A stretch of DNA of 64,000 bases from Ectocarpus siliculosus. Its lineage: Eukaryota; Sar; Phaeophyceae; Ectocarpales; Ectocarpaceae. Below are positions 1-64,000 of this stretch, one piece after another; position 1 is the stretch's first letter; the number at the start of each line of letters is the position of its first letter. The stretch is from assembly GCA_000310025.1 (NCBI GenBank), contig FN648398.1, forward strand, positions 106,757 through 170,756, given 5' to 3'. The position numbers were made by a program, and so were the translations under genes. The notes beneath the pieces are model-generated. The model made no database searches and was not told the origin of the DNA. It saw only the letters and a program-made list of their open reading frames with translations.

Positions 1-3000
1 TCTGACGCTATAGACTTAGTTCTTTTTGGACACCGTTGCCACCGAAACCCCTCGCTCTTACAGCCGTCTGCTGGCGTGATAAGGTTTGGCCTACGCTCTT
101 GTGTTTGGCGCTCGACCATGCTGCCTACTTTCCTCTGTAGCCGTACAGTGTTTTTCTTCCGCTACCTTTTGAGCTCCTGCGAGCACGTACTATTGTTGCT
201 CTCCCGCAGCTCGTGTCTTCTACTGTCGACCCCCGTAGCCTACGACATCGACACCCCTGTTTTGAGCTTTCGAGAGTGATATTGATCTTGGGCCTGGTCC
301 ACTATATTTCCATTTCTTATATTTCAGCGTCCACTCCGACAGCCGCCGTCTGTTTGTCGCACCCCCCCATTTTATTGGACCGCGCGCGGAGTACCGTACT
401 TACTGGCTCTCGGTTTCTAGCCCGCTCCCGCTGCGCCGCTGTCTCTGACTATTTTTGCTTCTTCTGCATTTGTATTAATTTGAGCATTTTTCTTGTGCTT
501 TTCTTGCGTATCCGGAACTATCCTGGCGTCACACCGTCGTTCTTCGTGACCCCCTTGCAATCGATAGACCCCCCGGCTTTTTCTTCTCTCTTTATCTGCT
601 TGCTTATGTAGCTCTGCCCCTGTTTTATCTTTGGAAGTTTTCCGCACTTCTTTGCTCAGCTTTCATAGCCACTGTCAGCCTGCACGCTGCTTGCCCCAGT
701 TTTCCCTTATTTCAATTCTGCCCTTTTGCTAGCCGAGAGCGTAGCTCTCTTGAAATTCACGTAGAGGTGTGGGAGAGGTTTGTGAGGCTCCGTATCCTCG
801 AGTCTAGAGTAGATGCTTCAGATGGATTGTTATTTCCCCTCTTCAGGTTCTAGCCTCTGCGTATATGTCCCCTCAGGGTGGGCTAGTGGTATGGTATTTG
901 GACCCTTGGACTAAGATACCATCTGGGCGGGTATATCTTTCAGGAATATCCCGACCACCTGCCCAGGTTCCTAATATTCCGACTTTAGGCAGGTAGCAGT
1001 ACAATGGTTACCTGCAGTAGCAAGCGAGTGCAAGCGTTCCACCTTGCTCAGTGTCTTACCTGGTGTTCACTGGTGTTGCCTGGGAGTGAGCGATAGCTAG
1101 CGACTGAGAGAGAAAGGAAGGATAAGGAAGGAAACAGACTGAAGAAGCGAAGCGGCTCCAACCTGCACACAGTGGTCGGACTAGCTCCACACTGAACACG
1201 CGTCAGAGATCGCCACATTTCGTCACACAAGCCCCACAGCTCTCTCGCTCTTTCCCCCTCTCCCCCTACCCCCCCGTCCCATAGTGCATTATTATTAGTT
1301 GTACGCCGAGGGGGGAGTATTTGTTTTTGCGGCGCCCCCTCCGGCCCCCTGCGGGCTCTGCGCTCTGCTCTGCTGGCGCTAAAGCTCTGGCACAGCACAC
1401 CAGACAGGCTGCGAATCACGACATGCTGTCTGCTGTACACGGCTTTGATGGTGCTCTCCGCCAGCTCTCGGACTAAGAAACATGATGTAAGAAACTGAAC
1501 GACATACGCCGAGTTTACAGCCCACAAAAAGAATTCGAGGCTGGACCTGAAATAAGCGTTTCTTAATTGCGGGCGTTAACTGTATTGTAACTCAAGCACA
1601 CAACTCTTCTTTCGGTTGAATACCATGGGGGCCACGGTGTTGTGTAGTCGAAGTTGTTTATTGTAGTCGCTCTGTGTACCCACGCAATGAAATGGTCGAC
1701 AATCCCGAACTACAACATATACGTAAATGATTGACTTCAACGACCATCGCCGCGCATCACACGTCGGCCGTTCTCGCAGACCTACTCGACATCTATCACC
1801 TTATGCCCCCCCCCGTCCACTGGGGGCGGGGGGGGGCGATGTCTCACCCTAGTACCTCTTAGTTAAAAACAGAAAAATGTTTCCCCGAACACTTCGGGGG
1901 GTATAACATACATTACTACAAGGTCGCCCTTCGGGACGTGGGTGTCTACCCTCCCTCAGGTGACGCAAGACCACATGCGCATTGCCCGCAGAGGGACTGT
2001 ATGTCTTACAACGCTTGTATTTCCGCACAAAACATCGCGCAAGTTGTTATCCCACATTGGAGCCAGTTCGAGCGGGCAGTATTTTGGCAGCGAAAACTCA
2101 GACTTGCATGATATCTTGGATTGATGATGGCAGATTTCCGATGAGAACCGAATTTGAAGCCGAAACAACGCCACAAATGGGACATGTTCAACACTGCGGC
2201 TGGATGCATGATCTCAGACTTGTCTACACTTGGCCCGCTGCGAAGTGTAGTAAACGTAGGTACTGCTGTTGGACAATGCGATGACACGAAGAGTCACAGC
2301 CATGAATCATCGGATGAATGAATGAATGGACGAAAGTGGAGAAGCAAGAGGTAAATATTTCAAACCGTCGTATTTGATGGGTTTGATAGGTCTCAGAATT
2401 GGTTCGCCAGGCTTTGTCAGCGCGGAACGCGTCCCCGGGGTTTTGAGCCAGTTTTCGCAACTTTGGCCGTCAACCACACGCGCCACGGAGGCCTACTGAG
2501 CTCCGGGCATGGGCTAATGTACCGACGAGCCTCCTGCGTGCCCCTGAGAAGGAATTGCGAGAAAATACTCGCTGCCGCGCGAGAAAGAAACGCCGAAGCA
2601 TGAAAAGTGACCAAATCTCATATGTACATATTATTGGAAGATCACGTGGGACGTCCCATGGGACATTGTGATGGATCAACTACATAGTGTATATGCGTTG
2701 TATGGTTAGGGGGCCGAGCAGGTTATGCACGAGAAGAAATGACGTTTCCAAGCAAAAACTGTGGGCCGCTGGGTGGCCGTCACGTCTGGGTAGCCTCTTC
2801 TGGCGCATGGTGCGTAAGATACATATTCACAGCATGTCTCACTATGTAATGCGTACTCACTCTCACTGGTCGGGCCGGAATGCAGAGGAAGCGTTTCCAA
2901 AATTGGTATCTGACATGGCCAATGATCGAGATAATATTCCACGGTTCTTATGAGCAAACAATAGCCCACCTTTGGTGAAGCCACCGACCGGCGTAATGTT

Positions 3001-3578
3001 TAGACGGCACGACGCTATCAACCACACCCTCCAAAATCACCAGCACCATCACCATCATCACGATCACTACCACCCCCACCAACAATATGACGTGCACCTA
3101 TCACTCCCATTCCCGTTCTTAGTCTCTTTCGTCTATCTTTCAAGAGATTCAGCCTCGATTTCTATGAAATACAGCGAATGAATGCAACCCACACGTGATA
3201 CGCAGCCACGGTACTGCGAATATTCTTCTGTCTCGTTCAAATGGGTTCTGACTCCGAGTCCGACGCTACTTCTTTTTCGATTGTTTTTCCGTGCAGAATC
3301 AACTCAAGCCAATCTCCACCCATCCACAGGACCAAGATCTATGAATTCATAGACTACTACCTTTGTTTCTACTTGCAGTTGTACCTTTCACAGGAGCGAA
3401 TTCGTTCCAGTACAACCTCTTGTGAGAGGCCATTTCATTTCATTTCCCGGTCCATGCCCGTCGTCGTCGACTACCCCGCCATACCCGCGTTTCTACCGCA
3501 GCTGTGATGCCTTCGTTCTGTTGTAACCTACGGCAATGGACTGGTACTTCATTCCAAAGATTTTCATTTCATACATTT
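1..3578. other. Intergenic, no gene recognised
   Basis: No reading frame here resembles a known protein. Short frames lack splice partners and look random. A fragment of an inverted-repeat element lies at 1482-1583. G/C hairpins occur near 1805-1840 and 1884-1898. A near-copy of the end of IFT80 lies at about 3431-3470. Confidence 0.6.
1482..1583 (+). mobile_element. Inverted-repeat element family 2, right-end fragment
   Basis: It matches the right half of the element at 30453-30753, including AATTCGAGGCTGGACCTGAA and the terminal TTTCTTAATTGCGGGCG. The left end was not found. Confidence 0.7.
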
Positions 3579-6500
3579 TCATTTCATTTCTCGGTCCATG
3601 CCCGACGACGGTCCTCTTCGGCTACCCGCCCTAGCGTGCTCATCCTCCCTCTCCTTCTCCTTCTTGGCGCTGATCACTTCCCAATCCACGGCCACCTTTG
3701 TAGGCCGTACGGTCATAGGCGACTGAATGATAGACCGGTCGTTGTGCCATTCGTGTTTGCTTGGAGTGTTCAACAGTCATCCACTTATTATTTAGACCAT
3801 CGATGTTCCTAGGCCAGATTCCATCGACGTAGATGTCCATCATGACCAGGTAAGGCACGCAGGAGACTCACTCGTCGGGGGGAGAATGTACGTTCCGAGT
3901 GGCTACGCTGGTAGCTGTGTTGATAGGACTGACGTCACGTATTGTTCGTCGTTCAGGGACCATTTCTGGTTGCGGGTTGGATGTTACTGTAGTATGCGCG
4001 AGTCTCTCGTCGCCGAAGGCAAGCTTGCAGAGTGAAATTTGACGAACTAGCGTCCACCCACCACGTCAGAGTGAGTAAACTTGGTCGTCGAGTGTCTGCA
4101 CACACTGTTCATACCTGGTATGACTGATGGCGGACGTATCGTAGATTTGTGAAATACGTACAACCGGCGCAGGGTCAAGGCGGCAGCGTCAAGAGCGTAC
4201 CAAAACCTTTGCAGTGGTGAGCACGTCGGCTCGTGAAAGAATACCCCAACAACCTCCGCCCGCCCCGTAAAATAGACCTCCTTCTCAAGACACGGCTCCT
4301 CACCGGTCTCACCGTCCCCATCATCCAAATCACGACTCCTCGCCGGTCTCACCGTCCCCATCATCATCACCTTGTGTCAGGTAAACCCCCCTCACAACAA
4401 AATGCACCGGGTTACTCGCAAGGGTGTCCGTGCAGCGGGGTTCCTGACGCCCCTTAGCCCATTTTTTGTTTTTTCTTATATCCACGTCTGTCAAGGCCGA
4501 TACTGGTAAAGGATATATTGTGGAAATAGTAAACCTATACATTTTTGTCTAAGACTCATAATATCAGAGGTGCATGGTTCCTCGATTCTCTAGCTTCATC
4601 GTCCCACCTCGGAATTGAACTGCAAGAACCTCTTGTCGGTCTCTTCCTTGCCCGACGACTTGAGGAAGGCCTGCCGATACCCCAGCACGGTATCCACGTG
4701 GGTCTTGTGCTGGACGGCGAGCTCCAGGGCACGGGACCACCGGAAGAGACGGATCTGTCCAAGGAGGGAGGGGGGTTGGAGGAAGAGGAGGAGAAAGTGA
4801 TGCACAGGTGTACTTCATGTGCCAGAAGCTCCCCATGGTTGACTGTGGCCTTTCAGGATGTGACGCACAGGTTTCTATATGGACCAGAAGAAGCTGTCCC
4901 ATGACTGGCTGTACTTTTTGAGGAGGTGACGTATCGGTAGCCGGTAGCGTGCGGTGCTGGTTGTAGCCTAGTCTTTGAGAAATGGTGCACAGGGCTCGTG
5001 TAAGGGTATTTCGATTGTAGCGCTGGCCGACGTCTTTCGACCATAACGTGGGCGTCAACTAATATTTTTGACCACAGCGTGGCGTTAGCCTTACGATAGC
5101 TGGCCGTGGTTCTTCCACAACGTGGCCGTCGTATTCTCGGCCACAGGATGGGTGTAGCCTAAAGACCTCTGTGGTCCTCCCACATCTTCGAAACCCGGGA
5201 CGAGCAACGCTGAATCTTCAGCCGCCACGTGATACTTTGAATTACGTGCTAGATTGCTGCCATTGATGGTGCTATCACGCAGACCAACCACTGCTCGTCG
5301 GTGTCAGCGTGTGAAGGTCGCGAGTGACCTTGCTAAACGGACCTACATGTAGAGGGAAAAACAGAAAATATTGGTCAGCCCCAGCCAGGTCAGGTGCGTT
5401 CGTGCCATGCATGCGGCCGCCGAATATCGACCGTAGGCCTCATGCCCCTTCAAAGTCGGTCGGTAATGATTTGCTGGTTTACTGATAGCCGCATATCACA
5501 GTCTTCGCTTTGCTTTGGCCATTAGCCTCGCCTCTCAATTGAGACGGATCGCCGGTCATTCTCGCGACAGCCTGCGCTCGTGCAAGCCCGACTTGTGCCG
5601 CTTCTTTCCTGATTTTTCGTAGGTGTTCTTCACGACTTGGCAGGGGGTGTACTAATCTCAACGCATGCCGTATATTCATTGGACCATTGACCTCGCATCC
5701 CTACATTGCCGGGACGGAGCCGCATGTCCGTATTCACCGGCCCAGACTAGGTTTCACAAGCATCAAGAAGCCGGTAATCATCCTTGAGTTTCGCTTGGGA
5801 AGGGGGGGGGGATGTACTCATAGTCGTGCATGCCGTAGTCGTTAGACCAATTACCTCGCATCCCCAGAAAGCCGGGACGGAACACGCCGGGTTCTCACCG
5901 GACCAGGCTCTCGCATCACAAAGTGCGAAGCGCCGTGAGGTGTTCGGCGAGTCGCATGAAGGGTGCGCTGCATCTTGCCAAGATTTTCAGGATCTTGTGC
6001 TTGCTGCCTTGCGTACGGATAAAGCTGCAAATGACGTACTATATTTTCTGGTGCATTCATTCCCAGAGACAGCAATATGCACTGTAACTGCAAGCACTGT
6101 GTAACTGCGCCGGGGGTGCTTGACCAATTGAAAAACGTCGTGGTGCGATCATCCCCTTTGTGCGGAGTGAGGGTCCTCGACCCCGACAACACGATCTACT
6201 CGACCACCAATATGGTTACCACAAAACCAAAACCAAGGGAAAAAAAAGCGGCAACCTGGTGGTCAACCTCACGAAGCGATCGGCTTGGTTTACGACGTCG
6301 TTGCCATGCGACGAAACGCTTCCATGATGGTGAACACCAAGCGGTGGGGGTTGGAGCGGGGGCGGGGGTCAACAAACCAGTTGGTGCTCTGAGCGATGGG
6401 GAGAAACTTACGTTGAGCTTGATGGCGCGGTAGATGAGCGGCGGGGACGCCTGGAGCAGGATGGACTCCGCTTCTTCGGGGCACCGGCGATACAAAGCGA

Positions 6501-9500
6501 GCTCCGCGTTTCGGCCCTCCTCGCTAGACACCTTCAACACGTGCTGCACAAACTCCAGCTTGTCGACCTGCAATGTCGGGTAGACTAGTGTGTTTGTGTA
6601 CGTCGTCCCAAAGGTTCCGGACGTCGGAACTTACAGGTACGTTCTTTGGGAATTTTTAGCATTCGTTCGTAAGTAAAAACTGGCATGTTTATATTCTTTG
6701 TTCCTTTGAAGCGACCGAATGATCGATGCAGCGAGCGGTGGTCAGTATCTCCCGCCTAAAGACCCAATAGAACTCCGTTCCAGACATCAACCAAGCGCGT
6801 TCCACAAGCGTGAAGCTCGCCTACTTCTGTGGGTGATATTCAAAGCAGATAGTGCTGAGCCAGTACCCGAACGGACTCCAGGCGTGGATCGCAGAGGAAT
6901 TGATTCTGCGTGGTGAGCTGATGGTGAGCTGATAGTAACGCCTCAGCAGAAAGGAGCACACGCAGGTTTAGTTGGTGAATGAACACAGAGCGCGATGATG
7001 CGAAATACCGCACTACTGTCCAACAAGTATTTACTGCACAATACGGAATCTCCTTCGCGGCAACCAAGGCCCCCTCGTCCAGCTGCAACTCCGTGCTACT
7101 CAGATCAAGAGCATGGAAAACGTTGCCTATACATTTGAAACGTTCCCAGTTTCACGACAAACACGGAGACCAAGTATGCCACTCTTAATGAGTGCTCAAT
7201 TTTGTTGTGGTCAAGATGTCACGCACCTCCTGTATAGCGGCCAAGGCCTCCTCGGCTAGCTGTAAGTTCTTGCCGTTGAGGGCCATGCAGCCCATACACG
7301 CCCACAGCTCGCGGCTCTGCACCAGCCTGTACCAACAGCAAACCAAGCAAAAAAGAAGCAACAACACGAACAAACGCGAACGATGTCAACTACAAAAAAA
7401 AGCATCCCAATATGTGCAACCCATGTACACTTTGTACCAAGGCAGTATTCAGCGACGAAAAGCGGACAGGAGGCACAGTAGGTCTTGCGGTGCACCTCTC
7501 CCACGGCAGAAACTACGGCTACTTTCTCATTGTCAAGGACTGACGGAGCCTTTCTTAGGCTAGTCGATCTGATTCCAATGTTTGGAGAAAGCACAGCTAC
7601 ATGTACATAGATCTCTTACGGCGAGTTCCGTCGGTACGGCATAGATACACAAATGCGTGCAACGACTGCCGCCTTCCTAGGCTAATCTGACCACAATTAC
7701 TAGTGCAAGCACAGCCAAATTGGCCTTTTTCGGCCTGTCCGACCTTCACATTCACACTCATACGCGCCTGCAGAGTCGGACGGCCTCTTCCCAGCGCTGT
7801 CCCTGGACGGAGGCGTAGAGCATGGCCGGGTAAGGGGCCACGGCCGCGCTCAGCAAAGCCCCATCCGCTCTTCTCACCATCACCTTGGCACCGTAGAAAG
7901 AAACTACTCTGGGAGACTGAGGGGGGAGGATATGGTAGACAGATAGGGGGATGGGAAGATCGTGCCAGTCGGGGCGATGGAGAGAGGAGAGGGGGGGAGA
8001 ACAAGAACGGGAGCACAAGGGGTGGAGGGTACAATGAGGGGAGTACATGGAGGGGTGATGTACTCATGTTAACGCATGCCGTAGTCGTTAGACCATTGAA
8101 CTAGCATCCCTACAATGCCGGGACGGGGCGACAGGCCGGGTTTTCGCCGGCCCAGGCCAGGTATGTTTCACATGGATGAACCAGGAGGGGGTGGGTGGGG
8201 GAAGTAGATAGCTTTGATTTGTATGGAGGTCGAGGTGAAGAGAAAATGAGGAGTGTTAAAAGGCGATGAGGTTGTGGGCCAAGCATGATGTTATCACATC
8301 ATCACCATCATGTCAGACCACTCCAGCATCGCGCTTCGGAAAACATCTTCAATCAACAATGGAGACAAACAGCCTTGAAGTAATCTAATCCAAGGAAGCA
8401 GGTTGACCCACTGTTAAAACTGAACAGTAGAGGCTGACAAAGACTGGACTCGGTGTCCATCAGGATGGCGTGCCGACCGGCCACAAAAACGACACGCGTG
8501 CATACGGCGAGGCTGGCTCGAGGATTCGTCGACCAGTAACATATTTGTCTATTCTGCGGTACTCCCGTCATGTGGTGGCTGTGGGTAAGCTTTGAGAGGT
8601 AGCAGGCGCTAATCGGGATGCTTGAAAAATAGTCCACCGGACAGAGCTATGTCTCCAGCCACACCGTTCTTCGCTACCGTGCGTGGTGTGCGAGTACAAC
8701 CGGAGGCGGGCCAGAAGGGAAAAAAGAAGAGGGCTTTACCTTGCCGAATTCCGCCGCGTCTCTCGACGTTGACGCTAGCACCAGCAGGTCTCGGTCGATG
8801 GCCACGGCGTTGGGGTAGTACCATGTGATGAGGCGGCCGTCGGCGATTGCCGTGAGGATGTCGCCCTTATCGTTCCAGGCCGCACTCTCCACCTGCAATG
8901 ACATCCGGAACGGGGGGCCCCGATATTCGATCGTGTACAGTCTGGTTTTCCAAAACCGCTCCCCTCAGCGCCGAATGTAAAAAACAACGACAACAGTAGG
9001 AAGACGAAAGCACGTACACGTGTTTGATTTACTAGTATAGTACAGAGGGCTCTCCAACGCGGAGGGCGTGCAGCACCTACCTGTGTGTGCAGCTTGTGTT
9101 TTGCAGGCACGGAGCTCCTCCCCGCAGATCTTGAAACGACGGGGCACAGCCACAGCTCCTTGTTCCTGTCGATGAAAGCGAGGCGTCGCTCCGACAGCCC
9201 CTTGGAGAATTGACTCAAGAACACTTCCTCCTGAAGGAGACAGACGGGACAGAAAAGACACGCGCTGTGGGATTCAGAACCAAATGCAGTCAAAGAATCT
9301 TCTGCCGTCGTCTGTATGTTTGTCCGGCTTGTCTGAGTGCACGCTAAAGCCAGGGATAACAGTACAGGCACTGAGCGCCGATTGACCTGGCAGATTCGAC
9401 GCGAGGGTTCAATTCAACGACGTTATTTGACAAAAAAAAGGCCGTCCCCCCACCTTGTTCTCGCATCCCCCCACCCCTCTGACACTACGCTGTACACCTT

Positions 9501-10670
9501 TCCTCTCTCTCTACTATCCACCCCCACCTTGACGTAGCCGCAAAGGGGGAGGAACGAAATGTGCTAGCCGAGTGAATCCTTCAACGCAAAGAACCTTTGT
9601 CCCGGGCAAACAGACCCACACAGCTTGGGGTTTCCCATTTAGGCCCACGAACTTCACCGCGCCCGTCCCGTCCCCTCCGATCCCCCGCTGCCCGCTCCAT
9701 ACTCTTGCGTACGACCTCCGCACTCACAAGCCCTGCCGCCAATCTAATCATACTGAGCCCTCCATCCCCCCCACCACTCACTACATCGCACCCGTGCACG
9801 GCTTCCAACTCACAAGCCCTGCCCCCAAACGGATGTGACTGAGTACCCCCCACACCCCTTCACCATACATGCATCGCACTCGTGCACGATTTCACAACCC
9901 CCCGTCGCCAAACCAACGTTTGTGAGTACCCCAAACCCTCCGACTCTCACCACCCGCCGTCGTTCACGACCTCCGGACTCACAAGCCCCTCCCTCAAGTC
10001 AATGTTACTGAGTACCCCCACCGGTCACCGCAGTTCACTCGTGGACGAAGTCCGATTTCACGCCCCCCAAAAAAACCCGAAAGTACCGAGTACCCCTCAC
10101 CACTTCGCACTCGTGCACGACCTCCGCGGCTCTCCCGTCTGCCAGCGGTCGGCCCGTGGCCACGTCACACACGCGGACGCACTTGGGGGAAGAGCGGTCT
10201 AGGATTGCGACCGCATCCTCGGAGAGGGAAATGGCCCGGCCGCTCAGGTAGTCCGCTCGAAGGTTTTGGAAGCGGGGGTTGCTGACGTGCCTCCCCTCGT
10301 AGGTCCAAATCTGGTTGGGAGGTGTGTGTGTATGTGTATTTAAGCATCAATTACGCTAACCGGCCGACCAATGAACATACATCAGTCTCAGTGCGGTTGA
10401 AACCACAAAACACTTCTAAATGCCATGAACTGGGACCCCGTGAGGAGGCGCCATGAGGGAAGGCTATGCTATTCTCCGGATTATAGACAGAAACGGTAGC
10501 AACAGAAGACGACTGCACGTATGTGTGTGTGTTTTTTTTTTTTTTTAATTAGCAATGACCGCGATAACGGGCTGACGAATGAAAATACGCCAGTCTTGGA
10601 GCGGAAAAATAAACGCGAAACACGCTTTCAAATGAAAGGTTAAGGGCCCTTCCGACAGGGTGGGCGCAGG

Positions 10671-10717
<47 letters not shown>

Positions 10718-12876
10718 TCTAGTTGTGTGAAAACGAAGTGGAGGCTACCGGAGAAGAGGGGAGAGGACCTGTGCGAATGCTGGCGGAGACGTGGGGGACG
10801 GACTCGCAAGATGGGTGATAGCGGAACTGAACGTGAAGACAACGCCACCACCGCCATCAATACCACAACCACCACCGTCAACATCAACACAATGGTATTC
10901 GTCTTCAACTCTTCGATTGGGGATGATTGTTGGGTACGGCGATGCGTCGACCTCATTGACCCACATCTGCGCTCCTTGAACAGCAAGTATAAGATAATCC
11001 CCACCTGCACTCCCTGAACCGTGTCGAGAGTGAGGAACTGGGTCTCCGCCTGCACGATGAGAGAAGTGGCGCCCCTCATGTCCAGAATGTACGGAGTGTT
11101 CCAGTTGGTTACCGAGTAGATCAACACCTGGCAAGAACATGATCGGTGCCCAGCAGCAGAAGCAGCGAGCAGCAGTCGTTGTCAGAATCGACACAACGAG
11201 TTGGGACGGCGTAGTCCGTTGGGGCATGTTCGACTGGGCGTGGGGATCCATTCCGAATGATACCGCTACTCAGGGGTCATGATACGTGGGAGGAGCGATC
11301 TCTCGTCGGCCACCAAGTTCGCCACCTGGTGTAGCATCATCACCATCATCATCACCATCACCATCAGAAGCAACCGCTGTCGACCGTGGTATATCAAGAG
11401 CGATCGCACACGGGGTGTCTCTAGACAATGGATAGAGAGCGAACCATGGTGGGCAAAACTACCCACACTCCGAGAGGTCAAAGAAACACAACTACTTTTC
11501 GCAGAGACAAAAAAGGCACCACCTACAACCGTAGCTGCCCCCCTCCTGCCAGTCAACTTTGTTCGTACTATGTGCTAGTCTTCTTGTCGATTGCCATCGG
11601 CCCACACCTAAAAAATTTGAAATATCTTGGGGATTTTACAAGGCTTGCTATACCTCTCCACAGCCACCGCAAGGGATGCTTCATTCATACCCCGCTGGCC
11701 TAGCCTTTCACCTGATTGTGCGTTGCCGCCACGAGATGTCCAAACCCGAGCGACATCTCGACGACCCTGCCCCCTGAGAAGTCTAGCTCTTCCACGACTT
11801 CGCTGCCCACATCGCTCACTTTAATCTTGAAGGGGCTAACAAGGACGGCCTATCGACGACAGTAGGAAACACCCGAACGCGGATATGGCGGACAGAAAGC
11901 GAGCGCTTATAGGTTGCAATACTCAACTCTAATATAACAGTGCATCACGCCGCATGTACCCCTTGGTGTTTGCAATTTCGGGTGCCGCTGGTCTTTATCG
12001 CGGAGGGACTGGCAAGCAAACAAGAAGTAAACGCCACCGATGGCAGTGCTAACAATGGTGCCATTGCAATGTCGGTGCTGGTTGCCGATAAGACGAAAAA
12101 CAACCCCCCCGCCGGCGATCTATGACAAGGAGCGTAGTCAGCTCCCACTCACGGCTCTGCACCACCCAGCAACAAGTTGGGGGGTGTTTCATCAACGGCA
12201 CGGAACACAGAAACAACTACACGGTGCTGGTCTCGGCCTACTGCGGTTTTCGAAAGCACACACCTCTGCCATACCCAATCGGATTGTCGCCAAAACTCTA
12301 CAGGAGGTCCACCTCCAACTGCCATGCTTCCAGAGGTTTACGATGGACAACTGGCAACCTACCCTACGGTAGGAGAGTCCGTTGCCCTAGATGAAAGAGG
12401 GCGTGCGACTTAGGACCTGCCTCAATCCAGGGTATTATAGTCAACCCCTCGCGGCAAAGGTATCTACCACTCACGATGAGCCCCTCCTTCGAACACTCTC
12501 AAGCCGGTTTTTAAGCGCCCAAACTCGGCAACAAGTGAAACGTCAGTACTTCTACCACGGTATACCATAGATTCTGCATCCAAACAACCAGAAGTTAGTG
12601 CCTGTAGGCTCCTCCTCACCTCGAAAATATCCCATTCCAGGGACCGCTCAATCACTTGCCCGAACACGACGGAACCGTTGCCGCCGGCTGCTGCTAGCTG
12701 CGTGCCGTCGGGGGTCCATGTGAGGCTGGTTAAGCTTCCGCTCTGCGGCCTGATGGAAAAAAATCAACAAGAAAGACAAATTCATATATGCAGCACGACG
12801 TGTGTGGAAGATGAACGGCGCATCGGAGAGAGATTGAGAGAGATTGAGAGAGAGAGAGAGACAGAGAGAGAGAGAC

Positions 12877-12913
<37 letters not shown>

Positions 12914-13625
12914 GAGCCAGAGAGACAGAGAGACAGAGAGACAGAGAGAGAATGCGTTTATCTGCGGGTTCGGGTTGGTACGCCGCCCTCGTCGGTGCGG
13001 ATGCCTCTGTATCGATCCCCAGAAAAACGGAATAAGAACCGTGTTTTTTTGCCGTTCCGTCTGTTCTACCTCGCTACTGCCGGATTATTGTTGTTCCCAT
13101 TTTTAGGTGGAGAGCAAAGACATCTCTCTGATGAGTGTGTACTGTAGTTGTGAGAGGCACGGAGAAGACGACAGGATGCTGATCGGCTGATCGCTTCTAC
13201 GTGTACCTCCCCCCATAACATCGACCGGGGTTGTGGAATCCACCGCTCGCTATCCGATGGCTCTCCACCCCGCCTTCTCTCTTCTTTCTCGCGACAACCT
13301 CAGCCTTGTTCTTGTTAAATAATCCCCTCCACACCGTGGGGTGACCTTTCGGAACCCGAGGTTAAAACACAGAGAGGGCAGTCTCCTACTTGAGGGTTTG
13401 GGTCAGATTCGTGTCCTTGTATTGGGCCACTTCACGGGCAGCTTTGATCACTTTTTTTCGTGGTTTAACGGCGAAACACATGTCAACACTTCGGGGTGTG
13501 TGTCCATTCGAAAAAAAGGCGTGGGAAATGGCATCCAGCAATACATAATGAGTTCATCTTGGCCGGCCCAGCTTGTTCCACCTACTCAGATGGTTTATGT
13601 CAGGAAATGTGAAGGTGCGAGATGG

Positions 13626-13682
<57 letters not shown>

Positions 13683-15421
13683 GTTCTCCCTGTTGTCTTT
13701 CGATAATTTATTTCTATCTGATCTGTCCGAATATTCTCTCGCTGACCTGTCTCTGGAGTGGCTCCAGCCAGTCTTGTCGCACAGGCGAAGGGTGTTAAAG
13801 GCACCCACCGCGAAAGTCTCCCCGTTGGGGCACCACTTGACAGACGTGATCGTGTATCCCAGTCCTCCGCTCTGGAACATCTGACGACCGAAGCTATCCC
13901 ACACCTGGCCCACGTCAACCAATCAATCAATCGACCAATGAACCAACCAAACGCGCGGGCAAGTTTTTGTTTTTGAAGTGAGCCTATCGTCGATCACGGG
14001 TCTTCTTTCAGATCGTACAGTGCCTTCACAAGAAGAGCACGTGGTACATGTCACTTTACACGCTATATATCTTGCATGCGGCAGGTGGGCAGACTACAGT
14101 ATTCCAGGCGGGTGCGACCACTCTCTCGCTCGTGTAAGTGATTACGATGATTAGGGCGGACTTATACTGCTGAATATTGTAACGTAGACGAGCAGGATCT
14201 GTTTGACTCAATGTGATTGGTGCTGGGCCTTGCTCTTGTTGAGCGTTGGAAGGGTGAGAGAGAGGGCTCACGCTCTCACGCTCCCCTCTCTCCAGACTGC
14301 TGTTCCTGTCTATCAACTGGTCAAACAAGATCTACGATCTACTACTGTACGATCTATGTACACAGTAACCGCAGGTGACACAAGATACCACACCCCCTGG
14401 ACCGTTTTTCCAAAGCTCCACTACTCCACGAAGAAGAAGATGCCAAGCCATATTGATGTGTTTTCGGCAAGATCTCGGCGGGATTGTTCCTACGCTGCCA
14501 TTTTCGGCATTACCACTCTTTTTGCTGTGGAGTACAGTAATCAAGCGTTGAAAATCGGTCCGGGGGTTTATGGTTTCTTGTGGTAATGTAGAATGCGGCG
14601 CAAACACGCAGACCGCCCTGCTGACGACGCCAACCGGAACCTCTGGGCTCTTGAGTACTGCTGTCCTGTGGATGGTATCTGCCTATCTATGTATAGTGTG
14701 GATGGTGTCTGCCTATCTATGTATACCAGATCAGCCGGTACCCGTCACACATGGACTGAAAAGCCTACGTCCACATCCAATACGATCATACTCGGGGCAA
14801 TGGCAGCAGCAGTATGTCAGCTGTGTCACCTTCGTGTCTACAGCGCGTCTCAACTTCGACTCGCTGCGGATCGCAGGAACAGCCCGTTTTGGCGCAGACC
14901 AAAATACCCCGGTTTCCACAGGCGCGAGTGTATAGAAACCTTCACGGCCTGGTCGCTAAGATCAAGTGTTAGTATCTGTTGTAATCAGTGTGAAAACTGA
15001 TTAACGCTCATTTGAGTGTCATTTTCACACCTTTTTTTGAAATCGCCGGGTAGGCACTGCTTGCAGTGTTCCGGCTGGATCTCCTTGGCACTCAACTACA
15101 GCCTGTATTTGTGAGGTCCGTCCCCTCTCGGGGACACAAACAACACAACCAACCAACCATCACCCAACCGAAAACAAACAAACCCAAACAAAAAAAGAAC
15201 CCATAGCACAAGAAGCAACAGCTTCCAGTCCCACCCGAACTAAACCGCCCATCATCCATTCGCGTGTTCGTTTTGGGATGCATATGCTAAGTGAGCGTAG
15301 AGTTGCGTTGCCAACGACGTCACATACATACGCAGCAAGCGTACATACGTACATACATACATACATACATACATACATACATACATACATACATACATAC
15401 ATACATACATACATACATACA

Positions 15422-15452
<31 letters not shown>

Positions 15453-18400
15453 GTACATACATACATACNNNNNNNNNNNNNNNNNNNNNNNNNNNNNNNN
15501 NNNNNNNNNNNNNNNNNNNNNNNNNNNNNNNNNNNNNNNNNNNNNNNNNNNNNNNNNNNNNNNNNNNNGGTGGGAGGGTCGCAAGCGAACACCTCCCCGG
15601 AAAAAAATTATGCGGTAGAGATACCCCCGAAGGAATATTCTCCAGGGATTACAGCACTCCAGGGTCTAGCCCAGTGCAAGAGCCTGCCCCCCCTGTGGTC
15701 ACCAGTCGTGTTGACCACTGGCAAGCCCCCGCCAGGTAAGTATACCGCGTGTCAGTGTGTAGAGCGTCGGTTTTCTTTATATATCGTCAACCGTCCTAAA
15801 CTCACCAATTTGGACTGCGCCGACATGATGCAAACAAACAACAACCGTTTCTCTGTTTGTCTGCTGCAAACTTCCTAGCAATTTTGCTTCGTGTATGCGA
15901 GCTTGCCGATGAACCAGTTGGCGAGGCAATCTTGGTGGTAACGGTGCTGCTGCTGTAAGTTTACGTGCATGTATAAAGCAGTGCGAAGTTTGAATTTTTT
16001 GCATTGTGCGTTATGTTGGCGCAGATCAAATTGGTGAGTTTTTCAAGGGAGACTGTATATAAACCGCCGGCACCCTGAAACCACCAGACAATCTCCGATC
16101 CTCTCGCATCACGAACTTCACCCTCGCCTTTTACTAGGATGAACCGTGCGGAGAGGATCCTGAAGGAGTATCAGTGATTTTTGACCCCACTCGTGGGGTT
16201 AAGAAGGACCACCGCGCACGTGCCTACCAACATACACACACCCCAGCCTCAACCAACACCCACAGCGACACCGCACAAAAAAACAACAAAACAAAATTGT
16301 TTGGACGCACCGTACACAGCAGACAGACGGCACAGGAGCACATACATAGCGTGACCTCTGCGAATTGCGCCCCCCTCCTTCCTCTGATGTCTCTACAAGT
16401 CATGAAACATCACAACAAGACGTTCTTCTGTCCGTCACCCCCGCCCGACAGCGTCCATCACACTTAGTAATTATACCCCATAGAATAACAGAAACCTTTG
16501 CTGACACCGACGTTTGGCGCAGACCAAAACACCCCCCTTTTCAGGCTTGAGTGTATAGGAATAAAACCTGGCACGGCTAGAAAGGCATACCTTCTCGGCC
16601 TTTTGGCTAAGATCATGTGTAGTATCTGTTCTAATCAGTGTGAAAACTGATTGACGCTCAATGAGCGTCATTTTCACACCTGTTTTTGAAATCGCCGGGT
16701 TCGCACTGCTTGCAGTGTTCCGGCAGGATTTCCTCGGCATTCCACTACCGCCTTGTGAGGTCCGTCTCCTCGGGGACACAAACAACACAACCAACCAACC
16801 AAAAAACAAAACCCGCACAAACAAAAAACACGATCATCAGCACGAGATGCAAACAACTTCCCACCCCCACTAAAACCGAATAATATCACTTGTGTCCGTT
16901 TCAATGTGCATATGTGAGTTTGGGTGTTGTGGTGGCTAATTAAGTGGTGTTCCGTTGTCGCGCGTACTGCTGTGTTGTGTTGTGTTGTGTTTTTTTGTGT
17001 TGGTGGGAGGGTCGCAAGCGAACACCTCCCCGGAAAAAAATTATGCGGTAGAGATACCCCCGAAGGAGTATTCTCCAGGGATTACAGCACTCCAGGGTCT
17101 AGCCCAGTGCAAGAGCCTGCTCCCCCTGGGGTCACCAGTCATGTTGACCACTGGCAAGCCCCCGCCAGGTAAGTATGCTCGGGAAGACAAGCGGCGGGGT
17201 TTATTATATATGGTCAGCCGTTCTAAACTCACCAATTTGGTCTGCGCCAACATGAAAAATGCGGCACAAAGCTACGAAATCAGCTGCGTTAATAGATACA
17301 GGCTGCGTGCCTGCTGTGTGTGCACGCATGTTTCGTTCTCCATTGGTGCGTGAACGCTTACCCGATAAGAGCAATCCTCTCCTCCAGAGAGCAGCAGGTC
17401 GTTCACCATATTCCAGTCCACGGCGATCACCAAGCCTTCGTGTGCCGGCCAACGCAGTTGCTTGCGTCCTGCCTGTAAACCCCAAACCCCCAAAATCGGC
17501 AAAAAAACAAAAGCTCGTCTTGATAATAGTTGTCCGCATGAGATGGCCCGCACAATTCGCTGCGTGCGCGCGAGAGCGATTGAGAGATAAGGAGACAAAA
17601 GGTCGCGAGTGGCTCGAACTCCAGCGCCCCCTTTTCACGGAACAGACGATAGGGGCCCTTGTCCTGAATTGCCTGGAAGAAAACGGACAGCATGGAGCAT
17701 GATTGCCGCCGTAGCACCGATGTATCCCACACACTGTACACTGCTGGGCGCGGCCAGCATCAGAGACAGACCCACAACAACGTGCTGACTGCTGCTTGCT
17801 GTGCGGCTCGTACGGCTGCTGGACTCTGCTACGCTGCTGATGCATCCAGAGCAGTAGTACTACAGAAGATAGCAAGTCGAAGCCAGCAGCACGGGGTAGA
17901 AACTGAGGGCCTCGATAGCTCTACTCGATGCATACATTACGACGATGTGTGCGTGCTGTTGGATCCGCTTTGATCCCTGCCATTTATCCGCCATCCTGAG
18001 ATGATGTGGCAGACAGCATCAGCAACAAGATCTGTAAGATCACGGCCGCGATATGCGTACGGTAACATCACGGGGATACGACATTTTGTTTATTGTGTGT
18101 CGTGTGGGTGCACTCGTGCACAGCAACCGCTAGCAAAAAGTGCGCAAGGGGGAGACAGATTTGTTCTCCGAAGTCGAGCGCTCACTCGCGCGCCCTCCCA
18201 GTGGCAGTGACGACTGAATCCGACAGAAGAAGCAGTTATTTTACGATCACTGCTGACTGTGTAAAACTGTAGTTGTTGATTGAGCACACCCGATGTAACT
18301 CTTGTCTGTTGCAATGCTGTAGGGACAGCGTTGGGCATGCACTCTGTACAACCAAGTGGGTAGAGTGCAGTACGGCGGGCACTGTCTCCACTTTTCCTAT

Positions 18401-21400
18401 GGCAAAGTACCGCAGGAAGGGAAGGTAGAGAGGGGCTCTTCTGTGTGACCACGGGTTGGGAGTAAACGGCACTAGACTTCGTGCAGTGAGCGCTGATTTG
18501 AAGTGAAGACAAAAAAAAAAAATGTTGAACAATCTACCGTATATGACACAAGATACCACACCCCCTGGACCGATTTTCAAAGCTCGATTACTCCACGACG
18601 AAGAGGATGCATAAATGAAACAATACGTTTTCGAACAGCTCTCGACGAGACGGTTCCAACGCCGCCGTTTTCGGCGCTGTGACTCTTCCTGCTGTTGAGA
18701 AATCGAGCTTTGAAAATCGGCCAAGGGGGTGTGTTATCTTGTGTCATATACGGTACCCGGGTGACACAAGATACCACACCCCCTAGACAAATTTCTCAAG
18801 CTCGATTTCTCCACAACACACAGAATGGAGGTGCCGAAAAAGGTAGTTTGTGGGCACTGCTGTCTTGTCCAGAGCTTTCCGCCAACGTCTCGTTTGATGT
18901 ATGCATCCTCTTCGTCGTCTAGTACTCGAGCGATATAAATGGATCCGGGGTGTGTGAATACTCTTTTTCACCTGCGGTACAAGTCTGCATGTAGTCTATC
19001 ATCGCTGTACCGAGGAGGGGGGGCGCAATGGAATAGGTTGTGTAAGATATCACACCGAGTGTGCTTTGCTCAATCAAGTTCTCCACGACGAAGATGATGC
19101 CATGGCCAAAATGATGAATTGTCGGAAGCTCTCAACGAGACGTTCCATTGCCGCCATGTTCTGACACCGCAACTTCGGCTTTGCAATAGAGCTTTGAAAA
19201 TCGGTCCAGTTGGTGTGTGTGGTGAAAGAATCTACTTGCAGCAAGTAAGTGTCGCTGAAGTTCTTGCCAAATGGAGGTTCCCTGACGACGCCACCCGCGG
19301 GAACAAAGCTGCAATTCTTTGTACATTTCTTCGTGTAAAATAGTCAGCGACACAACCGTACCGTTGATCTTTTCTACGGTTGAGACCCTCTGTCAATAGT
19401 CCTTCCAACTCAAAGAGACTACTCCGTCACTGGTGTTTATTCCAGGTGTTTCCAAACTGCGTCGCCGACAACTGCGACATCAGATTCTGTCTCACCCACA
19501 TCTTCACCATCGGATTCTGCGCGGGGCCGGCTGGCGGCATGTGAGGGGGTTGATATTCTCACCACAGTACTACTGTGCCACCAAGAACATGCCACCAAGA
19601 ACATGGCTGTTCATGGATTACTTGTCGATGTACAGCAACAGCAGCAAACATGAACTTATGGGTGCGTCCTTCTTGTCTGTAGTGCTGGGCAGTGTGCGTC
19701 GGTGGTGCTTGCTTATTTGAGCCCTTTTTTCCACCCTCGTGTCGTTGTGGGTCAGGGGGTATTTGTGTGGACCAAGGCAAGACAACCTACTCGCCCCCTG
19801 GCATGCTACCGTATTTCTGGCACCAACGAGCCAGCACTGCAGGAAATGGCTGAACCAAATGCACGGTAGACGCCGATGCTACGGTAGTCGCGGCAGGCTA
19901 CGGTCTACTCTCTGGGGTGTATTGCTGTGCGTAAGTGGGGACGCCGTGTGGTATCGAGGCGTCCCCCTTGCCCAAGAAGACGCACAGATTCTTCGGGATC
20001 TCAATGAAAGAGAGAAAAAAGAGAGATCAGATTCTCCCCCAAAAAACAGCAACACCCGGCGCACCCGCCCTCCCTTGGCGGCCGGTACCGTGGATCTAAC
20101 CGTGGGTCTAACCCTTCTGCGGAACACACGATCTAACCCTCTTCCGCACAACACACACCCACATCTTGGGACAAGCAGCTTGGCAATAAAAAGAGAGGCG
20201 AGTATCTTGGATACAGAGCGGGGTTGTTGGTGGCGATAGGTATGGGTTGCCCGTGCTTGAAATAGTGCGGGCCGGGAGCACTGCGCTTGTGGGATATCTT
20301 GTGAGTGCTGTCGGGGGGTAAGATAAACTCGATATGAGCATCTGTGTGGACCCCGGCAGAAGGTCTTAAGGTAGCGGGCAAGCTCGAAGAGCAGGGTTGA
20401 AGGATACCTACATGGACCAATGGATGCAAAGACAGCTGAAGGTACAACATACGTACTATTGGGGACATTCACCTTCGACAACGTAGATGAAAATTTGGTA
20501 GGTAGACGAAGACGATGACAACTTTAGGTGTACGCGGCTCCGAGTGCGAAGGCTGCGAAGGTTCTGACATCAGGGCGACTCAATTATGAATGTGTGTCGA
20601 TCCATCGCGTGCACCCGCGCTGTGCCAAGCAAAGCCAAAGAGCGAAGCTCAAAACGATACCTGACGAAGCAGCCATAATACTGGAAAATCAACAGCTTCT
20701 AGTCTAGGACCTGCTGAGTCAAGACGTAATACTAATACACAAACAGACACAACACAGTGGTTGATACAAGCAAGAGCATTCCTCGACTTATGACAGAGCA
20801 AAAAAGCATGGCACGAAAACCGTTGTGCTGAACGCATTACTGACTTCGACCGTGAGCATCATGCGGTCGAAGCAACATTTTGCAAGGCAGAGTTGAGCAC
20901 TTTGCACAACACGCACACGCCTGCTTTCCGTTACCACTTCCCCTGCAGCCCAATACCTGCACTCTCGTGATGCCTAGATCGCACTAGACACAGCAATAAT
21001 AGCGTAACACGCCGATGGGGATATCTTCTGTGACTGGACTTATTAAACCTCAACAGCTAGTTGGAGGTCCTATCTCAGTGATTATCTCGATAACCTTCAC
21101 CATGATCTGACCCAACTGACCTGTACGCCCTTGATGGCTAGATCGCGCCCGGCTCCCACCACCACTGACTCCGAGTCAGGACTCCAAGCGAGCGCGTACA
21201 GGCTGTGACCGGTTTGCATCAAGGTGGATCGCAGATTGCCAGATCTCGACCAGATCTGCGAGCAAGGAAGGGGCGATACACCACGGTTGCGACGGCGAGG
21301 GGGGAGGGCTCACTACTCTGAGTTTACGTTTGCGAGTGGGGGGGCTCTGTGGATTCCTGACTTTGGTTCGAGTTGAACAGAGGACACCCAACCGAAGATT

Positions 21401-24400
21401 CAAAGATACGTGACGTGTGCGTATTCATCGGAGATAGAATAAGCATGGGAGGGGGCGGTGGGGGAGCGTAGGGTTTGGTAGGGAGGGTAGGATAGGGTAC
21501 TGATTTCGTTGGTTTCCCCCCGGCCTTTGTCTATTCTCCTCTCATCCCTTGCTAGGGTGAGCAACGATTCTCGCACCAACAGCTGTGATTAGTTATTATT
21601 CCTCTGTGTGTGTGGCTCTCTCTCTCTCTCTCGCTTTCTCCCTCTCGCTCCCCCCCCCCCCCTCCCCCTCGCTGTCGCTGTCGTTGCTGTGGTACCTTGA
21701 CGTCTCCGTCTTCGCCGCAGGAGCACAGAGCGCTCCCGTCTGGGCTCCAGCGAATGCACACGACCGCCCCCATGTGCGCCGACACCTACAGGCAAAGAAT
21801 CACACGGAGGTCCGCACAGAATAACCGGCGGCGGGAGGCAAGTGCCGTCAACGCAATATTGGTGGTGGCGGCGGTTTGACGCGACATGAGAAATGGTGGA
21901 CGAAAGACTGAGAATGACCCTTTTCCCTCACCAGCCTACACTTGCGCTATGTAAGAAACGTTGTCGGACACAGACCACCTTGAAAAGCTACTTGACGCAC
22001 CTTTTTCTCTTCCCTCCCTGCCCGGGTGATGAGCCGTACGGTCCCGTCCGAGCACGCCGCGGCGAACAAGTCCGACGACCGCGCCCCGGAGCTCGGGAAC
22101 CAGTCAACAGATGTCACGAAGGCATCCAGCCCGGTTACCTATTTCGGATGCGGCAGGGTGGCATGAATCAACCACCAAGCCGCAGCGAGGCGCCACCGTG
22201 TCTGTCAGGCCTTGGCTCTCGTCCCGTGGAGGGCAGTGTTTATGTTGGCCCCTTCGCCATTTGAGATACCGCTGTCGGGGTTCCCGGTGGTTTTGGACAA
22301 GAAAGAGCTTCGAAGAAAACGAGGGCGAATTGGTGTTGTTGCACGCAGCGGCTGTTTGGTGTCGTTGACCTTTCAGCAGAGTCTTGGAAGGGGTGGCTCT
22401 ACCACAACACTGCATTTACCTGATATGTTTATTGTGTGCTCCAACTGGTCTCAGGGAGAGGAACCCTTCTGTGTGACCACGGGTTGGAGGAAAGGCACAA
22501 GTGCTGGGAGCGCTGGTTTGAAGTGAAGACAAAAAAAAGAACGGGCGGGCAGATCTACACACACCCGGCAGTCCCGCCTCCGGCAATATGGACTTTTCGC
22601 CTAGGCATGTTGTTCATGGAAAAACGTTCGGAATGTATTCTCGTTTGCGAGACAGGTATAGTCTAGGTCTTATCGTCATCGTCGTCGTCGTCGTTGTTAT
22701 CGTCGTCGTTATTGCTGCAAATACACTGTTCTGGCCGCTCTATACCGTAAGTGACACAAGATACCACACCCGTGTCATAAAATGTTTCGAGGTCCAAAAG
22801 TTATCACACGGGTGCGGTATTCTGTAGGGGGTGTGATATCTTGCGTGACACGTGTGTTGCGTTCACAGGCCGCCACCCCGCAGGGGGTGTGATAAAGATG
22901 GGTTGTGATATTGTCACCCGCGAAATGAATAAAGTGCGCCGACACGCCCTACCGGGGGTGTGATAACAAAGGGGTGTGATGGTTTCTCGATTGCGGGTGA
23001 GGTTGTGCGGGCCTCTATGGCGGGTGGTGTAGCTGCCTTTCCGGCTGCAGGGTGGTGTCGTGCAGGCCTCAGCAGCCCGGTGCCAGGCACAGCAGGTGTT
23101 GTTGCGGGAGTATCAGCAGTACGTTCTGCTGCGCGGGCCTCAGAGGCACGGGCGGTGGAAGGCACAGCGGGCGCTGCGGGTGTTCTCAGGGGCCGCAGAA
23201 AAATAACGTACTTGGGCGTGGCGCCGCCGCTGGATTCTGACTCACTGCAGTCAGAGCCGCGATGCTTTCAGCAGTGTCGTGTGCTTCGTTGATCTCCTCG
23301 ATGGTGTCGGTCGCCAGAGCTTTAGAGCAGGGTTGCGTGCGCTTTGTGCGTGATCACGCCCTACCACACTCGGGTGTGCTAGGGGGCTCCGTGATATATG
23401 CTTGCGGCTCAACTTAGGGGGTGTGCTATCTTCCGTGACCGTGTAATATGTCGGTACTTTTCTCAAGGGTTCAAACAAATATCACACGTGTGGTTTTCTG
23501 TACATTTTCGTTAGGGGTGTGGTATTTTCTGTGGGTGTGGTATCTTGTGTCACCTACGGTATTCAACTCCTTGCAGTTTCTACAGTTTCTCGGCTACTTA
23601 TGGAAGGCCAAGAAACAATTTGCTATGGTCACAAGCAAAAAAGAAACGAGGTGCACACAAAACAGGGAGAGATCCTGGCTGAGGACCCCACCTTCGCGGA
23701 GAAGTCAGCACACATTCGTACAGAAAACGCAAGCACTGCTTGTACTGCTGTAAACACCGAGAGCACACGTGGCACACAGCTGCGGTATCAATGCACTTCA
23801 CCGTATTCATGTTGAAAACAAGCACCCTTGGGTTCGGGTATCGGAATCAAAGTACGAACACATCGGAGAGCCTCAGGCGAAACAAAACGCGCGATGCACT
23901 TCAGGTCATGACACATGACACGGACAGGGCACACCTAGCATGCAGCAGTCAGGAACTCGAGAAAGGCGGCGGAACATCAGCTGTGCTGTGGGCGTAAGCC
24001 GTAGATGTTCCTTTGAGCGCAGGCGGCCGATCGTGGTCATCGCTGCTCATTCGAAGTGGAGCATGCATGCCACTGCTGTACTGCAAGCCAAGAACGCACA
24101 AGACAGGGAGTAAGCTTCTGGTGGGTGTCTGAGATATGGGCAGAAAGCTGTGCGTGCTTGCCATTGTTTGCCACTCTCCCCGCGTTGTCTGATACGACTT
24201 GCGTTTGCGTTGTGGGAGGTCCTTCAGGGGTGGCGGTCGCGTGAATATCGGGATTTCCTTCCAAAACAGAGGCAGGCAACACCTCGAGAGACTTCGGGCT
24301 TGTATCCACGCAAGGTCTGGAGGTAGCGCCGCACAACACGAAAGCGCACACACAAGATCGCCCCCCCAAACTCCACTGGCTGTCTCGTTCGTTCAATAGT

Positions 24401-24574
24401 AGGGGAGTGTCAGTCAGCACTCGCGCGCACCTTTCCTGCTGGATCGCCGGAGCCGTCCCAGCGGTGAACGGTGTTGTCGTCCGACATGGAGTACAGCTCA
24501 TTGTCCGGCGTCCAGGCTACGGCCGTCACCATCTCCTTGTGCACCCCCGTGCGGCACTTGACCTCCAGCTTCAT
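3579..24574 (-). CDS. IFT80: Intraflagellar transport protein IFT80, 17 exons
   Basis: IFT80 is a WD40-repeat subunit of the IFT-B train that carries cargo along the ciliary axoneme. Exons in transcript order: 24574-24431, 22138-22001, 21785-21696, 21255-21121, 17472-17362, 13904-13747, 12740-12620, 11825-11712, 11127-11005, 10310-10101, 9230-9081, 8892-8740, 7916-7768, 7326-7227, 6567-6412, 4754-4608, 3695-3579. Joined they give about 772 residues, against 777 in human IFT80 as I recall it. Family landmarks occur in order: [86 protein letters not shown] and VAVDWEVI. The start at 24574 has a good context (ACCATGA) and matches the family N-terminus; an in-frame ATG at 24610 is less likely. 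About 8 residues expected between exons 7 and 8 were not found, so a microexon may exist. Intron 5 contains the snRNA cluster. Intron 13 appears to use a GC donor. Confidence 0.95.
5645..5762 (+). repeat. Dispersed ~115-bp repeat, copy 1
   Basis: It shares CGCATGCCGTA, TTGACCTCGCATCCCTACA and GCCGGGACGG with copies at 5808 and 8050. It lies in IFT80 intron 15. No coding or TIR structure is visible. Confidence 0.75.
5808..5925 (+). repeat. Dispersed ~115-bp repeat, copy 2
   Basis: Starts GGGATGTACTCAT, then GCATGCCGTAGTCGTTAGACC and GCCGGGACGGAA. It lies about 45 bases after copy 1 in the same orientation, also in IFT80 intron 15. Confidence 0.75.
8050..8170 (+). repeat. Dispersed ~115-bp repeat, copy 3
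   Basis: Starts GGGGTGATGTACTCATG and carries GCATGCCGTAGTCGTTAGACC and GCCGGGACGGGG, as in copies 1 and 2. It lies in IFT80 intron 12. Confidence 0.75.
9701..10135. repeat. Degenerate tandem repeat copying a splice-donor region
   Basis: Five to six diverged units of about 70-90 bases begin near 9701, 9789, 9877, 9962, 10036 and 10108. The core reads CACTCGTGCACGACCTCCG, then ACTCACAAGCCC, then ACTGAGTACCCC. The last unit is the 3' end of IFT80 exon 10 with its donor site (10101), so the array appears to be copied from the exon-intron border. Confidence 0.7.
10673..10713. repeat. (GT)n microsatellite
   Basis: About twenty GT units in IFT80 intron 9. Confidence 0.95.
12835..12952. repeat. 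GA/GACA microsatellite
   Basis: A GAGA tract with a block of GACA units, in IFT80 intron 6 next to exon 7. Confidence 0.95.
13627..13680. repeat. (CT)n microsatellite
   Basis: About 26 CT units in IFT80 intron 6, close to the donor of exon 6. Confidence 0.95.
14369..14586 (+). mobile_element. Inverted-repeat element family 1, diverged copy
   Basis: The left end GGTGACACAAGATACCACAC and following CCCCTGGACCG match the intact element at 18537. The right end (TTGAAAATCGGTCCGGGGGT) is recognisable but eroded. It lies just upstream of the decayed U2 copy. Confidence 0.7.
14889..14903 (+). promoter_or_regulatory. Upstream element of decayed U2 copy
   Basis: An exact copy of the shared motif TTGGCGCAGACCAAA. 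It lies 47 bases before the U2 match instead of about 73. The working U2 copy has about 24 more bases between its TATA-like box and the RNA start, so this promoter looks shortened by a deletion. Confidence 0.6.
14936..15122 (+). pseudogene. U2 snRNA copy, probably decayed
   Basis: This stretch aligns end to end with the intact U2 gene at 16587-16765, including the Sm-like site (CTTTTTTTGAAAT), the stem with loop CTGCTTGCAG and the final GAGGTCC arm. It differs where U2 is most constrained. The 5' stem reads TTCACGGCCTGGTCGC rather than TTCTCGGCCTTTTGGC. A T is inserted into the branch-site pairing region, giving GTGTTAGTATC in place of GTGTAGTATC. The promoter spacing is also shortened. I read it as a pseudogene, although a divergent expressed variant cannot be excluded from sequence alone. 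Confidence 0.75.
15134..15150 (+). terminator. Candidate snRNA 3' box, decayed U2 copy
   Basis: The 17-base string ACACAAACAACACAACC follows the U2 match by about 12 bases. It is identical to the string after the second U2 copy. A related A/C-rich stretch also follows U1 and U5. Its position suggests a 3'-end formation signal; this is inference from conservation. Confidence 0.4.
15342..15468. repeat. (ACAT)n microsatellite running into gap
   Basis: About thirty ACAT units with one ATGTACAT interruption run directly into the 100-N gap. It separates the decayed U2 copy from the first U1 gene. The repeat probably caused the assembly break, so its true length is unknown. Confidence 0.95.
15469..15568. 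other. Assembly gap (100 N)
   Basis: A run of exactly 100 N between the ACAT microsatellite and the 3' end of the first U1 gene. A fixed 100-base size usually means unknown length. Confidence 1.
15569..15743 (-). ncRNA. U1 spliceosomal snRNA, copy A
   Basis: Read on the minus strand the RNA begins ATACTTACCTGGC, which is the U1 5' end that pairs with 5' splice sites. Other U1 features follow: a first stem-loop with a loop close to GGTCAACATG, a second loop containing TTGCACTGG (U1A-type site), a single-stranded Sm site CATAATTTTTTT, and a last stem GGAGGTGTTCGC/GCGACCCTCC. It differs from copy B at only a few positions. A TATA-like box lies at 15777-15784 and a weakened upstream element at 15809-15823. 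The gap abuts its 3' end. Confidence 0.93.
15809..15823 (-). promoter_or_regulatory. snRNA upstream element, U1 copy A
   Basis: On the minus strand it reads TCGGCGCAGTCCAAA, two mismatches from TTGGCGCAGACCAAA. The following ATTGGTGAGTTT is shared with U1 copy B and U5. It lies 80 bases before the RNA start. Confidence 0.65.
16016..16030 (+). promoter_or_regulatory. snRNA upstream element, U5
   Basis: TTGGCGCAGATCAAA, one mismatch from the shared motif, followed by TTGGTGAGTTT as in the U1 promoters. A TATA box (TATATAAA) lies at 16056-16063. Spacing to the inferred U5 start is about 72 bases. Confidence 0.75.
16088..16200 (+). ncRNA. U5 spliceosomal snRNA
   Basis: The invariant U5 loop I, CGCCTTTTACTA, lies at about 16127-16138. 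It sits on an interrupted stem formed by GATCCTCTC and GAGAGGATC. Downstream are an Sm-like site (GTGATTTTTGA) and a terminal hairpin (CCCCACTCGTGGGG). U5 loop I aligns the two exons during splicing. The 5' end is inferred from promoter spacing relative to U1 and U2, so it may be off by a few bases. The length of about 113 is normal for U5. It is transcribed opposite to the IFT80 host gene. Confidence 0.92.
16514..16528 (+). promoter_or_regulatory. snRNA upstream element, U2
   Basis: TTGGCGCAGACCAAA, 73 bases before the U2 start, followed by a TATA-like stretch (TATAGGAATAAA) at 16553-16564. The layout resembles plant snRNA promoters (an upstream element near -70 plus TATA near -30), but the motif is not the plant one. 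Confidence 0.75.
16587..16765 (+). ncRNA. U2 spliceosomal snRNA
   Basis: The 5' region matches U2 closely: ATACCTTCTCGGCCTTTTGG, then CTAAGATCATGTGTAGTATC and TGTTCTAATCAG. GTGTAGTATC contains the segment that pairs with the intron branch site. A stem (TGACGCTCAATGAGCGTCA), an Sm-like site (CTGTTTTTGAAAT) and two 3' stem-loops follow, ending near GAGGTCCGTC. The length of about 179 fits the family. The 3' end is estimated from the last stem. This is the intact partner of the decayed copy at 14936. Confidence 0.96.
16776..16792 (+). terminator. Candidate snRNA 3' box, U2
   Basis: ACACAAACAACACAACC begins about 11 bases after the U2 3' stem and is identical to the string after the other U2 copy. 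The minus-strand sequence after both U1 genes is similarly rich in AACACAA units. It may direct 3'-end formation. Confidence 0.4.
17003..17176 (-). ncRNA. U1 spliceosomal snRNA, copy B
   Basis: The minus-strand RNA begins ATACTTACCTGGC, fully complementary to the consensus 5' splice site. It has the same stem-loops, TTGCACTGG loop, ATAATTTTTTT Sm site and closing GGAGG/CCTCC hairpin as copy A. A TATA-like box (minus strand TATATAAT) lies about 30 bases upstream and the upstream element begins 74 bases upstream. Its 3' end faces that of U2 at 16587-16765. It is transcribed in the same direction as IFT80. Confidence 0.95.
17236..17250 (-). promoter_or_regulatory. snRNA upstream element, U1 copy B
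   Basis: On the minus strand this is an exact TTGGCGCAGACCAAA followed by TTGGTGAGTTT. The first base is 74 bases upstream of the U1 start. It lies 112 bases from IFT80 exon 5. Confidence 0.75.
18537..18753 (+). mobile_element. MITE-like element, family 1, intact
   Basis: This 217-bp element has inverted ends of about 53 bases with three mismatches or fewer. They start CCGTATATGACACAAGATA and end inward at AAAGCTCGATT. TA flanks both sides (18535-18536, 18754-18755), which fits the TA target duplication of Tc1/mariner-type MITEs. It has no coding capacity and lies in IFT80 intron 4. Confidence 0.9.
18756..18835 (+). mobile_element. Family 1 element, left-end fragment
   Basis: It starts directly after the TA of the intact element with GGTGACACAAGATACCACAC and continues to CTCGATTTCTCCACAACA. 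No matching right end is found. Confidence 0.7.
19035..19215 (+). mobile_element. Family 1 element, degenerate copy
   Basis: It keeps AAGATATCACACC, TTCTCCACGACGAAGATGATG and, at the right end, GAGCTTTGAAAATCGGTCCA. The outer ends are worn away. Confidence 0.6.
22745..23559 (+). mobile_element. Composite family 1 element, about 815 bp
   Basis: The outer ends are inverted copies, CCGTAAGTGACACAAGATAC and its complement with one change, flanked by TA on each side. Inside are further end-like pieces (near 22827-22852, 22872, 22955, 23402 and 23515), so it looks like nested insertions or an array of ends. A small palindrome at about 22752-22852 could be a separate short element. It lies in IFT80 intron 1. 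Confidence 0.65.
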
Positions 24575-27444
24575 GGTCCTGGCAGCGTGGTGTGAGCTAC
24601 GATGAAACAAGTCTTGAGAAAATACTGAAGATCGTGTGTGTGCTGGGCCAATGTGCTGCCCACCGAACCAGCGGCCGGTGGGTAGGAGGTATTTGGTGTC
24701 TCCCCTTTAGCTACCGGTATTTCAGCTCCTACGTTGTGGAACTCCTCTTTAGCTCCTTGCCTGTAGTTGCGAGTAAGACGTGGCAAGAGATGGGGAGAGA
24801 CAGACAGACATGGAGAAGGGGTGCAGATCCCGAGAATTGTGAAACGGTTCAGGAGGTTGCGCCGCACACCGCCGACCATCATCCCATCATAGACTACACC
24901 TTGAAGGCTTGGAGGGGCAAAAGCTGGACAGGCAACGAGTACCGAACGATATCCAGCCGGAAACCCTTGGTTCTTCTGCTGTGCTATAGTACTTCTCGGC
25001 GATTGCTCGACCCTTGAAGTCAGCAGGCAGGCCGGCGGCGGATTTCGGTGACGGACGTGAACACTTTCTGGCGAAAACAGAAGAGAGATAGTCCACCTAC
25101 ACGCGTGTTCACCTGCAAGGCATAGAGACAGGGGCGCTTGGATACACAGCTGCCCGCTCGGACCTAAAGGTGTGAGGGAGCCCCGCGTGGTTGTTCGGCC
25201 TTCGTCGGGCTTGTGTTCAAGGTGTCTGGAGACTGTCTGCCAAGTGCAATGTGTCACCCTATCTCTCGATGCGGGGTTGCAGCAGCCAAAGCCACAGCAC
25301 CGAAGTTATGCCATGCTACTGCTGTACAAGCTGCACAGACGTGGCAAGGCGAACAGCTGCAGGCTGTGTCTATGCGAGGCCACCTCTATAGCTCTTGGTT
25401 TAAGCCCACCACAGCAGTCGTATAGTAAATCACAACAAGCACACGACATGCGGTTATGCAAATTTGAATTTGTGTATACCACGAGGAGAGAGAAAAGAGA
25501 CGGGAACCCGCCGCGCGCGGTGCCCGGACAGGCGTTGTCACGTATTCAATGCTGACCAATGCAGCAGGCCCTAGAAGGGCCACCTATCATATGCAGACTT
25601 AGTAGTACTGCAACAGGGGTGTTTCAACTGGTAGTCATCTTCGGCTTAGGTGATGCAGTCTAACCCCCAAAATAGGCCGTCATTGCATACCGTATCACAT
25701 CACCAGATAGAGGGTCAAACTTATTGTACGTTGGATAACACCCTGGTTTCCGAGCGGGGCGTGGTTGCTGCTGTGTTACATGGTAGGTGTTGCTGCTGCT
25801 ACTCGCGTTCTACACGGCCATCTCGACGGTATGCGTATGTAGTGGAATTGTGCTCCATCACCGACTAGTGTTGCAGCCTGTGTGCCATTGTTGCATAGTG
25901 CTTCACGGTTAATATCTCAGTAAGACCTGAAGACCTGAAGCTATGTAGCCGTTTCGGTGTGAGCGCGTGTTGGACAAAATTGGGAGGATGTCAACGCGGT
26001 GTCGAAGGGGCATCAGCAACGAGTTTTTTTCTCTGTGGGACCAGTCCAACCTACAGCAGTAGGACGCAAGAATCCGCGACACACAGCGCCTAATCCCCGC
26101 GAAACAATGTCTTCCATGTGCAACTACGGACCACCGAACCACCGCACCACAATCACGGGACCGCCTTGTCCCAATGGTGGCATCATGTATATGTAGAGAA
26201 ATGGGGTGTTCCTGCTGCTCGCCTACCAGTCAGCTGTGACTGTTACAGCAGTAGTTGCGGTAGCCCCGATTTCGTTCATCGCAAGGTGCGGCAACAGGAA
26301 AGCCAAGAATGCAAGCGCTGATTTCGAAACGGTTGTTTTTTTCCCAAAACATTGCGTCCAAGAGCCTCTCCTAAGGAGGGTCAGCTTCTTGGGATCAGGG
26401 TGTCTGAGCCCCCATTTGATGTACCCAAACCCCCAATCCGGAGAGACAGAGTGTCGCTTGTGACGCTCGCTCGCAACTCCGGCGGGTGATGGCTTTACGA
26501 TTGCATCACATGAGAGTTGTTGAGCGATGGCGACCTGCCGCCCTATCAACCAGCATGTGTGGTGACGGTCTACACGGCCAGGGATGAATGGCTCGGGTGG
26601 AGGCTGGTGTTGAAGTTGTGTTTGCCGTTGTGCCGAGAGGAAGGTGGAGAATTACCAGCCCGCTCTATCTGTGCGTTGCCTTGGCCTACGCTCATTTTGT
26701 CGTACATGTAGCTTTCAAAATCAAGTTGCTAGACCCTCTTCGATATGATGCATGTACTGTGTGAGACAATGAGGTACAGGACGATCCCTCAGGCGCATAC
26801 CCAGCGTACTTGGATCATTTTTGGAGCACATCGGCACATCAGCAAACGCTAGCCCAATTTAACAAGCGGTACAACAAAAACAGTCGTTATCAACCAAGAG
26901 CAGTAACAGAAAACACAGCAAGAACATGATGGGTTATATCACTGTCGCCCCGCAGCTCGTGTTTGCTGTCGACAAGCGGGAGGGAGAGAGAGATCATAGT
27001 TTTGCCAAGGTGGTTGTAGACAAGAAACCGTCACCCGTCCAGCTATGGTTGCCACGGTGGAGTACGTACGTAACCTCCACGACACATACGAGGTTAGTGT
27101 AGGAGATCACGCCGTTCCGTCGCTTTTTTCGGAGTAGTAGCCACGGAGTCTTGCACAAGACTTGATGGCGTGACGTATGTATTGCCTGTACTCACACCAC
27201 GTGTTTTCGGACACGCGACGAAAGCTGCACTTCTGTACGTTTGGGGTACAAAAGCTATATGCAACTCGGACGTGCTAAACTACTGTGTTCCGAATTTATA
27301 CTTTCAAATCTTGATTCAACGAGCCGCAATTTGTGTCCGTACCTTTGATTTCGCCCTTTTTTTGTCATTTTCCTTGTGATTTTTATATTTATTGTTGTCA
27401 TTCGGTGCTTCGTTCCTCTCGCCCTCTCCAGGGCCGTAGCGGGC
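24575..27444. other. Head-to-head intergenic region, IFT80/SSNA1
   Basis: This 2.9-kb stretch separates the two divergent cilium genes. No conserved protein, RNA gene or clear promoter motif is seen. Part of it near SSNA1 is probably a 5' UTR intron. Confidence 0.5.
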
Positions 27445-29477
27445 ATGGCGCAACAGGGGGCCACACTTCAAAACTATAACAACGAGCTGGTGAAGTGCAT
27501 TGAGGACTTGAGGGAAAAGCGGGAAGAGGTTAGTGATTCGTCATGGTGGTCATCATATTCGCGTTTTTTTTTTTTGTTCTTGTCGTCGTCGTTACTGCCA
27601 AAGTTGTCGCCGTTGCCGTTGGTGCATCGGCGTTTATATTTGTGGCATGCCCATACGCTATTGATGTCATTCGTTTGTTTTTTGTTGGGCTTGCCTTAGC
27701 TGCAGGGCCAATGACGGTTCGAACTGTTCAGGGGTTGTGCAGCATCGCTCACGGATCAGCAAAGCTCACCCGAATCGTTTTGATTGCCGTGGGGAGAGTG
27801 GCCACAAGTTTGGGCATGAGTGGATGTAGTTGTGATCGATGTAGACCAGGCTCGGGGCGTTTCGTTTCGAGGAACGTTGCAACAGCCAGGGTCGACAGGC
27901 CTGGTTTGAAGAGGCATGATTTGCTCTATCCAACAAGATGAAGCATCCCGAACTCTCGCGTGTTGTGTGATAAACGATGGCTTCGCTTCATGTGCACACA
28001 CAAATCGAAGATTTCGCAATGTTGTGTCAGACCCGATTTCGTCGCAATTAGCATAGCTAGTCTGAACCTCAACCTTAGGCCTACCCGACGCTGGCTTGGC
28101 GACGAAAAGGGAGGTTTGTTTGGCGCGCTGCAAACTCCAATATGTTACTGGATTCAAATTTCAAACCACAGAGAGTCGTACGGCTCGGTCGCGAAGAACG
28201 AGTTTTTTTCAAGCCGAAACACGTGGTTTTCAACCAAGAGCCATTCTGCTCCCCCCCCCAATAGCCTGCAAACAGCTACAGCCTCTCGTTGTTGATAGCT
28301 TGGTACCATGAGCACGCCTCCTACTTCGTGCGGGGGGTGGTGAATTTGTAGCGACACAACAGTGCCAAAGAGCAACTTGGTGGACGTCCTACGTGAAGGC
28401 TGGAAGGACAGAGCTTCAATAACACGGAAGATCTTTCTGTCGGGACGAGTAGGACCGGTGGTTAACCAGCTCGAAAGGCGTGCCAAGTAAATTGTCAAGT
28501 ATCAAGTATCTACGGCACACAACTAAAGTACTACTTCCCCAACCTCTCTTTTCTCCGCATGTACCACCCTGGTGGTTCTGAACAGGTCAACCGGCAGATC
28601 TTAAAGGAGGAGGAGGAGAAGGCCAAGATTCAGAAGGACTTGAGCATCTTGACGGACCGGCTGAGCAAGATCAATGAGAGCCTAGCCCGAAAGGTCCAAG
28701 CTAGAAATGAGTACGACCGCACCGTGCAAGAGACAGAGGTTAGTTGGAACCTAAAGGGGCTGTGTTTGTGCTTGGGGGTTCCTTCCTTTTTTCCGTTTGG
28801 TCTTGGTTCCTCAAGCGGTAAACTGGAAGTTGAAGGGCGGTGGTTATTCTTGGTATAATTGTCCATGTCTTCTTCTGGTTTGGTCGTGTTTCCTCAAGAA
28901 ATACTCTATTCGTTCGTGATGGCACTGCTATAACGACAATGCGGAGGCACGGCTTAGGGTAGACGCGAAAAAAAAGAAAGTGATTTTCCTTTGCTAGAAA
29001 GGGAGGCGTGTCGTTCACCAGCGCGCAGCAGTGCTCTCCCTCTTCAGCTTGTGTTGCGGTCAACCCGCAAGACCTGTCTCTGCTGCTGATTACCGCTCGT
29101 CAACCGCGCTCGCCTGCAGTCGTCGCCCGCGATTAAAAAACAAACGGTTAAGAAACAAAGGCAGGCTCAGATTTTGGTGATGAATAAGAAAAGTCGACTA
29201 AGAAACACACCTCAGAAGTGGATCCTACACTAAACTCGATATGATGACTACTGCATATATGCTCGACGACAGCAGTGGTGGCGAAAGAAATAATCGAGCC
29301 TTGACACCAAGTTGATGTTTCTTTATCGCGGGTGCTGACGAACTGCTGTATTTCCATCCTATCCCACTGTTCAAACAGGCGGCGTACATGAAGATCCTCG
29401 AAAGCTCGCAGACCTTGCTGCACGTACTGAAACGCGAGACTGTCAACTTGACCAAGAAGAAGCAGGCGTCGGCGTAG
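27445..29477 (+). CDS. SSNA1: SSNA1/DIP13 coiled-coil microtubule protein
   Basis: SSNA1 (NA14; DIP13 in Chlamydomonas) is a small coiled-coil protein that assembles into fibrils on microtubules and acts at centrioles, basal bodies and axonemes. Exons 27445-27528, 28586-28738 and 29379-29477 join in phase 0 to give 111 residues (human 119). The start [20 protein letters not shown] matches the human protein almost residue for residue. Other landmarks are [28 protein letters not shown] and VLKRE. The whole product is heptad-like and charged, as expected. A splice-acceptor-like CTCTCCAG lies 12 bases before the ATG, so the 5' UTR probably has its own upstream exon. The gene stands head to head with IFT80, another cilium gene. 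Intron 2 holds a fragment of an inverted-repeat element. Confidence 0.96.
29130..29215 (+). mobile_element. Inverted-repeat element family 2, left-end fragment
   Basis: CGCCCGCGATTAAAAAAC, then repeated AAGAAAC and AATAAGAAAA motifs, resembling the left half of the element at 30453. It lies in SSNA1 intron 2. Confidence 0.5.
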
Positions 29478-30452
29478 TGACAGGCGGCTTTGGACTTGAA
29501 CTCGGGCTGTTCGTTAGCTTTCTGGCTGCACAACGGATTATTCCGAGCAAGGGATCTCGCGGAGATATTCAGCAGAAGCCGAAGCCTGCTGTTTCAGGGT
29601 GTGTATATTTTTGCTCTGATTGAAAGATCTTTTCGAGCTATTGTTTCTGCCTGGGCTCCTCGTAACGAACAGCAGTCTTATGCTACCAATACCTCATCCA
29701 AGAAACTTGTAGCCCGCGGTTTTGAGGCATCCCTTGGGAGGGTCGGGGGTATTGATAGCTAGACGAGTCGTTTTCGATGATTTTTGGAAACTTTATGTCA
29801 GTCGACAGCAGTATTGCAGAATCGAAGCGGCTGCTACCTTTATAGTCAGAATTTGGAACAAGTGGGCGGTGTAACCGGGGTCGTGGTGGTGCCAATGAAA
29901 CCGATAATTGTTGCAACGCGATTAGTCCTGTGTCACACGTCGATTTGCTGACTGGCGCCCCTCCCCCCACCAGTTGTTTTTTTCGTCATCTGTTTTACTT
30001 ACCGCGGGGTGCTCAAGGTAGGAAGGTACTACGGGTCGGAAGGTGCTGCCTATACTTTCCCTTGATTTGGCTTTCAGTATTGGGGGGAGAACTCGACTCT
30101 ACTGCGTCTATCGCTCAAGTCACCCTGATGCCTCCGGTGGATTTCCATGGACGGCGGGAGGAGCAACGCGCGCCTCTGCTGTTGTTGAAAATGCAGAGTA
30201 TGTAGTTCGTCGCATTGTCTGTAATTCGCCGCTCTGGGTGCCAGCTGTATGGCTTTCAATTTTCTTCCAGTTTCTCCTTTCTAAATCTGCAATAGATGGT
30301 GGGCGACGTCTGTCTGTTTGGAGTTTGGAGCGATTTCGTGTTTGGTATGCATGCTTCTTCGAGGCGGGCGGTATGCAACAGCAGTTCTTCGTCCCGTTCG
30401 ACCGTACAGCAGTAGCCCACCAGATGTGTGGCCCTACACACACTACTGCTAC

Positions 30453-30753
30453 AGTTTGCGCCCGCAATTAAGAAATAATTTGTTCAGAAAAATTGAGGCT
30501 CACTTTTCCACGAAAAATAAGAAAACAGGGTCAAGAAACATAGCTCAGTCTGGGTCACACAATAAGAAATGTCTCAAAAAGCAGAGAAAATAAGAAATTG
30601 CCGATTATTTAAGAAATTCAGCACGATTTGGCGGCACCAAAAATAAGAAACTTCACATTAGAAATTGAACGACTACGCTGAATTTGTAGCCCATAATAAT
30701 AGGAATTCGAGGCTGGACCTGAAATAAGCGTTTCTTAATTGCGGGCGCTAACT
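30453..30753 (+). mobile_element. MITE-like element, family 2
   Basis: About 300 bp bounded by inverted ends: AGTTTGCGCCCGCAATTAAG on the left, and the complement of AGTTAGCGCCCGCAATTAAG on the right. The inside is rich in AAGAAA and AATAAGAAA and has no coding capacity. Fragments of the same family occur at 1482-1583 and 29130-29215. Confidence 0.8.
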
Positions 30754-30987
30754 TTTTTTTTTTTTGTCTTAACTTCAAATCAGCGCTCACAGCACTAGTG
30801 CCGTTTACCCCAGCCCGTGGTCGTACAGAAGAGGGCTCTCTACCCTCCCCTCCTGCGGTACTTTGCCTTCGATTTTTAATGCGAGAAGAGTTCAGCACTC
30901 TCTTCCCTCTGTGTACACACGAACTAGCGCTATCCACTTGGCCAGGAGCGGAAGCGAAAGAAAAACTCACTTTGCAAGAAAAGCTCG

Positions 30988-31062
30988 CTTACGCCGGGAT
31001 TCGAACCCCTGGCCTGGCCTCTAGAAGGTTTCGAGGATACCAACCAGACCACGAGGGCGACC
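30988..31062 (-). pseudogene. tRNA-like relic or SINE head
   Basis: On the minus strand an A-box-like TGGTCTGGTTGG and a B-box GGGTTCGAATCC are spaced as in a tRNA, and a T-run follows. The acceptor and T stems do not pair well and no normal anticodon loop forms, so I do not call a functional tRNA. Confidence 0.5.
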
Positions 31063-32670
31063 GGATCTCATAGATCGTAGAATAGTTCAAGGAGGATGCT
31101 CTGTGTGAAGTGACTGTGGGTATATCTCGAATGGGTAGTCTTTCTGTGTGTGTTTTTATTATTCCTTAAGTGTATGAGCACGAAAACACAATCATCTCGG
31201 TTCTGTGTCTGTTCGGAGGCAAGTCGATGGATACGTGTGTGATGCTGCGATGCTGCACAGCAAGCTGCTGTCCTGATGTTCGTCCTGATTACGAATCCAA
31301 AGCATCTTCTACCTGCACCTATGCCAAGCCCATCGCTCCCGGTCGCTCTTTTTAGAAGAGAAACAGAGGATGAGAGACACACATGCGCGGTATTGAAGTT
31401 CACGAATTGCATACCGCGCGGCACGGCGCGCGCCGGGCATATGCCATTCGCAGCGTATCTACAAACACACACCATTGCAGTTGTAGGGACTGATGACCGC
31501 TGTGGCCAGCCACAAGCACAGGGCAGTGGTGAAAAGCATGGTTCGAGGGCGTACGCCTCATGGTGTCCTTCCCGGCGCGTGGAGCATAAGGATTCGTCTC
31601 TTGTTCGTTCCGGTCTCCGCCGTTTGTCCTCTGTCTGCATAATATTATTGTATTCGAAAAACGACTTTTTTTTGCTCTGAAACCGGGGCGCTGGCTGGCC
31701 CACAGGTTTCCGTTCGTTGTGTCGCCACCGAGGACACAAAGTAGCGGAGGGACGCTGCGCCGCCCATGAGGGGGGATGAGCAACAATAGGGCTGTGACCG
31801 AGAGAGTGACAGAAGGAAGTGTCCGGCAGAGAGCCGGCTGTCCCCTCGTGGCTTTCCCTCTGTCTATGTACTCTATAAGCATGATCAAGGGGCTGAAACA
31901 ATGGAGGATGGTTACTGCAAGAGACACATGTGGTCCGAGATCGGTTTGGATCTAGACTACATGTAGACAGACTACTGTTCTACTGATGATGTGCCGTCTT
32001 TTCTTTTCGCAAAAAAAAATTGCGGTGCGATGTAGAGCACAGGCGAACGTAGATGCGTAGAGCTCCTATCCGATGAAGGTGCTAAAAAAAAAACGACCAT
32101 CCTGTGACAAGATGCCGTGCTTTTGGACGGGTACACGCCACATAGCACCAGGCCAGTTCCCGCGAAAGGCCGGATCTCGGAAGCGCGTGGCCCGCGGTGA
32201 CAGCACCGCCGAGCCTTGGACAGAGGCGAGAGAGTAGAGCGGAGGTGGGTGTGCGCTTGGCGCTGGTGATTGTCGCTTTGGTTGCCGTGTTTTTGTGCGT
32301 TGGCGCGCAGAGAGGCGTGGTGCGTGTGTTGGTCGTGTACGCTGGGTTAATTGATTTCTGGGGGTTGGCTCGTTGGCTCTTCGTATGCGCTTCCGTCTTT
32401 TTGGGTTTGCCGCTTTGGGAGGCGGGAGAGATCGCCCCTCGTCCTCGCGTATTGTTGTTGTGTCCCGCCGGGTGCAAGTCACACGCTGCAGCGAGGAGTG
32501 GCGATCTATCTGTGCGCCTCGTCTCGTTGAGATACACAAAGCGCTGTCGCGGCGAGGTGATGGCTCCACACCATCTGCCCAATGGCTGTTTTTTCTTCGC
32601 TCTCGTTCTGCAGGGAGATCGGAGAGAGATCGAGAGAAGAGGCTGACGTGCAGCAGCAGCAGCGTCGACG

Positions 32671-32828
32671 ATGTACGCCTCACACTTTACCGCGGAGCCC
32701 GCACGCGGCGAGTCAACCTCCGAGGTCTCGTCGATGCTTCCGCTTTCAAACGCTGCTGCTGCTGCTGCTGCGTCTGGTACTGCTACACGCGGAGTGCCCG
32801 AGTTGGACTGGGCACGCCAACAGCTGCT

Positions 32829-32859
<31 letters not shown>

Positions 32860-35800
32860 CAACAACAACAATCCAGTTGGCCGGCTCCTTCGAACTTGGC
32901 CGACTGGCGTGGCGACGGCCTGGCCTCGAGCAACGGGCCGGCGGCGCCTGCGGTCGCGACAGGCAGCAGCAGCAGCAGCAGCGCGGGCCCATCCCGCCTC
33001 CCCGCTGCCGGATACTCCAGTAACGCTTGCGAGCTTGCTCTGTCTCCCCACGTTGAAATGGCCGCTCACCAACCCACGCCACCGCCACGAGCTCCATCAC
33101 CCTTTTCTCCCATCGTGGGCGCGCCGCCGCCGGCGGGCGGGTTGACGCCCTCTGCCCCTGAACAGGGAACAGCAACAGCGGGAGGAGGAAGAGGAGGAGC
33201 ATTTGCGGACGAAGCTAGTTTGAATCGTAGTGGCGCTGCTGCTGCTGCTGCTGCTGCTGCGACGTACAGAAGCGCCCAGCAGCAGGACGAGGGTGGTGCC
33301 TCCACTCCCCCGCCGCGCGAATCAAAATCTCCGAGCGTGTCGCCCGGGGCCACGACCTCCCCCGGAGGGAGCAGCAGCGCACCTCGCACTACTCCCAAAA
33401 AGAAATCGAGGTTGGTCAAGAAGAAGAAACCAAAGGTGGGCGCGGCGGCGGATGGGCCCGTGAGGAGGAGGAGGGTGGTCAAGGTCAAGAAGGCCCGGCC
33501 GCCTGAGGTGGGGCTGGGAGAGAGGGGACGAGAGCGGTCGATGAATATTTTGCGTCTTCTGGCTGGCAGCCCGCTCTCGGAGGAGTTTCGGAAGCCAGTG
33601 GTGCAGCTGCATCCCGAGGTGAGGATGCTGCCGCTTACACGTGTGTTCACTAGTGTTCGCGTATGCATGCATGGTATTTCTATTATTATACTGTTTAGTT
33701 GATGTACTGCAGTGCATGTGTCGTGGCTATTGTAGTGTTACTCTGTTTGGTGTTCTTCTACAACCTGGTACATTTTTAGTGGGTCATGGCATCCCGTTCA
33801 CTCATGCGTTCGCGTTATCGTCATGTGGTGTACGTGTCTATGTGCTCGAAGGAAGGCTGCCCCCCCTCTCCCGTTGGTCTCGCACATGCATGCATGATTA
33901 GCCAACAGCAACAGCAGTAGTCGAAACAAACGTGTGCTTAGAAGTACTTTGCGCCAAAAATAACACGATTTTGAACGCCTATTATTAGTCTACAGCAGTA
34001 CTTCCCACGACGGTCCTTTGCCCTCTCCCCAGCAGCACATCAATGTAATGTAATCTGTTACAAGCAGGAGGGTTTGTCCAGGACTGCGTGCGCGTTATAT
34101 TTTTGTTTCAGCACACGTGCATTTTCCCCCCTTCAACAAGGCGGTGAAGTGTGCAATTCTGCGCTCATGTTTTTACTCTTGTGCAGTGTTGGATCTCACT
34201 TGCTGCTCTGCTACAAACTCCATGTGCTGATCATTTCGGCGATGATAGGTACTCGTACTTACACATCCTGCTGTTCCACTCAAATGCTTTTGGAAACCTG
34301 TTATTGCGCCCTGGTGCGTGTGAACAGCAGTTTCTTGGACCGGGTGGTTGAATCCCATTCCCCCTTCGCCATCGAACCCCTGACCTGTCTGAATCCTTGG
34401 CTAGACACTACTCACCTCCCCCCCGAATATTAGATATTTTGGCTGTAGCACAAGGGTAAGGATATTTTACCGTGTGCGGTGGTTAATATCTACGGAGGCG
34501 GAAGGCGCCGAATGCCTCATCGATGGCCTGTGCAATCCCCAGTGTATACATCGTGCACCAATAATCTCAAGTGGCCCAAATTATTAGGGTCTTCTCTGCA
34601 TGCTATGGAGAGACTGCATATGCTGTATGTAGGAGAGACAAGCGACGAACACCCTATATTTGTCCCGATTGTTTCTAGGACCGGTGCATGACTGCTGCCA
34701 ACAGCGAACGACGTGGCTGCCGCAGTAACGTATGAATACATCTCGTCGCGGCTGAAAATCAGTCTCCTCAACGACATCGGAAGCGACTGGCTGCTGTTGC
34801 TTGAGCCTCTAGTCCAAGTCGCTAGGAATGATTTGGATGACCTCGACCTACCCCCCTCCAAAAAAAAATGTCCTCTGTGCCGAGACCTTGTCTCGAAACC
34901 CACAACGCCACCCCGCTGACGAGAACTTTGTGTTTTCGTGCTTGCGACGCAGCTGGCGGAAAGATACACGGTGGAGGTGCGACGTCCCATCGACCTCACC
35001 ACGGTGGCTAGGCGAGTCAGGAGAGGCACGTACGACAACTCCGCGGGCCGGCTGAGGCGCGACATCGCCCGCATCTTCACCAACTGCGAGAGGTTCAACA
35101 TGTGCAGTGGTCAGCTCTTCGTCGGCATCGCGCGTCATCTGAGGGTGAGGTTGGGTGAGGGAAGCGGGGGCCCGCGTTGTGGGGATACGCATGCCTTGGT
35201 TGCCCTTTGGTCGCTTGCCCGTTGGCGTAGAAAGTGGTATGACAGATGGGACACACCAGGAAGAGCTTCGCAGTGGCACGACCGACTACATTTCTCGGGG
35301 CGACTGGGTCGGTCGCTCTCGCACCAGTGTCACACAGACCCGCCATGCACCATCCTTCTTCTGTCAAAAAGCTTGCTCGCTGAACGAAACTATTACACTC
35401 CCCTGAAGTACGTGCCCCTCCCGTCCTTGCACCCCCGCGGCAGGCGCTTTTCGAATCAAAGTGGGCGGAATCCGACCTGCCGTACCCTGGAGAGAGCCAG
35501 GCCACCTCGCACCGCCGACGCGCCGCTCTCCGCACTGCCAGGTACCGCCTGTGCTGGCGAGCGCAGCTGCGGGGCCCCCTCCGCGAGGCCGCCCGGCAGG
35601 CGGTCCGGGCGGCGAGCGCGGCGGCTCTCGCTGCCGGCGGCCCCGGCGCGAACGGGGTGTCGCGGGAGTTCTCCGAGGACATCCTGCCGATGCTCTCAGG
35701 GGAAGGGGAGGAGAGCAACGAGGAGTGGACCCTAGGGCTCTTCGCGGAGCGGGCGTGCCTGGCCCTGGGGTTGCGGGCGAACCAGCCCCCCCCGGTGGAG

Positions 35801-38800
35801 GAGGCGTGTCCGGGTGGCGGTGGCGAAGCAGCAGCAGCAGCCGCCGCCGCCGCCGCCGGCGAGAAGGCCGGGCGCGACGCCTGCGCGGACTGGCTGTTCG
35901 GCCCTCGACAGGCCGCCTGGCTGGCGGCGGAGACGGCGCCAGCCGGGGAGAAGCGGGACCCGGCGTCGGCGCCGCCCCCTGTGGCGACCGCCGCGGTGGT
36001 GTCGGCGGCGTGGCGGGCCCTCGACGGCGCTCTCTCGCCGGCGACGGTGCTGGTGGCCTCCAACGCGGCGCGGGGCACCCCGTTCTCGTCCGTGTGGGCG
36101 CGGCCGGACAAGCTCGTCTGGGCCAAGCAGGCGAAGAACACGTTCTGGCCGGCCATGCTGCTGTGGGGCAGCGGCACCACGGCGGCCCTCAAGGAGGTGA
36201 ACATGGGCAGGGTGCCCCCAGCGTTCCGGGAGGAGCTCGAGAAGCAGGTGTGCGTGTATGAGGTTTTTTAATTGTTAGCATCGACCGCGCTCACCGGCTG
36301 GCCAATGAAAATGCGTCGGTGTGCGTGTGTGTTTATTCATAAGGTAGTTCGGCACGACCGCCTTGACCAAACCGGGCGGCCAACGAAATTTACGTCAGTG
36401 TCAGCGTGCAACAATCGAGGTACTCGCAAGAGGACCAAGCTTCTGGATGGGTGTGGGCGTGGGTGTCGGTGTGTTTTTTTTTTTTCTGGTGTACTGCGAA
36501 AAATTATCACTGTCCTTTTTTGCTCAACGACTCGGTCTCTGCCGTGTCCTCATCGCCCTTTTGCATGCGCTTCACGAGAACCTTCGATAGGCCTGATCGA
36601 TCACCGGTGTTGGCCCAATCACTCCCAAAATGTGGATCCCATCTGGGCCGTGATTATCGGTAGGTCCCGTGCAAGACCCCCGGCCCACCCTCTCATATCC
36701 TCGGCGCACTATTCCCTCTTCTTTTTTCTTTTTTTTGTTGCTGGTTGCGGCGCAACAGGCGAAAGGAACGAAGGGAAACAACAGAAACGGCGCGGTAGTG
36801 GAGTTCTTCGGATTGCATGAGTTCGCCCTGCTCAAGCCGGACGCTCTGAGGCCACTCTCCACCCTCGACAAGAGCCCAAACAAAACGGTGCGCGCACTGT
36901 TGTCATCTTGGTCGGGATTGCCCACCGGTACCCAAATCGTTGACCTATTGAATCGACGCACGCCACCGGTTGTTTGTTTAGTTAATTAATTAGGGAAAAA
37001 TTATTTGTTGTTATGGACGAGTGAGCCACGCTGCGATGAAACCCCTACGACGTACCTGTGCTGAGAACACGGCATTTTTTTTTTTTGCGCCACCCCCGGT
37101 TCACGGAAGAAGAGCTGTTAGGATAGCATTTTCGAATTCCCGCATACGAGCATGGTGTTTTCGTGCTCGCCACTGGCCTGCGGGCACGTTGCGAGGGCGT
37201 GCGAGTTCGGCGTGGGAGGAGGTTTGGCGATGCGCCGGCAGCTCCCGCGCGCGTGTTTTCGCATGCACTGCCCTGTGTGGCTGAAGAGGAGGCGTGGACG
37301 TACGTTCCCGCGCTCGTCATATTTTCTTCATTATTTTCATGCTAGGTTGCTCTTGGTGTTGTCGTTCATGTTGCAATATGTAGCATCAAAGATCATGTTC
37401 GTTGACATGTTCACCGCTCCCCCCCCCTTCCCCCCGACCACGTGTCTGTCAGGTGTCGAAGAATAAGCGGTGGGACCCAACGATGGAAGAGGCTAGGAAG
37501 GCCGTGGTCAACCTGAGGGATCTCGAGACATCGATGTACATGCCGCAGCCGGAGCCCGCAGCAGGACTGAACGGGTTGACGATGGAACCTTCGAGCGAAG
37601 AGGTGGGAACGGTGTTCGGAATTGATGTTTCCTCAGCCATTGACCCGACCTCTCGGTTCTTTCGTCATGCCGTGGTAGTGTTGGAACCAGGCGCTTGCTC
37701 GCGTGAGTTCGAACCTTGGCGCAGCCACGCGATTTTTTTTTTTTTCTCACGGTATGCCTAGAACGAATGTGGCCGAAGTTGCAATAGTTCGTGTGTACGT
37801 AGTTCTGGCTGCATCCGTCTCGCCATTAATTTAAGGCAAGCCCCTCAGAAGAAGAAATTAGCGGAGAAAATTAGAGGAATTCCTCTTCGGTGTGGCGTTC
37901 TCCTCTGTGACCTCGACCGCTGCTTCCGACAAACCTATGGTTGTTGTTGTACATCCAGAAATGTATAGATATAGGGGGGCGTCTAGAACATCCGGGATGC
38001 AACACTCAACGCACACACAGGCATATTTGAGTTGCGGCGTTTGTCTTCTTCCTGTTGGTGGTACTACATGACCAGGCACAACAAGAAATCACAAGTACGT
38101 TTCCTCCCACATGACGCCGATCCTACACGCAGTGCGTACTCTATCTGACCCCCCCCCCCCCCCCTCCCTTCACATATTAAAGCTCCACCAGACGGGGACA
38201 CCGGCCTCCGACACCGATACCTCTAGCGGGGAGAGCACCCTCGAATCGGACACGGAGTCCAACGCGGATTTGGCGTCGCCCCCCACGGCGGAGTGCTCCT
38301 CCTCCTCCTGCTCTTCCTCCTCCTCCTCGCCCTTCCCCGCTCCTTCCTGCACGGCAGCCGTCGCGGGATCGGCGTCGTCGGTAGGGGGCCCGCACCGAGA
38401 CTCCCTCGGCGGCGGGGGGGCTCCGTCTTCGCTGAGGGCAATGTCTCCGCCGCCGCCCCCGACGCGAGCGACGCTGCTTCTGTTGTCAACGGGCGTCTCT
38501 CAGCAAGTTGTGTGACACACACCGCCCGCTGTTCTACATTTTACTCGTGTTGTTTCATTTCTGGCCCGCAGACCACAGCGCTCTCTCTGGCTGATTTGCC
38601 GTGGGTAAAAAGTGGGGAGGCTCATGTGGTTGGTGTGTGCTACGACGGGGTGACCGACATNNNNNNNNNNNNNNNNNNNNNNNNNNNNNNNNNNNNNNNN
38701 NNNNNNNNNNNNNNNNNNNNNNNNNNNNNNNNNNNNNNNNNNNNNNNNNNNNNNNNNNNNGCGGCGGCGTGGCCGGCAAGCCCCGGGGGCCGGTGAAGCG

Positions 38801-41800
38801 CAAGCGGAACCCGCTGACGGAGGAGCAGAAGTTTGCGCGGAAGATTAGAAGTAGGAAGCTGGTGCTGGAGAAGCAGCTGCTGCGGGAACAGCAGCGGCAG
38901 CAGCAGCAGCAACAGCAGCCCACGGGCCCCCCGGGGGCAGGGGGGGGGAATGCCGCTCCCACCGGGACCCCTCCGCTCCCCCCCAGCTTCGAGGGCTTGA
39001 ACGCGGCGGGAGGGGGGAAAGGACGGAGCGGCGGTCTATCGGCGTGGAGGTTGGCCTTGAAACGACCGCTGGAAGAGCTCACCCCGAAGGAAAGGGCCTT
39101 GGAGAAGGTCTGCAGGTACCTGGATAAGTTCGGGGACATGTTCTCGCCGCAGGCGCAGCTCAAGGCAGCGGCGGAAGCTCGAGACAAAGACAAGGTAGGG
39201 AGAGCCGCTTGTCGTGGTGCCTGGGAGAGGGTTATGATGTGCGTTGTTTGTCAGTGGGTGCTCGCCTACGCGTGTGCTTCGTCAGTGAATGATTTTTATA
39301 TGTGTTCATGGCGGTCTTATCTTGCGTTTTCGGCTTTTTTGTGTTGGCGTTCTTCGTCCCAGGCGGCTATGCTCGGCGGGAGGGGCCACAACAACGCCCC
39401 ATCTGCACCTGCGGCGGCCGCGGTGCTGGGACAGACCGGGCTGTGGGGGAGCCTGATGGGCGCGCCGGCAAAGGTTGAGGAGGAGACGGAGAGCACGGAC
39501 GGCGAAGACGAGGTACGCAGATGTCTACCTTGCTTTTGGCGTTCTTTTTGTCCAAGTATCGGTGGGAAGTAAGCTTGACCCGTTCATCTGGACCGATGTG
39601 CTTGCAGGAGAATCGTGTAACGCTTGTACGAAGATAAACAGGTTTTTGTTGTATCCTCGTATGAAACGACAAGATTTGAGGTTTCTCTAAGGGTGACCAA
39701 TACTGGTGTTGTACTTGGCGCTTCTAGACGCTCTTTACGTTGGTCGCGGATGAAATGGTTTTTGGTGTCTGCTGTGGTGTCTCTCTCTCCAGAGGTGAGT
39801 ACCGTATCACTTGGTTTTTTCGTCAACGCCGTCTATCTCTCGTTTCCTTCCCCCCCCCTCTCTGCTTCCGCCCACCCCCTCGCGTTGCCCGCTTTTGACA
39901 ACGTCCAAAAGGACATCGGCATGATCGACTCCGAGGGGCCGAACAAATGCGCTGACCGCAAGGCGGCGCTCCGACGGCAACAGGAGATCCTCAGAAAGGA
40001 CATCGAGAACTTGCAAGCCCGCGCGGTCCTCCAGGTATGTGGGCATCCATCGAGCGGGAAAATGTTGTCGAAGTTTGCGGGGTCTCTGAAAAATGACGTA
40101 CGTAGCGCTCTCGGGATGGTGCTAGTCATAACCGTTGCTGCTGGCTTCTGTCGACTGCAGGAGAAAAGGCTGAACGGGCTGGGAGCGGCCATCCCTCCGC
40201 ACGCCGCGCGGCAAGCGAAACGGGACCGGGAGTGGAGGGAGTTCCTCGACAGGCGGACAAGCGACTCCTCCGCCGCTACCGCTTCTCCACGGCCGTCGGC
40301 TTCTGAGGGGGTGAGGCTTGACGTGCGTTCTCATCTTGTCTGCGGTATGTGTTGTCTTCTCGTCGGGAGTCGTCCTGGCCCTCACCCTGGGTCTGGGGGT
40401 GTTGGAAAACGTGGAACGTTCAGCGCCCCGCTTGGTAATCTCTGCCGGTTTCCCGGACAAGCGGATTTCACCGGTTGGAAAAAGTGGAACTTTTCCGCGC
40501 CCCACTTGGTAGTCTCTACCGGTTTCCCCCGACATTTTTCGTACCAAGTAAATTTTTGTTTTCTACGACTGCTGTGAACCATTTTTTTCTTGGAATGACG
40601 TATGTGGAGACGCAACAAGCAGCGGTTGGCATGCGGGCTCGCGGTGTTGGGCAGCTGCAAGTTCTGCCCCTGTCGGCCTTTCTCCGCGTCTGTACATATT
40701 TTCGTGTCGGGAGGCTGCTTGTCTACTACCTCAGTAGCTTTGTTGTCTTCCGAGCCTTCGGAACACCCATCTTGTGGCGGTGAACGACAATATCAGCGAT
40801 TGCGCTTTTCTCCAACCGTTCCTCTCTTATCCGTGTCCTACCATGCCCCGCGGCACCCCGTTGGGTGTATGGCCTCCAAATACACAAAACCTCGGCTACA
40901 CCGTATCTATCACATTTTCGTCAATCTAACGCGTGCTTTTTGTTGCTGGCGCCCCCCTCTCTTGTCTCCCCAGAGCGCGAAACACCCTCCAGCTTCCCCC
41001 GCCGCCAGTGGGACTGCCGTTCCTGCCTCCTCCGGTGCAGCTGCCGCTGGGACATCTCAAGCCACCCCTTCCTCTGCTAACGGGGGCGACTCGGCCTCAT
41101 CTCCTGGTTGCTCTTCGTTGTCTCGCGGGAGCGGTGACCGGGGAGGCGGCGCCGCCGGCGCGAGTTCTTCTTCGCGAGCGTACGGGAGTTCGGCGTTCCG
41201 CGGCGTTAACCTGAACGGCAACCGCTGGTTGGCGCGCATTTCTCAGGCAAGTGGTGTGACAAAGCAGAGAGAGGCCTACCGCGTCAGTTGTGGTGTCTAC
41301 GTCACACGGCGGCACGTCGCGGCCTAAATTTCTCTCACAATTGTATGTGGATAAGAGACTAACGACGGGTGTTGGAATAGATCAGAATGCCTCCGAGGTA
41401 TTACGTTTTTAGGAGATGATGTATGTACACTGATCATATTCATCACGTGGGTCAACGCGAGGAAGGAAGTCGATGGACTCTGTTTGGTGTGGCTTACTGG
41501 TGGCTCTCGAACAACCGGCACTCGCCTATTTAGCTGTCTTTAGCGTGGCACACGCGTACGAACTTGACGCAGGGACGGATCTATATTTTTTTTTCATAGG
41601 AGGCATGTATACATGTATGGTATGTCAAAACCCTGGGTATCCTTTTTGTTAAGCTACGTCCATATGCCTTGCACATCTTGTGGAAATGCCGCAGTTTTTT
41701 TTGTTACCAACTGTTGGGTGTTTTTTTTTCTGATTTTTCTTGTTAAAATCGTCATCCGTGGCTGCCTTTTTCGCGCCAACAGGACGGGAAAAAGAAGAGC

Positions 41801-43026
41801 CTTGGCGGTTACGCCACCGAGGAGGAAGCGGCCAAGGCCTACGATCGCGCCGCCTTGCAGCTGTTCGGGCCTGGCGCCGTGACCAACTTCAAGGACGGCA
41901 AGCGGGTGCAACTAGAGGGGAGGAGTCAACGAAGCGGCGGCGGCGGCGGCGGGTCCGGGGGGGCGTGCAAGCCCAAGCCTTCCCCGGCAGCCAGGCCGGT
42001 AGACGCCGCCAAGGAGCCGGTCGAACGACCACGCGAAGAACAAGACAGCGGAGACGCGGTAAGCAGCCAGGAGGCATGCTCGACTCCGGCTAAGCCGCCG
42101 GTTGCCAGCCCGGAGAACACACCCGACAGTCTTGAAACCCCGAAGGAGGCGGTGGCGGCGGCATCTGCTGAGGAAGCCAACGGCGGTGCTTCGGCTCCCG
42201 AATCCGAGAACGTCGACATCGGCGGCAGCACACCAAGCGACCCCCTTTTAGAGGTGGGGGCAGCTGACCACGCTGACGAAGAGGAAATGGACGTCGTCAC
42301 GCCGGCGGCGGCGGCGGCAGCGGTGCCCTCTTCCGAGAAGGTGGTGCCGTCGTCGGCGCCGGAGTCTTTGTCCGAGCCGGGCGTGCCCCCGGGGTACGTT
42401 TCCGTCTTCCAGGGTCACTCCGCGCCGGTGGTTGCCGCTGCCGCGGCTTACGCCCACCCCGGTTTCGCGCCCCCGGCGCCCGCGGGCTCTGCGGACACCG
42501 TCATGTGGCCGGGGCCAGCTCCGGCGGGGCACCCGGGGTTCAACCCTTACGGCGCGGCCTCGGTGGGCAACGCGTACGGCCTGCAGTACGGCGGGGCGCC
42601 CGCGGGGTACAGGCAGGCGCAGCACTCGCCCACCGGCATCGCCTCGGGGCTGGCAGCGGCAGCGGCGGCGGCGGCGGCGGCGGCCGCTGCGGCCGAGCAC
42701 AACCAAGCGCTCATGAACGGCAAGGGGCCACCGGCGGCGTACTCGGCCGCGGCCCCGGGCTACGGGATGTACGGCGCACACCCCGTGTTCTTCCACGGGC
42801 AGCAACCGGGGTCGTCGGACGGGGCTTCAGGCTTCGCCCTGTCCGCGCCATCGGCGATGCCAGGGATGCCGCAGCAGCAGGGGGCTCAGCAGGACCACAA
42901 GTCTGTGAACCCCCCGCCCAAGGCGCCGTCTCCGCTCACCGTCGCCGCCCCTTCGTCCGGCGGCGCTGCCGGCCAAGGGTACTCCCAAGCGGCGCTCGTG
43001 AACATGCACGCCCAGCAGCAGTACGC

Positions 43027-43062
<36 letters not shown>

Positions 43063-43417
43063 CAGCCAAGGGGGGCACCTGAACGTAGCGCAGGCGGCGG
43101 CCGCGGCGCAGGCCGCCGCGGAGTGTGGTGGTCCCGGCAGCCCGGCGAGGTTAATGTACGCAGCGGCGGCGGCAGCGGCAGCGGCGGGGGGGGCAGCGGG
43201 TGGCGTCTACGCTCACGACGCCGGGGGTGCCGTGCATCACTACTACCCCGGGGGCGCAGGCGCGGTGCCCCTGGTGGCGGAGCAGAGGCAAGAGCGGCAC
43301 CAGGCCCTCGCGCAGCAGCGGCAGGAGGAGCTGACGCTCGCGGCCCAGCAGAGGTTCTACGACGAGTACAGGCGAGCCAATGGTCTCGAGTCTCGCGGGG
43401 GCCAGGCTCCGCGCTAG
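32671..43417 (+). CDS. Bromodomain-PWWP-AP2/ERF chromatin protein
   Basis: Exons: 32671-33618, 34953-35144, 35444-36247, 36759-36887, 37453-37602, 38183-38506, 38572-38604 (or onward into the gap), after-gap to 39194, 39363-39512, 39912-40034, 40161-40310, 40974-41246, 41783-43417. Every defined junction is phase 0; an in-frame stop precedes the ATG. A bromodomain spans about residues 290-395, with FRKPVVQLHP, RRPIDLTTVARRVRRGTY and FTNCERFN (acetyl-lysine Asn kept). A PWWP-like domain lies at about 600-740, with LVWAKQAKNTFWPAMLL and VVEFFGLHEFALLKP. A charged, coiled-coil-like part precedes the AP2/ERF domain (about 1217-1275: FRGVNLNGNRWLARIS, then EEEAAKAYDRAALQLFG). The C-terminus is Ala/Gln/Gly-rich. 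Bromodomains bind acetylated histones, PWWP domains bind methylated histones and DNA, and AP2 binds DNA, so a nuclear regulator is inferred. The intron inside AP2 uses a GC donor. Confidence 0.85.
33619..34952. other. Intron 1 of bromodomain gene
   Basis: A 1.3-kb intron that splits the bromodomain between LHPE and LAERY. A further weak tRNA-like stretch (minus strand, about 34330-34430, with GGGGTTCGATGGC) lies inside. Nothing else is recognised. Confidence 0.6.
37663..37746 (+). pseudogene. tRNA-like relic with T-run
   Basis: A-box-like TGGTAGTGTTGG, B-box-like GAGTTCGAACC about 35 bases later and a run of 12 T at 37735, as in a Pol III unit. No full cloverleaf can be drawn. It lies in intron 5 of the bromodomain gene. 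Confidence 0.4.
38661..38760. other. Assembly gap (100 N) inside bromodomain gene
   Basis: The gap falls between the short exon at 38572 and the Lys/Arg-rich exon ending at 39194. A splice site or a whole exon may be missing, so the protein length is a minimum. Confidence 1.
40403..40535. repeat. Two-copy tandem repeat, ~75 bp
   Basis: Both units carry GGAAAA-GTGGAAC, GCGCCCC-CTTGGTA and TCTCT-CCGGTTTCCC with scattered changes. It lies in intron 11 of the bromodomain gene. Confidence 0.8.
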
Positions 43418-46400
43418 AGTGCGGAGAAACGAGGTGGTGAGAGAGAGGATCTTAACCGGCATAGTCCGACTAGGGTTCTTTGGCGATCACGGCGCTCGAA
43501 AGGGCGGTTTGGCCGCGCACGAGCTTGACTCCCTTTGTCGGACCAGGCTTGTCGAGAGCTTGACCGCCTTAGTGTGACCGGGGTCTTCGGCTATCGCAGC
43601 GTCCAAAAGGACGGATAGGCCGCGCAAGACGTGAAGTGTGTTGAGACGAAACTGGCCCCGTGCGCGGATGACGCGTGTGTGTGGACCTCCCGGCAGTTAT
43701 CGCACGGATTCCAACTCTCGGTGCGATTTGTTGCCCGAGAATTGCGAGAGCGCAAGGGGAGCAAACGCAGCGCTGCGGCTGACAGCATAGAGGGGTTGCG
43801 TCAAGCGTAGAGATGAGGGGGGGCACGAGGGTATGATCGTTAGTGTCGTGCCTCTCTTGAGTATGGGTAGCACGGTTAGAGTAGGAGGGGCCGTGGAGCC
43901 TCCTGTCTTTAGCAGCAACACACCGCACGCAGCAGTATATACAACGTGGCAACGCTTCGTTGGCCTGAGGGCAGCGGAAAACGGAGCTCAACACGCCAGA
44001 TAGAGAAATATTCAAGGCGACACAACAAATGTCGGTATAGATGATACCGCTGTAACTGTCGTGAGAATTAGCAGCTTATTATGTATTGTGCCGGGCAGGC
44101 GATCGGTTAGTGTATGAACGAACGAACGTGGTCTTGATGTGTTTGACGGCTGAGAGGCTTTCGATGTTTTTTCGATTACTTGTAAGTGATTTTAAGGGTG
44201 GTGGTGTTTGTGGTTGCTATCTCTAGGGGCGGTCGCCGTTGAGTACGTAATGTACCGTGGTGTTGCTGTTTGACTCCACGCGTCGGGAGGGTAGAAAGAA
44301 GACCTGATTTCTTGCGAAAATGGTGGACAACGACGCACCAAAAAATGTAGCGTAGCTCAGTCGGGCGCATTGTGGCGTGGCTCGATGTTGAAGCGTATTC
44401 AGTTGTACTTCACGGGCACGTCAATGCAACCGCAGCAAGAAGAGTGGTTCAGCGTGCTCGGTTTCGCTTTCGCGTGTGTTGGGGTTCTCGACATCCCCCC
44501 GTGTGTATGTTCATTTGTGTACTACTGCTGCTGTAGAGGGGTTTTGACTTCAATACCATTATTGTACAAGCCTACTCTGTCTGATGACGGCGTTTCGAAA
44601 ATTTAGCGACACGTTTGGCGTTGTTCGTCTCGATGCTCTCTGTTGTTGTTCTTGTGGTGAAAACAACGTTCCCAGCACAGCCTTAGTCTTCCCTCGCCGT
44701 AAAGCTCCTCCCGACATGAGAGAGCTGGGAGAGAACGTGGAGGGAGGAGAGCGACATGATGAGGCGTGCCTTCGGAAACGGAGGACTGGCGAGAGAGAAG
44801 GGGCACAATAGAATAAGGAAATAAATAGCTACAGCAGTGTGCCTTGTCAGCGGATTTTTTCGTTGTACTGCATGTCAACATCACTGCAACGAATCGCGTT
44901 AGTTTTTTATCGATGAACAGCAGCACCAGTCGATCTGTTCGGTTGCTTCAACGCTGAAGTCGTGTTGACCCCGAAGACGTAGGAAGGAGAACTTTAGGCC
45001 TAGACTTCTTGCGAACTTCCTCCTCGTGGCTCGTTCTATGCACAAAAAACATTCCAACTTGAAACTTTCGGCACTTATTTATTTGCATAATTATATGCCT
45101 ACTAACTGCGCAGTCTACATCCCTCCGTCCAAACATGAAAAAGGGACGCTATTTATTCCCTCGGTCTGTCTGTGGTGCAATGGCACGAGGAGAGGAAGTC
45201 GGCAGTGAGAGTAGATGAGCATTATTATTAGCATTTCGTTAGTGTCATTATCAACCTTCCATTCACGCGGAACATCTTGCTTGCTGTTTGTTGTATTGTA
45301 TGCACACTACGTATGTAATACAAAAAAGCACGGGGGTGATGATTGGGGGAGGATGTTTTCCGAAGACATTCACTCGTTGGCTTTCCGACTCGGAGGGGGG
45401 GGGGGGCGGACTCTTACGAGTTGTGAGAAATCCGCGGGTCATCACTGCTGGGGAATTTTGAATTTTGCCTATCCTGGAAAGTGAAGCTCTTTGGATTATC
45501 TAGGAATTTGAATCCAAGTGTAAAATAATCACCCTACAACACACAGCAGTAAACGCCCTGGATGCAGCAAGACGAGCCAGAGAGAAGCGAGAAGCACAGG
45601 AAGGAGTCTGTTGTTGTGGATGATGGATCATACCTTTTTGGGACGGGGATTTGCGGATTTGACAACGAGCCAGAGAGAAGCAGGAAGGACTAGATACCTT
45701 TGGGGGGGGAATTTGCGAATTTACCGATCATAAGGTTCCACAATGTATTTAGTGAGTGGTGCACGTTGCTCTTTTCGGCGTACGGATGGATGGGGGTGAG
45801 ACACACAAGAAGAAGAAGCAGAAGAAGAGGAGAGCTGACGACAAAGAAAGAGAGGTGGTGAAAAAAAAAATAGGTGTTTGTTGTTGACACCTCGGCTTTG
45901 GTGCGTTCCGACAACAAAGAGAGGATGATTAACTGATGTCCAGAAAAATGGGGATGACAACACACTCATCGCCATCACCGCCGCCCCGTCTTTTATTTAG
46001 CCTGCAAAGATGTTTTCTCGAATTCCAACGAGCGGTCCATCTATCTATATATATGATCCATGATGAGCTACATGATGGTGCCTAAGAATTGAAAACCAAA
46101 ATAAACCTGTGCCTGGGTGCAGCACTGAAATGAACTTGAACACGCACTCCTAGGTACCCCTTACCACCACGGAACCCCCAGCGAGTGAAAAAACAAAACG
46201 AAAGCTGTGCACAGCAGGCACAAGACACAGACACACTAGAAGGCCGGCGAGCCCCCACCACCACCGCAACAACGAGGGAGAGGGCGATCGCCTGGTTGCA
46301 GCACCTCGGCTCAACGTCGGGGCTCGAAAAGTCGCGCCGAATGCCCCCGCCCCGCCGCCTCGCTAGAATCTGCTCTCGACACAACAAGTCTAAAAAAACT

Positions 46401-46460
46401 AAGAACGCGGGAGAGATCGTTTGGGGTGACTCGAAAAAGAGACGACTTTTAGTCGCTTGA
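43418..46460. other. Intergenic, bromodomain to RING gene
   Basis: A 3.0-kb stretch expected to hold the 3' UTR of one gene and the promoter of the next. No protein, RNA gene or repeat family is recognised. A short A-box-like TAGCTCAGTCGG at 44354 has no matching B-box. Confidence 0.5.
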
Positions 46461-49400
46461 ATGCCTGCCACCACTCCCAGAGAGAGAGGAGCAAGGCGTG
46501 TCCGCACGAAGGCAGCTCAGCGGAGGCCATCCGGGGGTAGCGACTCACTGGCTGCCTCGCATGCGGAGCCGGCGCCGGCGTTCAACGCGGGCATCAACCC
46601 GCTGTACGGGTCGGGGATGTCGCCGGAGGCGGGGGCAGAGGCAGCGAGAATAAGGTCAGCGACGGCAGCGAGAGAAGCATCGGCGGCATCATCATCATCA
46701 TCGCAACCGCAACAACAACCGCGGGCGGCCGCCGCTGCGCGGGCTGCTCGCACCCGGGCCGCCTCCCCTCAGTCGACCCTCACGGCGTCAACGACTCAGA
46801 GCACGGGAAGCGCGAGGCTTGCCAGCAGGCCGCAGGGGGTAGCTGCTCCTGCTGCAAAGGCAACGACGACAGCAGGAGCGAAAAAGCAGCCTCAGGAGAC
46901 GAGGAGCGCGCCGGCCTCCCGCAACGGCAGCATCAACAAGGGCAGCAGCGGCAACAACAACAACAACAACAACAACAAGGGGGACTTCGTGCCGGCCCCG
47001 CTGGTGCCCGCGCTGCTGGCGCCCGTGCCGCCGCCGCCGGCGAAGCGGAGAGCCGCGGCGGACGTCGAGGCGGGAGAAGCCGGAGAGGTGCTGGAGGATG
47101 CCCCGGACAAGACCCTCATGGAGATGCTCCAGACGTACCTCAAGAAGCAGGACCTGTACACGCGGATCGTGCTGGTGGTGGTGCTGCTCGTGCTGGCCGG
47201 CGGGGTGCTCGGGGCGTACGTGGTGATGCTCTGGTCCGCCATCTCTGAGGAGAGCGTTAAGTACACCGTGCTCGTGTCTGTCTTCAGCGTCGTGCTCTTC
47301 TGGGTTCTCTGGAAGGTACGATGAGAAAAAATGAGTACTCACTGGCGTTTTGTTTTTGTTACTGGAATTTAGAGTTTGCGGATGGGCACACACTAAAAGG
47401 TGAAAGAGGAAAATTGTAGTTTGATCATTATCCGCTGAACCTGCTCCGAGCTTCAGCATATGGAATGATGCCATGAACCCCACACACGCCTCTGCTGTGT
47501 TGATGGCCTTCGAAAGCGTGACTCGGTTGTCGAACTCTTTTGTCCCCCGGGCCATCAATACAACCCTGTCGAGCAAATCACCCCATAGCCTCCTTCCCTC
47601 TTTTATTTCTTTTTTTTTCGCCAGCTGTACCGGTATGTAAATACCCTCAACATGTTTGTACGTATAGGAGAAACGAGCTTGACTTTTTGGCCTGTCTTGG
47701 CATGGCACGTGATATGCGGCTGCCAGAGGCTCCATAGTTTGGGGAAAGAGGGGCCAATTATGGGCGAATTGTCTGCTGGGATGCTATTGGAGTATTTCTC
47801 TTGTTGGGACGACGGGCAGGGGGGGCTTTTTTGTGACAGGTGCAGCGTCATACGCATAACCTATAATAGGTGAACGGTATCTAGTTACCCCTTGCGGTTT
47901 GTTTTTCGCGGCTTCTCTCCGAGGTGCGTTGGGCGTCGAAGCTGGCTGTCCATGCCATGCTACATACATAGCGCCAGGATGCAACACACAGCCGATTGGA
48001 GTCCTCTTCTTATCAGCTGCTAGGGTAGACAAACGTATTCTACCCCTCTAACACCAGTAGCTGGCCTGTACAAATGGCCTATGTATGCTAGGTACAAGCT
48101 ACGCTGGTACGTCGTCGCTGCTTTCAACGATCAGGCCCAAGTGATGTACCATGCTACAACGGATTTATTGGTCCATCTACAACCCGTCCACGCACACATG
48201 GGTGTATCCGTTCATTTTTTTGCCGGTGGTGCTACGGGGTGCATCTCGTGTAATGGCCCGAGACACGCGCGTGCTGCTGAAGATATCCTCTTGATGTGGG
48301 AAGCATTACAATAATGGGTAGTCTTTATGTGTGTGTTTTTATTATTCCTTAATATTATGACCCCGCAGCGGCACCAGCAGTTATTTTTTTTTTTTTTTTC
48401 TTAATATGACACAACGAATCCATCTCTATTATAGAAAAAGAGTCTGAGACAGATTAGCAATGAATTCATAGCGTCAGAAAGTACCTGTGTCTACGGTTTC
48501 CCAGATAGCATATTTTGTATTGTTGTTTCTTGTCAGCAAACAAACTCGGGATGTCTATGTGGTCTCTCTCTTCTTGGTGTACGTTTGTACTCATGTTCAG
48601 TCCGGTAGGATTCATGGCTCCGTGCTGTATCCTGGTATATGCACGTGTGCACTCTTACAGTAGTACTTAAGTTCGGTGGCGGCCGGGTTCCTTCGTTGCC
48701 ACCGATCATCCGGGAACGCATGATGCCAACTGCGACGTGTACTACTGCTGTACATTGTAGATGTGTAAAACATTTAATTATTCTGCCTTGATCATAATAA
48801 TGGTATGCCACGCCAAAACACACTTCTGTTGAGAAAGCCCCTCTTCCGTTGACAACATTACACCCCCCATGCCGCATCTTTACGAACATTAACTGTTTGC
48901 TGCTGCTGCCGTTCATTGTAACGTGTCGTGTTAGAAGGCTTTGAAGTATTATCGCATGCGATGTATGCATGTTATTTCACACAACAGAGCAAAAAAGAAT
49001 ATTGTACAGAAATGTAGTTCGCGGCAGGTCAGGAATGGTACTCGTTTTCACTTTTCCTACCGCTTGATTTACAGCAGTGTAAAATTGCCAGGTACCCAAC
49101 TTGCCTGTGTGCATTGTGTATTGTAGTGTTGTATGCATAGCTACTCCGAGACAAATTCTCGTTCAGAGACATCGACGGGAAGAATGTGCAAGTATTGACA
49201 GCACTACACAGTTGACCTACGGAGTTGCTGGCTGTACCGAGTCTGAATGGTCCAACCACTGAGGAACCGGTGAATCCAGCTATATGCATAGCTCCCCCCA
49301 CTTTTTTTTTTTTTCCGTCCGCCCTCTGCACAAGACGTCTTGGATGAGACAGACACACATCCTAGTGACACAAGACACACGTCTAGGTCAAGCTCATGTC

Positions 49401-52400
49401 CTACAGCAAGACGTCTTGGATGAGACAGACACACATCCTAGTGACACAAGACACACGTCTAGGTCAAGCTCATGTCCTACAGCATGTAGTACTACACTGC
49501 ACGCTGGTTTGACCTGTTGTGCATTCCTTTCTCTTTTTTTGTGGTCGAGCCATGTGCCATGTATTTGTGACCCGCCCCTCGGGGTCTCCATCTATTATGT
49601 ATTCCACAGCAGCCTCTCTCCTGTTACAATGTACAAGTATAATTTAGCAGTCCGTTTTTTTAGCTTTACTGCTGCACCGTGCACGGGGCATCTATTTTTA
49701 CAAATGCAGTAAACATCGATAGAGTGAGTGCCCTCCCGGAAGTCGTACATGTAGAAACAAAACGAAACATACACTAATAGAAAAATGTACGTACGTGATT
49801 CACACATCAAAGGAGAGTTGTATCGGGTACGCCGCAGGAGAACGAGTGTTGCGTTGACCCAATTTGCACCTATGCATAGCTAATTGCTCTAACTCGGTCA
49901 ATATTTCAAGTAAAAAAAGGTGGAACGGGTACGCCCCCCCCGCACGCACAGAATGTTCCGTGCAACTTATGGATACCGCAGCGCTACTGCCGAGGCTTAG
50001 TGCATACTCATTCTAGAGCCGCCGTAATTTATTCCGGTCCTGGCCGATGAAATTCTTTGGCAGCAGCAGCTGCTGCAGATCTCGTGCGCACTTGTTACTG
50101 CCGAGGTGCTCCTCCTGTCAGTCCTGGTGTGTGTTTTCTACAGCTTCTCTTTCCCCCTTTCATTGTCGCGTGAGGATGATCGAATTCCACGGTCACGAAT
50201 AGTCTCCTATGCTCTATTACCGAGGCATGTCACCACACTGAAGATGAAAATGAAGGTTGCCCTCTCATCCTGCATTGCACTTCTTGGCACGGTGCTGCGG
50301 CAGTCAGATCTGTTTGTGTTGGGCACTGCTAGATGTAGAACGATCGCCCATGAATGCCTGCGTATATTTCTGCAACGAGCGTGTGCGCATGAGGTCGCCC
50401 AGCCGTCCCCCGCACTCTGTTTTTTGCAACCATGTGCATCACAACCCCCCCCCCCCCCTTTTTTTTTGTCAATTCTTTTGGATAAAATAGTCCCCAGAAC
50501 ATAGCATATTGTGAATTCATCTACCGTGCTAAACATACACACGTGCTGTCAAATTGTCTGCTGCTTTGCTCCAACTACAGTATTGCTTCAGCGGCGATCA
50601 GAAGCTTCAGGATCAGTCTCAGATCGCGCAGGACATCGCCACCCTGTACGCCGCGATACCCGATCACACCGCCGTCAAAGGTGTTTCGGAGAAGGGCCGG
50701 GCGCAGTTTACGGACTTCAAGTACGAGAAGTCGGAGGTGGGTCTTGGTATCCCCCTAGTGCCAGGTGGCGACGGAAAGAGAGGGAGGAAGGCGACACGCT
50801 GTCTTTCTCCGCCGATCCCGCTCGCTTGATGTCGCTGCTGTTGGGAAAGAAGTTGTGGATTCCGTCGCTCCTCGGGGTCGTTGTTGCGCTAATTTCGTAG
50901 GTGTGTAGACTTGTACATCTCGTTTGTGAGCGGGGGTTCCGTAGTTTCATAAGTGGGGTTGCGGGTGCCAGGTGACATCGACCGAGTCGGAGTGATTTCT
51001 TTTAGGAAGGAAGAGTTCCGAACGCTTTTATCGGCTTGGGGGGGGGGGGGGGCAGGCGGCGCGATGCCCGGGCGGCTTGGCCAGCGTTGGAGTACGTTGG
51101 ACCATCTGCCCGATGTTGTACGATTGGGCTGCCAATGCTTGCTTCACCGACGATTCGCCGCCGCCGTTTAAGCGAAACGCAACAGTGGGCTCTCGAAGCA
51201 GCCCCTCCGGATTGGTCGTCACGGAAATCTTCTCCCGCAGTCATCCCTGTCGCGATCCTGACCTGTGCTAGATACGGGGAGGGAGGGGTATCACTTAACA
51301 TCGATTCGCGGGCATGGTGTAATGAAGTGGGGCGGGCTCTTTAGATTCCCGGTTTTGTTCAAGAGGCATGATTCCTCCAGAAGGATAGTACATGTTGTCG
51401 ACGTGCAGATTATGAAGCTGAAGCAAGACACGAAGTTAACCCCCTCCCTCACCCCCTCGCTTTCAGATGATGTTCACTGCTGTGACGGATGACGGGGTGA
51501 GTCTGGGGTCCGAGCGGGGCTCAGAGCTGATGATGGACGGAGCTGACCCTTCCTGCCCGCTGTGCAACAAGTGAGTGCTCTCGTTTTTTTTTTTTTTTTT
51601 TTTTTTTATTGCTTTTTTTTTACAGAATTGCGAACGCTGGTGTCTTTTTTTTTTGTCATTCTGAGAGTTGCCACTGAAGGAGTAAGCTGCTTGTCTGGTG
51701 ATGTTGCAGCGTCGCGCTGGCGAGAGCGCGCGGTAGTTTCATTGCGTAGGGACGGCGCATCGAAAAGCTGTTTGGTGTCGCGTGTCGCGTGTCTTCTGCG
51801 GTACAGTGATCTGTTCGACTACAATTCTCGTGGTTGCAGTGTAAGTTCGGGGAAGATTTTTTTCTTGTCGTTGTCCATGGAAGTTGCCATCGAGACACAC
51901 CCGGATCTTGGAAGAACCTGGGATTCTGCATGAGGCGTTGCTGGTGCTGTCTTGAAACTGCGAGGGGCTCTCGGGAGCAAGCAATAGTGCAATTCAATTG
52001 CTCGTTCGTTGTAGACGGTCACTGCTGTATCTGTGACCTCAGAGCAGTTCTTGGTGTTGTCGAGCGCACGCTCGCGTGAGGTCGTCATTGTTGATGGCCA
52101 TGAGTATCCACCATGTTGACGTGATCCACGAGACCGGCAAAGATTCAGAACCGGTTCAAGTCGTAGATGCGTCGACAACTACGGTGGGAACCCGGCCCAA
52201 AAGCGTATCTAGTAGGGCCACCCAAGCGTTCGTGCCGGTTGACATTGTTCCGAATTCGGCACTATTTAGTCACTGATAACCCGTTCTTTGCGTGATATCA
52301 CTGATCACCCATGCGTCGTGCGGAGAAGGCTTTGGTCTAGATGACACTTACCTGGCCGCGTGACACGACAGTTTATTTTTGAGGGCTGGGATAACCTGGA

Positions 52401-54425
52401 TGCCTACAATATCTGCATGTGCGACATTTCAGACTGCGCGTGCGCCCCACTGAATTGAAACTTGACCCCGCCTGGTCTCTTAACTCGCATGGCCCTCTTT
52501 CTCTTGTCTCGCTATTCTCCAGAGCGTACGTGGAAGGGGCCGAGCTATGCCTCCTCCCGTGCCTGCACGTGTTCCACAAGACGTGCATCAACAAGTGGTG
52601 CAACCGGCACATCGTGTGCCCGCTCTGCAAGCGCCACCTCGAGGCCGCGGAGCCCCTCCACACCCTCACCGCTTCTTACAACCACCCCGGTGGCAACGCT
52701 GTGCAGTCGGAGCCTGGCCACCGCGGCTACGGCAATGGCCATCAGCGGCACCAGTGGCGCGGGGTGCTCGGGAACACGGCTCCCGGGCCAGCGAGTGCGC
52801 ACGGCAGCGAGAGGGGGCTGGGGGGGACCAGGTCGGAGGACGGCATGTGGAACGACCGTGTCCTTAACGCGGCGCAGCAGCAGCAGATGGGCGGGAAGCA
52901 CAACCGGGTGACCTCCTTCAGCTCGGAGACGAGGAGGTCGAACAACGCGCGCGGGCGACCCGGGGAACGGGTGGGGTCGGGGCGCGGCGGGGGTCCCCCC
53001 CACTCGAGCTCGGCGGGAGCGGGCATGGGCCCGCAGCGCCCCCAGAGCGTAAGCGGCTCGGCGGGCTGGCAGCAGCAACAGCAGCAGAACCACCGCCTGC
53101 AGAGGAAGCGGTCGTCTTCCTTCACGACAGCCACTGAGCAGCAGCGGGGCCGGGGAGGGTCCGGTCGCGTCGCGCACGGCACCGCGAGACATCGGTCGAG
53201 CGCGGGCAGCCTGGCCCGCGGCGACTTGAGCACCAGCCCTCGCTCGAGGTCCGACCTAGGGGTTGGGTCGAGGGACGCGGAGAACATGCGGGCGAACTCG
53301 GACGCCATGCTCAGCCGGCACGCGAGCCGGAGGAACAACGGGGCCGGCGGGACGAAGACGTTGACGATGAAGCCCATGTTCCACGATGACACCGGCGGGA
53401 CGGAGGCCTGGGACGCGGATGGCGGCGGTGGCGGGGCCGAGGAGGTCAAGGGGGAGCCCGGTAGGAGGATGGCCGCTATTGCATCAGCGCCCGGTAGGTC
53501 GGGTTTGCATTCGAGCCGGCAGGGCCCGGCGGTCATCACGGTCCACAAGGTGCAGCAGAATACCCGGAGCAGTAGCGGCGGCGGCCGGAGGAGGCCTCGG
53601 AGGGAGTCTGGCGGAGGGCGGAGGGACTCAGCGCGGTGGTCGGGCGGAGAGAGCGAGTCGGACGTCGGCGGCGGCGGCGGCGGCGAGCGCGTGTTCAGCA
53701 GCAGGCGCATTGCGCACGAGGACGATAGCCCCGAGGACGACGAGGTCACCACGAAGGCCCTCACATACGCCCCCCGCAAGTCCCGTGCGACCGCAAAGGA
53801 CAAGAAGGACCCCGGCCACCGCCGCCAATCGTCCACCGGCAGCACCTCGGCGGAGGAGTTCGGCGGGGGCGGCGGAGGCGGTTCCTCCAAGAAGTCCCGT
53901 CGCCGGCCTTCGATACCGGGCTCGAAGTCGGGGTCCGGCAATCAGAGCGCGATCGCCACCGCCGCGGCGACCGCCGAGGCGGTGTCGAAGCTCCTCGGCC
54001 GGTCCACGCCGGAGGACCGTTCCGCGTCGGTGGCGGCGGCGAACGTGGGCGCGAGGCGGTCCTCGATAACGTCGGACGGGTACAGCGACGGGGACAGCGG
54101 CTCGGACGCGAGGGCGTCGTCCCGGCGGAATAGCCGGGGATCGTCCTCTTCGGTTCGTGCAGGCGGCAGCAAGAGAACCGTCCACCCGCAGCAGCCCCAG
54201 CAGTCGCAGCAGCCCCAGCAGCCGCAGCAGCAGCCGCAGCAACTGAAGAACACCCCGACGAAGACGGGACCGGTGACGAAGGGCACCCCGGCCCCGCCTA
54301 TGGCCGCCGCCAGGGTGGCGACGTGGAACTCCACCTCGGCGGCGCTGGCCCCGACGGTGGATGTGTCGCAGTCTCTCTCGATGAGCGAGACCGAGTGCTC
54401 CGGTCCCGGTTCGAATCCGGCAGCA

Positions 54426-54461
<36 letters not shown>

Positions 54462-56727
54462 GCAGGAGAAGGAGCGGCAGGAGAAGGAGGAGGAGGAGGA
54501 GGAACGCAGGGAGAAGCAGACGCTGCCGCGCCCGAGGCGGGAGTCGGCGTGGGGTCGTCGCCAAGCGCGGAGATGAAGGGGAGCGGCGGCCGGGGGTGGA
54601 GCTTCAAGATCCCGGCTTCCGTGGGCAGTGCCGAGTTTTTTGGATTGGGGTCTTCGGTGCCCGGCACGAGGAAGAACTCGGCGGACGCGGCGGCGGCCGC
54701 CGCGACGGGGGCGGGGGCGGGGGCGGAGGGGGACTCGGACAGGGAGCGTGACGGATCCTCATCCCGGTCCTCGTCGTTGAGGGTAAGGGTGCTTTCCGGA
54801 AGGAAATCGGGGTCCGGGAAGGTCGGGGCTCCGACGGGCCGCCTGTTCGGGTCGAGCACCGCGCGCGTCGGGAGGCCACCGGGCAACAGCACTTCCGGCG
54901 AGGCGGGTGCTTCGGGCGTGGAGGCGGCGGGCGAGCACACCGGCGGTGGCATCGGTTCCTTGCGGTCGTCGAACTCCGTGCAGGTGAGCTTGGTGCTGTG
55001 TAGGACAATGCGTGTTTTGTGTCGAGTCTCTGGTACTGGTAGGTGTGTGCCGACACGTGTTGCGTTTGCGCGTCGGCATGTTTTTGTAACGGTTTTGGAG
55101 GGGGTGCGTCTCGAGGCCGGTAAACAGCGACCCCGAAAAAGCCATTCAAATGCAAGGCTTTGCCACCGCAATGTTCGTGCTCGCGAGATCGATCGTGAAG
55201 TTTAACCGGAGAGGCTTCGATGTTCATCACGCCACCGACAGAATCCTAATTGCCATAGACACGGTGCGGGATGTCTTGGCCTACCTAATTCTTTTGTGGT
55301 CCGTGGCTATGGCATGGCAAGGGGGGTCGTTGCTGTTGGTGGAACCACACCGCGACGGGGCCCGCTTGACTCTCGCTCACGCTTTGTGTGCTCGAAAGGT
55401 TGCGTAAAGTGGGCATTGTAGTTGAGCTCACATATGTGTAAAGCGCATCATCTTCTTCTTGCCGTGTTGTTCTTCTTCCCCCGTGCCCTTACCAGAATGA
55501 AGTGTGAAAGTGGCAGTAGTGTTCTTTCATCAGAAATGAACTGTGGAAGGAGGCGGTGGTAATCTCCCACCAGAATGCAACTTGATTTTTGCGCCGGTAG
55601 TGTAGTGCCGGTGCTGCCGTTGCTGGCGAGCCCCCCTTGTTAACCTTGCCCACCACGCTTGGTGCCGTTTGAACCGCGACCCCCTCCCCTCCCCTCCCCT
55701 CCCCGTTCAGGCGCTGATCCAGACGTACGAGAAGAAGGAACGCTCCAGCTCGGACGAGAAGGCTCCGACCGCCCAACGGGAGGAGTGGCCGTTACCGGCA
55801 CCGACCACCTCATCCACGGAGGGGAAGAGGAGACTCAGCAAGACTGTTGGCAGCAGGTGAGAGCGCGTAGCTCATGTATGCTGCCGCTGCTGCTTCAGGC
55901 CGGCCATCCTTTGAGCCAGGAAGAATGTCACTGCTCGGTTGCAAGCAAGCCCCCCGTTTTCTCATCTACAGACTCCCTATTCGCACATCCAGACCGAGCG
56001 GGCCCTCAACTAGGAAGCGTCAACGAAGCGTCAACGAAGTTGGGTTGTAGTAGAAGATCTAGTTTTTACCACTGGATTTCGTCGCTACCCGCGTCAAGCA
56101 CAGGTTGTTGTTGCATAGGTAGGTAATGTTGTTTCGCGCAAGGTGCTCGGGCGCAGCTGTGTTTTTTAGCCAGCCCTGTTTTTGTTGTTTACATATTTTC
56201 TCTGAAACCTTGGGTCTCTAATTTTACCGCGGAGTTTTTCTTGATTGCGGGTCCAAGCCGTTCCGTACACGTCTTCCCACATTACCCGGGAAGATTGATG
56301 GTCAAGTCGTTACCCGCGTGCTTTTAAAGGCGCCCTCCCTCCGGCTGCTGTACGCACGTCCTCCGAAAAAAAAAACTCTCCTGCCCATGGTGCTAGACGA
56401 AGGGGCACGGGATCAACCGCTAGAGACGAGCAAGCAGCAACGGAATCGGAGATCGATGAGGAGTACGTGGACCGACCCAAGCTCAGCTACAAGAAGAAGT
56501 CCTCGCGCAGCAGCGTTGCCCGGTCCGTTTTCGCCACAGCCGATGGCCCGCCCACCCAGAACGCGATACACGCGGTCCAGTTCAGGAGCGTTGGCGGCGG
56601 GAGGGGAGGCAAGGCGGGCGAGACTGACGGCGACTCGGACGGGGGGGGAGAGGACGACGATGAGCCTTACGAGCGGCCAAAGCTGTCGTACGGGGGAGGG
56701 TTGCGTTCCGGGCCCTCTTCCCGCTGA
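46461..56727 (+). CDS. Two-pass membrane RING-H2 protein, probable E3 ligase
   Basis: Exons 46461-47315, 50581-50736, 51467-51570, 52523-54983, 55711-55856 and 56403-56727 join in phases 0, 0, 2, 0 and 2, giving about 1,350 residues. A stop codon directly precedes the ATG. Residues 1-230 are low complexity (Ala, Ser, Gln, a poly-Asn run). Two hydrophobic spans follow at about 241-262 and 268-284. The RING-H2 finger is split by the phase-2 intron: CPLC, then LPCLHVFHKTCINKWC and CPLC, giving the C-H-H-C ligand order. The next 750 residues are Ser/Gly/Arg-rich and probably disordered. The last exon repeats the motif RPKLSY twice. RING-H2 proteins recruit ubiquitin-conjugating enzymes; membrane-bound ubiquitin ligase activity is inferred. 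The joins around exon 2, across a 3.3-kb intron, are the least certain. Confidence 0.8.
47316..50580. other. Intron 1 of RING gene
   Basis: This 3.3-kb intron holds a 39-base dispersed repeat (48314-48352) and a perfect 76-base tandem duplication (49331-49482). No exon is recognised with confidence. An 8-base CTGTACCG between splice-like borders at about 47625 was considered and set aside because it would break the frame. Confidence 0.55.
49331..49482. repeat. Perfect 76-bp tandem duplication
   Basis: Two units start CAAGACGTCTTGGATGAGAC at 49331 and 49407 and end CTCATGTCCTACAG. I see no differences between them, so the duplication is recent or under sequence exchange. Confidence 0.95.
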
Positions 56728-59070
56728 CGTCCTCTTCGCGCTGACGTCCTCTTCCCGCTGACGGTGGGTCGGTGTTTCGGGAAGCTTGAGTGCCGTGGCA
56801 ATCAGTGTTTTCTCCTTTTTTGATGATTTCGCGTGCATGTATTGCCCTTTCGGGTTGCGGCGAAAGGGAGTCAGCGTCAGTTTGGGCCAGCTTGGACGTA
56901 AGGAAGGTGCCATAGTCAGAGATCGAACGGCTTTTGTGTGAAGAATAAAGGCAACGGTCAGAGAGAGTGACGTGTGAGTGAGTGCAGGAGGGAGCCACAC
57001 GGGGAGATGCAACAAGCGTGTCGGCGGCGGCTTGTTGGTAGTCGGACACGGCGAGCTCTTTGCTTGCGAACTATGCGGAAAGCGACGGCGCTTGGCGTAC
57101 ACCACTGGCGATGCCGATGCCTTTATTTTTCCAAACGGAGGCTCGCGAGGTCCTGTACAAAGTAGGCAGGGTGCGCTACACCTTCAACCTCTTTCTTGCT
57201 GCATATATTTGCGTCTATGGTGATTTGGAATCGTTTTTTCCGTCGTGAATGTAACGTCAATGCGTTGTTTCCGTCCGTCGTGCCGCTCTACGCAGGGGAC
57301 CTACCCACCTTCAAAGAGGTGTTGCATTTCCCGGAATCCCCGCGTGCGTTTCTAGAGCTGGGCATGAGTGCGGGGGCGGGTGGCCGCACGAGTCGAGTCG
57401 GACATGGTGGGAAAAGAAAAGGTGGAGGGAGAGAGAGAGAAAGAGAGAGCTACTACAAGAAATGGGTACATGCAAGAAACATAAGAGGCAGTGCAACAAA
57501 AACGTGGCAAGTGCGCTGCACGGGTGGGTGCAGCTCTCGTTGTTTTCAGTGTGCTTGAGATACCGGGCGGTAGTGCTGTGCGTCCACTTGTTTTCTTGTT
57601 GGATACTATCTATGGTGGCGGTGGCCTGCTCTCTTGCCCGCATGCCGCTGATACTTATGTTATACGTACTTGGTTTCACTGTTGAGTGTTTTCGACCCTT
57701 TTACTCGTTACCGCCAGCTCCCCTGGTGACCGAGGTTGAAATGTTGTTGTTGGACGTGGGGAATCGGGTATGTACAAGTGTTGGCTTCTTTATTTTCGTG
57801 TCAAGAGGAGTTCGGGTTGGAGGGGGAGGCGTTTTTGATGTGCCCACTCATTCCTGCCTGGCCGGTGTGCCGCAGATGTTACCGACGAATATGGCATTAA
57901 TAAAAACAAATTTCGTGTTTTTATTTTTTTTTTCTGCTTGGTGCGTGTACGTGTGGGTCGCGCACTCTTGCCCCCTTTCGTCCGTCCTCTCGTGTATCCC
58001 GCCGATATTCCGCCGCACATGTGCAGCGCAAGTTGATTGGTCGTTTTTTTCTGCTTCCTTTTTATGTTGTCCAGACTATTATTCGAGTCCCTTAACCCTA
58101 CGTTTGCCGTCGTCTGTATCTATCGACCGGCACGGCAGCCTCCTCTCTTCCCTTCGCTAAGCGTCAGCGTGCGTGTTTTGTGTTGGTTGAGTCGGTGTCT
58201 TTTGCTGAAGGTGGGGCGGGGCCATGGGCTGGGCAGAAAACCCGAGCTCGCTGGGAAGTTGTTTCCTTGTGTTGTTTGTATGTTATCATGTATTGTTTTC
58301 GCTTCCTTCCGAGTAAGGCAGAATATAGGGTAGACGAGTACTACAATCGATGAGGGGTAGGGCCGACGCGGTTGGGATATATTGGGGGGGGGGGGTTGGG
58401 CTAGACATCCGACGCCACGTTCAAGTGGTGTGGCTGAAACAGTGCTCTGGTCGTTTGTACGAAGAGTCGACGGTTTTTGCAGCGCGGAGCGAACATAAGG
58501 ACGACCCCTATTGTGAGGCATGTCGCCTTTCTTTCGTGGGGGGTGACGGTTTGTTTGTGGTATTGAGGCCTGTTCTATTTCGCTCTTATCTCGGTCGTGG
58601 TCGTGCATCCTTCTTCCTTGGTTTGATCAGATTCACAAGGAAAAACAACATTTTCGACGTTTTGTGGTGTTTTTCCTGTTTTCGTCCTCTTGGAGTTAGT
58701 CGTGCTATTATAGCCAGCTCAGCCAGATGGCGTGGACAATCTTGGTGCCCACCATTTAAAGAAAGGCGTGAGAAAGGTGCCAATCTTGGATCCTATATAT
58801 ATATACCCAGCCCTCGCCTAGTAGTTTTTTTTTTTCACTTGTTTGGGGGGCCGTAATCTAGCTGCCGAAGGGCACCACGTACTTCTAGAGTACAAGTACT
58901 TTGAAACAAGGTGATGGTGACGAATACGGCACTTGAGTGAAGAGAATATGCGGTTCGGCCGCGGAATGAAGTGAGTTGCCGCTCTTGACTGCGGATGGAT
59001 GCGACCGCGGTGAACGAGGTTGGGGGTAACGCACGGAGGGAGGGGGGGGGGGGGGGGGGGCCCCAAAAAT

Positions 59071-59170
59071 NNNNNNNNNNNNNNNNNNNNNNNNNNNNNN
59101 NNNNNNNNNNNNNNNNNNNNNNNNNNNNNNNNNNNNNNNNNNNNNNNNNNNNNNNNNNNNNNNNNNNNNN
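59071..59170. other. Assembly gap (100 N)
   Basis: A 100-N run between a G-run with CCCCAAAAAT and the corrupted segment described next. Confidence 1.
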
Positions 59171-59650
59171 TTTTTGGGGGGGGGGGGGGCCCCCTTTTTC
59201 CTTGGTTTGATGAATTTCCCAGGAAAAAACAACTTTTTGGCGGTTTGGGGGGTTTTTCCCCGTTTTCCCCCCCGGGGGGTTTGGCGGGTTTTTTTTCCCC
59301 GCCCCCCCGGGGGGGGGGGAAATTTTTGGGCCCCCCCTTTAAAAAAAGGGGGGGAAAAAGGGCCCATTTTTGGCTCCTTTAAATTTAACCCCCCCCCCCC
59401 CCCGTTTTTTTTTTTTTTTTCTTTTTTGGGGGGGCGTTTTTTTCGCCCCCGGGGGGCCCCCGTTTTTTTTGGGGCAAAATTTTTTTAAAAAAGGGGGGGG
59501 GGGGGGAATCCCCCCCTTGGGGGGGGGAAATTTGCGTTTCCCCCGCGGAAAAAAGTGGGTTGCGGTTTTGGAGGGGGGAGGGGGGGGAAGGGGAGGAAGG
59601 GGGTGGGGGGAAAAGCGGGGGGGGGGGGGGGGGGGGGGGGGGGGCGCGAT
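59171..59650 (+). other. Sequencing/assembly artefact: corrupted copy of upstream DNA
   Basis: The segment is almost all homopolymer runs, yet it follows 58612-59060 in order. TTGGTTTGATGAATTTCCCA matches TTGGTTTGATCAGATTCACA, GGAAAAAACAACTTTTTGGC matches GGAAAAACAACATTTTCGAC, and CCCGCGGAAAAAAGTGGGTT matches GCCGCGGAATGAAGTGAGTT. It looks like a poor-quality read of the same locus placed after the gap. Frames translated here are not genes. Confidence 0.85.
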
Positions 59651-60392
59651 AAGCTTATATGATGATGGTTACCTCAGGAAAGCTCACGCTTGGTCAAGTG
59701 AGGGCATCGTGGATTTTCGTGCGGCCGTTCAGTCTGGTGATGGTTGTGTTTGGTGTTGGCGGGGTGCGACGCGGCTAGCAGCTGCGGCGGCTGTGACGAT
59801 GGATGATGAAATCGACGGCCGTAGACACCATCCATCATCGTATGATACAATAGATGTGTTTTCTCCCGAGTGTGATCTAGAAGGAGGCCTGCAGTAAGTT
59901 CCAATGAATGACCCGGACACGTGAACGCACACGAGCACTTGTTTGCTTCCTTTGCTGCGCCGGTCGGCTAAATATAACCGCGCCACCTCGTTCATTTCAT
60001 AACAAGTTGATTGGTAAGTTGAGAACTTGAGGGCTTGGTATCCACGAACCAGACTGACTTGAAGAACTTGTCCCTACCAACACTCACTTTGTCTTCCAGA
60101 CTGCACTGACTGATGGAATTCAGTGAACTCCGTAGTAAGTTGTGTACGAGATAGTGCCATATACGAGGAGCTAGCATAGGGTTGGGCGGTGCATTACTTT
60201 CTTGTGTGAGTGGTCTGATTACTAGTGCATGAAGTAGTTGGAAGGGCTCCCGATGACTTCACTTCATTCTGTATCCATTCGAAGTGCACTCACGACCAAC
60301 AACCACAATGGTGGCGTGGGTGAGTGAGTTGTCATCCCGCCAGACGGTGACGACGGCGTTCGCGTGTAGTGTGTTATTAAAGATTGGTTTTG

Positions 60393-60437
<45 letters not shown>
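60393..60437. repeat. (CT)n microsatellite
   Basis: About 22 CT units in non-coding DNA. Confidence 0.95.
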
Positions 60438-60440
<3 letters not shown>

Positions 60441-63400
60441 ACGGGCAGAAGAAGGGGTTGGTTGCTTTAACAATATTACGGCTGACTTACTTAGTTAACC
60501 TGCGAGGTGCCGAAAATTGTTTATTATGTGCTTCATCGATTCACTCGTCATCATCTTGGTTGTCATCCACCACATGGTTCGCAAAGGTGGCGTGTATGTA
60601 ATATGTGGTATGGTATGCACATAAAATGTCCATCGGATCGGTTGACGCGATGAATGAGTGTTTCATTCCCACATCCATGCATAGACTCAACTACAATTAT
60701 GTCGGAGGCCTGAGACGCAAGAGTTCAACCTCTAAAAGCAAGACGTTTTGTTTCGGTGCATCATCAGTTCGCGGTCGCCTTGAGACTTTTTTTTTCGCCG
60801 GCTGTTGCCCGCTGCAGCGGGCCAGTCTCTGGATCCCGGCGCCCCTGTCGGGAGCTCGAAACTCCAAAGGCGAGTAGAGTTACAGCACGGTGAATGTACG
60901 AACCACTATTATTTCAGTCATTGAGCTAGATAGACGTTGCGGTGCGGTAAATCGGTTTCAATTGTTTTTAAATGGGGTTTTAACATTTTTTTCGGCCGTC
61001 TTCGCCGACGTGGGCGTGCCACCTCTCACGATCACAGCGCCCCTGTCGCGAGCTCTAGACTCCAAGGGCGAGCCGAGTTACAGCACCGTGAAGTAAGACT
61101 AAATCTCCTGCATCCGGGCGCGTCTACGGTAGGGACTGTCTGTCAGAAGAATCACGAATTTCATTGGACGAGATTTTGGAAAACGTCAACTCATTAACCA
61201 TGACCGACCACCACGCACGTTGTTGTTACATGTAGCACCGACGGCGGATTATGTTGTATTTGTGCGGCGTGGTGTCGACTAGATTCGACAGACTACTGTC
61301 GTCACCTTCTCCAGCGTAAGCAACGCTAACTGAAGTAATTACTTCCAAGTCCTCACTCACGTGCATCGTGTATCTTCACGTACGTACATGCACACGGCAA
61401 CGTATATATGCCTGAAATACACACCCACCCGCCAAGTGCCAAGTACATACATACAGGTCTACTTTCATTCGCTTGTGCTTTGAGTTTTCCAACATCACAT
61501 GCATTGCGTGCACACCGTGAACTTCAAGTTTGTTTTTTGTCTTCTTCTGTAATAATACTGCCAACGACACGCTGTGGTATTGAAGGTGCTGCTGTAGCCT
61601 CTACATACAGTGCCATAATATATAGGTGAACGTCTTTTCCAGCTCCGTGCCCTTGGTATGCTGTGCACAGTCTTCACCCACCACCCTTCCTTTCAGCGTA
61701 ATACTGAGCTCCTGGCGCCCGAGCCTGGAGACCTTGTAATATATAATATTATGACGAGGAAGCAGGGGCATATCGTAACTATTAATAGTGTGCATATCTT
61801 CGGCGGTATCTATAACAGTCACCGCACATGCCATCCATGCACGGCGGATCGTTTTGGCCTCTACATCTTAAAGCCAGCCCCGTTTATTTTTTTTTTATTC
61901 TTTTTTTTCACCATTGGAAGGTTCAACCCTTTTTGAGTCGAAAAGGGGAACAGATTCATTAGACTACGCATAGTTGACCATCGAATATTAACTACTTGCT
62001 CAATGTATGGGCTCGGTCGGACTCATGTCTCTCCGTCTCCGTCTCCATGAATGAATGGAACCCGGATTACTCGTTCTGAACATGTGCCCACCCACCATAA
62101 TTTGTATGTGCATCCAGCGGATGAAAAACCAATAGATCTTCGTATGTAGGAATCTTCACTACTATGACATCCCCGTGTTACCCCCTTGCCGGTGAACCGC
62201 ACAGAGTAGGGTAGACTCGGGTATGGCCGAAAGTCCCGCGGGGTCACAGATGTCAATATCAACAGGTTGGGGTTACTTGGGGGTGGTTCGCAAGGGTGCC
62301 CCTTGGGCCGCGGATGCGGGCCCTTTGGGCCGTATCTGGAACATTTTTTTGGAATTTTTAACGGTGTCCCTGCACGACTGCTATGGTTGGTGCGGTAGTA
62401 ACTCCGCAACGGAACACAGGAAGGAGACAGTACGTCCCGTCACTCGCCTGCTCACACGTCTCACAGTTCCCACCACCTCCACAGCCGCAAATAAATATCT
62501 CCCGAGAATTACTTCTGCTTCTTCTCCTCGAAACAACAAGTGGAGCTTCTCACCGGCCATCAAGCTTGGCGGTGCGGCAACTCGTGCGGCAAGCAGCAAG
62601 GTAGGCCTGATCCCACCCACGCATACATCACAATCCCACACGGCACGAACAACTCTACATAACTCTGCTGTTTGAACAACACACACACCTGCTTGTGGGC
62701 CACAGCACGGTGCCCAATCGCGCACCTAACTGACTGATCCGCAAACAGCACACACAGAGGAGTTCATAGATCCGCAGACGATAGAACTAAGTGGATGGGT
62801 CGCGCGGTCGTCCGTAAGTTATACTTCTATGTCGGTCGACAGAACACCAGCGGCGGACTGTTTACAGCGCCCCGCAAAGGCAAGAGCCATCGCGACAAAC
62901 AATCGCGCACAACCGGTTAAAAACCGTATCCTGCTCGGCGGTGACTGGTAAGTAATGCATACACTAGTTAGTTCTTCTTCGGTTGCCATCTCCTCCCATG
63001 CCTGCACCTCCCATTCCTGCCGGCAGCGTGCATTGTAGAGCGTGTAGAGCGGCGTCCCGCCCTTCCGGCCCGTTGCCCCAGTTAGCCGCATCTATCTGCC
63101 GCCGGAACAGCGCGGGCGGCTAATTAAATCCCACCCTGGTGGTCGGCGCCGAACATACAATTAAGGAATCATATAAACACACACAGAAATACAATGTTTT
63201 TTTTTCCCGACCTGTTGGAGAGTCGGAGCAACAAAAAGTGGCAAACTGGCTGATTCTGGGATCCGGTAGGCTGCATAATATCTGGCTACCTGCCGGCAGG
63301 CATTTTCCTTGAGGATCCATTTTTCGATTGGCAATTGCGGGGTTGGTTGAGGCTTGAGGTGTGTGCTTACTTAGCTGTTGACGACAGGCGATGCTGCCTT

Positions 63401-64000
63401 TGGTGCTCTCTTAAGATCAAACCATCTACTACGCAGTTCACCCTCGTTGTGTGTACTGATCGAGTTGTTGCGCTGTTGAGGCAGCTGGCCAGCTTGCGCC
63501 GAGGGGTATTTTTTTCTGCCGCCCTTTGGCCGCACCTCGCCGCAGCTGGTCCAGGTGCCGTGGTTGTTGTTCCGGAGTATGAGTGAGTGATAGGTCACTC
63601 ACTCACTTCATCTGATCTGTCGACCACAGCAACGCATCCGGGGACGCGCTGTGTGCCCGGCCCTCTCACGACCAACACGCACCTATTTATGTGTCCCTGC
63701 ATGACCGATAACTCACATCCGGCCCAGACACAGAGCGGCTGGGCAGCGCAGTGGTGACTTTGTGGCGTGCGCGTAAATTCGATGATCGTGATATATTTAA
63801 ATTTGCCCGCTTCCACAAAATCGACCGCTGCTGCGTCCATCAATCGTCCGCCTTCTTTGTCGCGTTCTTTTGTGTCGCTCATCAGCACTACACTGTACGA
63901 GTGTACGAGTGAGGATCCGAGGACAAGAGCCGTGATGAATGGAATTTCTCCCGAACGCACCATCTCAGGAGCTTGGGTGTTGGACTTATCTAGGTCAGCT

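Follow-up and report, generated by a model that had tools for sequence, protein, structure and literature searches.

The window, a 64-kb stretch of Ectocarpus siliculosus DNA, carries an IFT80 gene on its minus strand. An intron between the fifth and the sixth of the coding exons found harbours five snRNA genes (Table 1). IFT80 (PDB 8bd7_I) is the top match of the minus-strand pieces on either side of this intron, and the two flanking exons code for adjacent IFT80 residues. The splice junctions read CGG/GTAAGC (17362/17361) and CAG/GTGTGG (13905/13904), so the bounds of the intron are exact. Further IFT80 pieces (residues 1-50, 49-101 and 267-304) are arranged in order around it, as are those for residues 102-132 and 129-174, which are short WD40 segments for which other WD40 proteins score above IFT80. 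The peptide of exon 6 (52 amino acids) has a single match in the whole genome.

Table 1 Features of the IFT80 intron and related loci (positions in the window unless a contig is named)
Feature	Position	Strand	Remarks
IFT80 exon after the intron	13747-13904	-	residues 211-259, E 3.1e-18; end inferred from GT
IFT80 intron	13905-17361	-	3,457 bp, phase 0, GT-AG splice sites
PSE-like box of degenerate U2	14889-14903	+	exact; TATA-like box at -5
U2 snRNA, degenerate copy	14936-15126	+	86.3 bits
Assembly gap	15469-15568		100 N; preceded by TACA repeat
U1 snRNA copy a (U1a)	15572-15743	-	84.2 bits; 4 substitutions from consensus
PSE-like box of U1a	15809-15823	-	2 mismatches; TATA at -40/-38
U5-U2-U1 block common with sister cluster C479:439242-441003	15898-17255		two blastn pieces, 92.7% and 91.9% identity, spacers included
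PSE-like box of U5	16016-16030	+	1 mismatch; followed by GGTGAGTTT; TATA at -35/-33
U5 snRNA	16091-16199	+	65.3 bits; conserved loop CGCCTTTTACTA, Sm-like ATTTTTGA
PSE-like box of intact U2	16514-16528	+	exact; TATA at -33
U2 snRNA, intact	16587-16770	+	144 bits
U1 snRNA copy b (U1b)	17005-17176	-	88.5 bits; 2 substitutions from consensus
PSE-like box of U1b	17236-17250	-	exact; TATA at -34/-32; 111 nt inside the host intron
IFT80 exon before the intron	17362-17472	-	residues 169-212, E 2.4e-12; start inferred from AG
U7 candidate, ~70 nt, outside the window	C2:4921512-4921584		preceded by PSE+TATA promoter

The whole window was scanned with Infernal (cmscan) against Rfam models. All five genes exceeded the cut-offs of the U1, U2 and U5 models and matched them end to end, and no other match reached gathering level in the 64 kb. 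These results are in agreement with the first-pass annotation, which had proposed a U2-U1-U5-U2-U1 cluster in an IFT80 intron with U1 read in the host direction and U2 and U5 against it; the orientation of the cmscan matches is the same. Functional sequences are present in the form of the U1 5' end ACTTACCTG in both U1 copies, GTAGTATCTGTT in the intact U2 and the loop GCCTTTTAC in U5. The distinction between one intact and one decayed U2 is reflected in their scores (144 versus 86.3 bits): the degenerate copy has one additional base ahead of TAGTATCTG and 31 alignment differences, compared with 4-8 in the six intact U2 copies (these counts include 20 nt of flank). U1a is probably drifting and shows signs of decay, while U5, the intact U2 and U1b look intact by sequence and capable of contributing to the pool of snRNAs.

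Mixed clusters and duplication

A search of the 189-Mb genome placed all matches to U1, U2, U4 and U5 (21/21) in five mixed groups of 2 to 5 genes; U4 joins U1, U2 and U5 once. The one U6 found is solitary and lies outside these groups. The copy counts are lower bounds. U1 and U5 are near-identical between clusters on different contigs, and a sister block with U5-U2-U1 is located 316 kb from the window block on the same contig. Between these two copies the identity amounts to 0.954-0.989 in the gene bodies and to 0.915-0.974 in the spacers. A stronger conservation of the bodies had been expected as a sign of selection, but no clear lead over the spacers emerges from this comparison, so selection on the window copies is not demonstrated. 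Together with one clearly degenerate gene and a second that is drifting, this would suit an intronic cluster that arose by segmental duplication from the sister cluster and is now dead, having lost expression. However, U5, U2 and U1b have near-consensus bodies and an intact PSE and TATA at standard spacing, and we consider a dead duplicate unlikely.

Mixed snRNA clusters as such have precedents. For Arabidopsis, seven U1-U4 clusters and one U2-U5 cluster have been described and 74 snRNA genes reported, with different snRNA genes adjacent and copied as units; the clusters of that account are pairs among many more genes, whereas in Ectocarpus 21/21 non-U6 matches sit in mixed groups, one of them intronic (PMC545797). 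The mixed linkage also resembles that described for fish, in which linked U1 and U2 are accompanied by other U snRNA genes, present as complete or partial copies, although the fish genes form large repeated arrays and those of Ectocarpus five short clusters (PMC4696792). Euglena, likewise a protist, is reported to have linked small-RNA genes (U3-U5) repeated in families born by duplication, whereas U3 lies outside the clusters in Ectocarpus, though with the same promoter (PMC2784804).

The shared promoter and the polymerase

The clustered genes share a 15-bp, near-palindromic PSE-like box, TTGGCGCAGACCAAA, near position -73 and a TATA box near -33. This strict promoter is present in 18/21 genes, and the three genes that lack it are all degenerate U2 copies. 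Within the window PSE-like boxes were located upstream of all five genes, as expected from the earlier proposal that each has its own promoter motifs. Two U2 genes have about 10 extra bp in their promoter spacing. Genome-wide the PSE+TATA pattern occurs at 53 sites, compared with none for a reversed-pattern control; 36 of the 53 lie outside the clusters and include three U3 genes, RNA families to which Rfam gave no name, and a U7 candidate.

As in a PSE, the box is conserved, stands at a fixed upstream distance and is common to several snRNA types (18/21); it is not shared by the Pol III gene of the one U6 found, whose best PSE match has 6 mismatches and which has no TATA. In plants, U6 and other snRNA genes have promoter boxes in common. 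One upstream box common to many small-RNA genes is a feature of the animal PSE/SNAPc promoters (PMC5493778, PMC3499247), and a PSE-binding factor presumably recognises the box in Ectocarpus, too. In human, the Pol II snRNA genes are described as lacking TATA and U6 as having PSE plus TATA (PMC5493778), whereas in Ectocarpus both boxes occur at U1, U2, U4 and U5 and neither at the one U6 found. No description of the snRNA promoter code of this lineage was found in the open literature searched.

RNA polymerase II most likely reads the U1, U2, U4 and U5 genes. T runs downstream of the 20 readable non-U6 genes are never longer than three, compared with a run of eleven at U6, and the 3' flanks of 17 readable intact genes consist of 70-91% A+C (window mean 50%). 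All six U1 bodies contain seven consecutive T, and Pol III would therefore stop within them. Transcription of the clusters by Pol III would be in line with the human genes, where the combination of PSE and TATA belongs to Pol III (PMC5493778), but with these internal T runs, no terminator T runs downstream and a U6 that does not share the promoter we regard it as quite improbable. Note that the recruitment of Pol III by the human PSE plus TATA, taken alone, counts against Pol II here.

Nesting in IFT80

The host-sense orientation of both U1 copies might suggest that the RNAs are cut out of the spliced IFT80 intron, like many animal snoRNAs, but U2 and U5 are host-antisense and every gene comes with promoter boxes of its own at a fixed spacing, as do the copies in other clusters, so that such processing is scarcely credible. 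The 100-N gap inside the intron and the similar block on the same contig also raise the question of a false join that put the cluster into IFT80, an explanation that is extremely improbable given that the exon 6 peptide is single-copy in the genome, that the sister copy differs in spacers and gene order, and that no gap separates the genes from the host: U1a, U5, U2 and U1b share one gap-free stretch with exon 5 and the decayed U2 shares one with exon 6, and for this reason the gap cannot shift the cluster out of IFT80. The next N run begins at 38661. The exon order around the gap is as originally described. That removal of the intron depends on the RNAs it encodes is true, but it makes no special loop; the idea of regulatory feedback linking intron and RNAs was abandoned, the same RNAs being encoded at other loci.

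The human snRNA gene RNU4ATAC, which has a promoter of its own and lies in an intron of the protein gene CLASP1, is a comparable case, although it is a single minor-spliceosome gene and the Ectocarpus intron holds a mixed cluster. No similar intronic snRNA cases turned up in our literature search. The window group is the only one of the five shown to lie inside an intron. For the others (clusters B to E), six nearby stretches of about 5 kb each were scanned with Pfam, covering B in part, without its outlying genes, and E except for its right side; these scans neither established nor ruled out an intronic setting; RVT_1 adjoins D, and sub-threshold matches to AAA and CD225 lie next to E and D, respectively. 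Because all U1, U2, U4 and U5 matches sit in mixed groups and an intron is shown for the window group only, the nesting in IFT80 looks incidental. The genomic setting, i.e. the five clusters and their promoter, matters more than the nesting.

We are confident, though not certain, of the following overall explanation. All U1, U2, U4 and U5 matches are distributed over five small mixed clusters, of which the window holds one. This cluster has grown by duplication, as the block in common with the sister cluster shows, and a U2 copy and probably also a U1 copy are decaying. Every gene would be its own transcription unit, expressed by Pol II from a PSE-like box about 73 bp and a TATA box some 33 bp ahead of the RNA, with transcription presumably ending ahead of the A/C-rich tract rather than at a T run. 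The cluster in the IFT80 intron is probably a tolerated passenger, and the same promoter marks a genome-wide set of small-RNA genes that includes U3 and a probable U7 and leaves out the one U6 found.

A U7 candidate and histone 3' ends

Stem-loops are present at 18/19 of the histone 3' ends fetched, out of 27 histone matches; the one end without a stem-loop belongs to what we take to be an H2A variant. Starting from the histone genes found stem-loops better than the Rfam histone stem-loop search, which gave 13 sub-threshold matches, with one (L090) of the eight read lying behind a histone gene. The 5' end of the U7 candidate fits purine tracts behind the stem-loops at 18/19 histone gene ends examined, pairing on average at 11.6 of 15 positions over 18 ends, and none of 2000 shuffles of either partner was as good. 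Its duplex energy stood out from shuffles (1/1000 and 0/300 as low) but did not discriminate the candidate from 17-mers of U1, U2 and U5 (59/417 as low); position-wise pairing was clearer than duplex energy. A putative Sm site behind the 5' region, AAUUUGUCG, agrees with the expected AAUUUGUCU at 8/9 positions. Position 9 is G, where an invariant U is described for U7 (PMC7026596). The Rfam U7 model gave no match to the candidate at E up to 10. In the minimum-energy fold part of the 5' region is paired with the Sm site, and a bound Sm ring would need to open this pairing. Two pieces of an SLBP domain were found on contig C9, with 51.9 bits (stops within the aligned stretch) and 36.5 bits (no stops).

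Judged by these sequence features, the candidate is probably a U7 RNA. It is also rather likely that the promoter defines a lineage regulon to which a true U7 and at least two undescribed multi-copy RNA families belong along with U1, U2, U3, U4 and U5, but not U6, and that histone mRNAs would be processed in the animal, U7-guided way with a stem-loop, a downstream purine element, SLBP and U7. We know of no report of U7 outside animals, and U7-guided histone mRNA processing is known as an animal feature. If true, U7 would occur far outside animals and be either ancient or convergent.

Mixed clusters already have counterparts in plants and fish; what is new is the promoter regulon together with the U7 candidate. 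Essential small-RNA genes reside here within a second transcribed gene, of which the cluster is a compact natural example. It is more valuable still for revealing the snRNA promoter code of the lineage, a 15-bp box plus TATA at fixed spacing, which can be used as a probe: one search yielded the U3 genes, the unnamed RNA families and the U7 candidate. In algae of this kind the box may, in addition, find use in tools as a promoter for small RNAs. Should the U7 prove real, an alga would allow a direct test of where U7-guided histone mRNA processing came from.

The snRNA gene cluster in the IFT80 intron

A scan with Rfam models found five snRNA genes in the window in the order U2 (degenerate), U1, U5, U2 and U1, all of them above the Rfam cut-offs and matched by the models from end to end, which bears out the U1, U2 and U5 identities assigned in the first-pass annotation. 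All five are enclosed by one intron of IFT80, and the intron coordinates named at that stage are exact, with GT-AG splice sites. The best hits of the exons preceding and following the intron (exons 5 and 6) are residues 169-212 and 211-259, respectively, of IFT80 (PDB chain 8bd7_I), and the nesting of the cluster in this gene is thus confirmed. Other IFT80 pieces are present in order (residues 1-50, 49-101 and 267-304), as are short WD40 pieces for residues 102-132 and 129-174, to which other WD40 proteins score better. The exon 6 peptide has a single match across the genome. A false join at the gap of 100 N (15469-15568), which follows a TACA repeat (next N run from 38661), had been considered as a source of this arrangement. 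However, exon 5, the genes U1b, U2 and U5 and the second U1 gene, U1a, lie together on one gap-free stretch and exon 6 and the degenerate U2 on another; therefore the gap cannot have shifted the cluster into IFT80. The U1b promoter box starts 111 nt into the host intron, so that host transcription must cross the U1b promoter and may interfere with it. No finding suggested that the intron and the RNAs it encodes regulate each other in a circuit. Dispersed repeat pieces are present at 14359-14582 and 18401-18814; 14368-14582 is similar to 18536-18743 (74%) and to a stretch near the U6 gene, and 18401-18473 to a stretch in cluster C (94.5%).

Rfam model searches of the 189-Mb assembly, in which the best candidates alone were scored and all counts are lower bounds, returned at least six U1, nine U2 (one below cut-off), five U5, one U4 and one U6 gene. 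Five mixed groups (A, the window's group, to E) contain all 21 non-U6 hits found. The window cluster is therefore the ordinary snRNA layout of this genome, and what is special about it is its address, not its layout. The fetched loci around B-E and U6 contained no other Rfam family when scanned at gathering level.

Locations of the snRNA gene groups and of the other promoter-bearing or related loci (positions without contig prefix are window coordinates)
Feature	Location	Strand	Remarks
Host intron of IFT80	13905-17361	-	3,457 bp
U1a	15572-15743	-	
U1b	17005-17176	-	
Group A	window		
Group B	C479:439-464 kb		second U1 about 14 kb and degenerate U2 about 23 kb off core
Group C	C47:369-373 kb		
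Degenerate U5 fragment in C	G000:C47:373549	-	decayed PSE
Group D	C3:2554-2556 kb		sole U4 found
Orphan PSE in D	G000:C3:2555028	-	no TATA box
Reverse-transcriptase domain match	L030, about 3.6-4.5 kb, G000:C3		two frames, about 1.5-2.5 kb from D
Group E	C9:4536-4538 kb		
U6	G000:C30:2097910-2098015	-	L033; alone, sole U6 found
U7 candidate	G000:C2:4921512-4921584	-	L045; exact PSE and TATA box upstream
U3 snoRNA genes	L052, L067, L074 (C4, C11, C25)		same promoter, none in snRNA clusters
X1	L034, L035, L054, L056, L057, L059, L061, L062, L064-L066, L068, L077-L079		15 promoter sites
X2	L037, L038, L041, L044, L069-L072, L080		9 promoter sites, related to X1
X3	L063, L075, L076, L081, L083		promoter sites ahead of repeat-like sequence
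Single site	L073, G000:C22:524127	-	structured-looking RNA with GAGGAAAG behind promoter
Single sites	L082, L084, G000:C99		promoter ahead of sequences with ATGATGA
Histone gene 3' ends	L093-L111 (C27, C241, C464, C150, C84)		

Promoter design, transcription and decay

When the sequences upstream of the 22 hits were compared, one common promoter design emerged. In 18 of the 21 non-U6 genes the 15-bp box TTGGCGCAGACCAAA (PSE; up to three mismatches) starts between -72 and -82, and a TATA box lies between -31 and -40; degenerate U2 copies make up the remaining three. GGTGAGTTT follows the box in half of the promoter-bearing genes (9/18), and in the U2 genes of D and E the PSE-TATA distance is longer by about 10 bp, nearly a full turn of the helix. 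Both PSE and TATA are missing upstream of the single U6 gene found, which has eleven consecutive T on its 3' side; its promoter is thus of another type. T runs longer than three were absent from the 80-nt 3' flank of the 20 readable non-U6 genes. The A+C content of this flank (first 16 nt skipped for U2) is 70-91% in the 17 readable intact genes (window mean 50%, 99th percentile 71%) and 90% in the window's degenerate U2, whereas U6 (36%) and two of the degenerate U2 genes (62% and 49%) have lower values. Seven consecutive T are found inside all six U1 bodies. Because of the missing 3' T runs, the A/C-rich flanks and the T7 within U1, we infer that the non-U6 genes are transcribed by Pol II. 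Human genes are arranged differently (PMC5493778): those snRNA genes that Pol II reads carry a PSE but no TATA box, and U6 combines the two. TATA thus marks U6 in human, whereas here it belongs to the non-U6 genes and the one U6 found has neither box. Most likely, each snRNA gene would be transcribed separately by Pol II from its own PSE/TATA promoter, with 3' ends presumably formed ahead of the A/C-rich tract.

Two window segments, 15898-16469 and 16475-17255, match C479:439242-439824 (92.7% identity) and C479:440251-441003 (91.9%), spacers included; A and B therefore have a common duplicated block, 316 kb apart. For C, D and E the likeness is confined essentially to the genes. Between A and B, identity is 0.954-0.989 in the bodies and 0.915-0.974 in the spacers; the bodies are not clearly better kept, and selection on these copies is thus not proven, while U1 and U5, which are nearly identical from cluster to cluster, show constraint on the families. 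From the family consensus U1b differs by 2 substitutions and U1a by 4. The U2 copy described as decayed indeed shows 31 alignment differences versus 4-8 in the six intact copies (20 nt flank included). Promoter motifs had been assigned to every window gene, which agrees with our data: the PSE of the degenerate U2 is exact, but its TATA-like box is at -5 instead of about -33, and U1a has two PSE mismatches and TATA at -40/-38. Judged by these features, the window genes are read as three putatively working, one drifting and one dead.

The promoter regulon and a candidate U7 snRNA

A genome search for TTGGCGCAGNYCAAA-N18-40-TATA gave 74 matches, counted as 53 distinct sites, and none for the reversed pattern; the 15-mer, when a single mismatch was allowed, gave 121 matches versus 15 in the reversed control. 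Seventeen of the 53 sites lie within the five clusters. The other 36, all inspected and sorted by eye, comprise three U3 genes, three unnamed groups (X1, 15; X2, 9; X3, 5), three single sites and one U7 candidate. One U3 gene is above the cut-off and two are below their families' cut-offs with E < 1e-8. X1 consists of two repeated hairpin modules with GTTTGGCTGGCAC, and both X1 and X2 are made of GTTTGGCTGGCAC...CAG modules without any Rfam match; the X2 site L072 looks truncated. Eight of the 15 X1 copies were folded jointly with RNAalifold, which gave 37 pairs, three with two-sided change, a covariation that weakly supports the predicted structure. Two X3 members diverge soon after the TATA box. 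The RNA at L073 had no Rfam hit; our guess is that it could be RNase P or MRP RNA.

The U7 candidate sequence is single-copy in the genome. From the start predicted by promoter spacing it begins with GGCAAUUUUUCUUUU, continues with AAUUUGUCG and goes on into a stable hairpin, i.e. a U-rich 5' end, an Sm-like site and a 3' hairpin. Animal U7 has about 60 nt (PMC7026596); roughly the first 15 nt base-pair with the downstream element of histone transcripts, and the Sm site AAUUUGUCU comes immediately after them. We fetched the 3' ends of 19 of 27 histone matches, and 18 of them have a near-invariant stem-loop GGTGTT-N5-AACACC with a purine tract behind it, e.g. GAGGAAAAATTGC or AAAAGAAAAAC, as in animal replication-dependent histone genes; the single end lacking it presumably belongs to an H2A variant. 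On average, 11.6 of the 15 positions in the candidate's 5' end pair with the tracts, from 8-15 nt past the stem-loop; 2000 shuffles of either partner never reached this value (means 9.7 and 10.4). An SLBP RNA-binding domain was detected on C9 (51.9 and 36.5 bits, cut-off 27); stops within the aligned stretch of the better piece are possibly due to an intron. Against a U7 identity, Sm position 9 is G, a position said to be invariantly U in U7 (PMC7026596); the Rfam U7 model has no hit in the candidate; an energy-only control does not discriminate, as 59 of 417 17-mers of U1, U2 and U5 are as low; and the minimum-energy fold engages part of the 5' region. On balance, the candidate is probably a U7 snRNA.

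Relation to known snRNA gene arrangements

Human snRNA genes nested in introns are known. The view that a mixed snRNA cluster has no precedent does not hold, since such clusters are described in Arabidopsis (PMC545797) and fish (PMC4696792) and U3-U5 linkage in Euglena (PMC2784804). Among the open papers listed in searches on snRNA genes of brown algae, U6 promoters, PSEs of protists, Ectocarpus snRNA promoters and U7 outside animals, none matched these findings. The intronic cluster is a new form of known snRNA clustering; what merits pursuit is the regulon defined by the promoter, together with the candidate U7.
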